This document shows, in pieces, positions 1 through 64,000 of a stretch of DNA of 64,000 bases. The translations under genes were made by a program, and so were the position numbers. This stretch comes from Micromonospora zamorensis (GTDB lineage Bacteria > Actinomycetota > Actinomycetes > Mycobacteriales > Micromonosporaceae). The notes below the pieces were generated by a model. That model was not told where the DNA came from and ran no database searches. It saw only the letters and a program-made list of their open reading frames with translations. The stretch's first letter is position 1; each line of letters starts with the position of its first letter. The DNA lies in the NCBI RefSeq assembly GCF_900090275.1, contig NZ_LT607755.1, positions 2,356,001 through 2,420,000 of the forward strand, given 5' to 3'.

Positions 1-43
1 AACCCCCGCGATGTTCTGGCGTGACGACCCGCCGGGTCAGCGG

Positions 44-2398
44 TCAGGGCGCCCAGGGGCTGGCGATGTTCCAGGTGCTGTCGGCGGTCCACAACGTCGG
101 CGTGTTGTACGCGTCGCCGCCGGTGCCGTTGCTGAGCCAGACCTCCGAGTTGTAGTGCCGCAGGTACCTGCCCCGGAAGTTGTACGACTCCAGCGACACA
201 CCCGAGCCGGTCAGCCCGACCCGTGCGCACCAGGTGGCGTCGGCACGCAGGAGCGTCGAGCCGTCGTCCGGCGAGTTGCGGACCCGGGAGTTCTGGTGGC
301 GCAGGTACTGCCCGGGAAAGTTGACCGACTCGAACGAGTAGCAGCCGGCATCGGCCAGGCCGGCCCTGATGGTGTACGTGGCGTCGGCCTTGAGCAGGCT
401 GGGGCTCGCGGCGGCGACCACCTCGGTGTAGGCCAGGCTGTCCTGGTGGCGCAGGTAGCGGTTGGTGAAGCCGGGCGTCGTCACCTGCAACGACCGCCGG
501 GTGTTGACCGGCAGGGCCACCGGCGCCGAGCTGCCGATGGTCTTCGAGGCGTTGATCAGGGCGGTGTTGGCGGCGCGGACCCGCGCCTGATCCATCTTGA
601 TCACCTGCCGGTCATAGGTCAGGAAGCCGTTCAGCTCGCCCTCCAGATCGGTGATCTCGGTGTAGACCGAGGCGCTGAGTCCCTTGCCGACCATCAGGTT
701 CTGGCTGCCCTGCACCAGACCCACGTACCGATCGGTGAGGGCGCTCGAACTGGTCTGCCACTCGTAGGCGAAGAAGCCGCCGCTCGGGCTGTACTCGTGG
801 CCCGGCGTGTGCAGGCCCAGCCCACCGAACTCACCGAGTACGGCGATCCGGCTGCTCGACGGTGTGGGCGAGTCGGGCCCGAGGTAGACGTGCCAGTCGT
901 CGATGTCGCCGTTGCCGGGATTGCCGAGGGACTGGCAGCAGTTGTGGCCGCTGTGCGGGTTGACCAGACGTGTCGGGTCCTGGTTCTTGATGTTCTGCGC
1001 GACCCGCCGGGTGTCGGCGAGGGACCGCTCACCCCACCCCTCGTTGTAGGGCGTGTACGCGACCACTGCGGGCGAGCTGCGGTGCTCGTCGACGATCTCG
1101 CGTGCCTCGGCCTCGAACTGCGCCTGCTGGGCGTCGGTCGGGTTGATGTCCTGCGCGGTCAGCGACGGGATGTCCTGCCAGACCAGCAGGCCGAGCCGGT
1201 CCGCGTGGTAGAACCAGCGCTGTGGCTCGACCTTGATGTGCTTGCGCACCATGTTGAAGCCCAGGTCCTTGTGCTTCTGCAGGTCGAAGGCGAGCGCGGC
1301 GTCGGTCGGCGCCGTGTAGAGGCCGTCCGGCCAGAAGCCCTGGTCGAGGGTGCCGACCTGGAACACGAACTGGCCGTTGAGCTTGGGGCGCAGCACCCCG
1401 TTCACCAGACCCGTGGTGATCTCCCGCATGCCGAAGTAGTGCGCTGTCCGGTCCACAGTGGAGGCTGAGCCGTTGCGGAGGGTGACGCGGAGATTGTAGA
1501 GGAACGGGTCGTCGGGCGACCATCGGCGTGCGTTCGGCACCGGCACGCTGAACTCGGTGAAGCCGCCGGTGGCCGAACCGACCACGGTGCTCCCGTTCAG
1601 CGCCTCGGCGAGCACGCTGTGGCCGCTCACGTCCCCCCGGGTGAAGACCCGCACCCGCAACGTGTTGGTGCTCAGGTTCGGGTAGACGTCCACGCTGCTG
1701 ATGGAGGCGGTGGGCACCGGCTCCATCCACACCGTCTGCCAGATGCCGGAGCTGGGGGTGTAGAAGATCCCGCCGGGTGTCTTGGTCTGCTTGCCGATGG
1801 CGGGCAGGCTGCCGTTCTGTCGGGTGTCGGTTGGGTCCCAGACCTTGACGACGATCTCGTTCGCCCCGGTGGTGAGCTGGGGGGTCACGTCGAAGGTGAA
1901 GGCGTCGTAGCCGCCGGTGTGCGCGCCGACCCGTACGCCGTTGACCCAGACGGTGCTCTGCCAGTCGACGGCGCCGAAGTGCAGCAGGGTCCGCCGTCCC
2001 GACCAGTTGGCCGGGACGGTGACGGTGCGCCGGTAGAACAGGTAGTTGCGGTTGTCGTTGGCGGCCCGCTGGATGCCGGAGAGCGCACTTTCCACCGGGA
2101 ACGGCACGTTGACCCGCTCGGGCAGGGCGGTGCCGAACTGCGGGGCGTCGTCGGTGGCCGACTGGCGTAGCTGCCACTCGCCGTTGAGGTTGAGCCAGTC
2201 CGGTCGCGTCATCTGGGGGCGCGGGTACTCGGGCAGGGGTGTGCCGGCCAGCGCCTGGCTGGTCCATGGGGTGGTCAGTGGCGGCGTCTTGGCCGGTGCG
2301 GCGTACGCCGGTGGGGTTGGCGCGGCGAGAACGCCGGCGATCAGGGCGAGGATGAGCAGCAGCGGCAGGGCGGGGCGGATGGGGACCTGACGTGTCAT
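44..2398 (-). CDS. Secreted GH2 beta-glycosidase with C-terminal CBM42 (AbfB) domain
   Basis: Secreted glycoside hydrolase family 2 enzyme (beta-galactosidase/glucuronidase/mannosidase superfamily) of 784 residues. ATG at 2398 is chosen because GGAG lies about 9 bases upstream and a clear signal peptide follows (MTRQ, hydrophobic LLLILALIAG, then AYAAPA); the frame is open further upstream but without these. GH2 sandwich and Ig-like domains fill about residues 50-330, then the TIM barrel with the acid/base in NEGWGE (about 452) and the likely nucleophile in VLGEFGG (about 522). Residues from about 636 form a beta-trefoil of AbfB type with repeated YLRHQ/YLRHY motifs, which in the family bind arabinofuranose side chains. 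Substrate is not certain; hemicellulose is a reasonable guess. A LacI regulator is divergently placed. Confidence 0.9.
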   Translation of the reverse strand: MTRQVPIRPALPLLLILALIAGVLAAPTPPAYAAPAKTPPLTTPWTSQALAGTPLPEYPRPQMTRPDWLNLNGEWQLRQSATDDAPQFGTALPERVNVPFPVESALSGIQRAANDNRNYLFYRRTVTVPANWSGRRTLLHFGAVDWQSTVWVNGVRVGAHTGGYDAFTFDVTPQLTTGANEIVVKVWDPTDTRQNGSLPAIGKQTKTPGGIFYTPSSGIWQTVWMEPVPTASISSVDVYPNLSTNTLRVRVFTRGDVSGHSVLAEALNGSTVVGSATGGFTEFSVPVPNARRWSPDDPFLYNLRVTLRNGSASTVDRTAHYFGMREITTGLVNGVLRPKLNGQFVFQVGTLDQGFWPDGLYTAPTDAALAFDLQKHKDLGFNMVRKHIKVEPQRWFYHADRLGLLVWQDIPSLTAQDINPTDAQQAQFEAEAREIVDEHRSSPAVVAYTPYNEGWGERSLADTRRVAQNIKNQDPTRLVNPHSGHNCCQSLGNPGNGDIDDWHVYLGPDSPTPSSSRIAVLGEFGGLGLHTPGHEYSPSGGFFAYEWQTSSSALTDRYVGLVQGSQNLMVGKGLSASVYTEITDLEGELNGFLTYDRQVIKMDQARVRAANTALINASKTIGSSAPVALPVNTRRSLQVTTPGFTNRYLRHQDSLAYTEVVAAASPSLLKADATYTIRAGLADAGCYSFESVNFPGQYLRHQNSRVRNSPDDGSTLLRADATWCARVGLTGSGVSLESYNFRGRYLRHYNSEVWLSNGTGGDAYNTPTLWTADSTWNIASPWAP

Positions 2399-2561
2399 GC
2401 CGTCTCCGAGGGGCGAGTCGCCGCGGGCGGTGCAGCCAGGCCCGAAGCGCGTGGGTGGTGGGCATCGGGTGGTCACTGACGGGGGACGGGCGTCATCGAC
2501 GGATGCCGGTGGGATCTCCACGCGTCGGCGGGACTGGCATATTGACATCCATCATCGCCTG

Positions 2562-2597
2562 TATAACGTTATAGAGCCGCGCCGGGCCTCCCGTCAA
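2562..2597 (-). promoter_or_regulatory. Promoter of the GH2 gene with LacI-type operator on the -10
   Basis: On the minus strand TTGACG (2597-2592) and TATAAC (2573-2568) are 18 bases apart. The -10 is half of a perfect 12-bp palindrome, TATAACGTTATA (2562-2573), with the central CG typical of LacI-family operators. The site lies between the GH2 gene and the LacI regulator, so the regulator probably blocks RNA polymerase here and may also control itself. Confidence 0.65.
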
Positions 2598-2653
2598 TCC
2601 TTGTCCGTCGATGCGTGCCCGGCTCGGCGGTCCCCCTGGCGAAGGGTCGGTGG

Positions 2654-3670
2654 ATGGGCGTCAACCTCAAGGACATCGCCCAACGCGCGGGCGTGTCGCT
2701 GGCCACGGTCTCGAACGTGGTCAACGGATACCGGCCGGTGGGGGAGCGGACCCGGCTGCGTGTGCAGCAGGCGATCGACGAACTCGGTTACAGCCCCAAC
2801 CTGGGCGCGCGACATCTGCGTCGGGGGCGTACCGGGCTGATCGCCCTGGCCATCCCGGAACTGAACAACCCCTACTTCGCCGAGCTCGCCGAGATCGCCA
2901 TCGCCGAGGCCGCCGGGCTCGGCTACACCCTGGTCATGGAGAACACCGCCGCGGACCGGGGAGCGGAACTCGCGCTCCTCGACGGATCCCGGCGGCACAT
3001 CATCGACGGCCTGATCCTCAGTCCGGTGCGGATCGGCCGGGAGGAGGTGCTGGCCCGGACCGCGGGCACTCCGCTCGTGCTGATCGGTGAGGGCGTCTAC
3101 GACGTGCCGCACGATCACATCGCCATCGACAACGTCGCCGCCGGCCACGCCGCGATCCAGCACCTCGTGGCGATCGGCCGCCGCCGGATAGCGTTCATCG
3201 GCGCCACGCACGGTGGCGACCGGCAGTCCGCCCACCTGCGGGTACGCGGCTATCGCGAGGCCCTGGCCGCCGCCGGCCTGCCGTACCGCTCGCGGCTGGT
3301 CGCCCGCACCGACGCGTTCGGCCGGCTCGACGGCAAGCGGGCGATGCGTGACCTGCTCGCGCTCGGCGACCCACCGGACGCGGTGTTCGGCTACAACGAC
3401 CTGATCGCCGTCGGCGCGCTGCGGGCGCTGGCCGAGGCCGGTCTGCGGGTGCCGGAGGACGTCGCGGTGATCGGGATCGACGACATCGAGGAAGGTCGGT
3501 TCAGCACCCCGACCCTCACCACGATCGCGCCGGACAAGCGGGAGATCGGCCGTCTCGCGGTGCGCCGCCTCGTCGCCCGGATCGAGGGAGCGCAGGTCGC
3601 GGCACCGCTGACCGTGCAGACGCCGTTTCGGCTCATCCGCCGGGAGAGCACGGGTACGCCCGGCGGCTGA
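2654..3670 (+). CDS. LacI-family transcriptional regulator
   Basis: Sugar-responsive repressor of 338 residues. The N-terminus has the LacI helix-turn-helix (NLKDIAQRAGVSLATVSNVV) and hinge helix, followed by a periplasmic-binding-protein-like effector domain with the usual two lobes (PELNNPYFAEL near residue 70, VIGIDDIEEG near 275). ATG at 2654 was chosen over one 39 bases upstream because GAAGGG lies about 8 bases before it and the HTH then starts at once, as is normal. It is divergent from the GH2 gene, whose promoter contains a CG-centred palindrome, so local control of that enzyme is likely. The inducer is unknown. Confidence 0.9.
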   Translation: MGVNLKDIAQRAGVSLATVSNVVNGYRPVGERTRLRVQQAIDELGYSPNLGARHLRRGRTGLIALAIPELNNPYFAELAEIAIAEAAGLGYTLVMENTAADRGAELALLDGSRRHIIDGLILSPVRIGREEVLARTAGTPLVLIGEGVYDVPHDHIAIDNVAAGHAAIQHLVAIGRRRIAFIGATHGGDRQSAHLRVRGYREALAAAGLPYRSRLVARTDAFGRLDGKRAMRDLLALGDPPDAVFGYNDLIAVGALRALAEAGLRVPEDVAVIGIDDIEEGRFSTPTLTTIAPDKREIGRLAVRRLVARIEGAQVAAPLTVQTPFRLIRRESTGTPGG

Positions 3671-3759
3671 CGGCCGGTGCGCACCGGACGAGACCCATAG
3701 CCCCGGTGGTACGACCCAGAGAGGATGGCGCAAGAAATCCATGTAGCTCAATATGATGA

Positions 3760-4611
<852 letters not shown>

Positions 4612-4624
4612 CCGGGAGAACCAT

Positions 4625-4658
4625 CGGGCGGCCCGGACGACGATGTCCGGGCCGCCCG
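4625..4658 (+). terminator. Rho-independent-type hairpin after the trypsin gene
   Basis: A perfect 14-bp stem (CGGGCGGCCCGGAC and its complement) with a 6-base loop, 14 bases after the trypsin stop. There is no T-run, as is usual in high-GC actinobacteria. Confidence 0.75.
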
Positions 4659-4749
4659 CTCGTCACCGAGGGGTACGCGGCGAGTGGGCCACCCGACAGA
4701 TTCGGCGGGCCGCGCGTGCGGCGCCCGCCCGGGCGGCCATGATGAGCCG

Positions 4750-5601
4750 GTGAAGATCCTGTCCATCCAGTCGTCGGTCGCCTACGGTCACGTCGGCAAC
4801 TCGGCAGCGGTGTTTCCCCTGCAGCGGCTCGGCCACGAGGTGTGGCCGGTCCTGACGGTGCACTTCTCCAACCACACCGGGTACGGCGCGTGGCGGGGGC
4901 CGATGCTGGCGGCCGCCGACGTGGCCGAGGTGATCGAGGGCATCGCGGACCGCGGAGCCCTCGGCGGCGCCGACGCGGTGCTGTCCGGCTACCAGGGCGA
5001 CCCGGCCATGGGCGCGGTGATCCTGGACGCGGTGGCGAAGGTCAAGGCGGCCAACCCGGCCGCGTTGTACTGCTGTGACCCGGTGATGGGCGACGCCGGT
5101 CGCGGCATGTTCGTCCGCCCTGGCATTCCCGAGTACCTGCGGGACACCGTCGTGCCGCGTGCGGACATCATCACGCCCAACCACTTCGAGCTCGACTTCC
5201 TTGCCGGCCGTACGACGACTTCGCTCGCGGAGGTGCTCGACGCGGTCGACGTCGTACGCGCGACCGGGCCCCGGCACGTCCTGGTGACCAGCGTGCTCCA
5301 CGGCGACCTGCCCCCGGACTCGCTGGAGGTGGTGGCTGTCTCGGACGAGGGCGCCTGGGCGGTGACCACGCCGCTGCTGCCGATCAACCCGAACGGTGGG
5401 GGCGACGTCACGGCGGCGCTGTATCTCGCGCACCTGTGGACCACCGGCTCACCCGCGATCGCGCTGGAGCGCACCATCGCCTCCGTCTACGCGGTGCTCG
5501 AAGCGACACTCGCGGCGGGCACCCGGGAGATCCAGCTGATCGCCGCACAGGATGTGATCGCCGACCCGCCGGCCCGCTTCACCGCCCGCCGGCTGCGCTG
5601 A
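4750..5601 (+). CDS. pdxY: Pyridoxal kinase PdxY
   Basis: ATP-dependent pyridoxal kinase of 283 residues (ribokinase/PfkB-like fold), making pyridoxal 5'-phosphate in the vitamin B6 salvage pathway. Conserved family features are the N-terminal ILSIQSSVAYGHVGNSAA, the Zn/ATP-region CCDPVMGD near residue 115, TPNHFEL near 143, and the anion-hole/catalytic NPNGGGDVTAALYLAHL, where PdxK/PdxY have GTGD. Here the motif reads GGGD, with Gly for Thr. GTG at 4750 aligns with the family start; an in-frame ATG at 4684 would add 22 unlike residues. It converges with the ABM gene. Confidence 0.9.
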   Translation: MKILSIQSSVAYGHVGNSAAVFPLQRLGHEVWPVLTVHFSNHTGYGAWRGPMLAAADVAEVIEGIADRGALGGADAVLSGYQGDPAMGAVILDAVAKVKAANPAALYCCDPVMGDAGRGMFVRPGIPEYLRDTVVPRADIITPNHFELDFLAGRTTTSLAEVLDAVDVVRATGPRHVLVTSVLHGDLPPDSLEVVAVSDEGAWAVTTPLLPINPNGGGDVTAALYLAHLWTTGSPAIALERTIASVYAVLEATLAAGTREIQLIAAQDVIADPPARFTARRLR

Positions 5602-5682
5602 CGACGGGTCGACACCGACCGCCGACGCGTCGAGGAACGCCTCGGCGCGGTCGGCGCGGGCGGTGCCGCGTGCCTGCGGCGG

Positions 5683-6015
5683 TCAGCGGCTCTCGGGGAC
5701 GGCCATCTCGCCGAGCAGCGACCAGGTCTCCTGCGGCACTGTGGCGTTCACGATGCGCGGCGTCTCGGCCAGGTGCGGAGGCAGGGTCTCCTGCGCCGCG
5801 CGGAAGTGGGCGGACTGCACGTGGGCCGCTCCGGCCTGGTCGTCGCGGAACGCCTCGACCAGCACGTACTCGGTCGGGTCGTCCACGCTGCGGGACCAGT
5901 CGAACCACAGGCAGCCGGGCTCGGCCCGGGTCGCCTCGGTGAAGTCGGCGGCGATCTGCGGCCACCGGTCGGCGTGCTCGGCCAGGACCCGGAACTTGGC
6001 GGTAATGAAGATCAT
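5683..6015 (-). CDS. Antibiotic biosynthesis monooxygenase (ABM/YgiN) family protein
   Basis: Small 110-residue ABM-fold protein, ferredoxin-like dimeric alpha/beta barrel. Typical family features are the first strand MIFITAKFRVL, the TRAEPGCLWFDWSRSVDDP hairpin, EAFRDDQAGAAHVQSAHF with the conserved His residues, and the C-terminal strand. Relatives act as cofactor-free quinol oxygenases or have no known substrate. It is a single gene convergent with pdxY, so context gives no function. Confidence 0.85.
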   Translation of the reverse strand: MIFITAKFRVLAEHADRWPQIAADFTEATRAEPGCLWFDWSRSVDDPTEYVLVEAFRDDQAGAAHVQSAHFRAAQETLPPHLAETPRIVNATVPQETWSLLGEMAVPESR

Positions 6016-6170
6016 GGCGTCAGGTTACCCAGCCGGACGGGTCACCCGTCGAAGTCAGCCGGACAGCCGGCCGGACCCGCGCACCTCTGCCCGAGGCACA
6101 GTCATGATCAGCTTTGGAAGCGCTCGAAATCCCGACGGAAATGTCAGCCGAGCGGACTACCGTGCGGGAC

Positions 6171-6575
6171 ATGCGAGCAATCGGAACGTTCGACGTGGCT
6201 GAGTTCACCGCGGTCCCCGTGCCGAGCCCCGAGGTCAAGACTGGCCTGCCGGTCGGCTTCGCCACCATGCGCAAGACATTCACCGGCGAGATCGACGGCC
6301 GATCCGAAACACTCTTCACGGCCGCCTTCGATCCCACGACCGGCACCGGCACGTACGTCGCCATGGAGTCGTTCGAGGGCAGTGTCGCCGGCAACGCGGG
6401 CACCTTCAACTTCGTGCACTCCGCCACCACCACGGGTCAGGACCGGCAGGCCGAGTTCCTGACGATCGTCCCCACGAGCGGCACCGGCGGCCTGACCGGC
6501 ATCCGCGGAACGGGAGGCCTGACAGTCGACGAAGACGGCACCCACAGCATCTGGTTCGACTACGACCTGTCCTGA
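6171..6575 (+). CDS. DUF3224 family protein
   Basis: 134-residue protein of the DUF3224 family, an allene-oxide-cyclase-like beta barrel of unknown function common in actinobacteria. It shows the usual pattern: RAIGTFDVAEF at the start, a central KTFTGEIDGRSETLFTAAF, GTYVAMESFEGSVAG, and the Gly-rich tail LTGIRGTGGL ending in FDYDL. ATG at 6171 puts the family motif at the N-terminus; in-frame ATGs at 6141 and 6114 are possible alternatives. No strong ribosome site distinguishes them. It is a single gene convergent with the WGR protein gene. Confidence 0.8.
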   Translation: MRAIGTFDVAEFTAVPVPSPEVKTGLPVGFATMRKTFTGEIDGRSETLFTAAFDPTTGTGTYVAMESFEGSVAGNAGTFNFVHSATTTGQDRQAEFLTIVPTSGTGGLTGIRGTGGLTVDEDGTHSIWFDYDLS

Positions 6576-6611
6576 CGCCCGCCTTGCGGATGGTCGACGG
6601 ATCGGCAGTGA

Positions 6612-6642
6612 CCGGGGGCAGCGCAGCAGCCGTCACCCCCGG
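6612..6642. terminator. Possible bidirectional terminator
   Basis: CCGGGGG and CCCCCGG form a 7-bp stem with a 17-base loop in the gap between two converging genes. The loop is long, so this is tentative. Confidence 0.35.
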
Positions 6643-6701
6643 CACACCCATCGCGGCAGCAGCGCCGTTGCCGTCTGCCCCCGGCTGCCGTGCACCGCCG
6701 C

Positions 6702-8120
6702 TCAGCGCAGGCGGCGGATGTCGCCGAACGCCCGGTAGAACCCGCCCCGGCCGGCCTCGCGGACCTCGGCCACCAGGTAGCGGGCGCCTGGCTCGCGGAT
6801 CCCCTTGGGGAACTGCACCGACCAGTCGCGTCGGTAACCGTCGGAGAGCACCTGGACCCGCAACCGCCCCCGATCGTCCAGGCACTGCACCACCACGCCC
6901 GCGCCCGCGTCGCTGGTCACCTCGACGACCGTCGGTTGCACGGGCCGTGGTGCCTCACGGGGGGCCTTGACGTCGCGCACCTCGGGCACGTCCCCGGCCT
7001 GCGCCGCACGGATCGCCGGCTCGCTCGCGTCGATGCAGGCCAGGTGGCCGCCGGTGGTGACGACGTAGAGCCGGTCGTCGTGGTATTGCATGGAGTAGGC
7101 CGAGCCGCAGCCGGTGCCGAGCTTCCACAGCCGCGTGCCGGCCGCGTCGAAGCAGTAGATCGAGGACTGGCTGTCACCGGCGAAGACGTACTGGCCGCCC
7201 TCCGCCGTGGCGCACGAGAACACCGGGGCGTCGCACCGGTAGGTGCGTTCCAGTCGCCCTGCCTTGGACAGTCGCACCACCTCGCGGGTGCCGGTGCCGG
7301 CGAACACGCTGCCGTGCTCCTGCCAGCCGAAGAGCACCGAACCGGTCCTGGTGTGCCACAGCTCGCCGCCGGTCCGCCACTCGTAGCCGGTCACCCCCTG
7401 CGAATGGCCGTGGTAGATGGCGTCGCTGTCGCACCGCACCATCCACGCCGAGCGGCCCCGCCCGGGCCGACGCCACAGGAACTCGTCCTCGTGGTCGACC
7501 GCCGTGATCCCGCCGTCGGCATCCGACACGCCCAGCACCCCGTCGTGGATGTCCAGCCAGTAGATGTCGATCTCCGGGGCGATCGCGTACGCCACCCGGG
7601 GCATCTTGCCCGAGAGGTCGTAGACGTTGCCGTCATCGCAGCCGGCGTAGATCCAGGCGTCGTCGGCGACGATGCACTTGACCCCGTCGGGGAGGCGGAC
7701 CTGACTGCGCACCTGGGCGTCGTGGTCGAGCGTGGTGATCACGCCGTGCTCGTTGCCGACCATGCAGTGCTGTCCGTCGACGAAGATGCCGAAGGCGGGA
7801 GCGCCCGAGTCGTAGCGCCAGAGCACCGGAGCGGTGTGGGCGGTGGAGCGGGTGCTGACGATCTGCCGCCGGGAGACGGTGCGCTTCTGTCGGACGCCGG
7901 GAACCGCCGGCGCGTAACCCTTCCGGACCTTCTCCCCGATCTTCTTCGCGGCGGCGGCGCGGGCCCGCGCGTTGTCCGGGTAGGCGCTGGCCTTGATCTG
8001 CCCCTGGTCGCCGATCCGGCCGTAGCGCACGGTCAGCGTGGCGTTGTCGACGATGACCTCGTAGAACTTGTGCGCACCGTCCACTTCGGACAGTTCGAGG
8101 TAGGTCGTCTCCTGGGACAT
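6702..8120 (-). CDS. WGR domain protein with PQQ-like beta-propeller
   Basis: 472-residue cytoplasmic protein. The first about 80 residues form a WGR domain (TYLELSEVDGAHKFYEVIVD, then VRYGRIGDQGQ), a nucleic-acid-binding module best known from PARPs and MolR-type proteins. The rest is a propeller of WD/PQQ-like blades (GSVFAGTGTREVV, YVFAGDSQSSIYCFD, LYVVTTGGHLACID). The ATG at 8120 has GGAGG about 7 bases upstream. A deeper role is not known; WGR proteins are often linked to DNA or metal stress. It ends close to the DUF3224 gene and is transcribed alone or after the formamidase-like gene, 62 bases away. Confidence 0.85.
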   Translation of the reverse strand: MSQETTYLELSEVDGAHKFYEVIVDNATLTVRYGRIGDQGQIKASAYPDNARARAAAAKKIGEKVRKGYAPAVPGVRQKRTVSRRQIVSTRSTAHTAPVLWRYDSGAPAFGIFVDGQHCMVGNEHGVITTLDHDAQVRSQVRLPDGVKCIVADDAWIYAGCDDGNVYDLSGKMPRVAYAIAPEIDIYWLDIHDGVLGVSDADGGITAVDHEDEFLWRRPGRGRSAWMVRCDSDAIYHGHSQGVTGYEWRTGGELWHTRTGSVLFGWQEHGSVFAGTGTREVVRLSKAGRLERTYRCDAPVFSCATAEGGQYVFAGDSQSSIYCFDAAGTRLWKLGTGCGSAYSMQYHDDRLYVVTTGGHLACIDASEPAIRAAQAGDVPEVRDVKAPREAPRPVQPTVVEVTSDAGAGVVVQCLDDRGRLRVQVLSDGYRRDWSVQFPKGIREPGARYLVAEVREAGRGGFYRAFGDIRRLR

Positions 8121-8182
8121 GGGGGCCTCCGAGGGGTCAGCGACCGGCCAAACGTGGCCGGCGCGGCGACAGTGCGCACACG

Positions 8183-9142
8183 CTAACGGCGGCCCCCGAC
8201 AGAATCGGCGCCCGGCCAGCCCAGCGCGTCGTCGCGGAGGACCGCGTGCGCGCCGACGGTCTGATTGACGATCTGCGTCACCCGCACGTCGACCGCGATG
8301 CTGGCCAGCGCCACCGCGTCCGCGCGGCTGAGGCCGTGCAACCGCTGCATCAGGGTCAGCATCGAGTCCAGGGCCATGAACGAGGCCTCGTCGAGGGACG
8401 CGCCGACGCCCAGGGTCAGCCACGCGTCCGCGGTGCGGGCCACCGGGCCGGTGACCGGGAAGTCGTCACGGACGTCGAAGGTCAACGTCACCTCGTCCAT
8501 CGGGCACTCGATCGCGGTGCCGCCGACCTCGCCGTCGCCCTGCGCGGCGTGGCCGTCCCCGACCGAGAACAGCGCGTCGTCCACCGGGATCGGCAGCAGG
8601 AGGGTGCTTCCCGCGGTGAGGTCCCGGCAGTCCAGGTTGCCGCCCCACGGGCGCGGCGGGATCGTCGAATGACGCCCCGGCTCGGCGGGTGGCATGCCGA
8701 GCACCCCCATGAAGGGCCGCAGCGCGATCGTGTGGCCATGCTGGTTGCGGCCGGTCATCGTCGCCGGGTCCAGGGTCCAGGCATGCACCACCGGTTGTTC
8801 CTGCACGCCGTAGCGCTGGTTGAACCCGCTCGGCCAGCCGCCGGCCACGGTGGTGCCCCAGGTGGCGGGGACGACCGCATCGATGCGTACCGCGAGGGTC
8901 TGGCTGGCGCGCGCACCGCGGACCGCGACCGGCCCGACCAACGCGTGACCGTGGTCGGGTTGATGCTGCGCGACCCGGGGCCGGTCCCGGTTCGCTCCGC
9001 CGGGATACGGACCGGCCGACCACCAGCAGTCCAGGGTGCGGTACGTGACGGTGTCACCGGGGTCGATGGTGAGCACGGGCGGAAAATCGGGGGAGAAGTG
9101 GCCGTGCAGGCTGTCGTCGGAGGGCGCGAGGGTGTGTCGCAT
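8183..9142 (-). CDS. Acetamidase/formamidase family protein
   Basis: 319-residue FmdA/AmdA family hydrolase, expected to release ammonia from formamide or short amides in the cytoplasm. Family marks include the N-terminal HGHFSPDFPPVLTIDPGDTV, GRNQHGHTIALRPFMGVLGM, PRPWGGNLDCRDLTAGSTLLLPI, and FSVGDGHAAQGDGEVGGTAIE, which carry the conserved metal/active-site His, Asp and Glu. It starts at ATG 9142 and lies 62 bases before the WGR gene in the same direction. No amide transporter or other nitrogen genes are close. Confidence 0.9.
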   Translation of the reverse strand: MRHTLAPSDDSLHGHFSPDFPPVLTIDPGDTVTYRTLDCWWSAGPYPGGANRDRPRVAQHQPDHGHALVGPVAVRGARASQTLAVRIDAVVPATWGTTVAGGWPSGFNQRYGVQEQPVVHAWTLDPATMTGRNQHGHTIALRPFMGVLGMPPAEPGRHSTIPPRPWGGNLDCRDLTAGSTLLLPIPVDDALFSVGDGHAAQGDGEVGGTAIECPMDEVTLTFDVRDDFPVTGPVARTADAWLTLGVGASLDEASFMALDSMLTLMQRLHGLSRADAVALASIAVDVRVTQIVNQTVGAHAVLRDDALGWPGADSVGGRR

Positions 9143-9222
9143 CAGTGCAGGTTAGTGGCCCCCGATCCGCGCGACAGGGTGTGCGGCGGGCATCCGGGCG
9201 CCCGCCGCACACCGGCTCGGTG

Positions 9223-10248
9223 TCAGCCCGCCGTGCAGGAGCGGATCTGCGGACGAGCGCCGCTGTTGCCGTTGGTCATCGTGGTGAAGCCGAAGGTGTT
9301 GCCGCTGCCGTTGGACCGCATGGTCATCACGGTGCCGCTGCTGTCCCAGGTGGCGGTGCCGTTCCAGATGGTGGAGACCCGCTGCGGCGCGGTGATGGCT
9401 ACCACCACGGTCCAGGTGCTGGCGCCGCTGACCGTCACCGACGTGTTGTAGCGGTCGCCCCAGACGTTGGTGGTCGACGCCGTCGCCGTGCAGGTGCCGC
9501 CGGTGGGTGGCGGGGTGCCACCGTCGGGCGGCGGGGTCGTGCCGTCGGGCGCGACCGCCCGGCCGGTGGACGGCGAGATCATGCCGGGGCACAGGTTGCG
9601 GCTGGTCAGGTTGGCCATGATCTGCGGTATGGCGTCGCGGGTGTTCTGGATCCCGTCGTGCATGAGGATGACCTGACCGGCCTGGAGGCGGCTCGCGTTG
9701 GCCACGATCTGGCTGACGCTCGCGCCGTTCCAGTCCTGCGAGTCCACGTCCCAGATCACCTGTCGCATGCCGAGCGATGACGCGACGGACTGGAGGGTGG
9801 AGTTGGTCTCCCCGTACGGCGGCCGGAACAGTTGTGGCCGGATGCCGGTGGCGGACTGGATCGCCGAACTGGTCTGGGACAGGTCGGACTGCATCTGAGC
9901 CTGGCTCATCGAGGTCATGTGGGCGTGGTTCCAGCTGTGGTTGCCGACCCACATTCCGGCGGCCACCTGTGCCTGTGCGGCCGAGCGGTTGTTCTGGACG
10001 TTCTGCCCGACGTTGAACATGGTGGCCCGTGCGCCGTTGCTGCGCAGCACGTTCAGCAGCGCGCTGGTGCTGCCGGTCGGACCGTCGTCGAAGGTGAGAC
10101 CGACGTAGCCGTTGCAGGTGGCGGCGCTCGACGGGGTCGAGGTGGCCGCGAGGACCACGCCGCACATCGCGACGGCGGTGGCGAGGACGGCGAGCGCGGC
10201 GCGCAATCGCCTCGACCACAACGCCGTACGGGGGAAGAGCTTGCTCAT
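9223..10248 (-). CDS. Secreted polysaccharide deacetylase (CE4) with CBM2
   Basis: 341-residue secreted carbohydrate esterase family 4 enzyme that removes N- or O-acetyl groups from chitin, xylan or peptidoglycan. A signal peptide (about 1-43, ending SSAA) precedes the NodB domain: TFDDGPT (about 52-58, base and metal Asp), NHSWNH (about 102, metal His pair), RPPYGE (about 140), DVDSQDW, and ILMHD. A proline/glycine linker with repeated PPPDGG/PPPTGG leads to a C-terminal family 2 cellulose/chitin-binding module (about 250-341) with conserved Trp and terminal Cys. It is divergent from the chitinase, which suggests joint attack on chitin, although CBM2-CE4 fusions also occur as acetylxylan esterases. 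Confidence 0.9.
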   Translation of the reverse strand: MSKLFPRTALWSRRLRAALAVLATAVAMCGVVLAATSTPSSAATCNGYVGLTFDDGPTGSTSALLNVLRSNGARATMFNVGQNVQNNRSAAQAQVAAGMWVGNHSWNHAHMTSMSQAQMQSDLSQTSSAIQSATGIRPQLFRPPYGETNSTLQSVASSLGMRQVIWDVDSQDWNGASVSQIVANASRLQAGQVILMHDGIQNTRDAIPQIMANLTSRNLCPGMISPSTGRAVAPDGTTPPPDGGTPPPTGGTCTATASTTNVWGDRYNTSVTVSGASTWTVVVAITAPQRVSTIWNGTATWDSSGTVMTMRSNGSGNTFGFTTMTNGNSGARPQIRSCTAG

Positions 10249-10611
10249 CTGGTGCCCCTTCTCGCGGGAGGCATAACCGGGACATCACGAAGCCGTTGCA
10301 TCGACCGTGATGGATCGGAGTATTGCAGCGGGATTTCCGGCACGTCAACAAGTTCCGGAAGCCGTTCGAAACGAGGTAGGTCGGCGCCCGCTGGTCCTGG
10401 CAGTCGGTCAATCGACGTCCGATGATTCGATCCTCGCGGCATCGCTCGGATGATCCGGAAAGTGGCCGAAACTTCCGACGTCTCGCCATCGCTCCGTCGA
10501 GGAGGTGGCTCCATCGCAACAGTAAAGAAAGTAAACAGAAAATGTTACAGTCACCTATGTCTATACCTGGCCGAGTCTGCGGCCAGTGGGATCCCAGGAA
10601 GGAGTGATCAC
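10249..10611. promoter_or_regulatory. Divergent promoter region of deacetylase and chitinase
   Basis: 363 bases without a gene. The half nearer the chitinase is AT-richer (around 10520-10565). A near-match to the GlcNAc-responsive DasR core, GTCTATACC at 10559-10567 (consensus core GTCTAGACC), lies 45 bases before the chitinase ATG; one mismatch makes it only a candidate. No clear -10/-35 pair was found on either strand. Confidence 0.4.
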
Positions 10612-11694
10612 ATGACGAGACTGCGCGCGCTGGTCGCGCTGGTGGCACTGACCGTCGTCGGCGGGTTGGCTGCGGTCATCCCGTCGACCGCTGCGTCGGC
10701 AGCCGCCTGCTCAGCATCGTGGCAGGCCTCGGCCGTCTACTGGGGAGACGCACAGGTCTCCCACAACGGCCGCAACTACCGGGCGAAGTGGTGGACCCAG
10801 GCCGAGGCGCCACCGGGTACGACCGGTGTCTGGGAGGACCTCGGCGCATGCGGGGGCGGCACCACGCCGCCGCCCACCGGAGGCACCTGCAACCACCCGA
10901 ACTGGGCTGCCGGAACCTGGTACGCGGCAGGGGCGATCGTGCGGTACACCAACGGTCTCTACTACGTGGCCGAGCACGACAATCCCGGCTACGACCCCAT
11001 CGTCAGCACCTGGTACTGGGAGCCCTACACCTGCGGCGGCCAGCCACCCACCACCCCGCCGCCCACCGACCCGGGCGGCTTCGTGGTCACCGAGGCCCAG
11101 TTCAACCAGATGTTCCCGGGCCGCAACTCCTTCTACACGTACTCCGGGCTCGTCGCCGCACTCAGCGCCTACCCGGCGTTCGCCAAGAGCGGCAGCTCTA
11201 CCGTCCAGCGTCAGGAGGCGGCCGCCTTCCTGGCCAACGTGCACCACGAGACCGGCGGCCTCGTGCACGTGGTCGAGCAGAACACCGCGAACTACCCGCA
11301 CTACTGCGACCCCGGCCAGCCCTACGGGTGTCCGGCCGGGCAGGCCGCCTACTACGGGCGTGGGCCCATCCAGCTCAGCTGGAACTTCAACTACAACGCC
11401 GCCGGAAACGCCCTCAACCTGCCCCTGCTGACCAACCCGTGGCTGGTGCAGACCGATGCCGCGGTGGCCTGGAAGACCGGAATCTGGTACTGGATGACCC
11501 AGAACGGGCCGGGCACCATGACCGCCCACAATGCGATGGTCGGCGGTGCCGGGTTCGGTGAGACGATCCGCAGCATCAACGGCTCGATCGAGTGCAACGG
11601 CGGAAACCCCGCCCAGGTGCAGAGCCGCGTCACGAAGTACCAGCAGTTCGTCGGCATCCTCGGTGTGTCCGCCGGAGCCAACCTCTACTGCTGA
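10612..11694 (+). CDS. Secreted GH19 chitinase with two chitin-binding modules
   Basis: 360-residue extracellular endochitinase. Signal peptide about 1-30 (AASAAA). Residues about 31-75 are a CBM5/12 module with the signature AKWWTQAEAPP; after a TTPPPTGGT linker, residues about 93-142 form a second aromatic-rich module (VRYTNGLYYVAEHDNPGYDP) resembling another CBM5/12-type domain. The GH19 catalytic domain starts near 160, with the acid Glu in NVHHETGG (about 213), a second Glu in VHVVEQN, and YYGRGPIQLSWNFNY. AAGGAG lies 7 bases before the ATG at 10612. The domain set matches family C chitinases of Streptomyces, which attack fungal walls. Confidence 0.93.
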   Translation: MTRLRALVALVALTVVGGLAAVIPSTAASAAACSASWQASAVYWGDAQVSHNGRNYRAKWWTQAEAPPGTTGVWEDLGACGGGTTPPPTGGTCNHPNWAAGTWYAAGAIVRYTNGLYYVAEHDNPGYDPIVSTWYWEPYTCGGQPPTTPPPTDPGGFVVTEAQFNQMFPGRNSFYTYSGLVAALSAYPAFAKSGSSTVQRQEAAAFLANVHHETGGLVHVVEQNTANYPHYCDPGQPYGCPAGQAAYYGRGPIQLSWNFNYNAAGNALNLPLLTNPWLVQTDAAVAWKTGIWYWMTQNGPGTMTAHNAMVGGAGFGETIRSINGSIECNGGNPAQVQSRVTKYQQFVGILGVSAGANLYC

Positions 11695-11787
11695 TCCGCG
11701 GCCGGGCCTCGGCGCACGTCTTCTTACGGAGTCGGGGCCCGGCAGGCGGTCGTGGGTGGCCCGGCCGGTTTCATCGCCATCAACCCG

Positions 11788-11817
11788 TTGACACGGCCGT
11801 GCCGTGCCCGGAACTAT
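11788..11817 (+). promoter_or_regulatory. Possible promoter of the GH92 gene
   Basis: TTGACA (11788) and AACTAT (11812) are separated by 18 bases in the 261-base gap before the GH92 gene. The -10 match is poor. Downstream an interrupted inverted pair CGTTGT/ACAACG (about 11847-11873) could be an operator. Confidence 0.3.
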
Positions 11818-11955
11818 CAGCGACAGTCCACCCGCCCCGACTCTCGTTGTTCGCCAACTCCAATGACAACGATGTCAGGGCACCGCCCACCACGCTCCAC
11901 TCAGTCCAGACCTTCGACGTACTCGACCCGTTCGAGTCGAAAGGCCCCGTCCCTC

Positions 11956-14900
11956 ATGTCGCATACCCCCCTTGCGCGTTCCCTGTCTCCCCGCCTGATC
12001 GCCGCGACGACAGCCGTCCTGCTACCGCTGGGCCTGCTCGTCGCCGCACCCCTGGCCAACGCCGCCCCCACCTCGGCGACGCCCGGCAACTTCAGCTCCT
12101 CGTTCGAGACCGCCGACCCGCAACCCGCCACCAGCACCGTGGAGGTCGGCGCGAACGGAAAACCGGTCCAGGGCAACCTGAGTGGCAAGGTCACGACCCT
12201 GCCCGGCAGCCTGCTCGGCCAGGTCAGCGCCGTGACCGCGAGCGACGAGAACCAGCCCCGAGAGATCGCCGCGAACCTCAAGGACGACGACTCGTCGACC
12301 AAGTGGCTGATCTTCCAGTCGAGCGGCTGGGTGACCTACCAGCTCGCCAAGCCGGCCACGGTGCTGCGCTACTCGCTGACCTCGGCCAACGACGCACCGT
12401 CGCGCGACCCCAGGGACTTCGTCGTCCAGGGCTCCAACGACGGCAGCACCTGGACCGACCTGGACAAGCGTGTCGGCCAGACGTTCAACGGCCGGTACGC
12501 CACCAACAGGTACAGCTTCACCAACACCAGCGCCTACGCCTTCTACCGGCTGAACGTCACCGCGAACTCCGGTGACTCGCTCGTGCAGCTCGCCGACTGG
12601 AACATCAGCGACGGCTCGGACGTCCGTCCGCCGGCCACGCCGATGGTCAGCGAAGCCACCGCCGGTCCGAACGGCGGCTACACCACCAAGCCGGACGCCG
12701 GGTTCACCGGGCTGGCCGCGCTGCGCTACTCCGGTGGCGCCGAGGGCGACGGCCGCTCGTACGCCACCAACAAGCTGTTCGACGTCAACGTGCCGGTCGG
12801 GCCGAAGACCCGTCTGTCATACAAGATCTTCCCGGAGTTCACCACGGGCAACGCCAGGTACCCGTCCACCTACGCCGCCGTCGACCTGCACTTCACCGAC
12901 GGCAGCTACCTGAGTGGGCGCTCGCCCGTCGACCAGCACGGCTACCTGCTCACCGGTGCCGGCCAGGGCGCGTCGAAGGTGCTCTTCGCCGACCAGTGGA
13001 ACCTGGTGCAGGCCGACCTCGGCACCATCGCCCGCGGCAAGACGATCGACCGCATCCTGCTGGCGTACGACAACCCGCAGGCCACCGGGGACACCCAGTT
13101 CCAGGGGTGGCTCGACGACATCGAGCTGACGGCCGCGCCGGCGTCGATCGACGGCACGAAGCTGACCAACTACGTGGACACCCGTCGGGGCACCAACTCG
13201 ACTGGCGGTTTCTCGCGCGGCAACAACCTGCCGATCACCGCGGTGCCGAACGGCTTCAACTTCTTCACCCCGGTGACCGACGCGACCTCCAACTCCTGGG
13301 AGTACGAGTACCACCGGATCAACAACGCGGCCAACCTGCCGATGTTGCAGGGGCTCGCGATCTCCCACGAGCCCAGCCCGTGGATGGGTGACCGCAACCA
13401 GATGTCGGTCATGCCGGTCGTCGGCGGCGGTTCCCTCACCGGCCAGCCCGCCAGCCGCGCGCTCGCCTTCAGCCATGACGACGAGATCGCGCAGCCGGAC
13501 CTCTACCGGGTCACGCTCCAGAACGGCCTGGTCGCGGAGATGTCGCCCACCGACCACGCCGGGATCATGCGGTTCACCTTCCCCACCGGGCAGGCGACCG
13601 GAAGTCTCGTCTTCCACAACGGCACCTTCACCATCGGCACGGACGGCACCCTCACCGGCTGGGTCGACAACGGAAGTGGCCTGTCGGCCGGTCGTAGTCG
13701 CATGTTCGTGTCCGGTGCCTTCGACCGGGCACCGACGGCAACCGCCGCGACCTCGGCCACCTTCGACGTCTCCACCACCCGGGAGGTGACGATGCGCCTC
13801 GCGACGTCGTTCCTCTCCGTCGACCAGGCGCGCCGCAACCTCGATCTGGAGGTCACCGGCAAGAGCTTCGACCAGGTCCACGCCGCCGCGACGGCGATGT
13901 GGAAGGACCGGCTCGGCCGGGTCGAGGTGCGTGGCGCCACCGAACCGCAGCTGGTCTCGATGTACTCGAACCTGTACCGGCTGAACCTCTACCCGAACTC
14001 GCAGTCGGAGAACACCGGCACCGCCGCCGCGCCGCGCTGGCAGTACGCGAGCCCGGTCTCGGCGCCGACCGGCGCGTCGACCCCCACCCAGACCGGTGCG
14101 AAGATCGTCGACGGGCAGATCTACGTCAACAACGGCTTCTGGGACACGTACCGCACCGTGTGGCCCGCCTACGCGCTGCTGTACCCGGACGTCGCCGCCC
14201 GGATCTCCGACGGGTTCGTCCAGCACTACCGCGACGGCGGTTGGATCGCCCGCTGGTCGTCTCCCGGCTACGCCGACCTGATGACCGGCACCAGCGCCAA
14301 CGTGGCTCTGGCCCAGGCGTACCTCACCGGGGTCAAGCTGCCCGACCCCCTCGCGGCGTACGACGCGGCCGTCAAGGACGCGACCGTCGCGTCCGGCCGC
14401 AGCGCGGTCGGACGCAAGGGCATCGAGACGTCGCTGTTCCTCGGCTACACGCCGACCTCCACCGGGGAGTCGGTGTCGTGGGCGCTGGAGGGCTTCATCA
14501 ACGACTACGGCATCGGCAACATGGGTGCGGCCCTCGCCAAGGACCCGGCCACGCCGAAGTCGGAGCGCGCCCGGCTCAAGGAGGAGTCGCGCTACTTCCT
14601 GGAGCGTGCCCGCAACTACGTCCACCTCTTCGACCCGAAGTCGAAGCTCTTCCAGGGTCGCGACGCCGCCGGTAACTTCCTCGCCGGCGACCCGCTGGAC
14701 TGGGGTGGCGTCTACACCGAGACCAACGGATGGAACTTCGCCTTCACCGCCCAGCAGGACGGTCAGGGTCTGGCCAACCTGCTCGGCGGGCAGAAGGCGC
14801 TGCGGGACAAGCTCGACACGTTCTTCTCCACCCCGGAGAACGCCGACCGACCCGGCGGGTACGGCGGCGTCATCCACGAGATGATCGAGGCGCGCGCGGT

Positions 14901-17571
14901 GCGGATGGGTCAGCTCGGCATGAGCAACCAGCCGTCGCACCACATCCCGTACATGTACAACTTCGCCGGCGCGCCGGCGAAGACCCAGGCGACGGTACGG
15001 GAGATCCTGCGGCGCCTCTACGTCGGCAGCGAGATCGGCCAGGGCTACCTGGGCGACGAGGACAACGGCGAGATGTCGTCGTGGTACATCCTCAGCTCGC
15101 TGGGCATCTACCCGCTGCAGGCCGGGTCGTCCGAGTGGACCATCGGTTCGCCGCAGTTCACGAAGATGACAGTGCGTCGCACCACTGGCGACATCGTCGT
15201 CAACGCGCCGAGCAACAGCACCCGCAACGTCTACGTGCAGGACGTCAAGGTCAACGGCAAGAAGCAGCGCGGTCTGTCCCTGGACGTGGCCGCACTCGCC
15301 AAGGGCGGCACCATCGACTTCCAGATGGGCCCCAACCCGTCCTCCTGGGGCAGCGGCAGGAACGACGCGCCGCCGTCGCTGACCAAGGGTGACCAGGCGC
15401 CGAAGCCGTTGCAGGACACCACCGGCCCCGGCCTCGGCACCGCGACCGCAACCGGCGGTCAGGACGCCTCGAAGCTGTTCGACGACTCGTCCACCACGCA
15501 GCTGACCTTCACCTCGGCGACCCCGCAGATCTCCTGGGCGTTCCGTGGCGGAAAGCAGAAGCCGACGTACTACACCGTCACGTCCGGGGCGAGTGCTGGC
15601 GATCCGGCGGACTGGCGACTGCAGGGCTCCAACGACGGCATCACGTGGACCACAGTGGACTCCCGCAGGGACCAGGTGTTCCGGTGGCGCAGTCAGACCC
15701 GCCCGTACACGATCGACAAGCCGGGTCGGTTCGCGCAGTTCCGTCTCGCGGTCACGAAGACCGTCGGCGCCGCGCAGACCAGTCTCGCCGAGATCGAGTT
15801 GCTCGCCGGTGGCGACGTGGCCATCGGAGGCGGCGACATCGCGGTGACCGCCGCGTCCGGCGTGCACGCGACGTCCGGCGTACCGGTCTCGGTGCCGCTG
15901 GCGTCCGTCACCGGTGGCACCGCGACCGGTTACCGGGCCACGATCGACTGGGGTGACGGCACACCGGTCACCGAGGGCACCGTGACGCTGAGCTCGCGGG
16001 CCGTCTACAACATCGGTGGGTCGCACACCTACGCCACGCCGGGCTACCACCAGGCGAACGTCACGGTGACCGACGGCGAGAGCCAGAGCTCCGCGACGGT
16101 CGGCGTCGAGGTGGCGTACGCCCCGACCTCCGGCCTCACCGCCGCGTTCGACACCGTCTGCGTCGGTGACGAAGGCGTCCTCGCGGCGGACTGCGACGCC
16201 AAGACGTGGGCGTACTCACGGGCCGCCCTCGCGGCGGGCGGTGCGACGCAGGGCCAGCGGCAGCAGGTCCCGGGGACTGCGTTGCAGTTCACGCTGCCGG
16301 TGATCCCGGCCGGGCAGCCGGACAACGCCACCGGCAACGGTGCCACGGTCCTGCTCGACCTGCCGGAGGACGCGAAGAGCATCTCCTTCATCGGCGCCGG
16401 AACGCAGGGCAACCAGAGCACCACCGGCACGGCGAACTTCAGTGACGGCAGCACGGCCAGCATCCCGATCCAGATGAGCGACTGGACGCTGGGCGGCAAC
16501 GCCAACGGCACCCCGTCCTACGGCAACATCGTCGTTGCCCGGACGGCGTACCGATTGAACGGCACGAGCCGGGACGGCGCCCAGCCGTTCCTGTTCGCGA
16601 CCGCGCCGTACCCGATCCCGGCGGGCAAGACGCTGGTGTCGGTGACCCTGCCGACGCAGACCGGTGACCCCCGCACGGCGGGCCGGATCCACGTGTTCGC
16701 CGTCGCCAACGACGGCACGCCGGCCCCCGCGCTGGCCACTGTCGCCCCGAAGGACCAGACGGCGAACGCCGGGCAGGCCCTCGCGGCGAACCTCGGTTCG
16801 GTGACCGGCGGCGTTCCCGGCACGACCGGCTACCGTGCCCGCGTCCAGTGGGGTGACGGCACGGCTCCGGACGACGTCACCATCGGTGCGTCCGGTGCGA
16901 TGAGCGGGCAGCACACCTACACGCGGGAGGGCACCTACACGGTGCACGTCACCACGTGGGACACGCTGTCGAGCAGCACCGAGGCCTTCACCGTGACCGT
17001 CGCGCGGGGCGGCTCCCAGCCGACGATCGCGCTGTCGGCTGCCGGCGCAGTCACCACCGGCGGCACTGTCACCGTCGACGGCAGCGGGTTCGCCGCCGGT
17101 GAACAGGTGACCGTCAGCGTCGGCACCGACCCCGCCCGGGCCACGAAGGTCGCGGCCTCCGCGACGGGCACGGTCCGCGTCTCGGTCCCGACCTCCGGCG
17201 ACGCACAACCCGGCCGGTACGCGGTCACCGCGACGGGCGCGTCGACGCGGACGCCGGCCACGGCCACCGTCCAGGTGACCGGGCAGGCCCAGGCGCCGAC
17301 CTACCAGCCGCGGGTGGCACTGCTGACCACCTCGGGTCCGCGTGGCACGTCGATCACCATCGACGGTTCCGGGTTCGTTCCGAACGAGGCGGTCACGATC
17401 ACCGTCGGGAACGGCCTCGCGGTCAGCACGGTTCGCGCGAACGGTGACGGTGTCATCTCCGGCGCGACGGTCAGCGTTCCGGGTGCGGCGAAGGCGGGCG
17501 CGACCAACGTCACGCTGAGCGGCGAGAAGTCGGCGACGAAGGTGTCCCGGCCGTTCACCGTCACCGGCTAG
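11956..17571 (+). CDS. Secreted giant GH92 alpha-mannosidase with accessory domains
   Basis: 1,871-residue extracellular exo-alpha-mannosidase of family GH92, calcium-dependent enzymes that trim alpha-linked mannose from N-glycans and fungal mannans. Signal peptide about 1-35 (LVAAPLANAA). A discoidin-like domain (GSNDGSTWTDL, about 80-220) precedes the GH92 core (about 400-1110), with NYVDTRRGTN, NGFWDTYRTVWP (about 725) and EDNGEMSSWYILSSLGIYPL (about 1034), the acid-Glu region. Then come a second discoidin domain (about 1155-1290), a PKD-like domain (IDWGDG, about 1330), a beta-rich domain that may bind carbohydrate, a second PKD-like domain (VQWGDG, about 1635), and a tail of two Ig/IPT-like repeats (GSGFAAGEQVT, GSGFVPNEAVT). 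ATG at 11956 precedes the signal peptide; the longer open frame upstream does not look coding. Confidence 0.9.
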   Translation: MSHTPLARSLSPRLIAATTAVLLPLGLLVAAPLANAAPTSATPGNFSSSFETADPQPATSTVEVGANGKPVQGNLSGKVTTLPGSLLGQVSAVTASDENQPREIAANLKDDDSSTKWLIFQSSGWVTYQLAKPATVLRYSLTSANDAPSRDPRDFVVQGSNDGSTWTDLDKRVGQTFNGRYATNRYSFTNTSAYAFYRLNVTANSGDSLVQLADWNISDGSDVRPPATPMVSEATAGPNGGYTTKPDAGFTGLAALRYSGGAEGDGRSYATNKLFDVNVPVGPKTRLSYKIFPEFTTGNARYPSTYAAVDLHFTDGSYLSGRSPVDQHGYLLTGAGQGASKVLFADQWNLVQADLGTIARGKTIDRILLAYDNPQATGDTQFQGWLDDIELTAAPASIDGTKLTNYVDTRRGTNSTGGFSRGNNLPITAVPNGFNFFTPVTDATSNSWEYEYHRINNAANLPMLQGLAISHEPSPWMGDRNQMSVMPVVGGGSLTGQPASRALAFSHDDEIAQPDLYRVTLQNGLVAEMSPTDHAGIMRFTFPTGQATGSLVFHNGTFTIGTDGTLTGWVDNGSGLSAGRSRMFVSGAFDRAPTATAATSATFDVSTTREVTMRLATSFLSVDQARRNLDLEVTGKSFDQVHAAATAMWKDRLGRVEVRGATEPQLVSMYSNLYRLNLYPNSQSENTGTAAAPRWQYASPVSAPTGASTPTQTGAKIVDGQIYVNNGFWDTYRTVWPAYALLYPDVAARISDGFVQHYRDGGWIARWSSPGYADLMTGTSANVALAQAYLTGVKLPDPLAAYDAAVKDATVASGRSAVGRKGIETSLFLGYTPTSTGESVSWALEGFINDYGIGNMGAALAKDPATPKSERARLKEESRYFLERARNYVHLFDPKSKLFQGRDAAGNFLAGDPLDWGGVYTETNGWNFAFTAQQDGQGLANLLGGQKALRDKLDTFFSTPENADRPGGYGGVIHEMIEARAVRMGQLGMSNQPSHHIPYMYNFAGAPAKTQATVREILRRLYVGSEIGQGYLGDEDNGEMSSWYILSSLGIYPLQAGSSEWTIGSPQFTKMTVRRTTGDIVVNAPSNSTRNVYVQDVKVNGKKQRGLSLDVAALAKGGTIDFQMGPNPSSWGSGRNDAPPSLTKGDQAPKPLQDTTGPGLGTATATGGQDASKLFDDSSTTQLTFTSATPQISWAFRGGKQKPTYYTVTSGASAGDPADWRLQGSNDGITWTTVDSRRDQVFRWRSQTRPYTIDKPGRFAQFRLAVTKTVGAAQTSLAEIELLAGGDVAIGGGDIAVTAASGVHATSGVPVSVPLASVTGGTATGYRATIDWGDGTPVTEGTVTLSSRAVYNIGGSHTYATPGYHQANVTVTDGESQSSATVGVEVAYAPTSGLTAAFDTVCVGDEGVLAADCDAKTWAYSRAALAAGGATQGQRQQVPGTALQFTLPVIPAGQPDNATGNGATVLLDLPEDAKSISFIGAGTQGNQSTTGTANFSDGSTASIPIQMSDWTLGGNANGTPSYGNIVVARTAYRLNGTSRDGAQPFLFATAPYPIPAGKTLVSVTLPTQTGDPRTAGRIHVFAVANDGTPAPALATVAPKDQTANAGQALAANLGSVTGGVPGTTGYRARVQWGDGTAPDDVTIGASGAMSGQHTYTREGTYTVHVTTWDTLSSSTEAFTVTVARGGSQPTIALSAAGAVTTGGTVTVDGSGFAAGEQVTVSVGTDPARATKVAASATGTVRVSVPTSGDAQPGRYAVTATGASTRTPATATVQVTGQAQAPTYQPRVALLTTSGPRGTSITIDGSGFVPNEAVTITVGNGLAVSTVRANGDGVISGATVSVPGAAKAGATNVTLSGEKSATKVSRPFTVTG

Positions 17572-17585
17572 AACGAAGTCGACGG

Positions 17586-17617
17586 GTTGGGCGGGTCGTA
17601 CTCACGGCCCGCCCAAC
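17586..17617 (+). terminator. Terminator of the GH92 gene
   Basis: A 10-bp perfect stem, GTTGGGCGGG paired with CCCGCCCAAC, with a 12-base loop, starting 14 bases after the stop codon. Confidence 0.7.
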
Positions 17618-17641
17618 GTCTGAGCCGTCGGCGTTCGGACG

Positions 17642-17720
17642 TTGATCGACTCGGTTTTACGGAAGTCGGGGCATCGAGGCGCCGTGGATGCCCCGACTTC
17701 CGCGAACGCGAGTGGATCAT
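17642..17720. repeat. 79-bp palindromic repeat, copy 1
   Basis: Imperfect inverted repeat starting TTGATCGACTCGG. The left arm with CGGAAGTCGGGGCATC pairs with the right arm GATGCCCCGACTTCCG around an 11-13-base GC-rich centre. It is the same length and has the same outer ends as the copy at 63637-63715, so it belongs to a dispersed family. Its right end supplies the stop codon (TCA, 17717-17719) of the minus-strand phosphatase gene, so it may act as that operon's terminator. Confidence 0.75.
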
Positions 17721-18322
17721 GCAGGGGAGTGGGCCTGCGGCGCGCCCAGTCGGAGTTGCCAGCGCGTGCCCTGGCTGGTGAGCCGGACGATCGCCAACGG
17801 CTCCACGTCCAGCTGTCGGTACGTCGCCATCGGCAGCCCGAGGGCGTGCACGACCGCGACACGGATCACCAGCGGGTGGGTGACCGCGATGACGCGCCCG
17901 CCGGCTCGGTGCTGCTCGTCCAGCCAACTGCCGACCCGATCCCGTACGGCCGCGACGGACTCACCGCCGTGCGGCGCGGACTCCGGTGCGGACAGCCAGT
18001 CGTGCAGCGCCTGCGGCTGCGATTCAGCGATCTCCTCAAGCGACCGTCCGGACCAGTTGCCGTAGTCGCAGTCGGCCAACGCCGTCTCGATCGTCGGCAG
18101 CAGACCGAAGGCGTCGGCGGTCTGCCGGGCCGCCGCCGCTGGGCTGCACAGGCAGGTGTCGTGCATGCCGAGGTGCCCACGCCGGTCCGGATCCGCGTCG
18201 GCCTGGGCGAGGGCGGCGCGCAGACCGCCCTCGTCCAGGCCGTCGTCGGGTCCGCCGAAGCGGGCCCGACGCAGGGCGGCGGTGTGACCGTGGGCGACCA
18301 GCCGGAGGCTGGTGGCGGTCAC
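17717..18322 (-). CDS. Histidine phosphatase-like protein lacking the RHG arginine
   Basis: 201-residue member of the histidine phosphatase superfamily, third gene of the cobalt operon. The frame starts at a GTG whose GTGA overlaps the cbtA stop. The catalytic motif normally reading RHGxT is AHGHT here (LRLVAHGHTAAL), so the first phosphate-binding Arg is absent, while the His remains. Other family marks are present: CSPAAAARQTADAF, YGNWSGRSLEEI, and the second His in VTHPLVIR. CobC-type members remove the phosphate of alpha-ribazole phosphate in B12 synthesis, which would fit the riboswitch-controlled setting, but activity is uncertain given the missing Arg. The downstream palindromic repeat begins at its stop codon. 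Confidence 0.75.
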   Translation of the reverse strand: MTATSLRLVAHGHTAALRRARFGGPDDGLDEGGLRAALAQADADPDRRGHLGMHDTCLCSPAAAARQTADAFGLLPTIETALADCDYGNWSGRSLEEIAESQPQALHDWLSAPESAPHGGESVAAVRDRVGSWLDEQHRAGGRVIAVTHPLVIRVAVVHALGLPMATYRQLDVEPLAIVRLTSQGTRWQLRLGAPQAHSPA

Positions 18323-19089
18323 GTGCTGGGCAGCGCGGCGGCGGCCCGACGGAGTCGATCGTGGTGCATCAGGGCCGCGAACAGCAGGCCGATCCCGGTC
18401 CAGAGCACCACCTGGGTGCCGAGGGAGGCCAGTCGGAAGTTCCACAGCAGCGTCGCGGGGAAGTCGGTGGGGACCTCCTGGAACGACGGAAGCACCACGT
18501 AGGACGCGACGGTGACCAGCAGGAAACCGCCGACGGCCGCGGCGACGCGTTGCCACAGTGGCGCCTGCGCGCCGACTGACCGGTAGCCCAGCGAGCCCGC
18601 CCACACGGCCACCAGACCGAGCACCACCATCAGCAGGTAGGTGGCGGTGCGTTGGTTGATGGTGGCCGGGTCGCCGACCGCCGGCGGGTTCGCCGGGTAC
18701 TTGAGGAACGGCACGATCACCGCGCCGAGCAGCGCCGCACCGGCCAGCAGCAGGCCGGAGCGCCCGTCGTCGTCGGTCCGTCGCCGACGGGCCAGCAGGA
18801 CGTACGCCGTAGCCAGCAGACCGCCCATCGCGGCGCCGAACAGGCCGGTGGCCAGGAACAGCCCACCGCGCTGGCCGCTCCGGGTGACCACTGCCTCGTC
18901 GTGCTGGTGCCCGCCAGCGGCGGGTTCGGCGTGCGAGGCCGCCTCCTCGATAGCGATGGCGGCCTCGACGTGCGGTTCGCCGGCGACGTAGGCGAACGTC
19001 CCGGCGAGCAGGCCAGCGATCAGGCCGGCGAGCAGGCCGCGGACGAGGACGGCGAGGAACGGGGGAGCGGTGGTGGCGTTCAGTGGCAC
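18319..19089 (-). CDS. cbtA: Cobalt transporter subunit CbtA
   Basis: 256-residue membrane protein of the CbtA family, partner of CbtB in predicted cobalt uptake controlled by vitamin B12. Five or more hydrophobic segments can be seen (LLAGLIAGLLAGTFAYVAG, LFLATGLFGAAMGGLLATAY, LLLAGAALLGAVIVPFL, TYLLMVVLGLVAVWAG, and C-terminal ones). A His-rich loop, AGGHQHDE, lies between the first two and could bind metal. The likely GTG start at 19089 overlaps the end of cbtB by 10 bases, and the stop overlaps the phosphatase start, so the three genes are translationally coupled. Confidence 0.85.
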   Translation of the reverse strand: MPLNATTAPPFLAVLVRGLLAGLIAGLLAGTFAYVAGEPHVEAAIAIEEAASHAEPAAGGHQHDEAVVTRSGQRGGLFLATGLFGAAMGGLLATAYVLLARRRRTDDDGRSGLLLAGAALLGAVIVPFLKYPANPPAVGDPATINQRTATYLLMVVLGLVAVWAGSLGYRSVGAQAPLWQRVAAAVGGFLLVTVASYVVLPSFQEVPTDFPATLLWNFRLASLGTQVVLWTGIGLLFAALMHHDRLRRAAAALPST

Positions 19090-19283
19090 GGAACACCGAG
19101 CAGGTGCCGGCCGTCGTGCATGAGCTCGTGCAGGTACGTCCCGCTGCGCGACACCGCACCCTGGTCGAACGCGACGAGGTAGGCCAGCAGGGTGAGCGCG
19201 ACGACGGTCGCCAGGACCGTCCACAAAAGACGCGTGGTGCCAGCGGGATTCACCAACGGCTGGCTGGACGTGGAGCTGGACAT
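19080..19283 (-). CDS. cbtB: Cobalt transporter subunit CbtB
   Basis: 67-residue single-pass membrane protein. One transmembrane helix (TVLATVVALTLLAYLVAF) is followed by the family's conserved C-terminal metal motif with several His, HELMHDGRHLLGVPCH. First gene of the operon and directly downstream of a cobalamin riboswitch, so its translation and that of cbtA should fall when B12 is plentiful. ATG at 19283. Confidence 0.9.
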   Translation of the reverse strand: MSSSTSSQPLVNPAGTTRLLWTVLATVVALTLLAYLVAFDQGAVSRSGTYLHELMHDGRHLLGVPCH

Positions 19284-19339
19284 ATGATCACGAACCTCCC
19301 CGGGGATGACGCGTCCCCATCGCAAGGCTGCGGACGACC

Positions 19340-19510
19340 GAGCGTCCTGGCTCGCGGGCCCCATTTTGAGGTGGGGGAACCGCTCACAGTGGCGCGACCG
19401 CGCCGGAATCACACCGGCTTCCCTCGCGTCGCCGCAGATAGTGGGTCGACGGTATCGGTGCCGCCGCAGGCGGTCAACCCGGCCCCGCGTTGGGTGAAGC
19501 ACCTGTGCTC
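19340..19510 (-). ncRNA. Cobalamin riboswitch controlling cbtBA
   Basis: Read on the minus strand, the leader contains the 5' element GGTGCTTCAC (about 19503-19494), the core GGGAAGCCGGTGTGATTCC, GGCGCGGTCGCGCCACTG with the B12 box GCCACTGTGAGCGG (about 19393-19380), and a closing AGCCAGGACGC segment near 19350. This is the standard class I adenosylcobalamin aptamer. About 55 bases then remain before the cbtB ATG, containing a GGGGACGCG/CGCGTCCCC-like hairpin region that can act as expression platform. Confidence 0.88.
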
Positions 19511-20119
19511 GAGGACTCAGCGCCGCCCGATTCGTCAGATCAAAACTCGATCGCTGGCGGCGGGCATCGTCCGCCGCCGCCGAACCCGACGCGACGGCGA
19601 AGCTCTCCGAGCCGATGGCCGGGTGGACGGCGCGGCCTGGACGACGGTGGAACCGCGGCCCGCTGTCGAGCACGCGCTCGACAGCGATCGGCCCGGGCCG
19701 GCTGATTGTCGGCTCGGACCGGCAGGTGTGTCTGCTCGCCGCCTCGTGCACCGGCTGAGGCGGAACGAGGCGAGCGCGGCGGGCGTCGAAGGCATAGCAT
19801 GTTATCGATAACAATCGGATTGTGGTTCGTTGGCTCGCGGGGCGGCCATCGACAACAGATCATGCCGTTCTGGTCGGACGTAGGGCTCCGAAGGCTCGCG
19901 TAACGACGGCAAAACATGGTCGCAAGACCTTGGCAACACACGTACGTGCATGGCATGGTAACGCCTGATCAAGGGAAACATCCGACCTATCTCCATGGGT
20001 GGTGCGGGCTTCGAGTCCGTCTCTCCCTGCCGAGGAGGCTCGGCCGGTCACCGGTGCTCCGCTCGCCGACGGCTCTCCCGTCGCGTGCGGCGCCACGCTT
20101 GGGGAGGTCAGGGCCGACG
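19511..20119. promoter_or_regulatory. Long leader of the sugar ABC operon with LacI-type operator
   Basis: About 610 bases with no convincing gene. It holds a perfect 14-bp palindrome TGTTATCGATAACA at 19800-19813, a classic LacI/GalR-family operator, and a smaller palindrome CACGTACGTG at 19939-19948. The region around 19795-19960 is AT-richer than its surroundings, as expected for a promoter of the permease gene downstream. The stretch 19520-19790 shows nothing clear. Confidence 0.55.
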
Positions 20120-21127
20120 ATGAGCACCGTCGAGGCAACCACCGGCACGCAGCACGGCACGCCCAGCGACTGGTTCCGGGAACGGATCTCCCACGCCGTC
20201 TCCGAGCTGACCGCCGCCACCGCGCTCGTCGTGCTGTTCATCGTGTTGAGCGTCGCCAGTCCCTACTTCCTGACCGCGGACAACCTCTTCAACATCGGGG
20301 CGCAGACCGCGGTGATCGCCATCATCGCCACGGCGCAGACGATGGTCATCATCACGAAGGGCATCGACCTCTCCGTGGGGTCGGTCGCCGCGCTCGCCGG
20401 CGTGGCGGGGGCGATGGTCGTACGCGACCTCGGCTTTCCACTCTGGGCGGCGACGGCGGTCGCGATCGGCGTCGGCGCACTGGCCGGGCTGCTCAACGGG
20501 CTGCTGGTGACCGTGGCTCGGATCCCACCGTTCATCGCGACGCTGGGAACGATGTCCGTCGGACGAGGGCTCGTCTTCATCATCACCGGGGCGGTCGGCG
20601 TCTACGGCCTGCCCCGATCCTTCCAACTGCTCGGCAACGGGGAGATCGTCGGCATTCCGTTCGCCGTGGTGATCACCGTTCTGGTCGCAGTCGGTGTCGC
20701 CTTCGTGCTCTCCCAGACCCGCTTCGGCCAGTACACGTACGCGATGGGCTCCAATCTGGAGGCCGCACGCCGGTCGGGCATCCGGGTCGGTCGGCACCTG
20801 ACCGGCGTGTACGTGCTGGCGGGTGTGCTGGTCGGTCTGGGAGGCATGATCGCCGCCTCCCGGGTCAACTCCGGTCAGCCGAACTACGGGATCTCGCTGG
20901 AGCTCGACGTCATCGCCGCCGCGGTCATCGGCGGGGCCAGCCTCTTCGGAGGTCAGGGCCGGATCGTCGGGACCATCATCGGCGCGTTCCTCATCGCCCT
21001 GGTCCGCAACGGCGCCGTCCTGCTCGACATCAGCATCCACTACCAGCAGGTGATCGTCGGCCTGATCATCTGGGCCGCCGTCTACTTCGACCAGTACCGC
21101 CGCCGGCGGCTGGAATCACGGGGTTGA
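20120..21127 (+). CDS. Sugar ABC transporter permease (RbsC/FrcC type)
   Basis: 335-residue inner-membrane permease of the ribose/fructose/xylose type carbohydrate importer family. It has about nine hydrophobic segments, including ALVVLFIVLSVASPYF and TAVIAIIATAQTMVII, followed by the family signature TKGIDLSVGSV; IGGASLFGGQGRI near residue 275 corresponds to the loop coupling to the ATPase. ATG at 20120 follows GGGGAGG about 12 bases upstream. It starts a permease, binding-protein, ATPase operon, an unusual order since most such operons begin with the binding protein. Confidence 0.9.
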   Translation: MSTVEATTGTQHGTPSDWFRERISHAVSELTAATALVVLFIVLSVASPYFLTADNLFNIGAQTAVIAIIATAQTMVIITKGIDLSVGSVAALAGVAGAMVVRDLGFPLWAATAVAIGVGALAGLLNGLLVTVARIPPFIATLGTMSVGRGLVFIITGAVGVYGLPRSFQLLGNGEIVGIPFAVVITVLVAVGVAFVLSQTRFGQYTYAMGSNLEAARRSGIRVGRHLTGVYVLAGVLVGLGGMIAASRVNSGQPNYGISLELDVIAAAVIGGASLFGGQGRIVGTIIGAFLIALVRNGAVLLDISIHYQQVIVGLIIWAAVYFDQYRRRRLESRG

Positions 21128-21167
21128 CATGCCACTTCGAGCGTCCGAACGAGGAAGGACACACACC

Positions 21168-22220
21168 ATGGCACACACCACCACCAGCCGGCGGGCACGA
21201 GGGCCACTCCTGCGCGCGCAGGCGATTCTGGCCGTGGCCGCGGCGACCGCTCTGCTCAGTGCCTGCGGCGGGGTCGAGGTCCGGGACGGAGGCGACGGCG
21301 CGACCAAGGACGCGAGCGGGCCGTTGAAGCTCGCCGTGGTCCCGAAGGCGGTCGGGGCCGACTACTGGAACACGGTGAAGGCGGGTGCCGAGTGCGCCGC
21401 GCAGCGCGCGGGTGACGTCACCGTCCAGTGGGACGGGGTGACCACCGAGACCGATGTTGAGGGTCAGGTCAACCTGATCCAGAACTACGTCACCAAGAAG
21501 GTCGACGGCATCGTCTACGCGGCCACCGACTCCAGTGCGCTGGCGCCCGCCACCGACAAGGCGCTCGCCGCGAACATCCCGGTCGCGATGATCGACTCCG
21601 GCACCAGCCCGCAGCCGTCGAACGTGCCGCTGTTCGCCACCGACAACCGCGCGTCGGCCACCGAGGCGGCGAAGCTGCTCGCCACCGAACTCGGCCCCGG
21701 CAACCACGAGGTGGCGCTGGTCGAGTTCCAGCCCGGGTCGCAGACCAACACCGAGCGGGTCGACGGCTTCAAGGCCGGTCTCGCCCAGTATCCGAACCTG
21801 AAGCTGGTCGGTCAGCAGCCCAGCCGCAGTGACGTCAACGAGGCACGACGCGTCACCGAGAACATCCTCACCGCCAACCCCAACCTCGCGGGCGTCTTCG
21901 CTGCCAACGAGCCGAGTGTGCTTGGCGCCGCGCAGGCCATCCAGGCGGCCGGCAAGTCCGGCAAGGTGGTCATCATCGGGTGGGACGCCGCCCCGGACGA
22001 GATCGCCGGGGTACGCAGCGGCCAGATCTCCGCGCTGGTCGTGCAGAACCCCTTCAAGATGGGCTACTTCGGTGTCGACAAGATGGTCAAGCACCTGCGG
22101 GACAAGGCGCCGCTGGCGTCGGCCGACACCGGCGTCACGTTCGTCACCAAGGAGAACATCGACTCCGCGGAGATCAAGGCGGTGCTCGAGCCCAGCTGCG
22201 CCAACCCCCCGGTGCAGTGA
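21168..22220 (+). CDS. Sugar ABC transporter substrate-binding lipoprotein
   Basis: 350-residue periplasmic-binding-protein family 1 protein (RbsB/FrcB-like). The N-terminus has a lipoprotein signal peptide with the lipobox LLSACGG, so it should be anchored outside the membrane by its Cys. The ribose-binding fold is clear: LKLAVVPKAVGADYWNTVKAG, DGIVYAATDSSAL, PVAMIDSGT, GVFAANEPSVLGAAQA, VVIIGWDAAPDEI. GAGGAAGG precedes ATG 21168. Its stop overlaps the ATPase start (TGATG). The sugar is not identifiable from sequence; the L-fuconate dehydratase nearby makes L-fucose or a related sugar plausible. Confidence 0.9.
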   Translation: MAHTTTSRRARGPLLRAQAILAVAAATALLSACGGVEVRDGGDGATKDASGPLKLAVVPKAVGADYWNTVKAGAECAAQRAGDVTVQWDGVTTETDVEGQVNLIQNYVTKKVDGIVYAATDSSALAPATDKALAANIPVAMIDSGTSPQPSNVPLFATDNRASATEAAKLLATELGPGNHEVALVEFQPGSQTNTERVDGFKAGLAQYPNLKLVGQQPSRSDVNEARRVTENILTANPNLAGVFAANEPSVLGAAQAIQAAGKSGKVVIIGWDAAPDEIAGVRSGQISALVVQNPFKMGYFGVDKMVKHLRDKAPLASADTGVTFVTKENIDSAEIKAVLEPSCANPPVQ

Positions 22221-23038
22221 TGGGTACGACCCCGACGGCCACCCCCGACAGCGACCGGCAGCCCACCGCCGACGAGCCGCCGGTCCTCGAAGCCCGTGGC
22301 ATCGTCAAGCGGTTCGGGCACGTCGAGGCGCTGCGCGGCGCCGACTTCACTGTCCACCGGGGTGAGGTCGTCGCGCTGATCGGCGACAACGGCGCCGGAA
22401 AGAGCACCCTCATCAAGACGCTGTCCGGTGTGCACCCGCCCGACGAGGGCGAGATCCGGGTCGGTGGTCGTCCCGTCCGGTTCTCCACCCCGGTCGACGC
22501 CCGGCGCGCCGGGGTGGAGACCGTCTACCAGGACCTCGCCGTCGCCGACGACCTCAGCGTGGCCGCCAACCTGTACCTCGGGCGGGAGATCCTGCGCTCC
22601 GGGCCGCTGGGTCGGCTCGGGCTGCTCGACAAGCGCGCGATGCGGCTGGGCGCGGCCGCCGCCCTTGACGAACTGGGCGTACGGATCCCGCGGGTCACCA
22701 CCCCGATCGCGATGTTGTCCGGTGGGCAACGGCAGTGCGTCGCGGTGGCCCGCGCCATCATCTGGGCGACCAATGTGGTCATCCTCGACGAGCCCACCGC
22801 CGCACTCGGTGTCGTCCAGACCGGGCGGGTGCTCGACGTGGTCCGGCGCGCCCGCGACGCCGGCATGTCGGTGGTGCTGGTGAGCCACAACATGCCGCAG
22901 GTGCTCGAGATCGCCGACCGGGTCGAGGTGCTGCGCCTCGGTCGGCGGGCGGCCCGACTGCGCGCCGACGAGGTCACCACCGACGACCTGGTGGCGGCCA
23001 TGACCGGGAGCACCAGTGTGGAACGCGACGAGCGGTGA
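22220..23038 (+). CDS. Sugar ABC transporter ATP-binding protein (single NBD, FrcA-like)
   Basis: 272-residue cytoplasmic ATPase driving the importer. Walker A GDNGAGKSTL (about 57), Q-loop TVYQDLAVADDLSV, signature LSGGQRQ (about 161), Walker B VVILDEPTAALG, and H-loop VLVSHN are all intact. Only one nucleotide-binding domain is present, as in FrcA, unlike the doubled RbsA type. ATG overlaps the preceding stop by one base, indicating translational coupling. Confidence 0.92.
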   Translation: MGTTPTATPDSDRQPTADEPPVLEARGIVKRFGHVEALRGADFTVHRGEVVALIGDNGAGKSTLIKTLSGVHPPDEGEIRVGGRPVRFSTPVDARRAGVETVYQDLAVADDLSVAANLYLGREILRSGPLGRLGLLDKRAMRLGAAAALDELGVRIPRVTTPIAMLSGGQRQCVAVARAIIWATNVVILDEPTAALGVVQTGRVLDVVRRARDAGMSVVLVSHNMPQVLEIADRVEVLRLGRRAARLRADEVTTDDLVAAMTGSTSVERDER

Positions 23039-23063
23039 CCGTGGCCGTCGACCGCGTGGGCGT

Positions 23064-23786
23064 TCACGACCGCGCGGTGTCCGAGTTGGCCTCGGTGTCG
23101 TCGGGCAACCCGTACAACGACTCCTCCACCCCGATCAGGTGGTTGGCCATCCGGATACGGGCCCGCTCCGGGTCACGTGCGGCAAGGGCCTTGAGGATCG
23201 CCACGTGCTCGTCGTGGGTGCGCCGGTCCGCGCCTTCCTCGTGCAGGCTCCGCCACAGCCGGCCCCGCACGGTGCGCCCGGCGAACGCCTCGATCAACCC
23301 GATGAGCACCGGATTCTCGGCGTGCACCGCGATGATCCGGTGGAAGGCGATGTCGATCTCGAGGATGCGCTCGTGGTCCTGCGGTGACTGGCCGACCATC
23401 CGGGCCGCCTCGGCGAGCAGGTCCCCGGCCTGGGCGAGGGCCTCGTCGGTCATCCTGGTCGCCGCCAGTTGGGCGGCCTCGCACTCCAGCAGTCGCCGGA
23501 CGGTGTGGATGTGCCGGGGGTCGCCCTGGCCCTGGAAGTCCACCACGAAGCCCATCGGCGCCAGCAGTTGCGGCGCGTCGAGGTTGGTGACGTAGGTGCC
23601 GTCACCCTGACGGATGTTGACGATGCCGAGGATCGACAGAGCCGACATGCCCTCGCGCAGCGAGCCGCGCGAAACGCCGAGCGACTCGGCGAGGTCCTTC
23701 TCGATGGGCAGTCGGTCCCCGGGCTTGAACTGCCCTTCGAGGATCATCCGCTTGATGCCGTTCACCACTTCGTCGGTGCGCGACAT
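23064..23786 (-). CDS. GntR-family (FadR subfamily) regulator
   Basis: 240-residue repressor with an N-terminal winged HTH (GQFKPGDRLPIEKDLAESLG, VSRGSLREGMSAL) and a C-terminal FCD ligand domain (LEIDIAFHRIIAVHAENPV and HDEHVAILKALAARDPERAR), whose Asp and His residues normally bind a metal and an organic acid. It lies 8 bases downstream of the L-fuconate dehydratase gene and is surely co-transcribed with it, so it is likely to respond to a sugar acid of the same pathway and to control the promoter upstream of the dehydratase. Confidence 0.9.
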   Translation of the reverse strand: MSRTDEVVNGIKRMILEGQFKPGDRLPIEKDLAESLGVSRGSLREGMSALSILGIVNIRQGDGTYVTNLDAPQLLAPMGFVVDFQGQGDPRHIHTVRRLLECEAAQLAATRMTDEALAQAGDLLAEAARMVGQSPQDHERILEIDIAFHRIIAVHAENPVLIGLIEAFAGRTVRGRLWRSLHEEGADRRTHDEHVAILKALAARDPERARIRMANHLIGVEESLYGLPDDTEANSDTARS

Positions 23787-23794
23787 GACACCCC

Positions 23795-25189
23795 CTAGCG
23801 GCCGGCGGGGGTGGCCGTCCCACCCGCGATCACGTACGGCTCCGAGGATGACACGGTAGTCGGGTCCGACGCCGCCCAGTAGTGGCCGTCGGGAAACCGG
23901 TAGAGCGCGACCGACTCGGGGCGCATCCGGGTGGAGTAGCCGGGCTGGCTGGGCAGGACGTAACCGCTGCCCGAGCCGGTGTCCCGGACGACGCACGGGT
24001 CGGTGAAGTGCTCGTGCAGGTGGTCGACGAACTCGGTGACCCGGTCGGTGAGATCCCCGGAGATCGCGACGTAGTCGAGCACCGACACGTGTTGGACCAT
24101 CTCGCAGAGCCCGACTCCACCGGCGTGGGGGCACACCGGCACGTCGAACTTCGCGGCGAGGAGCAGCACGGCGACGATCTCGTTGATGCTGGCCAGCCGA
24201 CCGGTGTCCAGCTGGCAGAAGTCGATGGCCCCGGCCTGGAACAGCTGCTTGAACATCACCCGGTTGTGACAGTGCTCGCCGGTGGCCACGCCGATGGGAG
24301 CGACAGCGCGGCGGATGGCCGCGTGGCCCAGGATGTCGTCGGGACTGGTCGGCTCCTCGATCCACAGGGGTGTGAACTGGGCGAGGGCCTTGACCCACTC
24401 GATGGCCTGACCGACGTCCCAGACCTGGTTGGCGTCGATCATCAGGTTGCGGTGCGGGCCGAGGATCTCCCGGGCGATCCCACAGCGGCGGATGTCGTCG
24501 TCGAGGTTGGCGCCCACCTTGAGTTTGACGTACCCGTAGCCGGCGTCCACCGCCTCCTGGCAGAGCCGGCGCAGCTTGTCGTCTCCGTAGCCGAGCCAGC
24601 CGGCCGAGGTGGTGTAGGCGGGGTAGCCGGTGCGGTCGAGCTCGGCGAGGCGGTCGGCCCTGGTGCTCTCCTTGGCCCGCAGGATGGCCAGTGCCTCGTC
24701 CCGGGTCAGCGCGTCGGACAGGTAGCGCAGGTCCGCGATGTCGACGAGTTGCTCGGGGGACATGTCGACGAGCAGTCGCCACAGCGGCTTCCCGGCGAGC
24801 CGGGCGACCAGGTCCCATGAGGCGTTCAACACGGCGGCGAGGGACAGGTGGACGACGCCCTTCTCCGGCCCGAGCCACCGCAGTTGGCTGTCGGAGGTGA
24901 GGAGTCGGTAGACCGCGCCCATGTCTGCGGCCATCGTCGCCACGTCCAGGCCGACCAGAAGCTGCGCCTGGTGCACCGCGGCCGCGGCGACGATGTCGTT
25001 GCCTCGACCGATGGTGAAGGTCAGCCCGTGACCCGCGAGCGGCACGCCCACGCTGTCGACACCGTCGGTGTGCAGGATGACGTACGCCGCCGAGTAGTCG
25101 CCGTCCTTGTTCATGGCGTCGGACCCGTCGGCGGTCAGTGAGGTGGGAAAACGGACGTCCTCGACGGTGACGGCGGTGATCTGCGGCAT
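23795..25189 (-). CDS. L-fuconate dehydratase (enolase superfamily)
   Basis: 464-residue enzyme expected to convert L-fuconate to 2-keto-3-deoxy-L-fuconate in the non-phosphorylating L-fucose pathway. Mandelate-racemase-type catalytic motifs are in order: base KLKVGAN (about 221), metal ligands IDANQVWD (about 249), IEEPTSPDD (about 275) and ATGEHCHNR (about 301), then [15 protein letters not shown] (about 350). Length and these motifs fit the FucD subgroup. The ATG at 25189 has GAGGAG upstream. It is first in an operon with the GntR regulator. The rest of the L-fucose pathway is not in this window. Confidence 0.87.
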
Positions 25190-25213
25190 GCGCTCCTCGC
25201 CCGGCTAGGCAAA

Positions 25214-25262
25214 AGATCGGATGATCACCCGGAGTATACGGAGGGCGGTTCTGGCGCGTCAA
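25214..25262 (-). promoter_or_regulatory. Promoter and candidate GntR operator of the fuconate dehydratase operon
   Basis: On the minus strand TTGACG (25262-25257) and TATACT (25238-25233) lie 18 bases apart, a strong promoter. Just downstream, GATCATCCGATC (25225-25214) has two GATC half-sites around a 4-base centre, well placed for repression by the co-encoded GntR protein. Confidence 0.6.
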
Positions 25263-25589
25263 CGACCTTGATCCACCCTGAAGGGCGGACATCCACCGTC
25301 TCGGGGCCGTCGAACCTGGTCAATGTTCGAACCCGATCCACTGTGCCCATTGGCGCGATACATCAAATCTTTGCCGGTGTCGGCCGCCCGTGGATCGCGT
25401 CGTGCCGTCAGTCGCACCGCCTGCGCCTGCTGCTGCCATCGACGCGCCTGGCCGGCCGGGACGAACCCGCGCCGGTGCGGCTGGTGATCACCGTCACCGG
25501 CTCGGCCGCGACACGCCGAGACCGACATGTGGGGTGTGACAACGCCTGCATCCCTATATATGGTGTCGAGCGCAGCTGGTTCGACCGCT

Positions 25590-25765
25590 CATCCGGTGCG
25601 GTCGAGGCAAGAGGGAACCCGGTGGAAATCCGGGACTGTCCCGCAGCGGTGAGTGGGAACGACCGCCGTCATCAGCACTGGGCCACGAAGCGGCCTGGGA
25701 AGCGACGGCCAGTAGGAGACCGGCCAGCCCGGTTGTGCCCACGAGTCCGAAGACCTGCCAGCGCG
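25590..25765 (+). ncRNA. Cobalamin riboswitch controlling nrdAB
   Basis: Textbook AdoCbl aptamer pieces appear in order: AGAGGGAACCCGGTGGAAAT (25610-25629), CCGGGACTGTCCCGCAGCGG with GTGAGTGGGAAC (the B12 box region), GCACTGGGCCACG, CCTGGGAAGCGACGGCCAGT, and ACGAGTCCGAAGACCTGCC (25741-25759). A hairpin CCACGCCG-tgc-CGGCGTGG at 25830-25848 may be part of the expression platform. An AT-rich CTATATATGG at about 25554 could be the -10 of its promoter. Confidence 0.93.
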
Positions 25766-25911
25766 CCGCGTACCCGCACCCGGGTGGGCGGCGGTCCGAG
25801 GCCGCGTGGGACGGCTGACGCCACCTGACCCACGCCGTGCCGGCGTGGCGTCCGTCGGTGTCTGTCTCCTCGCGTCCGGGCCACCAGGTCTCGAACTCCG
25901 AGGAGCGAGTG

Positions 25912-28287
25912 GTGACAGTCACCGAGGTAGTCCCCGTCAGCGGCGACGCGACAGTGCGGCGGACGCCGATGCAGGTCCGCAAGCGCAACGGCGCCACCGA
26001 ACCCGTGGACGTGAACAAGATCGTCCGGGCGGTCGAGCGGTGGGCCGACGACCTGACCGACGTCGACCCGATGCGCGTCGCCACCCGCACCATCAGCGGC
26101 CTGTACGACGGCGCGACGACGGCCGAGCTGGACCGGCTGTCCATTCAGACCGCGGCCGAGATGATCGGCGAGGAGCCGCAGTACTCGCGCCTCGCCGCCC
26201 GGCTGCTGGCCGGTTACGTCGACAAGGAGGTGCGTCGGCAGGGCATCACCTCGTTCAGCGCGGCGATCCGGGTCGGCCACGCCGAGGGCCTGATCGGAGA
26301 CGACACCGCCGCGTTCGTCGCCGCACACGCCACGATGCTCGACGCCACCGTCGATCCGGACGGTGACCGGCGATTCGAGTACTTCGGCCTGCGTACGGTG
26401 GCCGACCGGTACCTGCTGCGCCACCCCACCAGCAGGCTGGTGCTGGAGACCCCGCAGTACTGGCTGCTGCGGGTGGCCTGTGGTCTGTCCACCACGCCCG
26501 ACGAGGCGACCGGTTTCTACCGGCTGATGTCCAGCCTGGCCTACCTGCCCAGCTCGCCGACGCTGTTCAACTCCGGCACCCGGCACACCCAGATGTCCTC
26601 CTGCTATCTGGTCGACTCCCCGCTCGACGAGTTGGACTCGATCTACCAGCGGTACGCCCAGGTCGCCAACCTGTCCAAGTTCGCCGGGGGCATCGGCATC
26701 GCGTACTCCCGGGTCCGGTCCCGGGGCGCGCTGATCCGCGGCACCAACGGGCAGTCCAACGGGATCGTGCCGTGGCTGCGCACGCTGGACGCGAGCGTCG
26801 CCGCGGTCAACCAGGGTGGCCGGCGCAAGGGCGCGGCCTGCGTCTACCTGGAGCCGTGGCACCCGGACGTCGAGGAGTTCCTGCAACTGCGCGACAACAC
26901 CGGCGAGGACGCCCGACGCACCCACAACCTGAACCTCGCCAACTGGGTCCCCGACGAGTTCATGCGCCGGGTCGAGGCCGACGAGATGTGGTCGCTGTTC
27001 GACCCGCACGAGGTGCCCGAGCTGCCCGACCTGTGGGGTGAGCGGTTCGACGCCGCGTACCGCGAGGCCGAGGCGCAGGGCCGCTACGTGCGGCAGGTCC
27101 CGGCCAGGGAGCTGTACGGGAAGATGATGCGGACCCTGGCCCAGACCGGCAACGGGTGGATGACCTTCAAGGACGCCGCCAACCGGTTGTGCAACCAGAC
27201 CGCCGAGCCGGGCAATGTGGTGCACCTGTCCAACCTCTGCACCGAGATCGTCGAGGTGTCCAGCGACGCTGAGACGGCCGTGTGCAACCTCGGTTCGGTG
27301 AACCTCGCCGCCCACCTCACCGACGGTGGCATCGACTGGGAGCGGCTGCGCGCCACGGTCCGTACCGCTGTGACGTTCCTGGACCGGGTCATCGACATCA
27401 ACTACTACCCGACCTCGCAGGCGGCGGCGAGCAACCCCCGCTGGCGGCCGGTCGGGCTCGGGCTGATGGGCCTTCAGGACGTGTTCTTCGCGCTGCGGCT
27501 GCCGTTCGACTCGCCGGCCGCGCGGGAGCTGTCCACCCGGGTCAGCGAGGAGCTGTACCTGACCGCGCTGGAGACCTCGGCCGACCTGGCGCGTCGCTTC
27601 GGCGCGCATCCGACCTTCGCGCAGACCCGGGCCGCGCGGGGTCAGTTGCAGCCCGACCTGTGGGGCGTCGAGGGTACGCAGACCGCGCGCTGGGACGCGC
27701 TGCGCGAGCGGGTCGAGGCGTACGGGCTGCGCAACTCGCTGCTGGTGGCGGTCGCGCCGACCGCGACCATCGCCTCGATCGCCGGGTGCTACGAGTGCAT
27801 CGAGCCGCAGGTGTCGAACCTGTTCAAGCGCGAGACCCTGTCGGGGGAGTTCCTCCAGGTCAACACCGCTCTGGTGCGCGAGCTGAAGGCCCGCGGTCTG
27901 TGGACCGAGCGGATCCGGTCGGCGATCAAGCGGGCCGAGGGGTCGGTGCAGGACATCGCCGAGCTGCCGGCCGGCGTACGGGAGTTGTTCCGCACCGCGT
28001 GGGAGCTGCCGCAGCGCGCTTTGATCGACCTGGCGGCGGCCCGTGCCCCGTTCATCGACCAGTCCCAGTCGCTGAACCTGTTCCTGGCCGCACCGACCAT
28101 CGGCAAGCTGTCCTCGATGTACCTGTACGCCTGGAAGGCCGGGCTGAAGACCACCTACTACCTGCGCTCCCGCCCCGCCACGCGGATCCAGCAGGCCACC
28201 GTCAGCGCTGTCGCACCCGTCTCCGTCGACGCGGAGGCGCTGGCCTGCTCGCTGGAGAACCCCGAGTCGTGCGAGGCCTGCCAGTGA
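25912..28287 (+). CDS. nrdA: Class Ia ribonucleoside-diphosphate reductase, alpha subunit
   Basis: 791-residue oxygen-dependent ribonucleotide reductase large subunit, making dNDPs from NDPs in the cytoplasm. An ATP-cone allosteric domain (about 20-105, VRKRNGATEPVDVNKIVRAVE) precedes the barrel. The catalytic loop with the thiyl-radical Cys and Glu reads NLCTEIVEV (about 441), and the redox Cys pair ends the protein (CEACQ). GTG at 25912 is chosen for the GGAG 6 bases upstream; GTG at 25909 is equally in frame. It overlaps nrdB by GTGA. The B12 riboswitch upstream implies repression when cobalamin is present, leaving dNTP synthesis to a B12-dependent class II enzyme elsewhere, as described for Streptomyces. 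Confidence 0.95.
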   Translation: MTVTEVVPVSGDATVRRTPMQVRKRNGATEPVDVNKIVRAVERWADDLTDVDPMRVATRTISGLYDGATTAELDRLSIQTAAEMIGEEPQYSRLAARLLAGYVDKEVRRQGITSFSAAIRVGHAEGLIGDDTAAFVAAHATMLDATVDPDGDRRFEYFGLRTVADRYLLRHPTSRLVLETPQYWLLRVACGLSTTPDEATGFYRLMSSLAYLPSSPTLFNSGTRHTQMSSCYLVDSPLDELDSIYQRYAQVANLSKFAGGIGIAYSRVRSRGALIRGTNGQSNGIVPWLRTLDASVAAVNQGGRRKGAACVYLEPWHPDVEEFLQLRDNTGEDARRTHNLNLANWVPDEFMRRVEADEMWSLFDPHEVPELPDLWGERFDAAYREAEAQGRYVRQVPARELYGKMMRTLAQTGNGWMTFKDAANRLCNQTAEPGNVVHLSNLCTEIVEVSSDAETAVCNLGSVNLAAHLTDGGIDWERLRATVRTAVTFLDRVIDINYYPTSQAAASNPRWRPVGLGLMGLQDVFFALRLPFDSPAARELSTRVSEELYLTALETSADLARRFGAHPTFAQTRAARGQLQPDLWGVEGTQTARWDALRERVEAYGLRNSLLVAVAPTATIASIAGCYECIEPQVSNLFKRETLSGEFLQVNTALVRELKARGLWTERIRSAIKRAEGSVQDIAELPAGVRELFRTAWELPQRALIDLAAARAPFIDQSQSLNLFLAAPTIGKLSSMYLYAWKAGLKTTYYLRSRPATRIQQATVSAVAPVSVDAEALACSLENPESCEACQ

Positions 28288-29336
28288 TCCCCGCCGACAC
28301 CGCCACCGACACCCGCACCACCGACACGAGGACCACGCACATGCTGCTCGACCCCGGGATGGACCTCACCCTCCGCCCGATGCGCTACCCGCACTTCTTC
28401 GACCGGTTCCGTGACGCCATCCGCAACACCTGGACCGTCGAGGAGGTCGACCTGCACGCCGACCTCGCCGACCTGGACAAGCTGTCGCCGGCCGAGCGGC
28501 ATCTGGTCAGCCGCCTCGTGGCGTTCTTCGCCACCGGCGACACGATCGTCGCGAACAACCTGGTGCTCAACCTGTACCAGCACGTCAACAGCCCCGAGGG
28601 TCGCCTCTACCTGTCCCGGCAGCTGTTCGAGGAGGCCGTGCACGTCCAGTTCTACCTCAACCTGCTCGACACGTACGTGCCCGACGAGACAGAGCGCTTC
28701 GCCGCCTTCGCCGCCATCGAGAACATCCCCTCGATCCGTCGCAAGGCCGAGTTCTGCTTCCGCTGGATCGACTCGCTCAACGACCTGCGGGAGCTGCGGT
28801 CCCGGGAGAACCGGCGGACGTTCCTGCTCAACCTGATCTGCTTCGCCGCCTGCATCGAGGGGCTGTTCTTCTACGGCGCCTTCGCGTACGTCTACTTCCT
28901 GCGCTCCCGTGGCCTGCTGCACGGCTTGGCCTCCGGCACCAACTGGGTGTTCCGGGACGAGTCGATGCACATGGCGTTCGCGTTCGACGTGGTCGACACC
29001 GTCCGCGCCGAGGAGCCGGACCTGTTCGACGACGACCTCGCCGACCAGGTTCGGCGGATGCTCACCGAGGCCGTCGAGTGCGAGGTGCAGTTCGCCGAGG
29101 ACCTGTTGGGCCACGGTGTGCCCGGTCTGACGCTGACCGACATGCGGGAGTATCTCCAGCACGTCGCCGACCGTCGCCTCGCCCAGCTCGGCATCGCCCC
29201 GCACTACGGGTCGACCAACCCGTTCGCCTTCATGGAGCTGCAGGACGTGCAGGAGCTGTCCAACTTCTTCGAGCGGCGCGTCTCGGCGTACCAGGTCGGG
29301 GTGAGCGGCACCGTCGCCTTCGACGACGACTTCTAG
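28284..29336 (+). CDS. nrdB: Class Ia ribonucleoside-diphosphate reductase, beta subunit
   Basis: 350-residue R2 protein that holds the diiron-tyrosyl radical. Iron ligands are visible: Glu117 and His120 in EEAVHVQFY, Glu in CIEGLFFYGAFAY, Glu and His in RDESMHMAFAFD. The radical Tyr124 follows Glu117 at the same spacing as Tyr122 after Glu115 in E. coli NrdB. The C-terminal acidic-aromatic tail (VAFDDDF) is the usual docking peptide for NrdA. GTG start overlaps the nrdA stop (GTGA). It converges with the peroxiredoxin-like gene, the stops overlapping by 2 bases. No nrdS regulator follows, unlike the Streptomyces operon. Confidence 0.95.
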   Translation: MIPADTATDTRTTDTRTTHMLLDPGMDLTLRPMRYPHFFDRFRDAIRNTWTVEEVDLHADLADLDKLSPAERHLVSRLVAFFATGDTIVANNLVLNLYQHVNSPEGRLYLSRQLFEEAVHVQFYLNLLDTYVPDETERFAAFAAIENIPSIRRKAEFCFRWIDSLNDLRELRSRENRRTFLLNLICFAACIEGLFFYGAFAYVYFLRSRGLLHGLASGTNWVFRDESMHMAFAFDVVDTVRAEEPDLFDDDLADQVRRMLTEAVECEVQFAEDLLGHGVPGLTLTDMREYLQHVADRRLAQLGIAPHYGSTNPFAFMELQDVQELSNFFERRVSAYQVGVSGTVAFDDDF

Positions 29337-29998
29337 GCGGCCGATCCGGGGGCCTGGCGTCGCTTGGTGAGCCACCGCATCACGTGCAGGGGGTGCGACG
29401 CCGGGTCCGGAATCGGGTGGAAGACCTGTTCGACAGCGCCGTCGGCGATGATCAGCGTCAACCGCTCGTAGAGCGTCATGTCACCGGCGGCGCGGGTCGG
29501 CAGACGCAGCGCGTCGGCCAGCGTCAGCCTCGGGTCGGGGATCAACGGGTAGGGCAACCGCAGCCGGTGCGCGAGTTCCCGCTGGTATCCGGTTGACTGC
29601 GCGGACAGGCCGTACACCCGGGCGGCGCCGGCCGCGCGGAGTTCCGCGTGGTGGTCGCGGAACCAGGCGGCCTGCTCGGTGCTGCCCCGGGCGCCATGGA
29701 CCTCCAGCAGCCCGTTGGGCAGGTCGACGCCCGGCCGCCCGGTCAGTGGGTACACGAAGATGACGGTGCGCCCGTCACCGAGCGCACCGAGATCGACCGG
29801 GCGGCCGTCGGTGCCGTAGAAGGACAGGGGTGGCAGGCGGGTGCCGACCAGCGCGGTGGGGTCAGTGCCGACCGCCGCGCTGCCGGGCACGACCTGGGTC
29901 GCGGCCGCGTCGAGGCGGGCGTCCAGCGCGTCCCGCTGGGCGGTCAGTTTGCCGATCCGCTCCTGCAGGCCGGTGATGGTGCTGCGGTACGTGGCCAC
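29333..29998 (-). CDS. Peroxiredoxin-like protein without cysteines
   Basis: 221-residue thioredoxin-fold protein of the AhpC/TSA type found in actinobacteria. The N-terminal about 40 residues look like a coiled coil (ITGLQERIGKLTAQRDALDA). The fold follows: LPPLSFYGTDG, VIFVYPLTGRPGVDLP, FRDHHAELRAAGAARVYGLS, LPYPLIPDPRLTLADALRLP. In relatives the active site reads GARGCTPxxC; here it is GARGSTEQAA, and there is no Cys anywhere in the protein, so normal peroxidase chemistry is excluded. GTG at 29998 lacks a good ribosome site. A 9-bp-stem hairpin (30015-30036) and an IS element lie just upstream. Confidence 0.75.
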   Translation of the reverse strand: MATYRSTITGLQERIGKLTAQRDALDARLDAAATQVVPGSAAVGTDPTALVGTRLPPLSFYGTDGRPVDLGALGDGRTVIFVYPLTGRPGVDLPNGLLEVHGARGSTEQAAWFRDHHAELRAAGAARVYGLSAQSTGYQRELAHRLRLPYPLIPDPRLTLADALRLPTRAAGDMTLYERLTLIIADGAVEQVFHPIPDPASHPLHVMRWLTKRRQAPGSAA

Positions 29999-30014
29999 CG
30001 CCGCCGCACGCGTT

Positions 30015-30036
30015 CGTCGCTGTAGCGACAGCGACG
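30015..30036 (-). promoter_or_regulatory. Perfect dyad upstream of the peroxiredoxin-like gene
   Basis: CGTCGCTGT and ACAGCGACG pair perfectly around a 4-base centre, 17 bases before the GTG start of the downstream minus-strand gene. It could be an operator or an RNA hairpin; no T-run follows. Confidence 0.4.
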
Positions 30037-30043
30037 AATCTCA

Positions 30044-30643
30044 CTAAGGGACGTCTCGTAACTCGGGGCAGCTTGGACGAGGTGATCCGGGAGGTCCGTG
30101 ATCGATGGCTGCTGCGTATTGCCGGACGAACTCGACGCGGGAGGCGACATCGCTGCGCGGCAGGGTACTGAGCTCGTAGCCGTGGTGGGTGTAGGCAGTA
30201 ACCATGGCGTCGTGGGTACGGACGGCTTCGGCGAAGTCTTGGTGTCGTTCGCTGTCAGTGCTGTAGATCTGCGGCCAGGGCGGGGCGATGAACACACGCT
30301 GGTGGTAGCGGAACAGCTGCGCTGCGGCTGTCACGTGGGCGGGAACGGGCTGGCCGAGTAGGAGGTAGTAGCCGACCATGTCCGGGATCCCCCGGTCGAA
30401 GAAGACGGGCCCGGGATGCTGGCTGGCTTGGCGGTAGGAGCGGATCTCCCAGCTGAGCATGATCTCGGCGAACAGTCGTGAGTCGCCGGTGTGCAGCGCC
30501 TGGCCGCCGATCGACAGCTGGTCCTGGATGATCTGTCGTCCCGCTTCGTCGATGCAGGCGTGACCGGAACGCCGCAAGCTGTCGATCAGCGTGGTCTTGC
30601 CGGCACCGGGTCCCCCGGTGATGACGATGTACTGGCTGCTCAC
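30044..30643 (-). CDS. AAA_28-type predicted ATPase, IS passenger gene
   Basis: 199-residue P-loop ATPase/kinase-like protein: Walker A GGPGAGKTTLIDSL at the N-terminus, CIDEAGRQIIQDQL, FFDRGIPDMVGYYLLL (Walker B region), then an Arg-containing lid. AAA_28 proteins resemble nucleoside/nucleotide kinases, but few have known substrates. GTG 30643 is preceded by GAGAGGA. The last residues, RDVP, are encoded by the element's terminal repeat, and the TAG stop is made of the TA target duplication plus one flanking host base. The gene therefore needs the insertion site to end. Whether it helps transposition or the host is unknown. Confidence 0.8.
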   Translation of the reverse strand: MSSQYIVITGGPGAGKTTLIDSLRRSGHACIDEAGRQIIQDQLSIGGQALHTGDSRLFAEIMLSWEIRSYRQASQHPGPVFFDRGIPDMVGYYLLLGQPVPAHVTAAAQLFRYHQRVFIAPPWPQIYSTDSERHQDFAEAVRTHDAMVTAYTHHGYELSTLPRSDVASRVEFVRQYAAAIDHGPPGSPRPSCPELRDVP

Positions 30644-31550
30644 GTCGTCCTCTCTGATAGGCGTCTGCTCCTCGTGCCCCCAGCGTCTGTCCGCTGAAGA
30701 CGGTCATCGAGGATGCGTGGGTGCAGGTGATCTCCGCAGCCCGCCAGGAGTGGATCTTCCCGTTCACGGGGCTGACCCCCGCCCAGTTCCGCAGGCTGGT
30801 CCGTCTCGTCGCCGAGCGTGGCGGGGACGGCATCGCTGACGGCCGGCCGGGCCGACAGTGGGCCCTCGATCTTCCCGACCGGGTGCTGTTGGTCGCCGTC
30901 TACTGGCGCACGAACCTGACGATGCGCCAGATCGGCCCGCTGTTCGGGGTGTCACACTCCGCGGCCCACCGCGTCATCGACACCCTCGCGCCGCTGCTGG
31001 CCCTGACACCGGTACGTAAGCGGCCGGTCGAGCAGATCGCGATCGTCGACGGCACGCTGATTCCCACCCGTGATCACCGCCTGGCCACCCGGAGCAAGAA
31101 CTACCGGTACTCGACGAACCTGCAGGTCGCCATCGACGCCAGCACCCGCCTGATCATCGCCGTCGGCGACCCACAGCCCGGCAACCGCAACGACACCATT
31201 GTTTACCGCAGCTCGGGCATCGACCAAAAGTTGAACGGGCGGCCGGTGATGGCCGACGGCGGCTACCGCGGCAACCCCGAGGTGATCATGCCCTACCGTA
31301 AGCCCGCCGACGGTGCCGATCTGCCCGCCTGGAAGGAAGCCCTCAACGTCGAACACCGCACTGTCCGGGCAGGGGTCGAACACGCCCTGGCCAGGATGAA
31401 ATGCTTCAAGATCCTGCGCGACTACCGTCGCGCCGCCCACACATTGGCCGACGCCGCTTCCGGCATCGCCAACCTCCACAACATCATCCTGACCGGCTGA
31501 CCACCGGCCCGGCGCCGAGCAACGCCTTCACCCAGTTACGAGACGTCCCT
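30047..31550. mobile_element. IS5-like insertion sequence with passenger ATPase gene
   Basis: 1,504-bp element bounded by perfect 17-bp inverted repeats, AGGGACGTCTCGTAACT (30047-30063) and its complement (31534-31550), flanked by TA on both sides. The flanks join to CTAG, so the target was probably CTAG with a TA duplication. Inside are a DDE transposase on the plus strand and, divergent, an AAA ATPase reading out to the left end. The two genes are separated by 77 bases holding both starts. No other copy of the terminal repeat occurs between them, so both genes lie within one element. Confidence 0.85.
30721..31500 (+). CDS. IS5-family DDE transposase
   Basis: 259-residue transposase with an N-terminal helix-turn-helix of the HTH_Tnp_4 type (TNLTMRQIGPLFGVSHSAAHRVID) and a DDE_Tnp_4 catalytic domain. 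The three acidic residues are in AIVDGTLIP, VMADGGYRG and VEHALARMK. GTG at 30721 has a GAGGA upstream. The frame is intact, so the element may be active. It is divergent from the passenger ATPase gene. Confidence 0.92.
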   Translation: MQVISAARQEWIFPFTGLTPAQFRRLVRLVAERGGDGIADGRPGRQWALDLPDRVLLVAVYWRTNLTMRQIGPLFGVSHSAAHRVIDTLAPLLALTPVRKRPVEQIAIVDGTLIPTRDHRLATRSKNYRYSTNLQVAIDASTRLIIAVGDPQPGNRNDTIVYRSSGIDQKLNGRPVMADGGYRGNPEVIMPYRKPADGADLPAWKEALNVEHRTVRAGVEHALARMKCFKILRDYRRAAHTLADAASGIANLHNIILTG

Positions 31551-31553
31551 TAG

Positions 31554-32196
31554 CCCAGACTGCCCGATCGCCATCACTGTCAACGAATACGGTGCCTGAT
31601 CGACGCCTTGGTCATCGAACCCTCACGGCGCGTCGCAGACGTCATTGCCCGGTCCATCAATCGATGTCGGCACCATGAACAGGCCAAAACAGTCGCTACG
31701 CCCGACAAGCCGTCACAGAACCGTGATTCGAGGAGGTATGAACTGGCCGCCCATGGTCATCCTTCCGGGATCTCGCCGCCACCGGATTACTTGACTGCAC
31801 TTCGCGGGTTGTTCCTAGCAAAAGCCGACCTTCATTCGGCCAACCCATATGCTCTCGTGGGAGCCTTCATCGGCCGCAAGCAGCCGGTACATCGCGATGC
31901 GAGCTACCAGATTTCCGCGCGCTCGTTACCGAATTGAGGTAGCTGCCAGGGAGTGTGCCGACAGGGATTCCGCGTACAGGGTTGAGCGTGTCCCGCGGTA
32001 TTACCAATACGCAGCCGATACCGCTCTGAAGCAGCTGTCTGCCAGCACGGCCATTCGTGGTGGGCGAATCCCACTGCGAGTGGCCTTCGATGGCGGCTCA
32101 GCATGCCCGGGCCGGTGATACTCGCTGCAAGAGAGCAACAACCTGGTCCAAACTCGAGTGAACCGCGGGCTACACGCATGCATCCCAGCGGAAGCG
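31554..32196. other. Gene-poor, lower-GC gap between IS and the STAND gene
   Basis: About 640 bases with visibly lower GC than the core genome and no convincing gene. A TTG-started frame of 109 codons (31608-31937) has no recognisable features and mixed codon use. Directly beyond the IS, the frame ending in AITVNEYGA-stop (about 31555-31600) may be the tail of something older. Read on the minus strand, a TTGACA lies near 31584, which may once have served the peroxiredoxin-like gene on the other side of the IS. Confidence 0.4.
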
Positions 32197-35100
32197 TCAC
32201 ACCTCGGCTGATTTGGTTCTGTACACGTCGAAGACACCGTCGATGCTGCGGACCGCGGCGAGTAGATGCCCAAGGTGCTGCGGGTTGGCCATCTCGAAGC
32301 TGAATCGGCTCACCGCCACTCGATCCCAACTGGTGGAGTGTGTCGCGGAGAGGATGTTGACCCGCTCGTCGGAGAGCACCCGGGTGACGTCGGCCAGCAG
32401 CTTGTGCCGGTCCAGTGCCTCGACCTGGATCGCGACCAGGAACGTCGAGGCGGAGGTGAGCTTCCAACTCACCTCGACCACGCGCTCGCTCTGCGCCCGC
32501 AGGTCCTCGGCGTTGGCGCAGTCGTCGCGGTGCACGCTCACCCCGCCGGAGCGGGTGACGAAGCCAAACACCGAGTCCGGTGGGACCGGGGTGCAGCAGC
32601 GGGCCAACTTGATCCAGACGTCGCTGACGCCCCGGACCACGACACCGGGGTCGCTGCTGCTCTGCCGGCTGCGCGGTGGCCGGGTGGCGACGGCGGTCTC
32701 GGCGATGTCCTCCGCCGCGCCCTCCTCGCCGCCGTACGCGGCCATCAGCTTCTGCACCACCGACTGCGCGGAGACCTGGCTGTCGCCGACCGCCGCGTAG
32801 AGCGAGGCCACGTCGGCCAGGTGCAGGTCCCGGGCGATCGACATCAGCGCGTCGGAGGTGAGCATCCGCTGCAACGGCATGCCCTGCTTGCGCATCGCCT
32901 TGACGATCGCGTTCTTGCCGGCCTCGATCGCCTCCTCGCGCCGTTCCTTGTTGAAGTACTGCCGGATCTTCGTCCGGGCGCGGGGGCTCTTGACGAAGCC
33001 CAGCCAGTCCTGCGTGGGGCCGGCCGTCTCGGACTTCGACGTGAAAATCTCGATCACGTCGCCGTTGGACAGCGTCGACTCCAACGGCACCAGCTTGCCG
33101 TTGACCCGCGCCCCGATGCACTTGTGCCCGACCTCGGTGTGCACCGCGTACGCGAAGTCCACAGGCGTCGACCCGGTCGGCAGCGGGATGACGTCACCCT
33201 TCGGGGTGAAGACGTACACCTCCTGGCTGGACAGGTCGAAGCGCAGCGCGTCCAGGAACTCGCTCGGGTCGGCCGCCTCACGCTGCCAGTCGAGCAGCTG
33301 CCGCAGCCAGGTCATCTCGTCGATGTGCGCGGGCGGGCCGACGATCTGGGTGCCCTTGTGCTCCTTGTACTTCCAGTGCGCGGCGATGCCGAACTCCGCG
33401 GTGCGGTGCATCGCGTACGTGCGGATCTGCATCTCCACCGGCTTGCCGGTGGGCCCGATGACAGTCGTGTGCAACGACTGGTACATGTTGAACTTGGGCA
33501 TCGCGATGTAGTCCTTGAAGCGGCCCGGGACCAGCTGCCAGTTGGCGTGGATGACACCCAGCGCCGCGTAGCAGTCCCGAACCGTGTCGACCAGGATCCG
33601 CACCCCGACCAGGTCGTAGATGTCGTTGAAGTCCCGACCCCGCACGATCATCTTCTGGTAAATCGGATACAGGTGCTCTGGCCAGGCGGTGATCTCTACT
33701 CGGATGTCTGCGGCGCCAAGGTCGGTCAGCATTTTGTCAGTGATCTGCCGCCGCAGGCCGTCGTGCTGTAGCTGGTGCTCGCTCAACAGTCGACTAACCT
33801 CAGCGTGGCCCTCGGGGGACGTAACCCGAAAGGCCAGATCGTCCAACTCCCGATGGATTCTAAATATCCCCAGGCGACGTGCCAGAGGACTATAAACACT
33901 AAGAGTCTCCTTTGCGACGCGACGCTGCTCGGGTCCCGGATAGGAGAAGGGCGAGCGAAGCTCCTGCAAGCAGGAAGCCAGCGTGATTATCAGAGTCCGG
34001 GGGTCAGAGGTAGAGGATATGATGGCCCGTTGACCTACCTTGAAGTCAACTGCAGCGTTCAGTGTGAGGGCCGCAACTCGCGATGTCCCATCGACAAGGC
34101 CCGCCACCTCGTGTCCAAAAGTATCGCGGACGTCAACTTTTGGGAATTGGGTCAGATGCAGCAGGCTTGCGGCCAAGACGGCGGCATCCATGCCCAGCTC
34201 AATCAGAATCTTCAGGACAGATAACGCGTGATCAAGTTGAGGATCCTGACCACTCCTACCTTTCGACGTCTGCAACCTTTGCGAAAAATCGTAGGCCCGT
34301 TCAAGTAATCTCAGGTCCTGGGTTGGCAAAGTCCGTTGGCTATTTTCCAATAGCTCGCCTAAAACGTCACTGCGATCTGAGGCGCCTCCAATTCCACGCT
34401 GCCCAAAACGCGAGACGGCACGCCAAATCTTCCGCCTTGTACCTAGGTAGGACAGTAGCCTTCCGGCCCGCTCCGAAATTTCACCAGTCGTTTCTGGCTC
34501 TGCGGCGTGTCCCTCGCCTTGGACCTGCTCTAGGGCAAGCCGTCGATCGAGAGTTGGAACCGTCACATCATTAGCAATCTCCCTCAAGAGTGCTAATCCT
34601 CTTCTATCGCCCACGTCTACCAGTGCCTCAGCACACCAGCGTCTATCAACTCCATCCAGAGTTGAATCATCCGCAAGAGTGGCCAGGAAATCTCGCCATG
34701 ACGTCGGAGGCAAGCGAGCGATAGCGTGGATTCCGCCCTTGGTGTAAACCTGCGGAATCGCAGCAATAGGGATCTCGCCGCTAGATTCTGAGGTAAGAAT
34801 GCTGGCAAGAAGCGCGATCGCCCATCGACGCCTGGCGTGATCAAGACTTCGCCTGAGCGAGGTCAATCGAAGTGCAGCTTTTCCTTTTTCTAGGTCGAGG
34901 TAACATAGCAATTCGATGGCAGGCTGTAGGTCCTGGGGAGATCTCTTCCTGGTGATCGAAGCTAGGGTTTTAGTAGCTCCCTCGACGACGTCGCTACCAA
35001 GACTAGAACCGTCGGAGTGAAGGGAACAGATTAGCCGGCATCCTTCAATGTTGCCTTTGGTGGTCAGCCGCTTCAATAGAGGCGTCAAGTCTTGCTCTCT

Positions 35101-37215
35101 GGACCAACCGTCGACCAAGAATCGGAGGAAGGATTGTCGTGTGGTCAGCCACTCTTGATTCTCAAGCCAGGAGCGGCGAGCCCAGACGTTACGGAACTGG
35201 CGCGCACTTTCATCTGAATTCTTGACGATAAAGCGCGTGGCCAAGAACTCTTCTATCGTTTTGTGGGAGAAAACGAAATCTCCACCGCGCTCCGTCAAGA
35301 CCCCACTTCGCCTAAGCAGCTCCCGGAGAAGGGAATGCCACCCAGCATCAGGAAGGTTGTTCGGCTTGAGCTCATCGGTCCACGTAGCCAACGCCTGGAC
35401 TGCTGTTCCGGTTTGGTCGCTCTGACGCCACCAGGCCAGTCGCTCCACGAGTCCTGTCGCACCCTGAAGCAACGTGCCACCTGCGGTTATGGCATCGACC
35501 CCATACCGCTCAGTTATAGAATTTATTTGATGGTGGATTCCATTTCGAGCTCCCCGGTACTGTCGCTCAAGTAACGAATTGACGAACGTGTCGTACAGCT
35601 GGCTTCTTCCCGTAGGGAAGATCTGGTCCGGATAGGCTATATGCAACTGGCAGAGCATTGCAGCCATAAGTGGATTCCGTGCTAGTTCTTCGAGATTCGC
35701 CTCGCTCGTCTTATTCATAAATCGATGCGCAGCTTGTTGCGGCGACGGTGTCCCAAGATGAGCTAACCATCCTTCTGCAAAACCATACAGCTGCTCACTG
35801 TCGAAGATTAGGAGCTCGAATACGGCAAGTTTCGGGAAAACTCGCCGGGGCAAGAGATTGTCGGGGCGGCTAGTAAGTATGAATTGGCCCACCCCGCTAC
35901 TCGGTTCCTCGACGTAGTCGTGAAGCCTCCGAGTGATGGCGAGCCGCTGATCGGTGCTCATGACTTCATCAAGGCCGTCGACCAGCAGCAGCCAGGAAGC
36001 TCCGTTTGCAGGTGATTTGCGGAAGAATTCGGCAGGCCATGATTCCGGGAGTCCAACACTGCTTAGGTCTTCATTTACGCTTTTCGCAATTGCTTCCGGC
36101 AAGGGCTGCGCGGGGATGAGATCTGCAGCAAGGACCCGCACCGGTACCTTCGAATTCAAGCCACTTTCGAATTTCCTTATCAGAGAGCCGACCGCAGTGT
36201 GGAGCAGGCTAGATTTGCCGGACCCCGCTTCACCCAGCACGATTGAGTTGTAAGAGTTATCAAATATTTCCTCCGCACGGATTGCCTGCCCAGCCTGACG
36301 CGGCCCGGCGTCTTCAAGAGACTCATTTGCTTCGACTAGTTGTTGTACATATACTGCGGATAACGGAGGCTGAGGGGTTTCCGGGAATACCGCCGGATAA
36401 GGATGAACAGCGGTTGCCCTTTTTGCCACTCTCAGGTATTCCCGGAGACGAGGACCGGGGAACCGCCAGCCGCCCGCCGCTATTTGCGAATCAGTGAGGC
36501 TGATCAGCCAGTCGTAATACAGTTGCTGCGTGCCTTGCAACAGCCTCACGGTGTCGACTCTGTCTAATATCTCGTCAACTGAGATTAGATGGGCGCTACC
36601 GGCATTGTTTGATACACACAAAATGCCACATATGGCCCCAGTGCGCCTATTGAGGACGGGGCTTCCACTGCACCCACCACCGATGGGCATACCGTAAACC
36701 CGGCCGAGATCAAGATTGCTTACGCCCCGTCTAAGGGATTCCCCTTGATAAGTGAAGGAAGCCGGTTGGCCGTTACGGAAATCCCCAACCGGATACCCGT
36801 ACGTCCACATTGAGTCGCCTGCGGCTGCACTACTTAGCAGTGGGACGGCGTAGCTGTTCAAGAGATCGTCTTTTGCGGGTAGTTTCAGGAAAGCCAAGTC
36901 AAGACCATCAGATGTGCGGAAGTATTGGCTGGCCGCAGGTTTGAGTAGAATCGTTCGCTGAGTTTCGACGTGCTCTGCTCTAACTTCGGTTGGTATTGCA
37001 CTAGCTGAGTCACCGAGCACATGGGCGCAAGTGGCGATCAGGTCTGCGCCGATCAGGAAGCCCGTCCCGGATCGGGGCTTATTTTTCTCCCATTGCGGCA
37101 CGTCGATCGCGACAGTCGCGGACTTGGTCAAGCGCTCCAGGACGTCTGGCAAATCTGGGGGGAATTTCGGAGCCCTGTCCATTCTTGACGTTCCACACCC
37201 CTGTACACTCATCAT
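32197..37215 (-). CDS. Trypsin-NACHT STAND NTPase fused to RelA/SpoT-type (p)ppGpp synthetase
   Basis: 1,672-codon protein joining three modules. Residues about 30-220 are a trypsin-like protease: His in CAHVLG (about 62), Asp in LDLAFLKL (about 105), Ser in GGGCSGSP (about 182). About 300-700 is a NACHT NTPase: Walker A GEAGSGKSSLL (about 328), Walker B LLLVDGLDEV (about 412), TSRP, and FVFSHKTIEEFLA; HEAT-like helices reach about 960. The rest is an RSH protein: a ruined HD hydrolase (about 975-1125), an intact synthetase (RFKDYIAMPKFNMYQSLHTT, EMQIRT), TGS (about 1330), a Cys-containing ZFD-like segment (KLARCCTPV) and ACT (about 1595-1672). No signal or membrane segment. Most of the gene is lower in GC than its neighbours, but about 32345-33650 is GC-rich. 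ATGs at 37212 and 37182 are other possible starts. It follows a Trypco1 gene by 67 bases. Confidence 0.88.
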   Translation of the reverse strand: MMSVQGCGTSRMDRAPKFPPDLPDVLERLTKSATVAIDVPQWEKNKPRSGTGFLIGADLIATCAHVLGDSASAIPTEVRAEHVETQRTILLKPAASQYFRTSDGLDLAFLKLPAKDDLLNSYAVPLLSSAAAGDSMWTYGYPVGDFRNGQPASFTYQGESLRRGVSNLDLGRVYGMPIGGGCSGSPVLNRRTGAICGILCVSNNAGSAHLISVDEILDRVDTVRLLQGTQQLYYDWLISLTDSQIAAGGWRFPGPRLREYLRVAKRATAVHPYPAVFPETPQPPLSAVYVQQLVEANESLEDAGPRQAGQAIRAEEIFDNSYNSIVLGEAGSGKSSLLHTAVGSLIRKFESGLNSKVPVRVLAADLIPAQPLPEAIAKSVNEDLSSVGLPESWPAEFFRKSPANGASWLLLVDGLDEVMSTDQRLAITRRLHDYVEEPSSGVGQFILTSRPDNLLPRRVFPKLAVFELLIFDSEQLYGFAEGWLAHLGTPSPQQAAHRFMNKTSEANLEELARNPLMAAMLCQLHIAYPDQIFPTGRSQLYDTFVNSLLERQYRGARNGIHHQINSITERYGVDAITAGGTLLQGATGLVERLAWWRQSDQTGTAVQALATWTDELKPNNLPDAGWHSLLRELLRRSGVLTERGGDFVFSHKTIEEFLATRFIVKNSDESARQFRNVWARRSWLENQEWLTTRQSFLRFLVDGWSREQDLTPLLKRLTTKGNIEGCRLICSLHSDGSSLGSDVVEGATKTLASITRKRSPQDLQPAIELLCYLDLEKGKAALRLTSLRRSLDHARRRWAIALLASILTSESSGEIPIAAIPQVYTKGGIHAIARLPPTSWRDFLATLADDSTLDGVDRRWCAEALVDVGDRRGLALLREIANDVTVPTLDRRLALEQVQGEGHAAEPETTGEISERAGRLLSYLGTRRKIWRAVSRFGQRGIGGASDRSDVLGELLENSQRTLPTQDLRLLERAYDFSQRLQTSKGRSGQDPQLDHALSVLKILIELGMDAAVLAASLLHLTQFPKVDVRDTFGHEVAGLVDGTSRVAALTLNAAVDFKVGQRAIISSTSDPRTLIITLASCLQELRSPFSYPGPEQRRVAKETLSVYSPLARRLGIFRIHRELDDLAFRVTSPEGHAEVSRLLSEHQLQHDGLRRQITDKMLTDLGAADIRVEITAWPEHLYPIYQKMIVRGRDFNDIYDLVGVRILVDTVRDCYAALGVIHANWQLVPGRFKDYIAMPKFNMYQSLHTTVIGPTGKPVEMQIRTYAMHRTAEFGIAAHWKYKEHKGTQIVGPPAHIDEMTWLRQLLDWQREAADPSEFLDALRFDLSSQEVYVFTPKGDVIPLPTGSTPVDFAYAVHTEVGHKCIGARVNGKLVPLESTLSNGDVIEIFTSKSETAGPTQDWLGFVKSPRARTKIRQYFNKERREEAIEAGKNAIVKAMRKQGMPLQRMLTSDALMSIARDLHLADVASLYAAVGDSQVSAQSVVQKLMAAYGGEEGAAEDIAETAVATRPPRSRQSSSDPGVVVRGVSDVWIKLARCCTPVPPDSVFGFVTRSGGVSVHRDDCANAEDLRAQSERVVEVSWKLTSASTFLVAIQVEALDRHKLLADVTRVLSDERVNILSATHSTSWDRVAVSRFSFEMANPQHLGHLLAAVRSIDGVFDVYRTKSAEV

Positions 37216-37282
37216 GCCATGCAGCTATCGCCCGATGGTCGTCCGAAACTTCAGATCCTCAAAACAAGCCTTCACTCTTTAA

Positions 37283-37633
37283 TCACCCCTCGGGTCGCGA
37301 CCATTCAAGCGTCACCTTAAATGCCGATTTGGCACTGGCTTTTCCAATTACTGCCACAAAAGACCCGGAATTGACGGCGAATTCGCAGCCGAACTCGACG
37401 GTGATTTTCGACATCTGCTCGTCCTGGAGCTTGCTAGAAATCTTCTGCGCCAGCTCAGCCACCGCGTCTAGCGCCCCGTCAAGTGAAGGGCATTGTCCCG
37501 CGATCTCCACTTCATGACCAATGCGAGAAGGTTGACCGACATCCTCGCTCAGCATGAATAGCGTGTGATCATCAAGCTGCACTTCAACGAGTACTGCGCG
37601 GTTCTGAGAGCTGGTCTCGCCAGGCTCGATCAA
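37283..37633 (-). CDS. Trypsin-co-occurring domain (Trypco1/CU044_2847) protein
   Basis: 116-residue small protein of the CU044_2847 type, the trypsin-co-occurring domain 1. The conserved C-terminal strand pattern is present: KITVEFGCEFAVNSG, then FVAVIGKASAKSAFKVTLEW. Such proteins are encoded beside trypsin/STAND conflict systems in actinobacteria and are thought to be partners or targets of the protease. It lies upstream of the trypsin-NACHT-RSH gene in the same direction. The start is TTG at 37633, with GGAAGG about 8 bases before it; the frame has no ATG that would keep the N-terminal strands. Confidence 0.83.
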   Translation of the reverse strand: MIEPGETSSQNRAVLVEVQLDDHTLFMLSEDVGQPSRIGHEVEIAGQCPSLDGALDAVAELAQKISSKLQDEQMSKITVEFGCEFAVNSGSFVAVIGKASAKSAFKVTLEWSRPEG

Positions 37634-37895
37634 CTTTGCCGCCTTCCGTCGAGATTAAGAGGGTGATCACCCAGCAGCGTAGCGTCACATGTCCAGGCTA
37701 GGATCCCCCGTTAGCCGGAGGCGCATTGAACGTGGCAGGCGGCAGGAACCGGCTGAACGACCCCGTAGTAACAGCCGACTCAGCCGAGTTCCCGCTCGGG
37801 CGCGCAAGTGCCACGGCAGGCTCCGGCCACCGGCTGGCTCGCTGTCGAGCGGTGCGGGACTCACAGTGTCTTCAAAGGATTCTGACCTCGAATGA

Positions 37896-38384
<489 letters not shown>

Positions 38385-38415
38385 GGCACGGGACCGCGCG
38401 GCTGCCGTGCGTCCG

Positions 38416-38823
38416 TCAGGTCGTCCGGCTCAGCTCGGCGAGGAGCTTCTCCACCCGGGCGCGGATCTCGTCGCGGATCGGGCGGACGGCGTCGACTCCC
38501 TTGCCGGCGGGGTCCTCCAGCTGCCAGTCCTCGTAGCGTTTGCCGGGGAAGACCGGGCAGGTGTCGCCGCAGCCCATCGTCACGATGACGTCGGAGGACT
38601 CCGCGGTCGCGTACTCCAGACGTCTGGGGGTCTGGTCGGTGATGTCGATGCCGACCTCGCGCATGGCCTGCACGGCGGCGGGGTTGACCGTGTCGGCCGG
38701 CGCGGAGCCGGCCGAGCGGACCTCGACGGTGTCGCCGGCGAGGTGGCGCAGCCAGCCGGCGGCCATCTGGGACCGGCCGGCGTTGTGGACGCAGACGAAC
38801 AGGACGCTGGGCCTGGTGCTCAT
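38416..38823 (-). CDS. arsC: Arsenate reductase ArsC (LMW phosphatase type)
   Basis: 135-residue cytoplasmic arsenate reductase. The N-terminal P-loop CVHNAGRSQMA carries the nucleophilic Cys, and the downstream MGCGDTCPVFPGKRYEDW holds the second and third redox Cys and the conserved Asp/Pro region. In actinobacteria such enzymes use thioredoxin or mycothiol/mycoredoxin. It is last in the arsR-acr3-arsC operon, 18 bases after acr3, and supplies arsenite for the pump. Confidence 0.92.
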   Translation of the reverse strand: MSTRPSVLFVCVHNAGRSQMAAGWLRHLAGDTVEVRSAGSAPADTVNPAAVQAMREVGIDITDQTPRRLEYATAESSDVIVTMGCGDTCPVFPGKRYEDWQLEDPAGKGVDAVRPIRDEIRARVEKLLAELSRTT

Positions 38824-38841
38824 GAGGGGTTGCCTTCCGGG

Positions 38842-39933
38842 TTACGCGGTTGCCGAGGGTGCGGGAGTGAAGAAGCGGCGGCGCGCCCACAGGGACACGT
38901 AGACCAGCCCGACCAGGACGGGCACCTCGATCAGCGGGCCGACGACCCCGGCGAGGGCCTGACCGGAGGCGACGCCGAAGGTGCCGATCGCGACCGCAAT
39001 GGCGAGCTCGAAGTTGTTGCCGGCCGCGGTGAAGGCCAGGGTGGTGGTGCGCTCGTAGCCGAGACCGATGGCCCGGCCGAGAGCGTAGGAGCCGGCCCAC
39101 ATGAGGGCGAAGTACACCAGCAGGGGCAGCGCGATGCGGACGACGTCCAGGGGGCGGCTGGTGATCGCGTCGCCCTGTAGCGCGAACAGGATCACGATCG
39201 TGAACAGCAATCCGTAGAGGGCGGCCGGGCCGATCCTGGGCAGGAAGCGTGCCTCGTACCAGGTGCGGCCCTTGGCGCGCTCGCCGAGACGGCGGGTGAG
39301 GTAGCCGGCGATCAGGGGGATGCCGAGGAAGATGAGCACGTTGCGGGCGATGTCCCAGGCCGAGATCGTCAAATCGGCGCCGGACAACCCCAGCCACCGG
39401 GGCAGCACCGAGAGGTAGAACCAGCCGAGCAGACCGAAGGCGGCGACCTGGAAGACGGAGTTGAGCGCGACCAGGACGGCGGCGGCCTCCCGGTCACCGC
39501 GGGCGAGGTCGTTCCAGATGATGACCATGGCGATGCAGCGGGCCAGACCGACGATGATCAGGCCGGTGCGGTACGCGGGCTGGTCGGCCAGGAAGATCCA
39601 GGCCAGGGCGAACATCACGGCGGGGCCGACGAGCCAGTTGAGCACCAGCGAGGAGATCAGCAGGCGGCGGTCGCCGGTGACGGTGTCGAGCCGGTCGTAG
39701 CGGACCTTCGCGAGCACCGGGTACATCATGATCAGCAAGCCGATCGCGATCGGCAGCGAGATCCCGCCGACCGTCACCGCTTCCAGCGCGCTGTCCAGGC
39801 CGGGGATCAGGCGACCGAGCAGCAGGCCGGCGACCATGGCCAGCCCGATCCAGGCCGGCAGGAACTGGTCGAGTCGGGAGAGGCGACCGACCACGGCGCT
39901 CTCGGCCGGGTCGCTCTGGACGGTGCTGGTCAC
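38842..39933 (-). CDS. acr3: ACR3-family arsenite efflux permease
   Basis: 363-residue membrane carrier with about ten transmembrane helices that exports As(III). The helix-4 Cys needed for transport is visible in VGLARCIAMVIIWNDLARGD, and the helix-9 segment reads FTAAGNNFELAIAVAIGTFG, both hallmarks of ACR3. The start is GTG 39933, overlapping the arsR stop (GTGA), so the two are translationally coupled. Confidence 0.95.
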   Translation of the reverse strand: MTSTVQSDPAESAVVGRLSRLDQFLPAWIGLAMVAGLLLGRLIPGLDSALEAVTVGGISLPIAIGLLIMMYPVLAKVRYDRLDTVTGDRRLLISSLVLNWLVGPAVMFALAWIFLADQPAYRTGLIIVGLARCIAMVIIWNDLARGDREAAAVLVALNSVFQVAAFGLLGWFYLSVLPRWLGLSGADLTISAWDIARNVLIFLGIPLIAGYLTRRLGERAKGRTWYEARFLPRIGPAALYGLLFTIVILFALQGDAITSRPLDVVRIALPLLVYFALMWAGSYALGRAIGLGYERTTTLAFTAAGNNFELAIAVAIGTFGVASGQALAGVVGPLIEVPVLVGLVYVSLWARRRFFTPAPSATA

Positions 39934-40301
39934 GAGCAGTCCGGTCGGTCGGTGGCCGCGGCTGCGGGTGTGACGGTGAGCAGTGCGGAGAGCTGGCGCA
40001 GCATGGCCGGCCGGGCGCGATAGTAGACCCAGGTGCCCCGGCGTTCGGCGTCGACGAGCCCGGCCTCCCGCAGCGTCCTGAGGTGGTGCGAGATGGTGGG
40101 CCCGGTCAGGTCGAACGCGGGGGTCAGATCGCAGACGCAGATCTCCCCACTCTCGGCGGAGGCGATCATCGACAGCAGTTGCAGCCGCACCGGGTCGCCG
40201 AGCGCCTTGAACGCGGGCGCGAGCACCGCGGCGGCCTCTGCTGGCACGCGTCGCTCGGTCAGCGAGGGGCAGCAGGCCGCCGATACCGCTTGATTAGACA
40301 T
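39930..40301 (-). CDS. arsR: ArsR-family arsenic-responsive repressor
   Basis: 123-residue winged-HTH repressor. The metal site ICVCDL near the recognition region is the canonical ArsR As(III) pair, and an extra CC lies near the N-terminus (AACCPS). The HTH reads TGPTISHHLRTLREAGLVDAERRG. It is first in arsR-acr3-arsC and divergent from the acetyltransferase; a palindromic operator lies between them, so arsenite should induce both directions. Confidence 0.93.
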   Translation of the reverse strand: MSNQAVSAACCPSLTERRVPAEAAAVLAPAFKALGDPVRLQLLSMIASAESGEICVCDLTPAFDLTGPTISHHLRTLREAGLVDAERRGTWVYYRARPAMLRQLSALLTVTPAAAATDRPDCS

Positions 40302-40313
40302 TGCTCTAGGTTG

Positions 40314-40332
40314 ACACTGATCTAATCAGTGT
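40314..40332. promoter_or_regulatory. ArsR operator
   Basis: ACACTGAT and ATCAGTGT pair perfectly around CTA, 13 bases upstream of arsR and 74 before the acetyltransferase start. A TTGACA (40311-40316, plus strand) overlaps the left arm and may be a -35 for the acetyltransferase side, so bound ArsR would block it. Confidence 0.7.
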
Positions 40333-40405
40333 GCAACTGTCTGATTCGACAGGCGTCGAGACAAGCGTCGTCGAGCAACCGAACCCACCGGGAAGGAACA
40401 CCTGG

Positions 40406-40903
40406 ATGGCTGACCTCACCGTGCGGCCCATGACCGAGGCCGACTCCGAGCGGGTCCTCGCGATCTACCAGGCTGGCCTCGACGCCGGCAACGCCAGCTT
40501 CGAGATCACCGCCCCGACCTGGACGGCCTTCGACGCCGCCCGGTTGACCGGGCACCGCTTCGTTGCCGTCGACCGCGACGGCACCGTCCTGGGCTGGATC
40601 GCGGTCTCGCCCACCTCGACCCGCGCGGTCTACGCCGGAGTGGTCGAACACTCCGTCTACGTCGACCCGGCCGCCCAGGGCCGTGGCGTCGCCCGACTGC
40701 TGCTGGACGCGCTGATCACCTCCACCGAGGCCGCCGGCATCTGGACGATCCAGTCCGGAGTCTTCCCGGAGAACGCCGCCAGCATGGCGCTGCACCAGCG
40801 GGCCGGGTTCCGCGTGATCGGCGTACGCGAGCGGGTCGGGCGCCACCACGACCGCTGGCGCGACGTCGTCCTGCTCGAACGTCGCAGCCCCACCATCACC
40901 TGA
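40406..40903 (+). CDS. GNAT acetyltransferase, phosphinothricin/arsinothricin type (ArsN1-like)
   Basis: 165-residue acetyl-CoA-dependent N-acetyltransferase close to phosphinothricin acetyltransferases. Typical marks are VRPMTEADSERVLAIYQAGL, VEHSVYVDPAAQGRGVARLL (acetyl-CoA loop), WTIQSGVFPENAASMALHQR, and the terminal GRHHDRWRDVVLLERR. Members in ars clusters (ArsN1) acetylate the arsenic antibiotic arsinothricin; location beside arsR and its operator supports that reading over phosphinothricin. GGAAGGA lies 8 bases before ATG 40406; an in-frame ATG at 40331 is too far from any ribosome site. Confidence 0.8.
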   Translation: MADLTVRPMTEADSERVLAIYQAGLDAGNASFEITAPTWTAFDAARLTGHRFVAVDRDGTVLGWIAVSPTSTRAVYAGVVEHSVYVDPAAQGRGVARLLLDALITSTEAAGIWTIQSGVFPENAASMALHQRAGFRVIGVRERVGRHHDRWRDVVLLERRSPTIT

Positions 40904-40949
40904 CGAGCCCGCGCCCCTCAGGCGGGCCACCACATCGAGGAGTCAACGG

Positions 40950-42344
40950 ATGAACGCTCTGGACGGCCTTCCCGTCGTCGTCATCGGCGCCGGCCCGACC
41001 GGTCTCGCCGCCGCCGCGCACCTGCACGAGCGCGGCCTGCCCTTCACCATCCTCGAAGCCGGCGACACCCCCGGTGCCGCCGTACGGCAGTGGGGGCACG
41101 TGCGCGTCTTCTCACCGTGGCGGTACAACGTCGATCCGGCCGCCCGTCGGCTCCTCGACGAGGCCGGCTGGGTCGCCCCCGACCCGGAGGCCCTGCCCAC
41201 CGGCGCGGAACTCGTCGGCGACTACCTCCAGCCACTCGCGGAGTTGCCGCAGCTCAAGCCGCACGTGCGCTACGGGGCACGCGTGGAGGCGATCAGCCGC
41301 CTCGGCCTCGACCGGCTGCGCACCGCCGGACGCGACACCGCGCCCTTCCTGCTTCGCCTCGCCGACGGCGACGAGTTGTTCGCCCGCGCCGTCATCGACG
41401 CCTCCGGCACCTGGGGTACGCCGAACGTCCTCGGCGCGTCCGGCCTGCCCGCCAGGGGAGAGGCCGACTCGGTCGCCCATCTGGAGCACGCGTTGCCCGA
41501 CGTGCTCGGTGCCGACCGGGGCTGGTTCGTCGGCCGGCACACCCTCGTGATCGGGTCCGGCCACTCGGCCGCGAACACCCTGCTGTCCCTGGCCGAGCTG
41601 TCCGCCGCCGAACCTGGCACCGAGGTGACCTGGGCGATCCGGACCGCCTCGCCCACGCGTACCTACGGTGGCGGGGCGGCCGACGCCCTCCCGGCGCGAG
41701 GCGCGCTCGGCTCGCGCCTGCGGGCGCACGTCGACGCCGGGCGCATCCGGCTGCTCACCGGGTTCTCGGTGCACGCGCTCGCCCCGACCGATGGGCGGGT
41801 GAGCGTGGTCGTGCGGCACGCCGACGGCACCGACGAGTCGATCACCGTCGACCGCATCGTGGCCGCCACGGGCTTCCGACCCGACCACTCCATCGCCGCC
41901 GAGCTGCGGTTGGACCTGGATCCGGTCCTGGGCGCGACCCGTGCGATCGCTCCACTGATCGACCCCAACGAGCACTCCTGCGGCACCGTTCCCCCGCATG
42001 GCGTGGACGAACTCGCCCACCCGGAGAGCGGCTACTACGCCGTCGGCATGAAGTCCTACGGCCGGGCGCCGACGTTCCTCATGGCCACCGGCTACGAGCA
42101 GGTCCGCTCGATCGTGGCCGCCCTCGCCGGGGACTGGACCGCCGCCCGCGAGGTCCAGCTCGACCTGCCCGAAACCGGCGTCTGCAACAGCAACCCCGCC
42201 GAATCGGCGAGCGGCGACAACTGCTGCGGGCCGGAGCCGACGGGGCGTGGACTGAGCACCGGCATCTCCGGCGGGTTGCTGTCCGCGCCGCTCAGCCTCG
42301 TTGCCCTCGACGCCGCGCCCGCAGGAGGCTGTTGCGCGAGCTGA
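40950..42344 (+). CDS. FAD/NAD(P)-binding flavoprotein of the ars cluster (ArsO-like)
   Basis: 464-residue flavin-dependent oxidoreductase similar to FMO-type monooxygenases. An FAD Rossmann motif VVIGAGPTGLAAAAHL opens the protein, and a second dinucleotide motif VIGSGHSAANTLLSL lies near 200, followed by the IVAATGFRPD motif. The C-terminal 50 residues are unusual: Cys in VCNSN, DNCCGPEP and a final GGCCAS, which could bind As(III). Such proteins (ArsO or unnamed) recur in actinobacterial ars islands; the reaction is not established. It follows the acetyltransferase by 46 bases and is probably co-transcribed. Confidence 0.8.
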   Translation: MNALDGLPVVVIGAGPTGLAAAAHLHERGLPFTILEAGDTPGAAVRQWGHVRVFSPWRYNVDPAARRLLDEAGWVAPDPEALPTGAELVGDYLQPLAELPQLKPHVRYGARVEAISRLGLDRLRTAGRDTAPFLLRLADGDELFARAVIDASGTWGTPNVLGASGLPARGEADSVAHLEHALPDVLGADRGWFVGRHTLVIGSGHSAANTLLSLAELSAAEPGTEVTWAIRTASPTRTYGGGAADALPARGALGSRLRAHVDAGRIRLLTGFSVHALAPTDGRVSVVVRHADGTDESITVDRIVAATGFRPDHSIAAELRLDLDPVLGATRAIAPLIDPNEHSCGTVPPHGVDELAHPESGYYAVGMKSYGRAPTFLMATGYEQVRSIVAALAGDWTAAREVQLDLPETGVCNSNPAESASGDNCCGPEPTGRGLSTGISGGLLSAPLSLVALDAAPAGGCCAS

Positions 42345-42359
42345 TCACCGGGTACGACG

Positions 42360-42395
42360 ACGGTGCCCGTGACCCTCGCGGCCGACGGGCACCGT
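42360..42395. terminator. Bidirectional terminator between flavoprotein and DksA-like genes
   Basis: Perfect 11-bp stem ACGGTGCCCGT / ACGGGCACCGT with a 14-base loop, located between two converging genes and touching the stop of the minus-strand one. Confidence 0.7.
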
Positions 42396-42748
42396 CACCG
42401 TCGGCTGGCGCAGGCCACACACGTACGCGCCGACGGTCGGGCGACCAGCCGCTCGGCGGGAATGGGACGGGAGCACCGTTCGCACACGCCGTAACTGCCG
42501 TCGTCGACCCGCCGCAGCGCGTTGTCCAGCTCGGCCAGGCGTCGGCGGGCCGCGTCCAGGACGGCGGTGAGCTGCGCGCGCTCGAAGGCGATGGTGCTGC
42601 CCTCGGGGTCGTGCTCGTCGTCGGCGTTGGACGACCGGGAGGCCTCGAAGAGGCTCCGAAGGTCACCGTCCAGGGCTGCGGCCTGCGCTTCGGTCTGCTC
42701 ACGCAGCCGCAGTAGTTCCTCGCGGACCGCGCTGGAGTTCCTGTCCAT
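42395..42748 (-). CDS. TraR/DksA-type C4 zinc-finger protein
   Basis: 117-residue protein with an N-terminal helical coiled coil (REELLRLREQTEAQAAAL, FERAQLTAVLDAARRRLAEL) and a C-terminal four-Cys zinc finger, CERCSRPIPAERLVARP with a second CVAC pair. DksA-family proteins bind RNA polymerase in its secondary channel and, in proteobacteria, act with ppGpp; short actinobacterial members are less well known. ATG 42748 has GGAG about 7 bases upstream; GTG 42754 is also in frame. No partner gene is evident. Confidence 0.85.
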   Translation of the reverse strand: MDRNSSAVREELLRLREQTEAQAAALDGDLRSLFEASRSSNADDEHDPEGSTIAFERAQLTAVLDAARRRLAELDNALRRVDDGSYGVCERCSRPIPAERLVARPSARTCVACASRR

Positions 42749-42785
42749 GGCCACTCCACCGTACCCCCGCAGTGAGCGTGGTCGC

Positions 42786-44003
42786 TCACATGAAGTTGCG
42801 GGTGTGCAGGGCGGACAGCGCGGCCGCCTCGTCGGGCCGGAAACCCAGCCGTACCAGTCGGCGCTGGCGGCCCTGATCCATCGCGTGTTGCAGGGCCTGC
42901 ACCCGGTCGAAGCCGGCGGACACGTCGTCGGGATGCCAGCCGCCCGCCGCGAGCACCACCAGCGCGTCGAAGACGTCCGCGTTGAGGCCGGCGGTGTCGA
43001 CGAGCGCGTCGTGGCGGCGGTGGATGGCCGCCCGCAGCCGGTCCCGCAGCAGCGGGTCGAGCCGCGCCTGATGCTCCAGGTGCGCCATTCCGAACACCAC
43101 GTGCCGGCGCTCGTCCTGCATGGCGAGCCAGCAGATCCGCCGCGTCACCGGGTCGGGGGCGTTCTGGTGGAGAAACGAGAGCAGATCGACGAAGCTGCCC
43201 TCACCGAGCACGGACAGCAGGAACGAGGCCAGCGCGAAGTCGGACTCCGCGACGAGCGTGAAGAGCGACTGTCGACCGCCGGCCGATGACGTGCCCATCT
43301 CGGCGCCCCGCAGCAGTGCCCGTCGGCTGAACACCTCCATGTGCCGGGCCTCGTCGGCCATCTGCACGGCGAGAAGCTGCACCACCTCACGGAAGTGTGG
43401 ATGGATCCGCCCGACGAACCGGGCCGGCACGACGAGGGCGGCCTGCTCGTTCTCGACCAGGTAGGTCATCACCTGCACCACCGCGGCCTCGACGTCGGCT
43501 GGCAGCGCGAACGGGTCGTCCCACGGCACCGCGGTCTGCGGGTCCCACTGCCGCGCCGCCGCCTGCGCGTAGAGGTGAGGAGCGACATCGGCCCACACCA
43601 GGTCGCGGTCGTCCAGGTCGAACCGGGCCTCGGGGCCACCGGCTTCGAGCAGTGCACCCCGGGCGCCGAGCCCCCACCGCGCCGGCGGACGGCTGCGAAG
43701 TGCCGTCGGGAGGGCGGGCCCGGCGCGCTCCGCGCCGAACCAGCGGTCGTCGTCCGCCGTGCCCCGGACCACCACCGCCACCACGTCGGTCCGGTCGCCT
43801 GGCTCCGGCGCTTCGACCCGATGACCCCGGCCACGACACCAGGCGGGCAGGTGCACCGGCAGCGCCGGGTCGTGTCCGCGGACCGCCAACCGGCCTCCGG
43901 GCGGCAGACCGGCCAGGGCTCGGTGCACCAGCAGGTGTGCGCCCCGGCCGAAGCTCAGGTCACCGAGGTGGACCTCGGCGTCGGCGGCCGGCGCCGCGCT
44001 CAC
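42786..44003 (-). CDS. Ferritin-like diiron protein with N-terminal TusA-like domain
   Basis: 405-residue soluble protein. The first about 70 residues resemble a TusA/SirA sulfur-carrier fold (HLVHRALAGLPPGGRLAV-like strand-helix, LPAWCRGRGHRVE) but without the usual CPxP. The C-terminal two thirds is an R2-like helical bundle with diiron motifs ENEQAAL, ADEARHMEVF and QDERRHVVFGMAHL, so an oxygen-activating site is likely. It is the last gene of a tightly packed operon, its ATG overlapping the PhnD-like stop. Function is unknown; an oxidase acting on a small sulfur- or phosphorus-containing substrate is one possibility. Confidence 0.7.
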   Translation of the reverse strand: MSAAPAADAEVHLGDLSFGRGAHLLVHRALAGLPPGGRLAVRGHDPALPVHLPAWCRGRGHRVEAPEPGDRTDVVAVVVRGTADDDRWFGAERAGPALPTALRSRPPARWGLGARGALLEAGGPEARFDLDDRDLVWADVAPHLYAQAAARQWDPQTAVPWDDPFALPADVEAAVVQVMTYLVENEQAALVVPARFVGRIHPHFREVVQLLAVQMADEARHMEVFSRRALLRGAEMGTSSAGGRQSLFTLVAESDFALASFLLSVLGEGSFVDLLSFLHQNAPDPVTRRICWLAMQDERRHVVFGMAHLEHQARLDPLLRDRLRAAIHRRHDALVDTAGLNADVFDALVVLAAGGWHPDDVSAGFDRVQALQHAMDQGRQRRLVRLGFRPDEAAALSALHTRNFM

Positions 44004-44845
44004 GGCCGGTAGTCCGTGGCCGTCACCCGCCCGTCAGGGGAGTAGAAGCCGGTGGCGTCGACCGCCCCGGCCAGGGCGTCGTACCCGGTGGTGCGGCCGT
44101 CCTTCCAGGCCGTGAGCCCCTCCAGGTCGAGCAGCGGACGCACCTGTGCGTCGGCGTACGACATGCCGAGCAGTAGCGTGCCGAAGAGCTGGACCCCGGC
44201 GGACTCCGGCTCGCGGACAGTCATGTTGCAGTGGTCGTACGGTGCGGTCTGCGCGACGATCCGGGTGCCCTCGGGCGGCAGCGTGCCCTCCTGGACGAAC
44301 GCGAGGTGGTTGGCGTCGATCATGCAGGCGGCGTCGACCTCCCCGGCCAGCAGGGCGCGGGCCGCGTCGCGTTCACCACCGATGTGGTCGCCGTGCAGGC
44401 CGACGCCGACATCGAAGCGGCGCACGTCGACCTCGACCCCGGCGGCCGCGAGATGACCCAGCGGAATAAGCGTCGCCTGTGGACTGTCCACCGCCCCGAC
44501 CGCGACCACCTTCCCGGCCAGGTCCGTGACCTGCCGCGCCGGCGAGTCGGCCCGAACCACCACGACCGAGGTGAGGTCCTGGTCGGTGTCGCGCATGGTG
44601 AGCGCGCGGACGGTCGCGCCGTTGGCGACCGCCAGTCGCACGGCGCGCAGCCAGGCCAGGGGTGAGTTCCATGCCGCGTCGATCCGTCCGGCGACGAGAT
44701 CCTCGACCTGTCGCTCGTAGTGCGAGTAGAGGACGAAGTCGAAGTCCAGACCCCGCCCACGTAGCCAGGCGCGGAAGCCCTCCCAGATGGTCACCACCTT
44801 GGGGTCGTACGCGACGGCGCCCATCAGGACCGATGGCGCCGGCAT
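44000..44845 (-). CDS. Cytoplasmic PhnD/SsuA-type substrate-binding protein
   Basis: 281-residue protein of the PhnD/transferrin-like periplasmic-binding family: MGAVAYDPKVVTIWEGFRAW, RIDAAWNSPLAWLRAV, VVVRADSPARQVTDLAGKVVAVGA, DSPQATLIPLGHL, EVDAACMIDANHLAFVQEG. The family normally serves ABC importers, but here there is no signal peptide or lipobox, and no permease or ATPase gene is near. The ATG overlaps the stop of the dehydrogenase gene (TGATG) and its own stop overlaps the ferritin-like start, so the three proteins are made together. It may present a substrate to the enzymes on either side. Confidence 0.8.
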   Translation of the reverse strand: MPAPSVLMGAVAYDPKVVTIWEGFRAWLRGRGLDFDFVLYSHYERQVEDLVAGRIDAAWNSPLAWLRAVRLAVANGATVRALTMRDTDQDLTSVVVVRADSPARQVTDLAGKVVAVGAVDSPQATLIPLGHLAAAGVEVDVRRFDVGVGLHGDHIGGERDAARALLAGEVDAACMIDANHLAFVQEGTLPPEGTRIVAQTAPYDHCNMTVREPESAGVQLFGTLLLGMSYADAQVRPLLDLEGLTAWKDGRTTGYDALAGAVDATGFYSPDGRVTATDYRP

Positions 44846-46014
44846 CAGCGGTTGGCCTCGTCGAGCAGTGGCAGGCCGGTGGCGACCCGGCCGACGAAGT
44901 CGTGCAGAGCGTCGGTGGTCGGTGCCATCACCCGGGCCGCCCGCGAGTCCCGGAAACGGCGCTCAAGGCCCAGCTCCTTGCGGAACGCGCTGCCGCCGCA
45001 GAGCTGCATCGCGCCGTCGGTCACGTCGGCGACGGTCTCGCCGGCGAGCGCCTTGACCTGGAGGACCCGCAGCGTCGCGTCGTCGCGGCCGGTCTCCAGA
45101 GCGGTGAGGGTGTCGCCCAGGAAGGCGCGTAGCGCGTCGGTGCGGATCATCAGTCGGGCGAGGTCGCGGCGGGTGACGGGCGCGTCGCGCAGGGCGGCAC
45201 CGGTGTGCGCGAGCGTGGTCCTGGTGACATGGCGGCTCGCCTCGGTGACCGCGCTCTGGGCGAGACCGAGACAGAACGCGGCGTTGAGCACCAGGAACCA
45301 GGGGAGGACCGCACCGAGCGCGGTGTCGAGCCCGGCGCCGTCGGCCGCCATCATCGCCGTCGAGGGAACCCGGAGCCCGTCGGCGGTCATCGGCCGGGAG
45401 CCGTTGCCGCGCAGGCCGAGCCCGTCGAAGTCGCCGGTCACGCTCAGACCGGCGCTGCCGGCCGGCACGAGCCACAGTGTCATCGGACCGGCGTCGGGGG
45501 TCACCGGGAGGCTCGACCAGACGTAGCTGTCCACCTCGCCGGCGGAGGTGACCCAGCTCTTGCGGGCGTCGAGGCGGACACTGCCGTCGTCGGTGGCTGT
45601 CGCGGTGCCGGTGGGCGACCAGAAGTGGCTGCGGGAGCCGTACTCGGAGAACGCCAACGTGGTGAGGTGCCCGCCGGCCGCGATGTCGGCGCGGACCTCG
45701 CGCGGGCCATGCGCCTCGATGACGGCGGTCGCCGCGTAGTGCATGAGGACCACCATCGCCGTGGAGCCGCACTCGGCGGCCAGCCGCTCGACGACCTCGG
45801 CGACCAGCCGCATGCCGTGGCCGCCGCCACCGACCTCGGTCGAGCAGGCCAGACCGAGCAGGCCGGCCGCGGCGAGGGCGTCGACACCCTGGCGGGGGAA
45901 GACCCCCTCCCGGTCGACAGTCGTCGCCTGCGGGCGGATCACGTCGTCGATGACGGTGCCGAGGGTGCTCGCGACATCGGTGGTGGGATGGGCATTGTCG
46001 ACAGTGGTCGTCAT
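44845..46014 (-). CDS. Acyl-CoA dehydrogenase-like flavoprotein
   Basis: 389-residue member of the acyl-CoA dehydrogenase fold. The N-terminal helical domain (ALAAAGLLGLACSTEVGGGGHGM), the middle beta domain (AFSEYGSRSHFWSPTGTA, WVTSAGEVDSYVWSSL), and the C-terminal helices (QVKALAGETVADVTDGAMQLCGGSAFRKELGLERRFRD) are clear. The last motif resembles flavin monooxygenase relatives such as DszC/SfnB as much as true dehydrogenases, so oxygenation is possible. It is first in an operon with PhnD-like and ferritin-like genes. Confidence 0.8.
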   Translation of the reverse strand: MTTTVDNAHPTTDVASTLGTVIDDVIRPQATTVDREGVFPRQGVDALAAAGLLGLACSTEVGGGGHGMRLVAEVVERLAAECGSTAMVVLMHYAATAVIEAHGPREVRADIAAGGHLTTLAFSEYGSRSHFWSPTGTATATDDGSVRLDARKSWVTSAGEVDSYVWSSLPVTPDAGPMTLWLVPAGSAGLSVTGDFDGLGLRGNGSRPMTADGLRVPSTAMMAADGAGLDTALGAVLPWFLVLNAAFCLGLAQSAVTEASRHVTRTTLAHTGAALRDAPVTRRDLARLMIRTDALRAFLGDTLTALETGRDDATLRVLQVKALAGETVADVTDGAMQLCGGSAFRKELGLERRFRDSRAARVMAPTTDALHDFVGRVATGLPLLDEANR

Positions 46015-46091
46015 GCTGGTGCCCCTTCGACCGAAGCGGTCAGGCCGCCGTCGACACTATCCGGTCTGGAGGACACAGCGCGAGCACCGGA

Positions 46092-47087
46092 TCACCCTCT
46101 GGTACGCGTGCCGTCCCGGTGCGGCCGGCCGTGCCCGTCCTCCCGGTCGATCCGCAACTCCCGCTCCAGCTCGGCGATCACCGCCCGCAGGTCGTCCAGC
46201 CGCTGGGTCAGCGCGATGCGGTCCACCTCGTCCGGTACGCCGTCGCCGTCCTCGTCGTAGTCGGGGGCCAGTCGCTCGGTCATCTCCAGCCGGCGTGCCT
46301 CCTCCATCGAGTTGACGATGACCGCGATGAGGATGTTGAGCAGCAGGTTGACGGTGATGACCACGTAGCTGACGTAGTAGAGCAGTGTCCACGGCGAGAT
46401 GGCCATGCCCTGCTCGATGAGGTCCGGCAGGGTCTCCAACGACAGCAGCACGAACAGCGTCAGCAGCGACTTGCCGATGTCGCCGTACTGCTCCGGGTAT
46501 CTGCTACCGAAGATCAGCCAGCCGGCCATGCCGTACACGTAGAGGGTCACCACGGCCAGGGCGAGGAACCCGGTGACGCCCGGCAGGCTGCGCCACAGCG
46601 CGGAGACGATGGTCCGCAGACCCGGCGAGAACCGCACCAGCCGGACCATGCGGGCGACCCGCACGACGCGCAGCAGCGCCGGGTCGCCGTGCAGGCCCGG
46701 TATGAAGATGGCCGCGATCACCACGAAGTCGAAGACGTTCCAGCCGTGCCGGAAGAAGTCCTGCGGACGTTTGCCGTAGGCCGCCAACCGCACACCGATC
46801 TCGACGACGAAGACGGCGCGGAAGAGCACCTCCAGCCAGTGCAGTGCCGTGTTGGCCCGGTTCGGGTCGTCGTACGTCTCCAGGCCGAGGACGATCCCGT
46901 TGGCGAGGATGACCACGACGATGGCGATCTCGAACGGGCGCGACCGGGCGAGCCGCGCGCAGCGGGCCGCCCAACCGGATCGGTGCTGCGGCGACGGGGT
47001 CGGCTCACCTCGCTGGGCGGGCGCGGGTGCGCCACTCACCAGTCGGCCGGCTCGAACACGTGTGCCGGGGCCGCTGTGCGGGCCCAC
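46092..47087 (-). CDS. Voltage-gated ion channel of the bacterial sodium-channel type
   Basis: About 331-residue six-helix channel subunit. S1 begins FEIAIVVVILANGIVLGLETYD; the S4 sensor has Arg at every third position (RVVRVARMVRLVRF); the pore loop reads SLETLPDLIEQG, with the Glu at the place of the NaChBac selectivity Glu (LESW there); S6 is VVITVNLLLNILIAVIVNSMEEA. A C-terminal coiled coil (QRLDDLRAVIAELERELRI) suits tetramer assembly, preceded by an acidic EF-hand-like DYDEDGDGVPDEVD loop. Start uncertain: GTG 47087 or a GTG nearer the first helix. Confidence 0.85.
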   Translation of the reverse strand: MGPHSGPGTRVRAGRLVSGAPAPAQRGEPTPSPQHRSGWAARCARLARSRPFEIAIVVVILANGIVLGLETYDDPNRANTALHWLEVLFRAVFVVEIGVRLAAYGKRPQDFFRHGWNVFDFVVIAAIFIPGLHGDPALLRVVRVARMVRLVRFSPGLRTIVSALWRSLPGVTGFLALAVVTLYVYGMAGWLIFGSRYPEQYGDIGKSLLTLFVLLSLETLPDLIEQGMAISPWTLLYYVSYVVITVNLLLNILIAVIVNSMEEARRLEMTERLAPDYDEDGDGVPDEVDRIALTQRLDDLRAVIAELERELRIDREDGHGRPHRDGTRTRG

Positions 47088-47168
47088 CTCCGGCCGTCGT
47101 GGTGGCGGTGCGGGTGGCGTGCGGGCATGCCCGTCAGCCTATCCAAGATCAATGATCGGGGGTACGAC

Positions 47169-47191
47169 CGTCGTGTCCGCCGCACACGACG
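47169..47191. promoter_or_regulatory. Candidate TetR operator
   Basis: CGTCGTGT and ACACGACG pair perfectly around a 7-base centre, 37 bases before the TetR gene start and in the shared upstream region with the ion channel. Size and spacing suit a TetR dimer. Confidence 0.5.
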
Positions 47192-47228
47192 AAGACTGCG
47201 AACCTCGCCCGCTATCTAGAGTGGGCCG

Positions 47229-47927
47229 GTGAGTGACGCACCCCCTGTGAGCGCCGGTGACGGTGGCCCCGGCCGCCCGCCCATCTGGAGCAGGCCCGAA
47301 CGCGGCAGCCGTGGCCCCGCTCCCGCCCACAGCCGGGACGCCATCGTGGTTGCCGCCGTCGCCCTGGCGGACACCGAAGGGCTCGCCGCCGTGTCGATGC
47401 GTGCCGTCGCCAGCGCGCTCGGCACCGGCGCCGGGTCCCTCTACCGGTACCTGTCGTCGCGTGACGACCTCCTGGACCTGATGACCGACCGGGTCATCGG
47501 GGAGCTGCGGCCGTACCCGCAGGCGGAGGGCGACTGGTTGGACACCATGGTGCTGTTGGGCCGCCGGCAGTTGGCGCTGTTCGGCGCCCACCCGTGGCTG
47601 CTCGACGTGTTCCACCGGGCCTCCGGCGTCGGCCCCGAGAGCCTGGCCTGGTTCGACAACTGCATCAGGGTCCTGGAACCCCTGCCGTGCGCGGTCACCG
47701 CCAAGTTCGAGGCCATCGCGATGATGACCGGCGTCGTGAGCCTCTTCGCCCGCCGCGAGGCCGCCGCCGGGGCCGGGGCCCTCAGCTTCGCCGGTGTCGA
47801 CCTCGCGGCGTACCCGCACCTGGTCGCGGCCTTCGGTCAGCCCCCCGTGCCGGCGCCCCGGGCGGACCTCGTCGAGCGGACCCTGCGCAGCCTGTTGACC
47901 GGTCTGCTGCTCGCCGAGGCTGGCTGA
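47229..47927 (+). CDS. TetR-family transcriptional regulator
   Basis: 232-residue repressor. A disordered Pro/Gly/Arg-rich N-terminal 35 residues precedes the HTH (AVSMRAVASALGTGAGSLYRYLSSRDDLLDLMTDRV). The C-terminal ligand domain is of the type seen with tetracyclin-like repressors (HPWLLDVFHRASGVGPESLAWFD). GTG start. It is divergent from the ion channel; a 23-bp inverted repeat lies 37 bases upstream and suggests autoregulation. The ligand is unknown. Confidence 0.9.
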   Translation: MSDAPPVSAGDGGPGRPPIWSRPERGSRGPAPAHSRDAIVVAAVALADTEGLAAVSMRAVASALGTGAGSLYRYLSSRDDLLDLMTDRVIGELRPYPQAEGDWLDTMVLLGRRQLALFGAHPWLLDVFHRASGVGPESLAWFDNCIRVLEPLPCAVTAKFEAIAMMTGVVSLFARREAAAGAGALSFAGVDLAAYPHLVAAFGQPPVPAPRADLVERTLRSLLTGLLLAEAG

Positions 47928-47928
47928 G

Positions 47929-47957
47929 CGGATCGGCCGGTGGTGTCGGCCGATCCG
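47929..47957 (+). terminator. Terminator of the TetR gene
   Basis: 10-bp perfect stem CGGATCGGCC / GGCCGATCCG with a 9-base loop, immediately after the stop codon. Confidence 0.65.
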
Positions 47958-48007
47958 TCGCCCGGCCGGTGCCAGCTGGTCTAGTTTTCGGTGGTGAGCG
48001 GGGCCGG

Positions 48008-48032
48008 CCGGCACCGGCCTGGCCGGTGCCGG
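48008..48032 (-). terminator. Terminator of the QorB-like gene
   Basis: Almost loopless 12-bp palindrome CCGGCACCGGCC-t-GGCCGGTGCCGG ending just beyond the stop of the minus-strand reductase gene. Confidence 0.6.
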
Positions 48033-48033
48033 G

Positions 48034-48891
48034 TCAGGCCCGCGCGGCCCGGACGGCGTCGCGCAGCGGGGTGCTCGGCCGCCCGATCAACCGGCTGAGG
48101 TCGTCGCTGTCGGTCGCCAGCTCGCCGATGGCGATCGAGTGGTCCAGTGCGGCGACGAACCTGGCCGTGCCCGCGTCGAGGCCGACGTTCTCCAGGGCCG
48201 AGGCCAGCTCGGCGGCGGACAGATCCCGGTGGACGACGGTGGTGCCGGTAACCTCCGTGACGGTTTCGGCCAACTCGTCGAAGGTGAACGCGGTGCCGCC
48301 CAGTTCGTAGACGGCGTTGCCGTCCTCCTCGCGGGTCAGCGCCGCCACGGCGGCTGCCGCGTAGTCGGCCCGGGTCGCGGCGGAGACCTTGCTGCCACCG
48401 GTGGCGCCGAGGATCGTGCCGGACCCCAGGTACTGCGGCAGCTGGTCGGTGTAGTTCTCCGTGTACCAACCGTTGCGCAGCACGGTGTAGGCGAGACCGG
48501 AGGCGGCGAGGACCTCCTCGGTGGCCTTGTGCTCCGGGGCGAGCGGGTTCGTGGTGGTGTCGGCCTTCAGGATGCTGGTGTAGACCAGCCGCTCGACCCC
48601 GGCGAGCGTGGCGGCCTCGATGACCGCGGTGTGCTGGGCGACGCGCTGACCGGGAGTGTCGCCGGAGATGAGCAGCAGACGGCGTACGCCGGCCACGGCG
48701 CCGGGCAGCGTCGACGGGTCGTCGTAGGTGGCCTTGCGGATCTCGACCCCGCGCGCGGCCAGGTCGGCGGCCTTCTCCGGGCTGCGGACGACGGCGGCGA
48801 TGTCGGCGGCGGGAACGCCGGTGTCGAGCAACTGCCCGATCACCAGGCGACCCAGTCGGCCGGTGGCACCGGTGACGGCGTAGGTGGGCAT
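48034..48891 (-). CDS. NmrA/SDR-family NAD(P)H quinone reductase (QorB/YtfG-like)
   Basis: 285-residue atypical short-chain dehydrogenase. The NAD(P) motif TGATGRLGRLVIGQLL is at the N-terminus, followed by VVRSPEKAADLAARGVEIRKATYDD (adenine-side loop), VERLVYTSILKADTT, and YTVLRNGWYTENY, as in E. coli QorB. It should reduce quinones or similar electrophiles. The divergent HxlR gene and the GTAAG operator between them parallel redox-sensing HxlR/DUF24-reductase pairs, so induction by quinones or diamide is likely. Confidence 0.87.
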   Translation of the reverse strand: MPTYAVTGATGRLGRLVIGQLLDTGVPAADIAAVVRSPEKAADLAARGVEIRKATYDDPSTLPGAVAGVRRLLLISGDTPGQRVAQHTAVIEAATLAGVERLVYTSILKADTTTNPLAPEHKATEEVLAASGLAYTVLRNGWYTENYTDQLPQYLGSGTILGATGGSKVSAATRADYAAAAVAALTREEDGNAVYELGGTAFTFDELAETVTEVTGTTVVHRDLSAAELASALENVGLDAGTARFVAALDHSIAIGELATDSDDLSRLIGRPSTPLRDAVRAARA

Positions 48892-48920
48892 GGGAACCTC
48901 CGGTGGATAGCAGCAGATCT

Positions 48921-48932
48921 GTAAGCACTTAC
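48921..48932. promoter_or_regulatory. Candidate HxlR operator
   Basis: GTAAG-CA-CTTAC in the 88-base gap between the reductase and the HxlR gene. The reverse strand reads TTAGTAAGTGCTTAC, similar in character to GTAAGT-containing operators of YodB-type HxlR proteins. Confidence 0.55.
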
Positions 48933-48979
48933 TAATCTACAGCACTAGTCGAAGCGTAACCGTCAGGTAGGCTGGTGAG

Positions 48980-49384
48980 GTGAGCGACATGCCCGCCCAG
49001 GACCCGGCGGGGCCTACCCAGGAATTCGTCAGCGATGTCTTCGCCCGGGGGTGCACCTCCCGTGCGGCCTTCGAGGACGTCACCTCGAAATGGGCCTCGC
49101 TGGCTCTGCTGGCGCTCGGCGAGGGGCGCTACCGGTTCAACGCCCTGCGCCGCCGCATCGACGGGGTCAGCGAGCGGATGCTCTCCCAGACCCTGCAGAC
49201 CCTCGAACGGGACGGGATGCTCACCCGCGAGGTGCTCACCGCGATCCCACCGCGCGTCGAATACTCGCTGACGCCGCTCGGCGCCCGCGTCGCCGAGCAA
49301 CTGCGTGGCCTCGCCGACCTGCTGGAGGCATCGGTGCCCGAGTTGCAGACCGCCCGCGACACCCACGAGCGCGACCGGGGCTAG
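48980..49384 (+). CDS. HxlR-family redox regulator
   Basis: 134-residue winged-HTH regulator of the HxlR/DUF24 group: FEDVTSKWASLALLALGEGRYRFNALRRRI, VSERMLSQTLQTLERDGMLTREV, VEYSLTPLGARV. It has one Cys, at CTSRAAF just before the first helix, the place of the thiol switch Cys of YodB, QorR and HypR. GTG start (48980). Divergent from the quinone reductase gene it probably controls. Confidence 0.88.
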   Translation: MSDMPAQDPAGPTQEFVSDVFARGCTSRAAFEDVTSKWASLALLALGEGRYRFNALRRRIDGVSERMLSQTLQTLERDGMLTREVLTAIPPRVEYSLTPLGARVAEQLRGLADLLEASVPELQTARDTHERDRG

Positions 49385-49418
49385 ACGGGCCCACGCCTCG
49401 GGCGAACGGGGCCGTGGC

Positions 49419-50381
49419 TCAGGCGTGCAGCGTCTCGCGCGGCGGTACGCCATAGCTGGCGTGGTAGCGGGCCGTGAACCTGCTGTGGCTGGCGAACCCC
49501 CACCGACTGGCGATCGCCGACACGGTCTCCCGGCGGGGGTCGGCGCGCACCAGGTCGTGATGGGCGCGGTCGAGCCGGATCCGACGCAGGTACGCCGTCG
49601 GGGTGGTGCCGAGATGACGGCGGAAGGCGAGCTGCACCGCCCGCAGGGAGACGCCGGCCGCACCGGCGATGTCGGCCGCGCTGATGTCCCGGTCGGCGTG
49701 CTCCTCGACGAACGCGATCGCCCGTCGCAACGTGGCGGTGCTGGCGTCGTTCCGATCCGCGGTGGTCGGTTCGGTGAACGCGGTGTTGGGAAACACAGTG
49801 AGCGCCGCCGCGGCGAGCATCCGCGCGGCATTGCCGATCACCAGCGGCTGCACCCCGGTGGTCAGGCTGTTCCGCAGGACGTCGCTGACGAAGCTGGTGG
49901 TGTTGCGCCACTGCCGGGCGAGTGCCCCACTGACGGGACCCAGATCGGTGAACCGGATCCGACCGGGCCGCCGCGTCGGCGCCGTGGTGGCCACCTGCGT
50001 CAGCACCGACAGGTCCAGCACACAGAGTTCCACCTCGCCGGGATGCCACCGTACGCGGCACGGCTCCTCGGGCCTGGTGACGAGGAGGACGTCGCCGGGC
50101 GCGAACCGGTCGGTCGACCCGTCGCAGGAGCGCTCGCCACGGGCGGTCCGGGCGCTGCCGACGACCAACCCGCCGAGGGTGCTGGCATCGATCTCGAGAT
50201 GCCCGGTCTGGCGGGTGGTCGAAACGACGAAGGGGCCGGCGTCGACACGGTGATGACTGAGCCGGTATCCGTTCCTGCTGTGGATGCGCAGTTTCGTGTC
50301 GTACACGGTGGACAGAAACTGCTGAATGGTGACCGGGTCACGGCTCTCGAACTGGTCGGTCTGCAGTGGTGTTGACGACAT
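49419..50381 (-). CDS. AraC-family transcriptional regulator
   Basis: 320-residue activator with a C-terminal double HTH (DISAADIAGAAGVSLRAVQLAFRRHLG, RRETVSAIASRWGFASHSRFTARYHASYGVPP). The N-terminal about 190 residues resemble AraC-binding-like domains (cupin-like), where a ligand or partner is sensed. ATG 50381 has GGAGAC upstream; the frame is open for 75 more codons, but that part is not conserved in character. Its target is unclear: neighbours are a redox pair on one side and a 431-base gap on the other. Confidence 0.88.
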   Translation of the reverse strand: MSSTPLQTDQFESRDPVTIQQFLSTVYDTKLRIHSRNGYRLSHHRVDAGPFVVSTTRQTGHLEIDASTLGGLVVGSARTARGERSCDGSTDRFAPGDVLLVTRPEEPCRVRWHPGEVELCVLDLSVLTQVATTAPTRRPGRIRFTDLGPVSGALARQWRNTTSFVSDVLRNSLTTGVQPLVIGNAARMLAAAALTVFPNTAFTEPTTADRNDASTATLRRAIAFVEEHADRDISAADIAGAAGVSLRAVQLAFRRHLGTTPTAYLRRIRLDRAHHDLVRADPRRETVSAIASRWGFASHSRFTARYHASYGVPPRETLHA

Positions 50382-50812
50382 CCGCTGTCTCCGTCCGGTG
50401 CGGGTGCCGCCGGTTGGTGAAACGGTGTCGGCGGCGAGATCGGGACGTGCCGGAATGCTCGGCGGTGACCCGGCACGTCGTTGGCCGGCGGTGCGGTGCG
50501 GTGAGGTGGGGTCGCGAGCGGGACGGCAGCGACCGGTCGAGGGCGTCGGATCTGGTCTGACCGTTGGATGTCGTGAGGACGCAATATCTGTCGATGGGAA
50601 TGTCACCTTACGACAATCACGTCGCGTCGTCCCGCGAATCGCTGCGATGTGTCGGTAGGTCGACTTCGCTTTCCGGCTAGCGCGCCAACTGTTTCTACGC
50701 CTGCTGATCTAGCCACCCTCGTCGCCGACAGCGAAATCTTGTTCATGATTCCCCCGGGAGTCGGAGGACGACCGGGCCACCGCCGGGTGACCGGCCCACG
50801 GAAGGAGGAGCG
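50382..50812. other. 431-base gap upstream of the AraC gene
   Basis: No gene seen. Base composition drops in 50570-50760, with short AT-rich stretches (AATATCTGTCGATGGGAAT, AAATCTTGTTCATGATT) that may hold promoters for the two divergent genes, but no clear -10/-35 pair or palindrome was found. Confidence 0.4.
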
Positions 50813-51475
50813 TTGGACCGTATCGATCCTGACCGCGTCGTTCGGCTGGCCGTGGCCGAGGCGCTGGCCCGGGTGGCGGACGAGGACAGCCTGGGGCTGG
50901 GCGAGGGTGACGCGGTCGAGCGGCTCGGCCGCGCTCTGCGCGAGGTGCTGCGCCGCGCACTCGACGACCGGGTGCCCCTCACCACGCCGGACTTCGTCGA
51001 CCTCTGCCGTGACCTGGGTCTGAACCGGGACGCCTTCGACCTGCTGGGGCATTACCTGATGACGGCGTTGTTGGCCCACCACGTCGGGCCGGACGCCCTG
51101 ATCCGCGTCGGGGTGCTCTTCGGCACCGTCGGGCGGTACCTGCCCGGTGCCCGCCCGGTCGGGCAGCGCAACGGCGGCCCCGCGCCACGGCGACGCGACG
51201 TGCGCGCGGACAACAGCGTCGTCGGCCGGTACCGTCGCACGAAGCTGCCGGAGCACCTTCCCAGCCCACCGAGCTGGACCTGCACCGGATGTGGTCGTGA
51301 GTGGCCCTGCGCCACGAAGCAGAGCCAACTGCTCGCCGAGTTCGGTGGCGCACGCGCCGCGCTCGCGGTCTATCTCGGCTCCTGTCTCGTCGCCGCCGCC
51401 CAGGACCTGCCCACGGTGCCGCTGCCCCGGGTCCGGCTCCGATTCCTGGGCTGGCTGCCCCGCGCCCGGATCTGA
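50813..51475 (+). CDS. Hypothetical protein with C-terminal CxxC domain
   Basis: 220-residue protein not recognised by function. The N-terminal about 120 residues are helical and charged (VERLGRALREVLRRALDDRVPL). After a basic Arg-rich linker the C-terminal half reads PEHLPSPPSWTCTGCGREWPCATKQSQLLAEF, a two-Cys motif with a nearby third Cys that recurs in short actinobacterial hypothetical proteins and may bind zinc, then a helix AALAVYLGSCLVAAAQDL. It starts with TTG 50813, preceded by a good GGAAGGAGGAG. It stands alone. Confidence 0.7.
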   Translation: MDRIDPDRVVRLAVAEALARVADEDSLGLGEGDAVERLGRALREVLRRALDDRVPLTTPDFVDLCRDLGLNRDAFDLLGHYLMTALLAHHVGPDALIRVGVLFGTVGRYLPGARPVGQRNGGPAPRRRDVRADNSVVGRYRRTKLPEHLPSPPSWTCTGCGREWPCATKQSQLLAEFGGARAALAVYLGSCLVAAAQDLPTVPLPRVRLRFLGWLPRARI

Positions 51476-51601
51476 CCAGGACGCCCCGGCCGTCGGTTGT
51501 CGGAGACCTCCCGACGGCACCCGAACCGGCGTGGGCACTAGTCAGCGGGGACATCGATGCGATGGAATGTGATCCACGCATCGCGCCCCGGGAGGACACC
51601 G

Positions 51602-53599
51602 ATGACGCCTGCTCCGTCGCCCACCAGCATCCGCGCCCGCGTCGCCGTCGTCCTGGTCGGCCTGCTGGTCGCGGCACTACCGGCGGCCCCGGTGACCGCC
51701 TCTCCGGGCACCGCTTCCCCGATCGCGGCGGAGCCGGCGGCGCGGCATCGCCCGGTGCCCGCACACGTCCGGGGCAACCAGACGGTCCCCGCCTACTCCT
51801 ACGCCGACGCGATCCGGGAGAGCGTGTGGGTCCAGACCTCCGCCGACAGCGATGGTGACGGTGTGCGGGACCGAGTGGCCGTGGACCTCGTCCGGCCCAG
51901 AGAGGCCGCGGCCGCAGGGGTCCGCGTACCGGTCATCATGGACGCCTCGCCCTACTACCTCTGCTGTGGCCGGGGCAACGAGAGTGAACTCAAGACGTAC
52001 GACGCGGCCGGTGTGATCGCCAAGGCGCCGCTGTTCTACGACAACTACTTCGTCCCACGCGGGTACGCCTTCGCCGCCGTGGACCTGGCGGGCACCGCCC
52101 GCTCCACCGGCTGCGAGGACGTCGGCGGCCCGGCCGAGGTGGGCAGCGCCAAGGCGGTGGTGGACTGGCTCAACGGGCGGGCCCGCGCGTACACCGCCGA
52201 CGGACGGCCAGTGAGCGCCACCTGGAGCACCGGCCAGGTGGGCATGATCGGCAAGTCGTGGGACGGTTCGGTCGCCAACGGGGTCGCCGCCACGGGCGTG
52301 GAGGGGCTGGCCACGATCGTCCCGATCTCGGCCATCTCCAGCTGGTACGACTACATGCGCTACCAGGGAAACCTGCGGACCACCGACTACCCCGGCTACC
52401 TGCACTCGTACGTCAGTGGCCGCACCGACGAAGCCTGCGCGGACGCTCTGGCCCGGCTGCGCGCGGACAGCGCTGAGGAGACCGGTGACTACAACGCGTT
52501 CTGGGCGCAGCGCGACTACCGGCCCTCGGCCGGCCGGGTCCGGGCCAGTGTCTTCGTGGCGCACGGCGTCAACGACCTGAACGTCACGACCAACCAGTTC
52601 GCCCGCTGGTGGCAGGAGTTGGCCGACCAGGGCGTGCCCCGCAAGCTCTGGCTCTACCAGGCCGGCCACGAGGACCCGTTCGACGTTCGACGCGCCGAGT
52701 GGGTGACAGCCCTGCACCGCTGGTTCGACTTCTGGTTGCAGGGGCTGCGCAACGGGGTGATGAACGAGCCACGCGTCGACCTGGAGACGGCTCCGGGCGC
52801 CTGGACGACGCAGCGGGACTGGCCCGCCCCCGGCACCCGCGACGTCCGGGTCGCCCTCGGCGCCGGCGACGGCGTGACCGGGACCCTCGGCGGGCGCGGC
52901 GCGCGACCGGGCCGGGAGCAGGCGTACGTCGACGCGTCACTGCCCGAGGCCGAGCTGGTCGCCCAGCCGAACACCGCGACCGCCGGGCGACTGGTCTTCC
53001 TCTCCGGTGCCCTGACCACGCCGCTGCGGATCTCCGGCAGCCCCTCGGTGCGGCTGCGGGTGCGGGTGGACCGGCCCACCACCGAGCTGACCGCCCGACT
53101 GGTCGACTACGGCACCGCCGAGCGGATCCGTTATGACAGCTCGGAAGGTGTGCGGACATTGGCAACCGAGTCCTGCTGGGGAGCCTCCACCGACGTCGAC
53201 GACGCCTGCTACCGGGACACCGAGGAGATCACCGCGGTCTCCGACCACGCGGTGCTGACCCGGGGATGGCTCGACGCCGCGCACCACCGCTCGCTGCGGT
53301 TCAGCACACCCCTGCGGCCGGACCGCTGGTACACGGTGACCGTGCCGCTGAACGCGTACGACGCGGTGCTGCCCGCTGGGCACGTGCTCGGCCTGGTCCT
53401 CGGCCAGAGCGATCCGGATTTCACCGAGACCGACGACCAGGACGCCACCGTACGGGTCGACCTCGGCCGCAGCGAGCTGATCCTTCCGGTCGCCGGCCGC
53501 GCCGGGTTGCCCGCCGTGGACGTCGCGCCGCCGGTGGTCACCGCGCCCGCCGACCCGTCGGCCGCCCGGACGGCCGGTGACACACGGCAGGTGCCCTGA
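51602..53599 (+). CDS. Secreted X-Pro dipeptidyl-peptidase (S15/CocE family)
   Basis: 665-residue extracellular serine hydrolase. Signal peptide about 1-32 (VVLVGLLVAALPAAPVTA). The alpha/beta hydrolase core has the nucleophile Ser in GMIGKSWDGSVANG (about 218), the acid Asp near VAHGVNDLNVT, and His in LYQAGHEDPF. The C-terminal half is the PepX_C jelly roll. Family members remove Xaa-Pro dipeptides or hydrolyse esters. GGGAGGA precedes ATG 51602. It is monocistronic and ends in a strong hairpin; with the trypsin it makes a second secreted peptidase in the window. Confidence 0.9.
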   Translation: MTPAPSPTSIRARVAVVLVGLLVAALPAAPVTASPGTASPIAAEPAARHRPVPAHVRGNQTVPAYSYADAIRESVWVQTSADSDGDGVRDRVAVDLVRPREAAAAGVRVPVIMDASPYYLCCGRGNESELKTYDAAGVIAKAPLFYDNYFVPRGYAFAAVDLAGTARSTGCEDVGGPAEVGSAKAVVDWLNGRARAYTADGRPVSATWSTGQVGMIGKSWDGSVANGVAATGVEGLATIVPISAISSWYDYMRYQGNLRTTDYPGYLHSYVSGRTDEACADALARLRADSAEETGDYNAFWAQRDYRPSAGRVRASVFVAHGVNDLNVTTNQFARWWQELADQGVPRKLWLYQAGHEDPFDVRRAEWVTALHRWFDFWLQGLRNGVMNEPRVDLETAPGAWTTQRDWPAPGTRDVRVALGAGDGVTGTLGGRGARPGREQAYVDASLPEAELVAQPNTATAGRLVFLSGALTTPLRISGSPSVRLRVRVDRPTTELTARLVDYGTAERIRYDSSEGVRTLATESCWGASTDVDDACYRDTEEITAVSDHAVLTRGWLDAAHHRSLRFSTPLRPDRWYTVTVPLNAYDAVLPAGHVLGLVLGQSDPDFTETDDQDATVRVDLGRSELILPVAGRAGLPAVDVAPPVVTAPADPSAARTAGDTRQVP

Positions 53600-53650
53600 C
53601 CCGACGGGGCCTCGATCGGGCACCACGCGCGGTCGCGGTGTCACCCCCTG

Positions 53651-53684
53651 CTGCCCCGGCCCGGCCACAAACAGGCCGGGGCAG
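53651..53684 (+). terminator. Terminator of the S15 peptidase gene
   Basis: 11-bp perfect stem CTGCCCCGGCC / GGCCGGGGCAG with a 12-base loop, 51 bases after the stop. Confidence 0.7.
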
Positions 53685-53786
53685 GGTGTTCATCGTGGGC
53701 ACGCGTCCCGTACGACGGGTGTTCACCGCGCTCTCCGAAGCTCCTTGATCGAAAGAGCATTCGCTTGATCGAGGAGAGGCTCTCAC

Positions 53787-55298
53787 GTGAGAGACAGACA
53801 ACCCGAAGAGACCGAGCACGCGCAGCTGTCACGGCGCAAGCTGGTCAAGTACGCGGGCGTCGGGGCGACGCTGGCCGCGGCCAGCCCACTGGTCGGCGCG
53901 GGCGCGGCCTGGGCCGACGAGGAGCGCCGGCCCGGTGACGACGACAAGAGCGACCGGGGCGGCTCCAAGAACCGGGTGTGGCGTGCGGGAGACCACCACA
54001 TCCACTCCGAGTACAGCGGCGAGTTCGACACCACGAAGTCCCCGATCGTCTTCCACAAGGGCGCGGACGCGGTCTACCCGATCGTCACCAACGCCATCAT
54101 GGCGAAGAACTTCGGTCTGACCTGGGCCATGTGTACCGACCACGGTGGACCGACGCACTCGAAGGTGAACATCGAGCAGGCGTACCCGGACCTGCTGCGT
54201 TCGCGCAAGCTGGTCCCCGAGGTGCTCCAGTTCTGGGGTATGGAGTTCGACGCGCCCTCGCTGGACCACCACACGCTGATGATCCCGCGCCACGACGACG
54301 AGGCGAAGCAGCTCTTCGAGCTGGAGAGCCGGTTCGCGAAGTACGACGCGTTCCCCACCGACCCGGCCCGGGACACCGAGGCGAAGATGGTGGAGTTCCT
54401 CAAGGTTGCCCGGGGCATGCCGCACAAGCCGCTGGTGATCGCCCACCACGCGTCCCGTTCGGCGCCCGGCCTCGGCGTCTACGGCCAGGACACCCCGCGC
54501 GAGTTCCGCAACGGCAACAACGCCGCGCCGGACGTCTACATCGGTTTCGAGGGCGCACCCGGGCACCAGGCTGGCCCCCTCAACGGTGGCAAGCGCGGCG
54601 GTTACGGCAACCACCCCACCTACGGCGGCTTCGACCAGATGACCGCCCGGGTCGGCGGCCTGTGGGACTCGCTGCTCGGCGAGGGCCGGCGCTGGTGGAT
54701 CACCGCGACCTCGGACTCGCACGTGCACTGGACCCGCGGCGGCTCCGACTTCTGGCCGGGCGAGTACAGCAAGACGTACGTGCACGCGCGCCAGGACTAC
54801 GGCGACATCATGGATGGTCTGCGCAACGGCCGGATCTGGGTCACCACCGGCGACCTGATCCGCAGCCTCGACGTCACCGCCACGTCCCAGGGCCGGACCG
54901 CCGACGTGGGCGAGACCATCACGGTCAGCCGTCGTAGCCGTACCGACGTCGAGATCGAGATCACGTTCCGTCCACTGGGCGGCCCGAACGCGAACGGTGA
55001 CCGCCCCGAGGTCCGCCGGGTCGACCTGATCGTCGGCCAGATCACCGGACCGAGCGCCAGCCTGGACGCCGACACCAACCCCACCACCACTGTGGCGGCC
55101 CGGTTCGGCCCGCGCGACTGGCGCCGCAAGGGTGACAGCTATGTCATCCGGCACACGCTGCGCAACGTCGAGGCCGACACCTACGCGCGCGTGCGGGGCA
55201 CCAGCACCGACGAGGCCGAGCCGCTCGCCGACGGGCTGGAGAGCCCGTGGGACGACCTGTGGTTCTACTCGAACCCGGTCTTCGTGCACGTGCGCTGA
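53787..55298 (+). CDS. Tat-exported PHP-domain protein
   Basis: 503-residue secreted metal-dependent hydrolase-like protein. The N-terminus has a twin-arginine signal (SRRKLVKYAGVGATLAAASPL, about 15-45, ending AAWA), so it is exported folded. The PHP motifs follow: DHHIHSEYS (about 69), MCTDHGG (about 113), IAHHASR (about 218), and SDSHVHW (about 310), together supplying the His/Asp ligands of a multinuclear metal site. Such proteins are phosphoesterases, but the substrate is not known. The GTG start at 53787 has GAGGAGAGG upstream. Two CTTGATCGA direct repeats 20 bases apart precede it. Confidence 0.85.
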   Translation: MRDRQPEETEHAQLSRRKLVKYAGVGATLAAASPLVGAGAAWADEERRPGDDDKSDRGGSKNRVWRAGDHHIHSEYSGEFDTTKSPIVFHKGADAVYPIVTNAIMAKNFGLTWAMCTDHGGPTHSKVNIEQAYPDLLRSRKLVPEVLQFWGMEFDAPSLDHHTLMIPRHDDEAKQLFELESRFAKYDAFPTDPARDTEAKMVEFLKVARGMPHKPLVIAHHASRSAPGLGVYGQDTPREFRNGNNAAPDVYIGFEGAPGHQAGPLNGGKRGGYGNHPTYGGFDQMTARVGGLWDSLLGEGRRWWITATSDSHVHWTRGGSDFWPGEYSKTYVHARQDYGDIMDGLRNGRIWVTTGDLIRSLDVTATSQGRTADVGETITVSRRSRTDVEIEITFRPLGGPNANGDRPEVRRVDLIVGQITGPSASLDADTNPTTTVAARFGPRDWRRKGDSYVIRHTLRNVEADTYARVRGTSTDEAEPLADGLESPWDDLWFYSNPVFVHVR

Positions 55299-55317
55299 CC
55301 CGGCCCGGCAGTAACAC

Positions 55318-55376
55318 CGCGGGTCCGTCCCGCGCCGCTTGACGTACGACGGTCGGGCGGTGCGGGCGGACCCGCG
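55318..55376. terminator. Bidirectional terminator between PHP and MarR genes
   Basis: CGCGGGTCCG-CCCGC pairs with GCGGGCGGACCCGCG (one bulge) across a 28-base loop, between two converging genes. Confidence 0.6.
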
Positions 55377-55403
55377 CCGCGTTCCCGCCCCCGTCGGTGC
55401 CCG

Positions 55404-55997
55404 TCAGTCGGTGTCGCGGCGGCGGGCTCGGGGGGCGGTGGTCCGCACGCCTCGTCCGGGCGCGGCGCCGGTGCGGCTCGTCGTCGGTGCCGGGGTGGGT
55501 TGCACCTGAGCCACCACCTCGCAGAGGTCGCGCAGCGGGTCCACCGCCTGGGCCGAGCAGGCGACCTGTTGGAGCAGCGTCCGTAGCGTCGCCGCGTCGG
55601 CTGGCGCGAGCGACCCCAGCAGGTGCGACTCCACCTGCCGCAGCGCCGAGCGCCGCTGTTCCCAGGCGGCGCGGCCGGCGTCGGTGACGTCGATCAGCCG
55701 GTTGCGCCGGTCCGCCGGGTCCGCGCGACGGGCGACGAAGCCGGGTCGTTCCAGGTCGTCGATCAGGTACGTGAGGACGGTGCGGTCGAGGCCGAGCTCC
55801 TCGGCGATCGCCCCCTGATTGCGGGACGGCCCATTGATCGCCGCCGTGAGCAGCTGGTAGCCGCGTGGACCGCCGGGGAAGTCGGTGAGTGTGTGCTCGG
55901 CCGCCCGGACGTAGCCACGGAAGACGATCCCGAGCATCCAGCCCAGGTCGTCGTCGAGCGGATCGGGCCGGTCCGGCCGGTGAGTGGCACCCGTCAT
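55404..55997 (-). CDS. MarR-family transcriptional regulator
   Basis: 197-residue regulator with a MarR winged HTH (RNQGAIAEELGLDRTVLTYLIDDLERPGFVARRADPADRRNRLIDVTDAG) and a basic, Pro/Ala-rich C-terminal tail of about 45 residues not usual for the family. ATG 55997 is favoured over one 72 bases upstream, which would add a Cys- and Leu-rich stretch. It is divergent from the LLM-hemerythrin gene, with a small palindrome in the gap, so control of that gene is likely. Confidence 0.88.
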   Translation of the reverse strand: MTGATHRPDRPDPLDDDLGWMLGIVFRGYVRAAEHTLTDFPGGPRGYQLLTAAINGPSRNQGAIAEELGLDRTVLTYLIDDLERPGFVARRADPADRRNRLIDVTDAGRAAWEQRRSALRQVESHLLGSLAPADAATLRTLLQQVACSAQAVDPLRDLCEVVAQVQPTPAPTTSRTGAAPGRGVRTTAPRARRRDTD

Positions 55998-56033
55998 CCC
56001 CCGACAGTAGCGCAGCGGCACAGACCTTGTTGG

Positions 56034-56047
56034 CAGAAGATGTTCTG
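56034..56047. promoter_or_regulatory. Candidate MarR operator
   Basis: CAGAA-GATG-TTCTG in the 114-base divergent gap between the MarR and LLM-hemerythrin genes. Short arms, so moderate support only. Confidence 0.4.
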
Positions 56048-56111
56048 AGTGGCATAAGGTTGAGGTCATGACGCATCGCCTGAGGCGTCGTGCGAATCGG
56101 GAGGCTCACAG

Positions 56112-57725
56112 ATGAGCGACTACGGCCACGACCTGGTCTTCGGGTCCTTCGTCACCCCCAGCAATGACGATCCGGACCGCACGGTCGGCGTCGCCGTCCT
56201 GTCCGAGCAGGTCGGGCTGGACCTGGTCACCTTCCAGGACCACCCGTACCAGCCGGCGTTCCTCGACACCTGGACGTTGCTGAGCTTCGTGGCGGCCCGG
56301 ACCAACCGCGTGCACCTGGCGGCGAACGTGACGAACCTGCCGCTGCGCCCGCCGGCGGTGCTCGCCCGCAGCGTGGCCAGCCTGGACCTGCTCAGCGGCG
56401 GCCGGGTCGGCCTCGGCCTCGGCGCCGGAGCGTTCTGGGATGCCATCGAGGCGATGGGCGGCCGGCGGTTGACCCCCGGCCAGGGCGTACGCGCGTTGGA
56501 GGAGGCCATCGAGGTCATCCGTCAGCTCTGGGACGCCGAGACGCGCGGTGGAGTGCGGGTCGACGGCGAGTTCCACCGGGTGGTGGGCGCCAAGCGCGGG
56601 CCGGCCCCGGCGCACGTGGTGCCGATCTGGTTGGGCGCGTACAAGCCCCGGATGCTCCAGCTCACCGGCCGCCGGGCCGACGGTTGGCTGCCCTCGCTGG
56701 GCTACCTGCAGCCCGGTGACCTGGCCAAGGGCAACGCGATCATCGACGACGCCGCGCAGCAGGCCGGCCGGGCACCGCAGGACGTCCGCCGGCTGCTCAA
56801 CATCTCCGGCGAGTTCTCAGCCGTCGGGCGCGGTCAACTGAACGGGCCTGCCGATCAGTGGGCGCGGGAGCTGACCGAGCTGGCGCTGGGGGAGGGCGTC
56901 AGCACCTTCATCCTCGCCAGCGACGACCCCGACGACCTGCGCCGATTCGCCGGCGAGGTGGCCCCCGCCGTCCGCGAGTTGGTCGCCGCCGAGCGCGAGC
57001 GGGCTGCGGCGCCGGAGCGTACGCCGACTCCGGATCGGGCTGCGGAGCCGGAGCTGGCGGCAGAGCCGGAGCCGGCGCCGGTCGCCGCCGCGCCGGTACG
57101 GGCGAGCCGCGCGAGCGTGACCGGCGGCGCGTTCGCCGTGGTGCCAACCCCCGACGACGGCGTGCGGCGCAGCGACCAGAAGGTCTGGGACGAGTCGGTC
57201 CGGCCGACCGGGCCGACGCCCGACCCGGACCGCACCTACACCCCGCACGAGCAGGCCACCGGTGCGCACCTGGTGCAGATCCACGACGGCCTGCGCGCCG
57301 AGCTGGCCCAGATCCACGACCTGATCGAGCAGGTGGCGGCCGGCGAGATCGACGCGGGCACGGCCCGGTCGCACATCAACACCATGACCATGCGGCAGAA
57401 CCGGTGGACGCTCGGCGTCTACTGCGAGTCGTACTGCCGCATCGTCACCACCCACCACACGATCGAGGACCAATCGCTCTTTCCCCGGCTGCGGGCGCGT
57501 GACCCGCGGCTCGGCCCGGTCGTCGACCGGCTGGAGCAGGAGCACCACGTCATTCACGACGTGTTGGAGGGCGTCGACCGGGCCCTCGTCGCGTACGTCG
57601 GGTCTCCGGACGGTCTGACCGAGCTGCGGGCGGCGGTGGACCTGCTGACCGACGCCCTGCTGTCGCACCTCAGCTACGAGGAGCGGGAGCTGGTCGAGCC
57701 GTTGGCCCGGTTGGGCATCGCCTGA
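56112..57725 (+). CDS. Luciferase-like oxidoreductase fused to a hemerythrin domain
   Basis: 537-residue two-domain protein. Residues about 1-300 are a luciferase-like monooxygenase (LLM) barrel (GSFVTPSNDDPDRTVGVAVLSEQVGLD, VHLAANVTNLPLRPPAVLARS, GGRVGLGLGAGAFWDA, PIWLGAYKPRML), using FMN or F420. An Ala/Pro/Glu-rich linker (about 300-340) leads to a C-terminal hemerythrin-like four-helix bundle whose His/Glu ligands appear in LVQIHDGL, TTHHTIEDQSLFP, EQEHHVIHDVL and LLSHLSYEERELVEPL. A diiron or oxygen-sensing site coupled to a flavin enzyme is therefore likely. Divergent from a MarR gene. Substrate unknown. Confidence 0.87.
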   Translation: MSDYGHDLVFGSFVTPSNDDPDRTVGVAVLSEQVGLDLVTFQDHPYQPAFLDTWTLLSFVAARTNRVHLAANVTNLPLRPPAVLARSVASLDLLSGGRVGLGLGAGAFWDAIEAMGGRRLTPGQGVRALEEAIEVIRQLWDAETRGGVRVDGEFHRVVGAKRGPAPAHVVPIWLGAYKPRMLQLTGRRADGWLPSLGYLQPGDLAKGNAIIDDAAQQAGRAPQDVRRLLNISGEFSAVGRGQLNGPADQWARELTELALGEGVSTFILASDDPDDLRRFAGEVAPAVRELVAAERERAAAPERTPTPDRAAEPELAAEPEPAPVAAAPVRASRASVTGGAFAVVPTPDDGVRRSDQKVWDESVRPTGPTPDPDRTYTPHEQATGAHLVQIHDGLRAELAQIHDLIEQVAAGEIDAGTARSHINTMTMRQNRWTLGVYCESYCRIVTTHHTIEDQSLFPRLRARDPRLGPVVDRLEQEHHVIHDVLEGVDRALVAYVGSPDGLTELRAAVDLLTDALLSHLSYEERELVEPLARLGIA

Positions 57726-57770
57726 TCGGCACGGCCCCCTCCGGGCGGCAGGGGTTGCCTCGACAAATCT

Positions 57771-57798
57771 GAGAGACTACTTTCGAAACATGTCTCTC
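57771..57798 (+). promoter_or_regulatory. Operator spanning the start codon of the ArsR-type regulator gene
   Basis: GAGAGAC and GTCTCTC arms surround a perfect TTTCGAAA core, giving one 28-base dyad that includes the ATG at 57790. Binding here would block both transcription and translation, so autoregulation is expected. Confidence 0.6.
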
Positions 57799-58410
57799 AA
57801 GAACCCGTACGGGGATTTCGAGATCACCGAGCCGCAGGCGCTGCGGGCGCTGGCCCACCCTGTGCGGCTGGCGATCCTCGAACACCTTCAGCGGCACGGC
57901 CCGGCCACGGCGACCGGGCTCTCGCCGCACGTCGGGGCCACCCCCTCGGTGGTCAGCTGGCACCTGCGGCACCTCGCGACGTTCGGTCTGGTCACCGACT
58001 GGGAGGGCGCCACCAGCAAGCGGGAACGCTGGTGGCAGGCCGCAGCCCGGGGCTTCCGTTTCACCGCGACCGACAGTGTCGAGGGGCAGTCCGCCAGCCA
58101 GCAGCTGCGCGGCGAGATGTTCGCCCGAAACGCCGATGCGCCGCAGCAGTGGCTGCTGAGCGAGGAGCCCCGACTGGACCCCGAGTGGCGCGCGCTGGCC
58201 GGCATCGCCGACACCCGGTTCGTGGCCACCGCCGACGAGCTGCGGCAGCTGGAGGAGTCGATCGAAGAGCTGATCGCTCCGTACGTGCGGCGCAAGGAGA
58301 CGTCGGCCCCGGACGGCGCACGGATCGTCCGGATGCTGCGCTACCTCCTGCCCGAGCCCGGCGACGACGCCCCGGCCGAGCCCGGCGACGACGAACCGGC
58401 CACGTCGTGA
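57790..58410 (+). CDS. ArsR-like winged-helix regulator
   Basis: 206-residue regulator of the HTH_20/ArsR type. HTH: ALRALAHPVRLAILEHLQRHGPATATGLSPHVGATPSVVSWHLRHLATFGLV, with an extended C-terminal region that ends in an acidic tail, EPGDDAPAEPGDDEPATS. No Cys metal motif is visible, so it is not a classic metal sensor. Its stop overlaps the GTG of the MFS gene (GTGA), and a 28-base dyad lies across its own start. A drug- or stress-responsive repressor of the adjacent pump is likely. Confidence 0.85.
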   Translation: MSLKNPYGDFEITEPQALRALAHPVRLAILEHLQRHGPATATGLSPHVGATPSVVSWHLRHLATFGLVTDWEGATSKRERWWQAAARGFRFTATDSVEGQSASQQLRGEMFARNADAPQQWLLSEEPRLDPEWRALAGIADTRFVATADELRQLEESIEELIAPYVRRKETSAPDGARIVRMLRYLLPEPGDDAPAEPGDDEPATS

Positions 58411-59681
58411 CCGCCGCCGGCACCGTGAGCGCCACCGGCGCCGTGCCCCCGCCGGCCCTGCACCGCGACCGACGGTTCCGCACCTTCTGGGCCGGCGAGA
58501 CGATCTCCTCGTTCGGCGACCGGGTCAGCGAACTGGCCCTCCCGCTGATCGCCGTCTCCCTGCTCACCGCGACACCCGTGCAGGTCAGTGTCCTCACCGC
58601 GCTGATCTGGCTGCCCAACCTGCTGGGCCTGTTCCTCGGTGCGTGGGTGGACCAGCGCACCCACAAGCGGCGGCTCCTGATCATCGCCGACCTGGTCCGC
58701 GCCGCGGTGCTGCTCAGCCTGCCGGTGGCCTACCTGTTCGACGCGATCACCCTCACCCAGCTCTACCTGGTGGCACTGCTCACCGGCCTCGGAGCGGTGC
58801 TGTTCGCCATGGCGCGGCAGGCCTTCTTCGTCGCCCTGGTGCCACGATCGGCGTACGTGGACGCGAACAGCAAGTTGAGCATGAGCCGGTCGCTGTCCTC
58901 CATCGCCGGCCCCGCCGTCGGCGGTGGGCTGGTCCAGGCGCTCAGCGCGCCGGGCGCGATCCTCGTCGACGCGGTGTCGTTCCTCGGCTCCGCGCTGCTG
59001 CTGCGCCGCATCCCGGTCACCGAGACGCCTCCGCCTCCGCGTCAGACGTCCACTCTCGGCCTGGTCCGCGAAGGGCTCGTGCTGGTGCTGCGGCACCCGG
59101 TGCTGCGGGCCGCCCTCGGCTGCACCAGCACTGTCAACTTCTTCACCTTCATCGCCGGCGCACTGCTGGTGCTCTACGCCAGCCGGGACCTCGGCCTGTC
59201 GGCCGGCGCGATCGGTGTCGCCCTCGGGTTCGGGGCACTCGGCGGGCTCGCGGGCGCGGCGCTCGCCCCACGGATCTCCCGCGCCATCGGTTTGGGGCGT
59301 ACCGCCATGATCGGCGCGGTGCTCTTTCCCGCACCGCTGGCGCTGACCGCGCTGGTGACCGGCCCCACCTGGACGAAGGTGGCCATGCTGGCGGCCATCG
59401 AGTTGGTCTCCAGCGTCGGGGTGATGCTGATGGACGTCAACCTGAACGCCCTGCTCATCGCCGTGACACCCGACGACGCTCTGGCACGCCGGGCCGGGGC
59501 CTACAGCGCCGTCAACTACGGCATCCGACCGGTCGGCGCACTGGTCGGTGGCGTGCTGGGCACCACCATCGGCCTGCGACCCACCCTGGCCATCGCCGGC
59601 CTGGGTGGCGTGCTCGCCGTGCTCTGGCTGGTCGCGTCGCCGGTGCGCCACATCAGAACCCTGGACGACCAGACGGCCTGA
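58407..59681 (+). CDS. MFS transporter, probable drug efflux
   Basis: 424-residue major facilitator with about 12 helices (FRTFWAGETISSFGDRVSELALPLIAVSLL, SVLTALIWLPNLLGLFLGAWVDQRTHKRR, LYLVALLTGLGAVLFAMARQAFF and so on). The GAWVDQRTHKRR loop is the MFS motif A region. It belongs to the enterobactin/macrolide-exporter-like MFS_3 group. It is translationally coupled to the ArsR-like regulator and so probably induced by its own substrate. A palindrome downstream ends the unit. Confidence 0.88.
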   Translation: MTAAGTVSATGAVPPPALHRDRRFRTFWAGETISSFGDRVSELALPLIAVSLLTATPVQVSVLTALIWLPNLLGLFLGAWVDQRTHKRRLLIIADLVRAAVLLSLPVAYLFDAITLTQLYLVALLTGLGAVLFAMARQAFFVALVPRSAYVDANSKLSMSRSLSSIAGPAVGGGLVQALSAPGAILVDAVSFLGSALLLRRIPVTETPPPPRQTSTLGLVREGLVLVLRHPVLRAALGCTSTVNFFTFIAGALLVLYASRDLGLSAGAIGVALGFGALGGLAGAALAPRISRAIGLGRTAMIGAVLFPAPLALTALVTGPTWTKVAMLAAIELVSSVGVMLMDVNLNALLIAVTPDDALARRAGAYSAVNYGIRPVGALVGGVLGTTIGLRPTLAIAGLGGVLAVLWLVASPVRHIRTLDDQTA

Positions 59682-59716
59682 CGCTGGAGCGGGTCGCCGT
59701 GGCGCGCACTCACCCG

Positions 59717-59770
59717 GATGAGCGTGATACCGCAGAGTCATCAACATGCCGTTGAGGCATCACGCTCATC
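59717..59770. repeat. 54-bp palindromic repeat with 15-base arms
   Basis: GATGAGCGTGATACC and GGCATCACGCTCATC (one mismatch) frame a 24-base centre, CAGAGTCATCAACATGCCGT plus four bases. It lies between two converging genes (MFS and hydrolase), so it may work as a bidirectional terminator. Only one copy occurs in this window; it looks like a dispersed repeat unrelated to the 79-bp family. Confidence 0.65.
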
Positions 59771-59810
59771 GAAGCGACAGCGGGCCCTCGCCGCCACCGC
59801 CCGACTCAGC

Positions 59811-60506
59811 TCAGCTGGCCTCCGCCACCAGGATCCGGGCCAGCTCGGTGGGCTGGGAGAACATCGGCCAGTGGCCGGTGTCCATGGTGACCAGTCGCCA
59901 GTGGTCGCTGGTCAGCAGCTTGGCCACTGTGTCGTTGGGCTCAGGCCCGTCGAGCAGACACTTGACGTACGTCGCCGGAAGCTCACCCAACTGCCGGGTC
60001 AGCACGGCCGGCTCGGTCAGCGTGGCCCCCGGGTGCGGCGTGGAGCCCTCGATCAGCCGGGCGACCTGCTCGTCGGTGAGCCCCTGACCGTCGAAGTCGG
60101 CCGCACCCAGCGGCGGCCAGTAGCCGCCGTTGTCGGCGATCAGCGCCTCGAAAACCGCCTGGCCCTGCCACCAACCGGACGCGAACGACCCGCCGTCGAC
60201 CGGCACCTCCGCGTCGACGAAGACCACCCTGGCCAACCGATCGCCGATGCGCTCGGCGGCCTGGCCCACCGGAATGCCGGAATAGCTGTGCCCGACCAGC
60301 ACCACGTCGCGCAGGTCGCGGCGCTCGATCTCGTCGACGATGTCCTGCACGTGGGTCTGCTGCCCAGCGGGCACGCCCCGCTTGTCGGCGAGACCGGAGA
60401 GGGTCACCGCGTGGGCGCCGTGGCCGGCCGCCCGAAGGGGCGCCACCACCTCGTCCCATGCCGACGATCCCAGCCACGCCCCCGCCACCAGTACGAATTC
60501 AGCCAT
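59811..60506 (-). CDS. Alpha/beta hydrolase
   Basis: 231-residue cytoplasmic hydrolase of the esterase/hydroxynitrile-lyase-like group. FVLVAGAWLGSSAWDEVVAPLRAAGH is the family opening, GHSYSG holds the nucleophile Ser (about 80), FVDAEVP the oxyanion region, and the acid-His pair is probably in MDTGHWPMFSQP near the C-terminus. ATG 60506. It is a single gene followed by a VOC gene in the same direction (41-base gap). Substrate unknown. Confidence 0.87.
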   Translation of the reverse strand: MAEFVLVAGAWLGSSAWDEVVAPLRAAGHGAHAVTLSGLADKRGVPAGQQTHVQDIVDEIERRDLRDVVLVGHSYSGIPVGQAAERIGDRLARVVFVDAEVPVDGGSFASGWWQGQAVFEALIADNGGYWPPLGAADFDGQGLTDEQVARLIEGSTPHPGATLTEPAVLTRQLGELPATYVKCLLDGPEPNDTVAKLLTSDHWRLVTMDTGHWPMFSQPTELARILVAEAS

Positions 60507-60546
60507 GGGCGGGACCCTAGCGGCACCCTCCGACAACCCCGACGCG

Positions 60547-60927
60547 TCAGGACCAGGTGCGGGCCTCGGCGGCGAAGAGCTCCGGCGGGCTTTCCACCGG
60601 CAACACGCAGAGCAGGTGCCCGCCGGGTGCCCGCAGGATCCGACACTCGAGCCACTGCGACACCTCGGTGGCGCCCAGACCGATCAACCGCGCGGTCTCG
60701 GCCGGCACGTCGTCGGTCTCGATGTCGAGGTGGAAACGCGGCTCGTCGTCGACCGCCTGGACCGCGGCGACCAGCCCCGGCAGCGCCTCGTGCAGACCGA
60801 CGAACTGCGGCTCCGCCGGATGGGACCGGGTGCTGACGCCGAGCGCGGCCGACCAGAACTCCGCCGCCCGGGTGGCCTCCGCCGCGGGGGCGTCGATCAG
60901 CAGGGCGTAGACACGGCTTCGATGCAT
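60547..60927 (-). CDS. VOC (glyoxalase/bleomycin-resistance) family protein
   Basis: 126-residue VOC-fold protein: two beta-alpha-beta3 repeats with AEFWSAALGVSTRSHPAEPQFVGL and FHLDIETDDVPAETARLIGLGATEV, then the strand GHLLCVLPVESP. Similar small proteins are annotated as glyoxalase-like domain proteins of unknown substrate. ATG 60927 fits the family start; an ATG 12 bases upstream is also in frame. Probably co-transcribed with the hydrolase gene. Confidence 0.85.
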   Translation of the reverse strand: MHRSRVYALLIDAPAAEATRAAEFWSAALGVSTRSHPAEPQFVGLHEALPGLVAAVQAVDDEPRFHLDIETDDVPAETARLIGLGATEVSQWLECRILRAPGGHLLCVLPVESPPELFAAEARTWS

Positions 60928-60996
60928 GCGTGGCAGCATATCGACGCCTGTCCACTCACGAATGGTCCAATGAGGACGGTCCGGCCCCGGCCGCGC

Positions 60997-61419
60997 TCAG
61001 TCGGTCGGCGGGGCCGGCGGGCCGACCAGGGCGGCGAGCCGCTTCGGGGCCAGCATGCAGTAGCTCTCGGTGAGCAACTCGGCCACCTCGTCCCAGTCGG
61101 TGCCCCCGTCCAGGACCATGCCCATCACTGTCGGCCCCCACTCTGGCTTGTAGAAGGGGTGCCCGCCACCGAGGAGCCCGGCGATCTCGTCGAGTGGCGA
61201 CCGGAAGGTCAGCAGGCAGGCCGGCTCATCGACCTCGGCGGCCCGGGCGTGGGCCACCTGGCGGTCGGGGTCGACGGTGAGGACGTGGGCGAAGGTCCGC
61301 TTGCGGATCCGCCAGCGGGTGCCCACCCAGGCGGGCTCCTCGTAGGTCTCCGGCAGCCCGAGGCAGATCGGCCGCAGCCGGTCGAGGACCTCGGGCGGGA
61401 CGTCTCCGGGTTCGGTCAC
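60997..61419 (-). CDS. MmcQ/YjbR family DNA-binding-like protein
   Basis: 140-residue CyaY-like-fold protein of the MmcQ/YjbR (DUF419) family: RLRPICLGLPETYEEPAW, TRWRIRKRTFAHVLTVD, ACLLTFRSPLDEIAGLLGGGHPFYKPEWGPTVMGMVLDGG and WDEVAELLTESYCMLAPKRL. Role not well established; it may bind DNA. The GTG start at 61419 gives the usual family length. Confidence 0.88.
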   Translation of the reverse strand: MTEPGDVPPEVLDRLRPICLGLPETYEEPAWVGTRWRIRKRTFAHVLTVDPDRQVAHARAAEVDEPACLLTFRSPLDEIAGLLGGGHPFYKPEWGPTVMGMVLDGGTDWDEVAELLTESYCMLAPKRLAALVGPPAPPTD

Positions 61420-61574
61420 GGGCAGCGACGCTAGCCGCCCGGTGTGACAATTTCCGCTCGCCCCGCACCGCCCGCGCCGGTGGTGCGGGCCCTGTGGATC
61501 CGCCAGGATGGGGCCGGGGCGATCGTGGGCAGTCGTCCCGGCCCGTCCCACCCCCGTGCCCGCTGAGGAGTGCC

Positions 61575-63377
61575 GTGCCGTCCACCCTGCTCTCCCGCCG
61601 CGACCTCGACTTCCTGCTGCACGACTGGCTGCGGGTGTCTGAACTCGTCGAGCGTCCCCGCTACGCCGAGCATTCCCGGGAGACCTTCGACGACGCCCTG
61701 GACCTCGCCGAGCGGGTCGCCACCGAGCAGTTCGCCCCGCACAACCGCGCCTCCGACCTCGCCGAGCCCACCTTCGACGGGCAGCGGGTGCGGCTGATCC
61801 CGCAGGTCCGCGCCGCGCTCGACAGCTTCGCCGAGACGGGCCTGCTCACCGCCGGCCTGGACGCCTCGGTCGGCGGCCTGCAACTGCCGCACGCCGTCGC
61901 GGCGGCCTGCTTCACCTGGTTCCAGGCGGCCAACGTGGCCACCTCGGCGTACCCGATGCTCACCCTGGGCAACGCCAACCTGCTGCTGGCGCACGGCAGT
62001 GCCGAGCAGGTGGACACCTATGTCCGGCCCATGCTGGACGGCCGCTTCTTCGGCACGATGTGCCTGTCCGAGCCGCACGCCGGCAGCTCACTGGCCGACA
62101 TCACCACCCGTGCCGAGCCCCAGGAGGACGGCTCCTACCGGCTCTTCGGCACCAAGATGTGGATCTCCGGTGGCGACCACGAGCTGGCCGAGAACATCGT
62201 GCACCTGGTCCTGGCGCGGATTCCCGGCGGCCCGCCCGGGGTGAAGGGCATCTCACTGTTCGTCGTACCGAAGGTGCTGGTCGGCGCGGACGGGTCGCTC
62301 GGCGACCGCAACGACGTGGTCCTGGCCGGGCTCAACCACAAGATGGGGTTCCGGGGCACCACCAACACCCTGCTCAACTTCGGCGACGGCGGGCACACCC
62401 CGGGCGGCCGCCCCGGTGCCGTCGGTCACCTCGTCGGCGAGCCACACCACGGGCTGGCGCACATGTTCCACATGATGAACGAGGCCCGGATCGGGGTCGG
62501 GGCGGGTGCCACCGCGCTCGGTTACACCGGCTATCTCAAGAGCCTGGCGTACGCCAGGGAGCGGCCGCAGGGCCGGCCGGTCGGCGCGAAGGACCCGGCG
62601 GCGGCGCAGGTGCCGATCATCGACCACCCCGACGTACGACGGATGCTGCTCGCGCAGAAGAGCTACGTGGAGGGGGCGCTGGCGCTGGTGCTCTACTGCG
62701 CACGGCTGCTCGACGAGCAGGGGACCGCGCCGGTCGAGGCGGACCGCGAGCGCGCGCACCTGCTGCTGGACGTGCTCACCCCGATCACCAAGAGCTGGCC
62801 GTCGCAGTGGTGCCTCGCCGCGAACGACCTGGCGATCCAGGTGCTCGGGGGTGCCGGCTACACCCGCGATCACGACGTGGAGCAGCACTACCGGGACAAC
62901 CGGCTCAACCCGATCCACGAGGGCACCCATGGCATCCAGGCTCTGGATCTGCTGGGCCGCAAGATGACCATGCAGGGCGGCGCCGGCCTTGCCCTGCTGA
63001 CCGCGACGATCGGGGACACCGTCGAGCGGGCCCGGCAGACCGGTGGCGGGGCGGCCGGTCTGGCGGACCGGCTGGCCGACGCGGCGGCCCGGGTGACGGC
63101 GGTGACCCGTCGGCTGTGGGCCGACGGTGACCCGGTGCTCGCGCTGGCCAACGCCAGCGCGTACCTGGAGGCCGTCGGGCACGTGGTGATCGCGTGGATG
63201 TGGCTGGAGCAGGTGCTGGCGCTGCCGCCGGAGGGGACCGGCGACGCGTTCCACGCCGGCAAGCGCCAGGCCGCCCGCTACTTTTTCGCGGTCGAGCTGC
63301 CTCGTACCGGTCCGCAGTTCGACCTGCTGGAGAGCCGGGACCGGACCACGCTCGACATGCGGCCGGACTGGTTCTGA
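61575..63377 (+). CDS. Acyl-CoA dehydrogenase (long, FadE5/AidB-like group)
   Basis: 600-residue acyl-CoA dehydrogenase with a C-terminal extension. FAD and substrate motifs are clear: MCLSEPHAGSSLADITTRA (about 160), FGTKMWISGGDHEL, HMMNEARIGVGAGATALGYTGYL, and the catalytic Glu region NRLNPIHEGTHGIQALDLLGRK (about 450). Length and order match the large dehydrogenases of mycobacterial FadE5 type acting on long-chain acyl-CoAs. GTG 61575 is preceded by GAGGAG. It probably oxidises fatty acids in the cytoplasm. Confidence 0.9.
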   Translation: MPSTLLSRRDLDFLLHDWLRVSELVERPRYAEHSRETFDDALDLAERVATEQFAPHNRASDLAEPTFDGQRVRLIPQVRAALDSFAETGLLTAGLDASVGGLQLPHAVAAACFTWFQAANVATSAYPMLTLGNANLLLAHGSAEQVDTYVRPMLDGRFFGTMCLSEPHAGSSLADITTRAEPQEDGSYRLFGTKMWISGGDHELAENIVHLVLARIPGGPPGVKGISLFVVPKVLVGADGSLGDRNDVVLAGLNHKMGFRGTTNTLLNFGDGGHTPGGRPGAVGHLVGEPHHGLAHMFHMMNEARIGVGAGATALGYTGYLKSLAYARERPQGRPVGAKDPAAAQVPIIDHPDVRRMLLAQKSYVEGALALVLYCARLLDEQGTAPVEADRERAHLLLDVLTPITKSWPSQWCLAANDLAIQVLGGAGYTRDHDVEQHYRDNRLNPIHEGTHGIQALDLLGRKMTMQGGAGLALLTATIGDTVERARQTGGGAAGLADRLADAAARVTAVTRRLWADGDPVLALANASAYLEAVGHVVIAWMWLEQVLALPPEGTGDAFHAGKRQAARYFFAVELPRTGPQFDLLESRDRTTLDMRPDWF

Positions 63378-63381
63378 CCGG

Positions 63382-63558
63382 TCAGCGTCGTCGGCTCTGG
63401 TGCTGCATCGCCTGCCGCCCCTTGACGACGCCCCAGACGATCACGATCACCAGTGCGATGACACCGATGATGGCCAGCCAGCGGACCGCCTCGAGGAGCA
63501 ACCCGAGCAGGATGAGCACGCCGGCGACCACGCCGACGACCCAGAGCAGTGCGCGCAT
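63382..63558 (-). CDS. Small two-helix membrane protein
   Basis: 58-residue protein not in longer gene lists: MRALLWVVGVVAGVLILLGL, a second hydrophobic stretch with AIIGVIALVIVIVWGVV, and a basic tail GRQAMQHQSRRR. ATG 63558 has an excellent GGGAGGTTCGAG ribosome site. Many actinobacteria encode such tiny membrane proteins; the role is unknown. It ends 5 bases after the stop of the converging acyl-CoA dehydrogenase gene. Confidence 0.8.
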   Translation of the reverse strand: MRALLWVVGVVAGVLILLGLLLEAVRWLAIIGVIALVIVIVWGVVKGRQAMQHQSRRR

Positions 63559-63636
63559 CTCGAACCTCCCGTAACCGGCCGCGCCTGGTGCGCCGGGCCC
63601 GGGTTCAGGTTCCCCGTCCGGCCGACACCATGCCGA

Positions 63637-63715
63637 TTGATCGACTCGGGTTCTTTCAGGCCAGGGTGTCCGGGGCGCGGAGACACCCCGACTCTCGAAA
63701 ATCAGAGTCGATCAA
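63637..63715. repeat. 79-bp palindromic repeat, copy 2
   Basis: Starts TTGATCGACTC and ends with the complement GAGTCGATCAA. The inner stem AGGGTGTC / GACACCC surrounds a short GC-rich loop. It has the same length, ends and inner CCCCGACT as the copy at 17642-17720, but different inner bases. It lies 8 bases beyond the stop of the following minus-strand gene, again a possible terminator. Confidence 0.75.
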
Positions 63716-63723
63716 GGACGAGC

Positions 63724-64000
63724 TCAGCCGCCGGCGCGCGCCACGTACACGGTGTTGGCCGACTGACCACCGGTCAACGGGTTGGCGAACGGCACGACGT
63801 GCGCCCGTACGTCCACGAACACCTCGGTGAGCGCCGCGGTGAACTCGGCGTCCGGCGGGTCGTCCGACCAGAGCGCGAAGACCCCCTCAGGGCGCAGCAG
63901 CGCGGCCAGCCGGCGCAGACCGGCCGGCGGGTAGAACGCGGCATGGCTGGGGTGCAGGACGTTGCGCGGGGAATGGTCGACGTCGAGCAGCACCGCGTCG
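63724..64000 (-). CDS. Spermidine synthase-like methyltransferase, partial
   Basis: Only the C-terminal about 92 codons lie in the window; the gene continues past its end. The visible motif DAVLLDVDHSPRNVLHPSHA with AAFYPPAGLRRLAALLRPEGVFALWSDDPP resembles the spermine/spermidine synthase fold of SAM-dependent methyltransferases. Without the SAM-binding GGGxG part the exact class cannot be given. Confidence 0.7.
   Translation of the reverse strand, partial: DAVLLDVDHSPRNVLHPSHAAFYPPAGLRRLAALLRPEGVFALWSDDPPDAEFTAALTEVFVDVRAHVVPFANPLTGGQSANTVYVARAGG

Follow-up and report, generated by a model that had tools for sequence, protein, structure and literature searches.

It is largely an open question how a bacterial STAND receptor can detect infection when it does not bind a phage protein. 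One of them, bNACHT25, has been proposed as the guard of a host process (DnaJ) (PMC12169576). Kaur et al. 2020 named Trypco1 and, among the rare additions to the vWA component of MoxR-vWA systems, mention a RelA nucleotidyltransferase domain (PMC7159879). In fungi, RelA/SpoT domains make up a minor clade among the effector domains of NLRs (PMC10197012). A Trypco1-linked trypsin–NACHT protein of Micromonospora zamorensis that carries a whole Rel is described here. The Rel part is taken as its likely sensor, through which stalled ribosomes would unleash the protease, a reading put forward tentatively and with somewhat less than even confidence. If it is true, a receptor with the cell's own ribosome-stall detector would be a concrete and testable answer to the question above, and would tie NLR-type immunity to the stringent response.

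The fusion gene, its Trypco1 neighbour and their distribution

The window analysed is a stretch of 64,000 nucleotides. Its positions 32197..37215 on the minus strand form one open frame of 1672 aa without an internal stop; translation may start at residue 12, where the frame start of a homologue (L079) aligns. The order of domains is trypsin–NACHT–helical repeats–full-length RSH. An earlier note, made from the letters of the window, had described a single frame joining trypsin, NACHT and RSH, and matches to Pfam and to NCBIfam TIGR00691 (spoT_relA, 649 bits against a cut-off of 499) bear this out. The trypsin-like domain (Trypsin_2, residues 50-198, 8.7e-13; 36622..37068, minus strand) has a complete triad (H65/D106/S183), as the note had reported. 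The NACHT NTPase (residues 324-483; 35767..36246, minus strand) scored 5.6e-07, at 30 bits above its cut-off of 26.7, and both its Walker A (GEAGSGKS) and its Walker B (DGLDE) motifs are intact, as claimed.

An AlphaFold model of residues 1-960 was built from a 31-row alignment (mean pLDDT 82). By Foldseek, its trypsin part is HtrA/DegP-like and its core is NLR-like, with NOD2, NLRP3 and NLRC4 as best PDB matches. The HEAT-like helices of the note appear in the model as helical repeats at residues about 573-901 (34513..35499, minus strand), a region with no Pfam match of its own. They are followed by a linker (residues 902-973; 34297..34512, minus strand) in which pLDDT falls below 50 at residues 903-928 and 935-960, where the model ends. 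Pfam and NCBIfam give the RSH half the order HD, synthetase, TGS, AH/RIS with zinc finger, and ACT. The individual matches, all on the minus strand, are HD_4 at residues 974-1117 (3.9e-25; 33865..34296), RelA_SpoT at 1181-1287 (1.6e-39) within a synthetase domain of residues 1166-1310 (33286..33720), TGS at 1333-1392 (1e-24; 33040..33219), RelA_AH_RIS at 1412-1563 (32527..32982) and ACT_4 at 1590-1666 (32218..32448). Both the NACHT and the synthetase domain, whose loss in a profile search would have counted against the note, are thus retained. A near-full RSH with an HD remnant, as the note had it, was an understatement for the whole, since the RSH is full with intact Zn ligands; the HD domain does lack HDxxED, and the ATP loop of the synthetase is altered as well.

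With the N half of the fusion, a PDB sequence search gave no match at E 0.01. No homologue of tested function was found at useful similarity to the fusion, which was counted against the sensor reading. NCBIfam defence models remained far below cut-off (EruA 50.6 bits against 1000, Avs1b 14.2 against 1500), the EruA model covering residues 398-674 at 8.6e-14. PADLOC gave part matches only, the best being RT-Protease_XI (1e-09) and LmuA (3e-07) on the trypsin part, with PDC-S33 (2.5e-07) on residues 1138-1271.

The Trypco1 gene noted beside the fusion was recovered by profile (PF19493, 3.3e-15); it encodes 116 aa at 37283..37633 on the minus strand, upstream of the fusion and on the same strand. 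Trypsin, NACHT and Trypco1 together make up the STAND conflict-type architecture that had been proposed. A Trypco1 homologue adjoins the gene in 12 of 15 fetched loci, namely in all 12 that hold the N-terminal half of the trypsin-NACHT gene; in the three without it (L089, L090 and L092) the trypsin-NACHT N-terminus is absent. In a scan of genome contigs, the first 19 loci listed (L194-L212) include 16 that also have Trypco1. No MoxR ATPase or vWA neighbour was detected by Pfam in 14 selected frames besides the fusion, between 28158 and 42344.

A homologue search with the RSH half was limited to long proteins, with scoring of the 7991 candidates that had most words in common, and gave 187 matches (best 120 of 187 listed); a second search, with the N half, gave 123 (best 120 of 123 listed). 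Among the matches listed, trypsin, NACHT and RSH occur together in at least 18 proteins including that of the window, so that the architecture recurs in at least 17 other protein clusters. Carriers include Micromonospora sp. MP36, Micromonospora sp. NBS 11-29, Micromonospora sp. ATCC 39149, M. tulbaghiae, M. chalcea, Plantactinospora endophytica and Amycolatopsis coloradensis, the last with a degenerate RSH. P. endophytica (G332) encodes its RSH in a frame of its own (728 aa) directly downstream, and the stop is the boundary between two adjacent frames; the single TGA of G255 falls outside its 1660-aa frame. An assembly or frameshift artefact, the doubt raised at the outset, was ruled out, as the genome consists of a single contig (7.1 Mb) and the same architecture is present in other assemblies.

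The protease and NTPase are constant across these proteins. The triad H/D/S is present in all 16 fusion proteins in which the region is complete, and D and S in 18/18; the Walker A GK[ST] and the acidic Walker B motif are found in 23/23 rows, and H65, D106, S183 and K334 are invariant across nine aligned sequences, the window's included. Six deposits (P0002, P0092, P0072, P0083, P0085 and P0096) have NACHT without recognisable trypsin. One of them, P0072, has about 130 residues ahead of its NACHT match with no recognisable trypsin, which suggests that the protease may not be universal.

The N half was found in 16 of 354 family genomes (E<=1e-50). An RSH is joined or adjacent in 12 of these 16, a count that includes one split (G332), one broken (G244) and two contig-cut genes (G076 and G135). 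One genome (G322) has the N half with repeats in place of the RSH, and no RSH match was found within the short loci fetched from G321, G084 and G010. In the homologue search and in G322, the N half also occurs with HEAT or TPR C-termini. This exchange of C-termini, together with a domain order that matches effector–NTPase–sensor, suggests that the RSH probably fills the sensor position at the C-terminus of a STAND protein whose output is the protease.

Enzymatic and tRNA-reading parts of the RSH half

Seven hydrolase and thirteen synthetase residues were compared in 31 conflict-linked RSH parts (29 NACHT-linked, one NB-ARC and one MoxR/TIR-linked). G158 (whose RSH is like that of G294), G244, G135 and G276 were left out of the table, as were P0006, P0010, P0023 and P0025, duplicates of L067, L068, L071 and L072. 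The 36 Rel comparison rows consist of 14 genes from loci and 22 long proteins labelled Rel by hand. Beyond residues with published roles, further sites were picked because Rel genes keep them (e.g. R44, N148 and N306). R241 and R269 sandwich the adenine, D264 and E323 are catalytic and Y308 is also named (PMC7983052); K243 of the synthetase loop, a probable ATP-phosphate residue, is taken together with its neighbours from PMC13299517. The roles of the HD residues, and also of H432, follow PMC13376610.

In the window protein, the HDxxED stretch is deleted, and D78, E81, D82 and N148 are gone. Its synthetase carries R241W, K243E and S247P, the other 10 of 13 tested residues being kept; the ATP loop (residues 1175-1182; 33670..33693, minus strand) reads AWPEHLYP, where the 14 Rel genes from loci have GRPKHLYS. 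Adenine stacking might still be possible with R241W. The hydrolase set is complete in 3/31 conflict-linked parts and the synthetase set in 6/31; both are complete in none of the 31. R241 or K243 is changed in 16/31, two of these being only a K/R swap, and K297 or E323 is changed in several others. Among Rel proteins, both sets are kept in 14/14 genes from loci, and over all 36 rows the hydrolase set is kept in 34 and the synthetase set in 33.

The earlier note had proposed that the NTPase switches on (p)ppGpp synthesis. On this explanation NACHT assembly or a protease cut would free the synthetase, and with a dead hydrolase, as in RelA, the protein would only synthesize, so that unopposed (p)ppGpp stops growth. 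The incomplete hydrolase sets of 28/31 parts are in keeping with it, as are RelA domains in other conflict systems (PMC7159879) and among fungal NLR effectors (PMC10197012). So are the 13/13 synthetase residues of the NACHT-linked G258, G168, G294, P0007 and P0012, which count against a sensor-only reading. In the three members of that clade that were measured, synthetase dN/dS is low (0.05-0.13). Synthesis therefore probably matters in this clade, and alarmone synthesis may be a second output in such relatives, judging from their residues. For the window protein itself the proposal is not supported, given its three loop changes. The changes at R241 or K243 and at K297 or E323 elsewhere weigh against it too, and a pure output module would not need ribosome- and tRNA-binding domains. 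As a general account, alarmone output is considered unlikely.

The tRNA- and ribosome-reading parts behave differently from the catalytic sites. H432, P411 and K412 of RelA contact the CCA end of deacylated tRNA (PMC4974054). The window RSH keeps all five TGS/Zn residues; P411, K412 and H432 (RelA numbering) are kept in its TGS domain, and the Zn ligands in the AH and RIS/zinc-finger region. All five are kept in 23/31 conflict-linked parts; where the positions are covered, K/R412 is kept in 30/30, P411 in 29/30 and H432 in 27/30. Two of the most eroded members, P0086 (HD 0/7, synthetase 4/13) and G076 (HD 3/7, synthetase 4/13), still have all five. Against the sensor reading, H432 is replaced in P0072, P0096 and P0122, and Zn ligands are wholly or mostly absent in L197, P0103, P0110, P0098 and P0122, in the last four of which this may be either true loss or a truncated deposit.

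These RSH genes are not simply decaying pseudogenes, since most domain comparisons give a dN/dS below 1 (0.19-0.58 in HD); it exceeds 1 in a few segments, at the synthetase start in three hosts and in TGS of G241. A constant protease, NTPase and Trypco1, eroding RSH active sites and long-lived tRNA residues are the pattern to be expected of a protein with the protease as its output and the RSH as its sensor. The Rel copy is thus predicted to act as a stalled-ribosome sensor of an immune protease and not mainly as a maker of the alarm molecule. The second suggestion of the earlier note, that the RSH part senses stalled ribosomes, has in this way become the favoured one.

The proposed mechanism begins with a ribosome that has stalled with uncharged tRNA and to which the Rel part would bind. 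Binding would let the NACHT switch assemble, and assembly would unleash the N-terminal protease, likely against cell proteins or Trypco1; its action would stop the growth of the infected cell. In ribosome-bound RelA the N-terminal domains lie near the 30S spur, at the ribosome periphery (PMC4974054), so that a NACHT domain placed N-terminally would plausibly be displayed there, to judge by this geometry.

A tract shared with the resident rel and other captures of RSH

The genome of the window's host also encodes an ordinary rel (L002, G000:C1:1697630-1699903) and, at 38% identity, another RSH that is more distant. Sequence in common between the fusion and the resident rel is visible only with the whole genome at hand. 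Residues ~1188-1607 of the fusion (32395..33654, minus strand) differ from the own rel at 12 sites in 1260 nt (99% identical). Upstream of this tract, residues 968-1172 show 292 differences in 615 nt, and downstream, residues 1612-1669 show 32 in 174 nt; the HD domain and the last ~60 residues, in ACT, thus lie outside it. Protein identity to the own Rel is 39% in HD, 93% in synthetase, 100% in TGS, 99% in AH, 100% in RIS and 86% in ACT. The corresponding dS is 1.60 in HD and 0.28 in ACT; between them, from the main part of the synthetase through RIS, it is 0.02-0.07. Collapsed paralogues were ruled out as the source of the 99% tract, both copies being present with 12 differing sites and junctions on both sides.

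Gene conversion from the host's own rel is the most likely origin of the tract, as read from these comparisons. The direction, from rel to fusion, follows from a jump in the GC3 of the fusion, from 0.58 in HD to 0.92-0.99 in the tract domains, and from the normal distance of the host rel to its relatives (1.75% to the nearest other rel in the tract, 1.35% in HD). Conversion from fusion to rel is unlikely on the same grounds, the host rel being close to its relatives in tract and HD alike.

The own rel is the nearest of 137 rel genes to the core of the window fusion. For residues 1196-1500, it is nearest in 6/12 conflict-linked RSH genes (binomial 1.3e-10), the 137 being 37 fetched as loci and 100 taken mainly by score order and not a random sample. 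In the remaining six it ranks 2, 2, 2, 3, 11 and 17 of 137: 2-3 in G258, G158, G276 and G076, 17 in G294, and 11 in G255, whose own rel covers HD to part of AH only. In HD the own rel is nearest in 2/11 of the genes against the same 137. G244 (RSH in several frames), G135 (contig end) and G322 (no RSH) were dropped from these tests. When ten host rels were compared, with G158 and G350 also dropped and HD absent in G276, the own rel was nearest in 9/10 fusions for the core (permutation p 5e-5), in 8/10 for TGS (p 5e-5) and in 5/9 for HD (p 0.0013), so that HD too has some own-host signal. Stretches of low difference to the own rel lie at different places in different hosts: about 1180-1540 in G168, about 1118-1480 in G258, around TGS and the C-terminus in G241, around TGS in G155 and about 1238-1330 in G332. 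G294 and G255 have little own-host signal. The host-specific stretches are read as separate conversion events from the resident rel.

Conversion may keep the Rel part matched to the host's ribosomes; it could instead be a neutral result of DNA similarity. The latter is the basis of an explanation in which a mobile trypsin-NACHT gene took rel long ago and the RSH is a tolerated passenger, passively homogenised by recombination with the resident gene. Conversion does follow DNA similarity, and decay is seen where the RSH of G244 is broken into several frames and G276 keeps a leftover RSH piece. A passenger is difficult to reconcile with frames that are long and intact in many species, with dN/dS under 1 for most domains, with TGS residues that persist after both catalytic sites erode and with capture by other frameworks, and we regard this explanation as very unlikely.

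The other frameworks are two, and as evidence of separate capture they are clearer than tree placement. P0075 of Nocardia tenerifensis is an NB-ARC–TPR–RSH protein whose RSH reaches 87% identity with rel genes from the order; when 397 genomes of that order were searched with it, no full-length NB-ARC–RSH was among the matches listed, best first. At L090 (G350), an RSH behind an unassigned N-terminus stands beside a MoxR-like ATPase and a TIR protein, and for this RSH the nearest rel, over the span HD to AH, is its own. In FastTree trees of three RSH segments, conflict-linked parts fall at several places among Rel proteins. The captures by NACHT, by NB-ARC and at the MoxR/TIR locus look separate in these data, and conversion could also cause the scattered placement, including the polyphyly within the NACHT fusions.

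Apparent capture by three frameworks, and a host-protein domain that is near-identical to the own rel within an NLR-type receptor, would also suit an integrated decoy, for which plant NLRs with integrated domains are a precedent (PMC4759884). The Rel part would then act as bait to phage factors with Rel as their target for binding or modification, tampering would trip the NACHT protease, and conversion would keep the bait resembling the real target. Against a decoy, similarity to Rel is not maintained in the HD domain. We also know of no phage factor against actinobacterial Rel. A decoy is rated as rather unlikely; most of its predictions are common to it and the sensor model, the main difference being the trigger. 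A wider statement, embracing sensor and bait, is that NLRs with integrated domains exist in bacteria, and that here a mobile NACHT protease carries the host's Rel as one or the other while the enzyme activities die and conversion retunes it in each host; this is possible, and falls a little short of being probable. If it is true, it suggests that a mobile receptor stays matched to its host by overwriting its sensor from the resident gene.

Comparison with known systems

The trypsin/Trypco1 NTP-dependent systems of Kaur et al. 2020 have an active trypsin-like domain, Trypco1 and a switch NTPase in common with the locus studied here. Those systems are MoxR-vWA-VMAP, whereas here NACHT is joined to a C-terminal full-length Rel with TGS, ZFD and ACT (PMC7159879). 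A further difference is that the Rel here is for the most part catalytically degraded and has apparently been overwritten from the host's rel gene. A trypsin-NACHT–full-length Rel protein was not found in the available portions of PMC7159879, and none is mentioned in the open-access literature searched, mainly titles and the starts of abstracts. The earlier note knew of no described member with a RelA output; this stands for the trypsin-NACHT-Rel combination but not for RelA as such, which is present in MoxR-vWA systems and fungal NLRs. In the latter, a RelA/SpoT homologue is on an NLR-type NTPase, as here, and is described as an effector domain; here the protein is bacterial, with the RSH C-terminal and a protease N-terminal (PMC10197012).

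The domain order of the RSH half is that of the long RSH enzymes Rel and RelA, from which it differs by a deleted hydrolase motif, an altered ATP loop and a protease and NACHT ahead of it. The toxSAS and CapRel proteins are short alarmone synthetases without TGS and ACT. They too link the synthetase fold to defence, as enzymes against phages that make alarmone or modify tRNA (PMC9712102), whereas the fusion is a long RSH with TGS and ACT, and with an altered active site, on a STAND protease. bNACHT25, EruA and Avs are NACHT-centred receptors like the present protein, which differs from them in that its output is likely trypsin and its C-terminal part is a housekeeping protein of the host, fused to it.

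A search of STAND C-termini for housekeeping proteins with dead active sites and conversion tracts from the own host could serve as a rule for finding further cases. Conversion of an immune receptor's integrated domain from a host gene was not found in the open-access literature searched, again mainly titles and the starts of abstracts. Plant NLRs with integrated domains likewise carry a copy of a host protein, there recurrently across lineages (PMC4759884) and here apparently so, and by analogy the extra domain of the fusion is homologous to the rel product of the same genome; the present receptor differs in being bacterial and in that its copy is apparently overwritten from the resident gene. 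A patchily distributed receptor with a host housekeeping protein, apparently refreshed by conversion, would be a bacterial parallel to these plant receptors.

Genes flanking the fusion

On one side, the trypsin-NACHT-RSH fusion is neighboured by a pair of adjoining genes (30044..31500), an AAA_28 gene (30044..30643, minus strand) and an IS5-type transposase (30721..31500, plus strand). Between the island and a set of arsenic genes, an enolase C-terminal fragment was observed (37980..38384, plus strand; Enolase_C, 9.7e-60). The N-terminal half of the enzyme is absent from this fragment, and another enolase match of the same genome is 68% identical to it; the fragment is a truncated copy, probably of foreign origin. 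The arsenic set itself (38416..40301, minus strand) consists of three genes encoding an ACR3 efflux transporter, an ArsR regulator and a low-molecular-weight phosphatase-type protein, which is a candidate arsenate reductase.

RSH modules at other loci

In genome G276, a 528-aa frame (L089:7264-8850) covers just RSH residues 1177-1668, with 92% identity to the RSH of the window, and is either a remnant left by deletion of a fusion or a stand-alone derivative. In Amycolatopsis coloradensis, the RSH accompanying trypsin-NACHT (L197:5947-10341) is heavily degraded: the zinc-finger ligands are gone and an ACT-like end is retained.

Rel in another conflict framework

The conflict-type gene set of genome G350 (L090:6468-19406) encodes a MoxR-like ATPase, a TIR protein, an Hsp70-like protein and an RSH whose N-terminus carries no domain assignment and whose closest rel is the host's own. 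This set is a second conflict framework with Rel.
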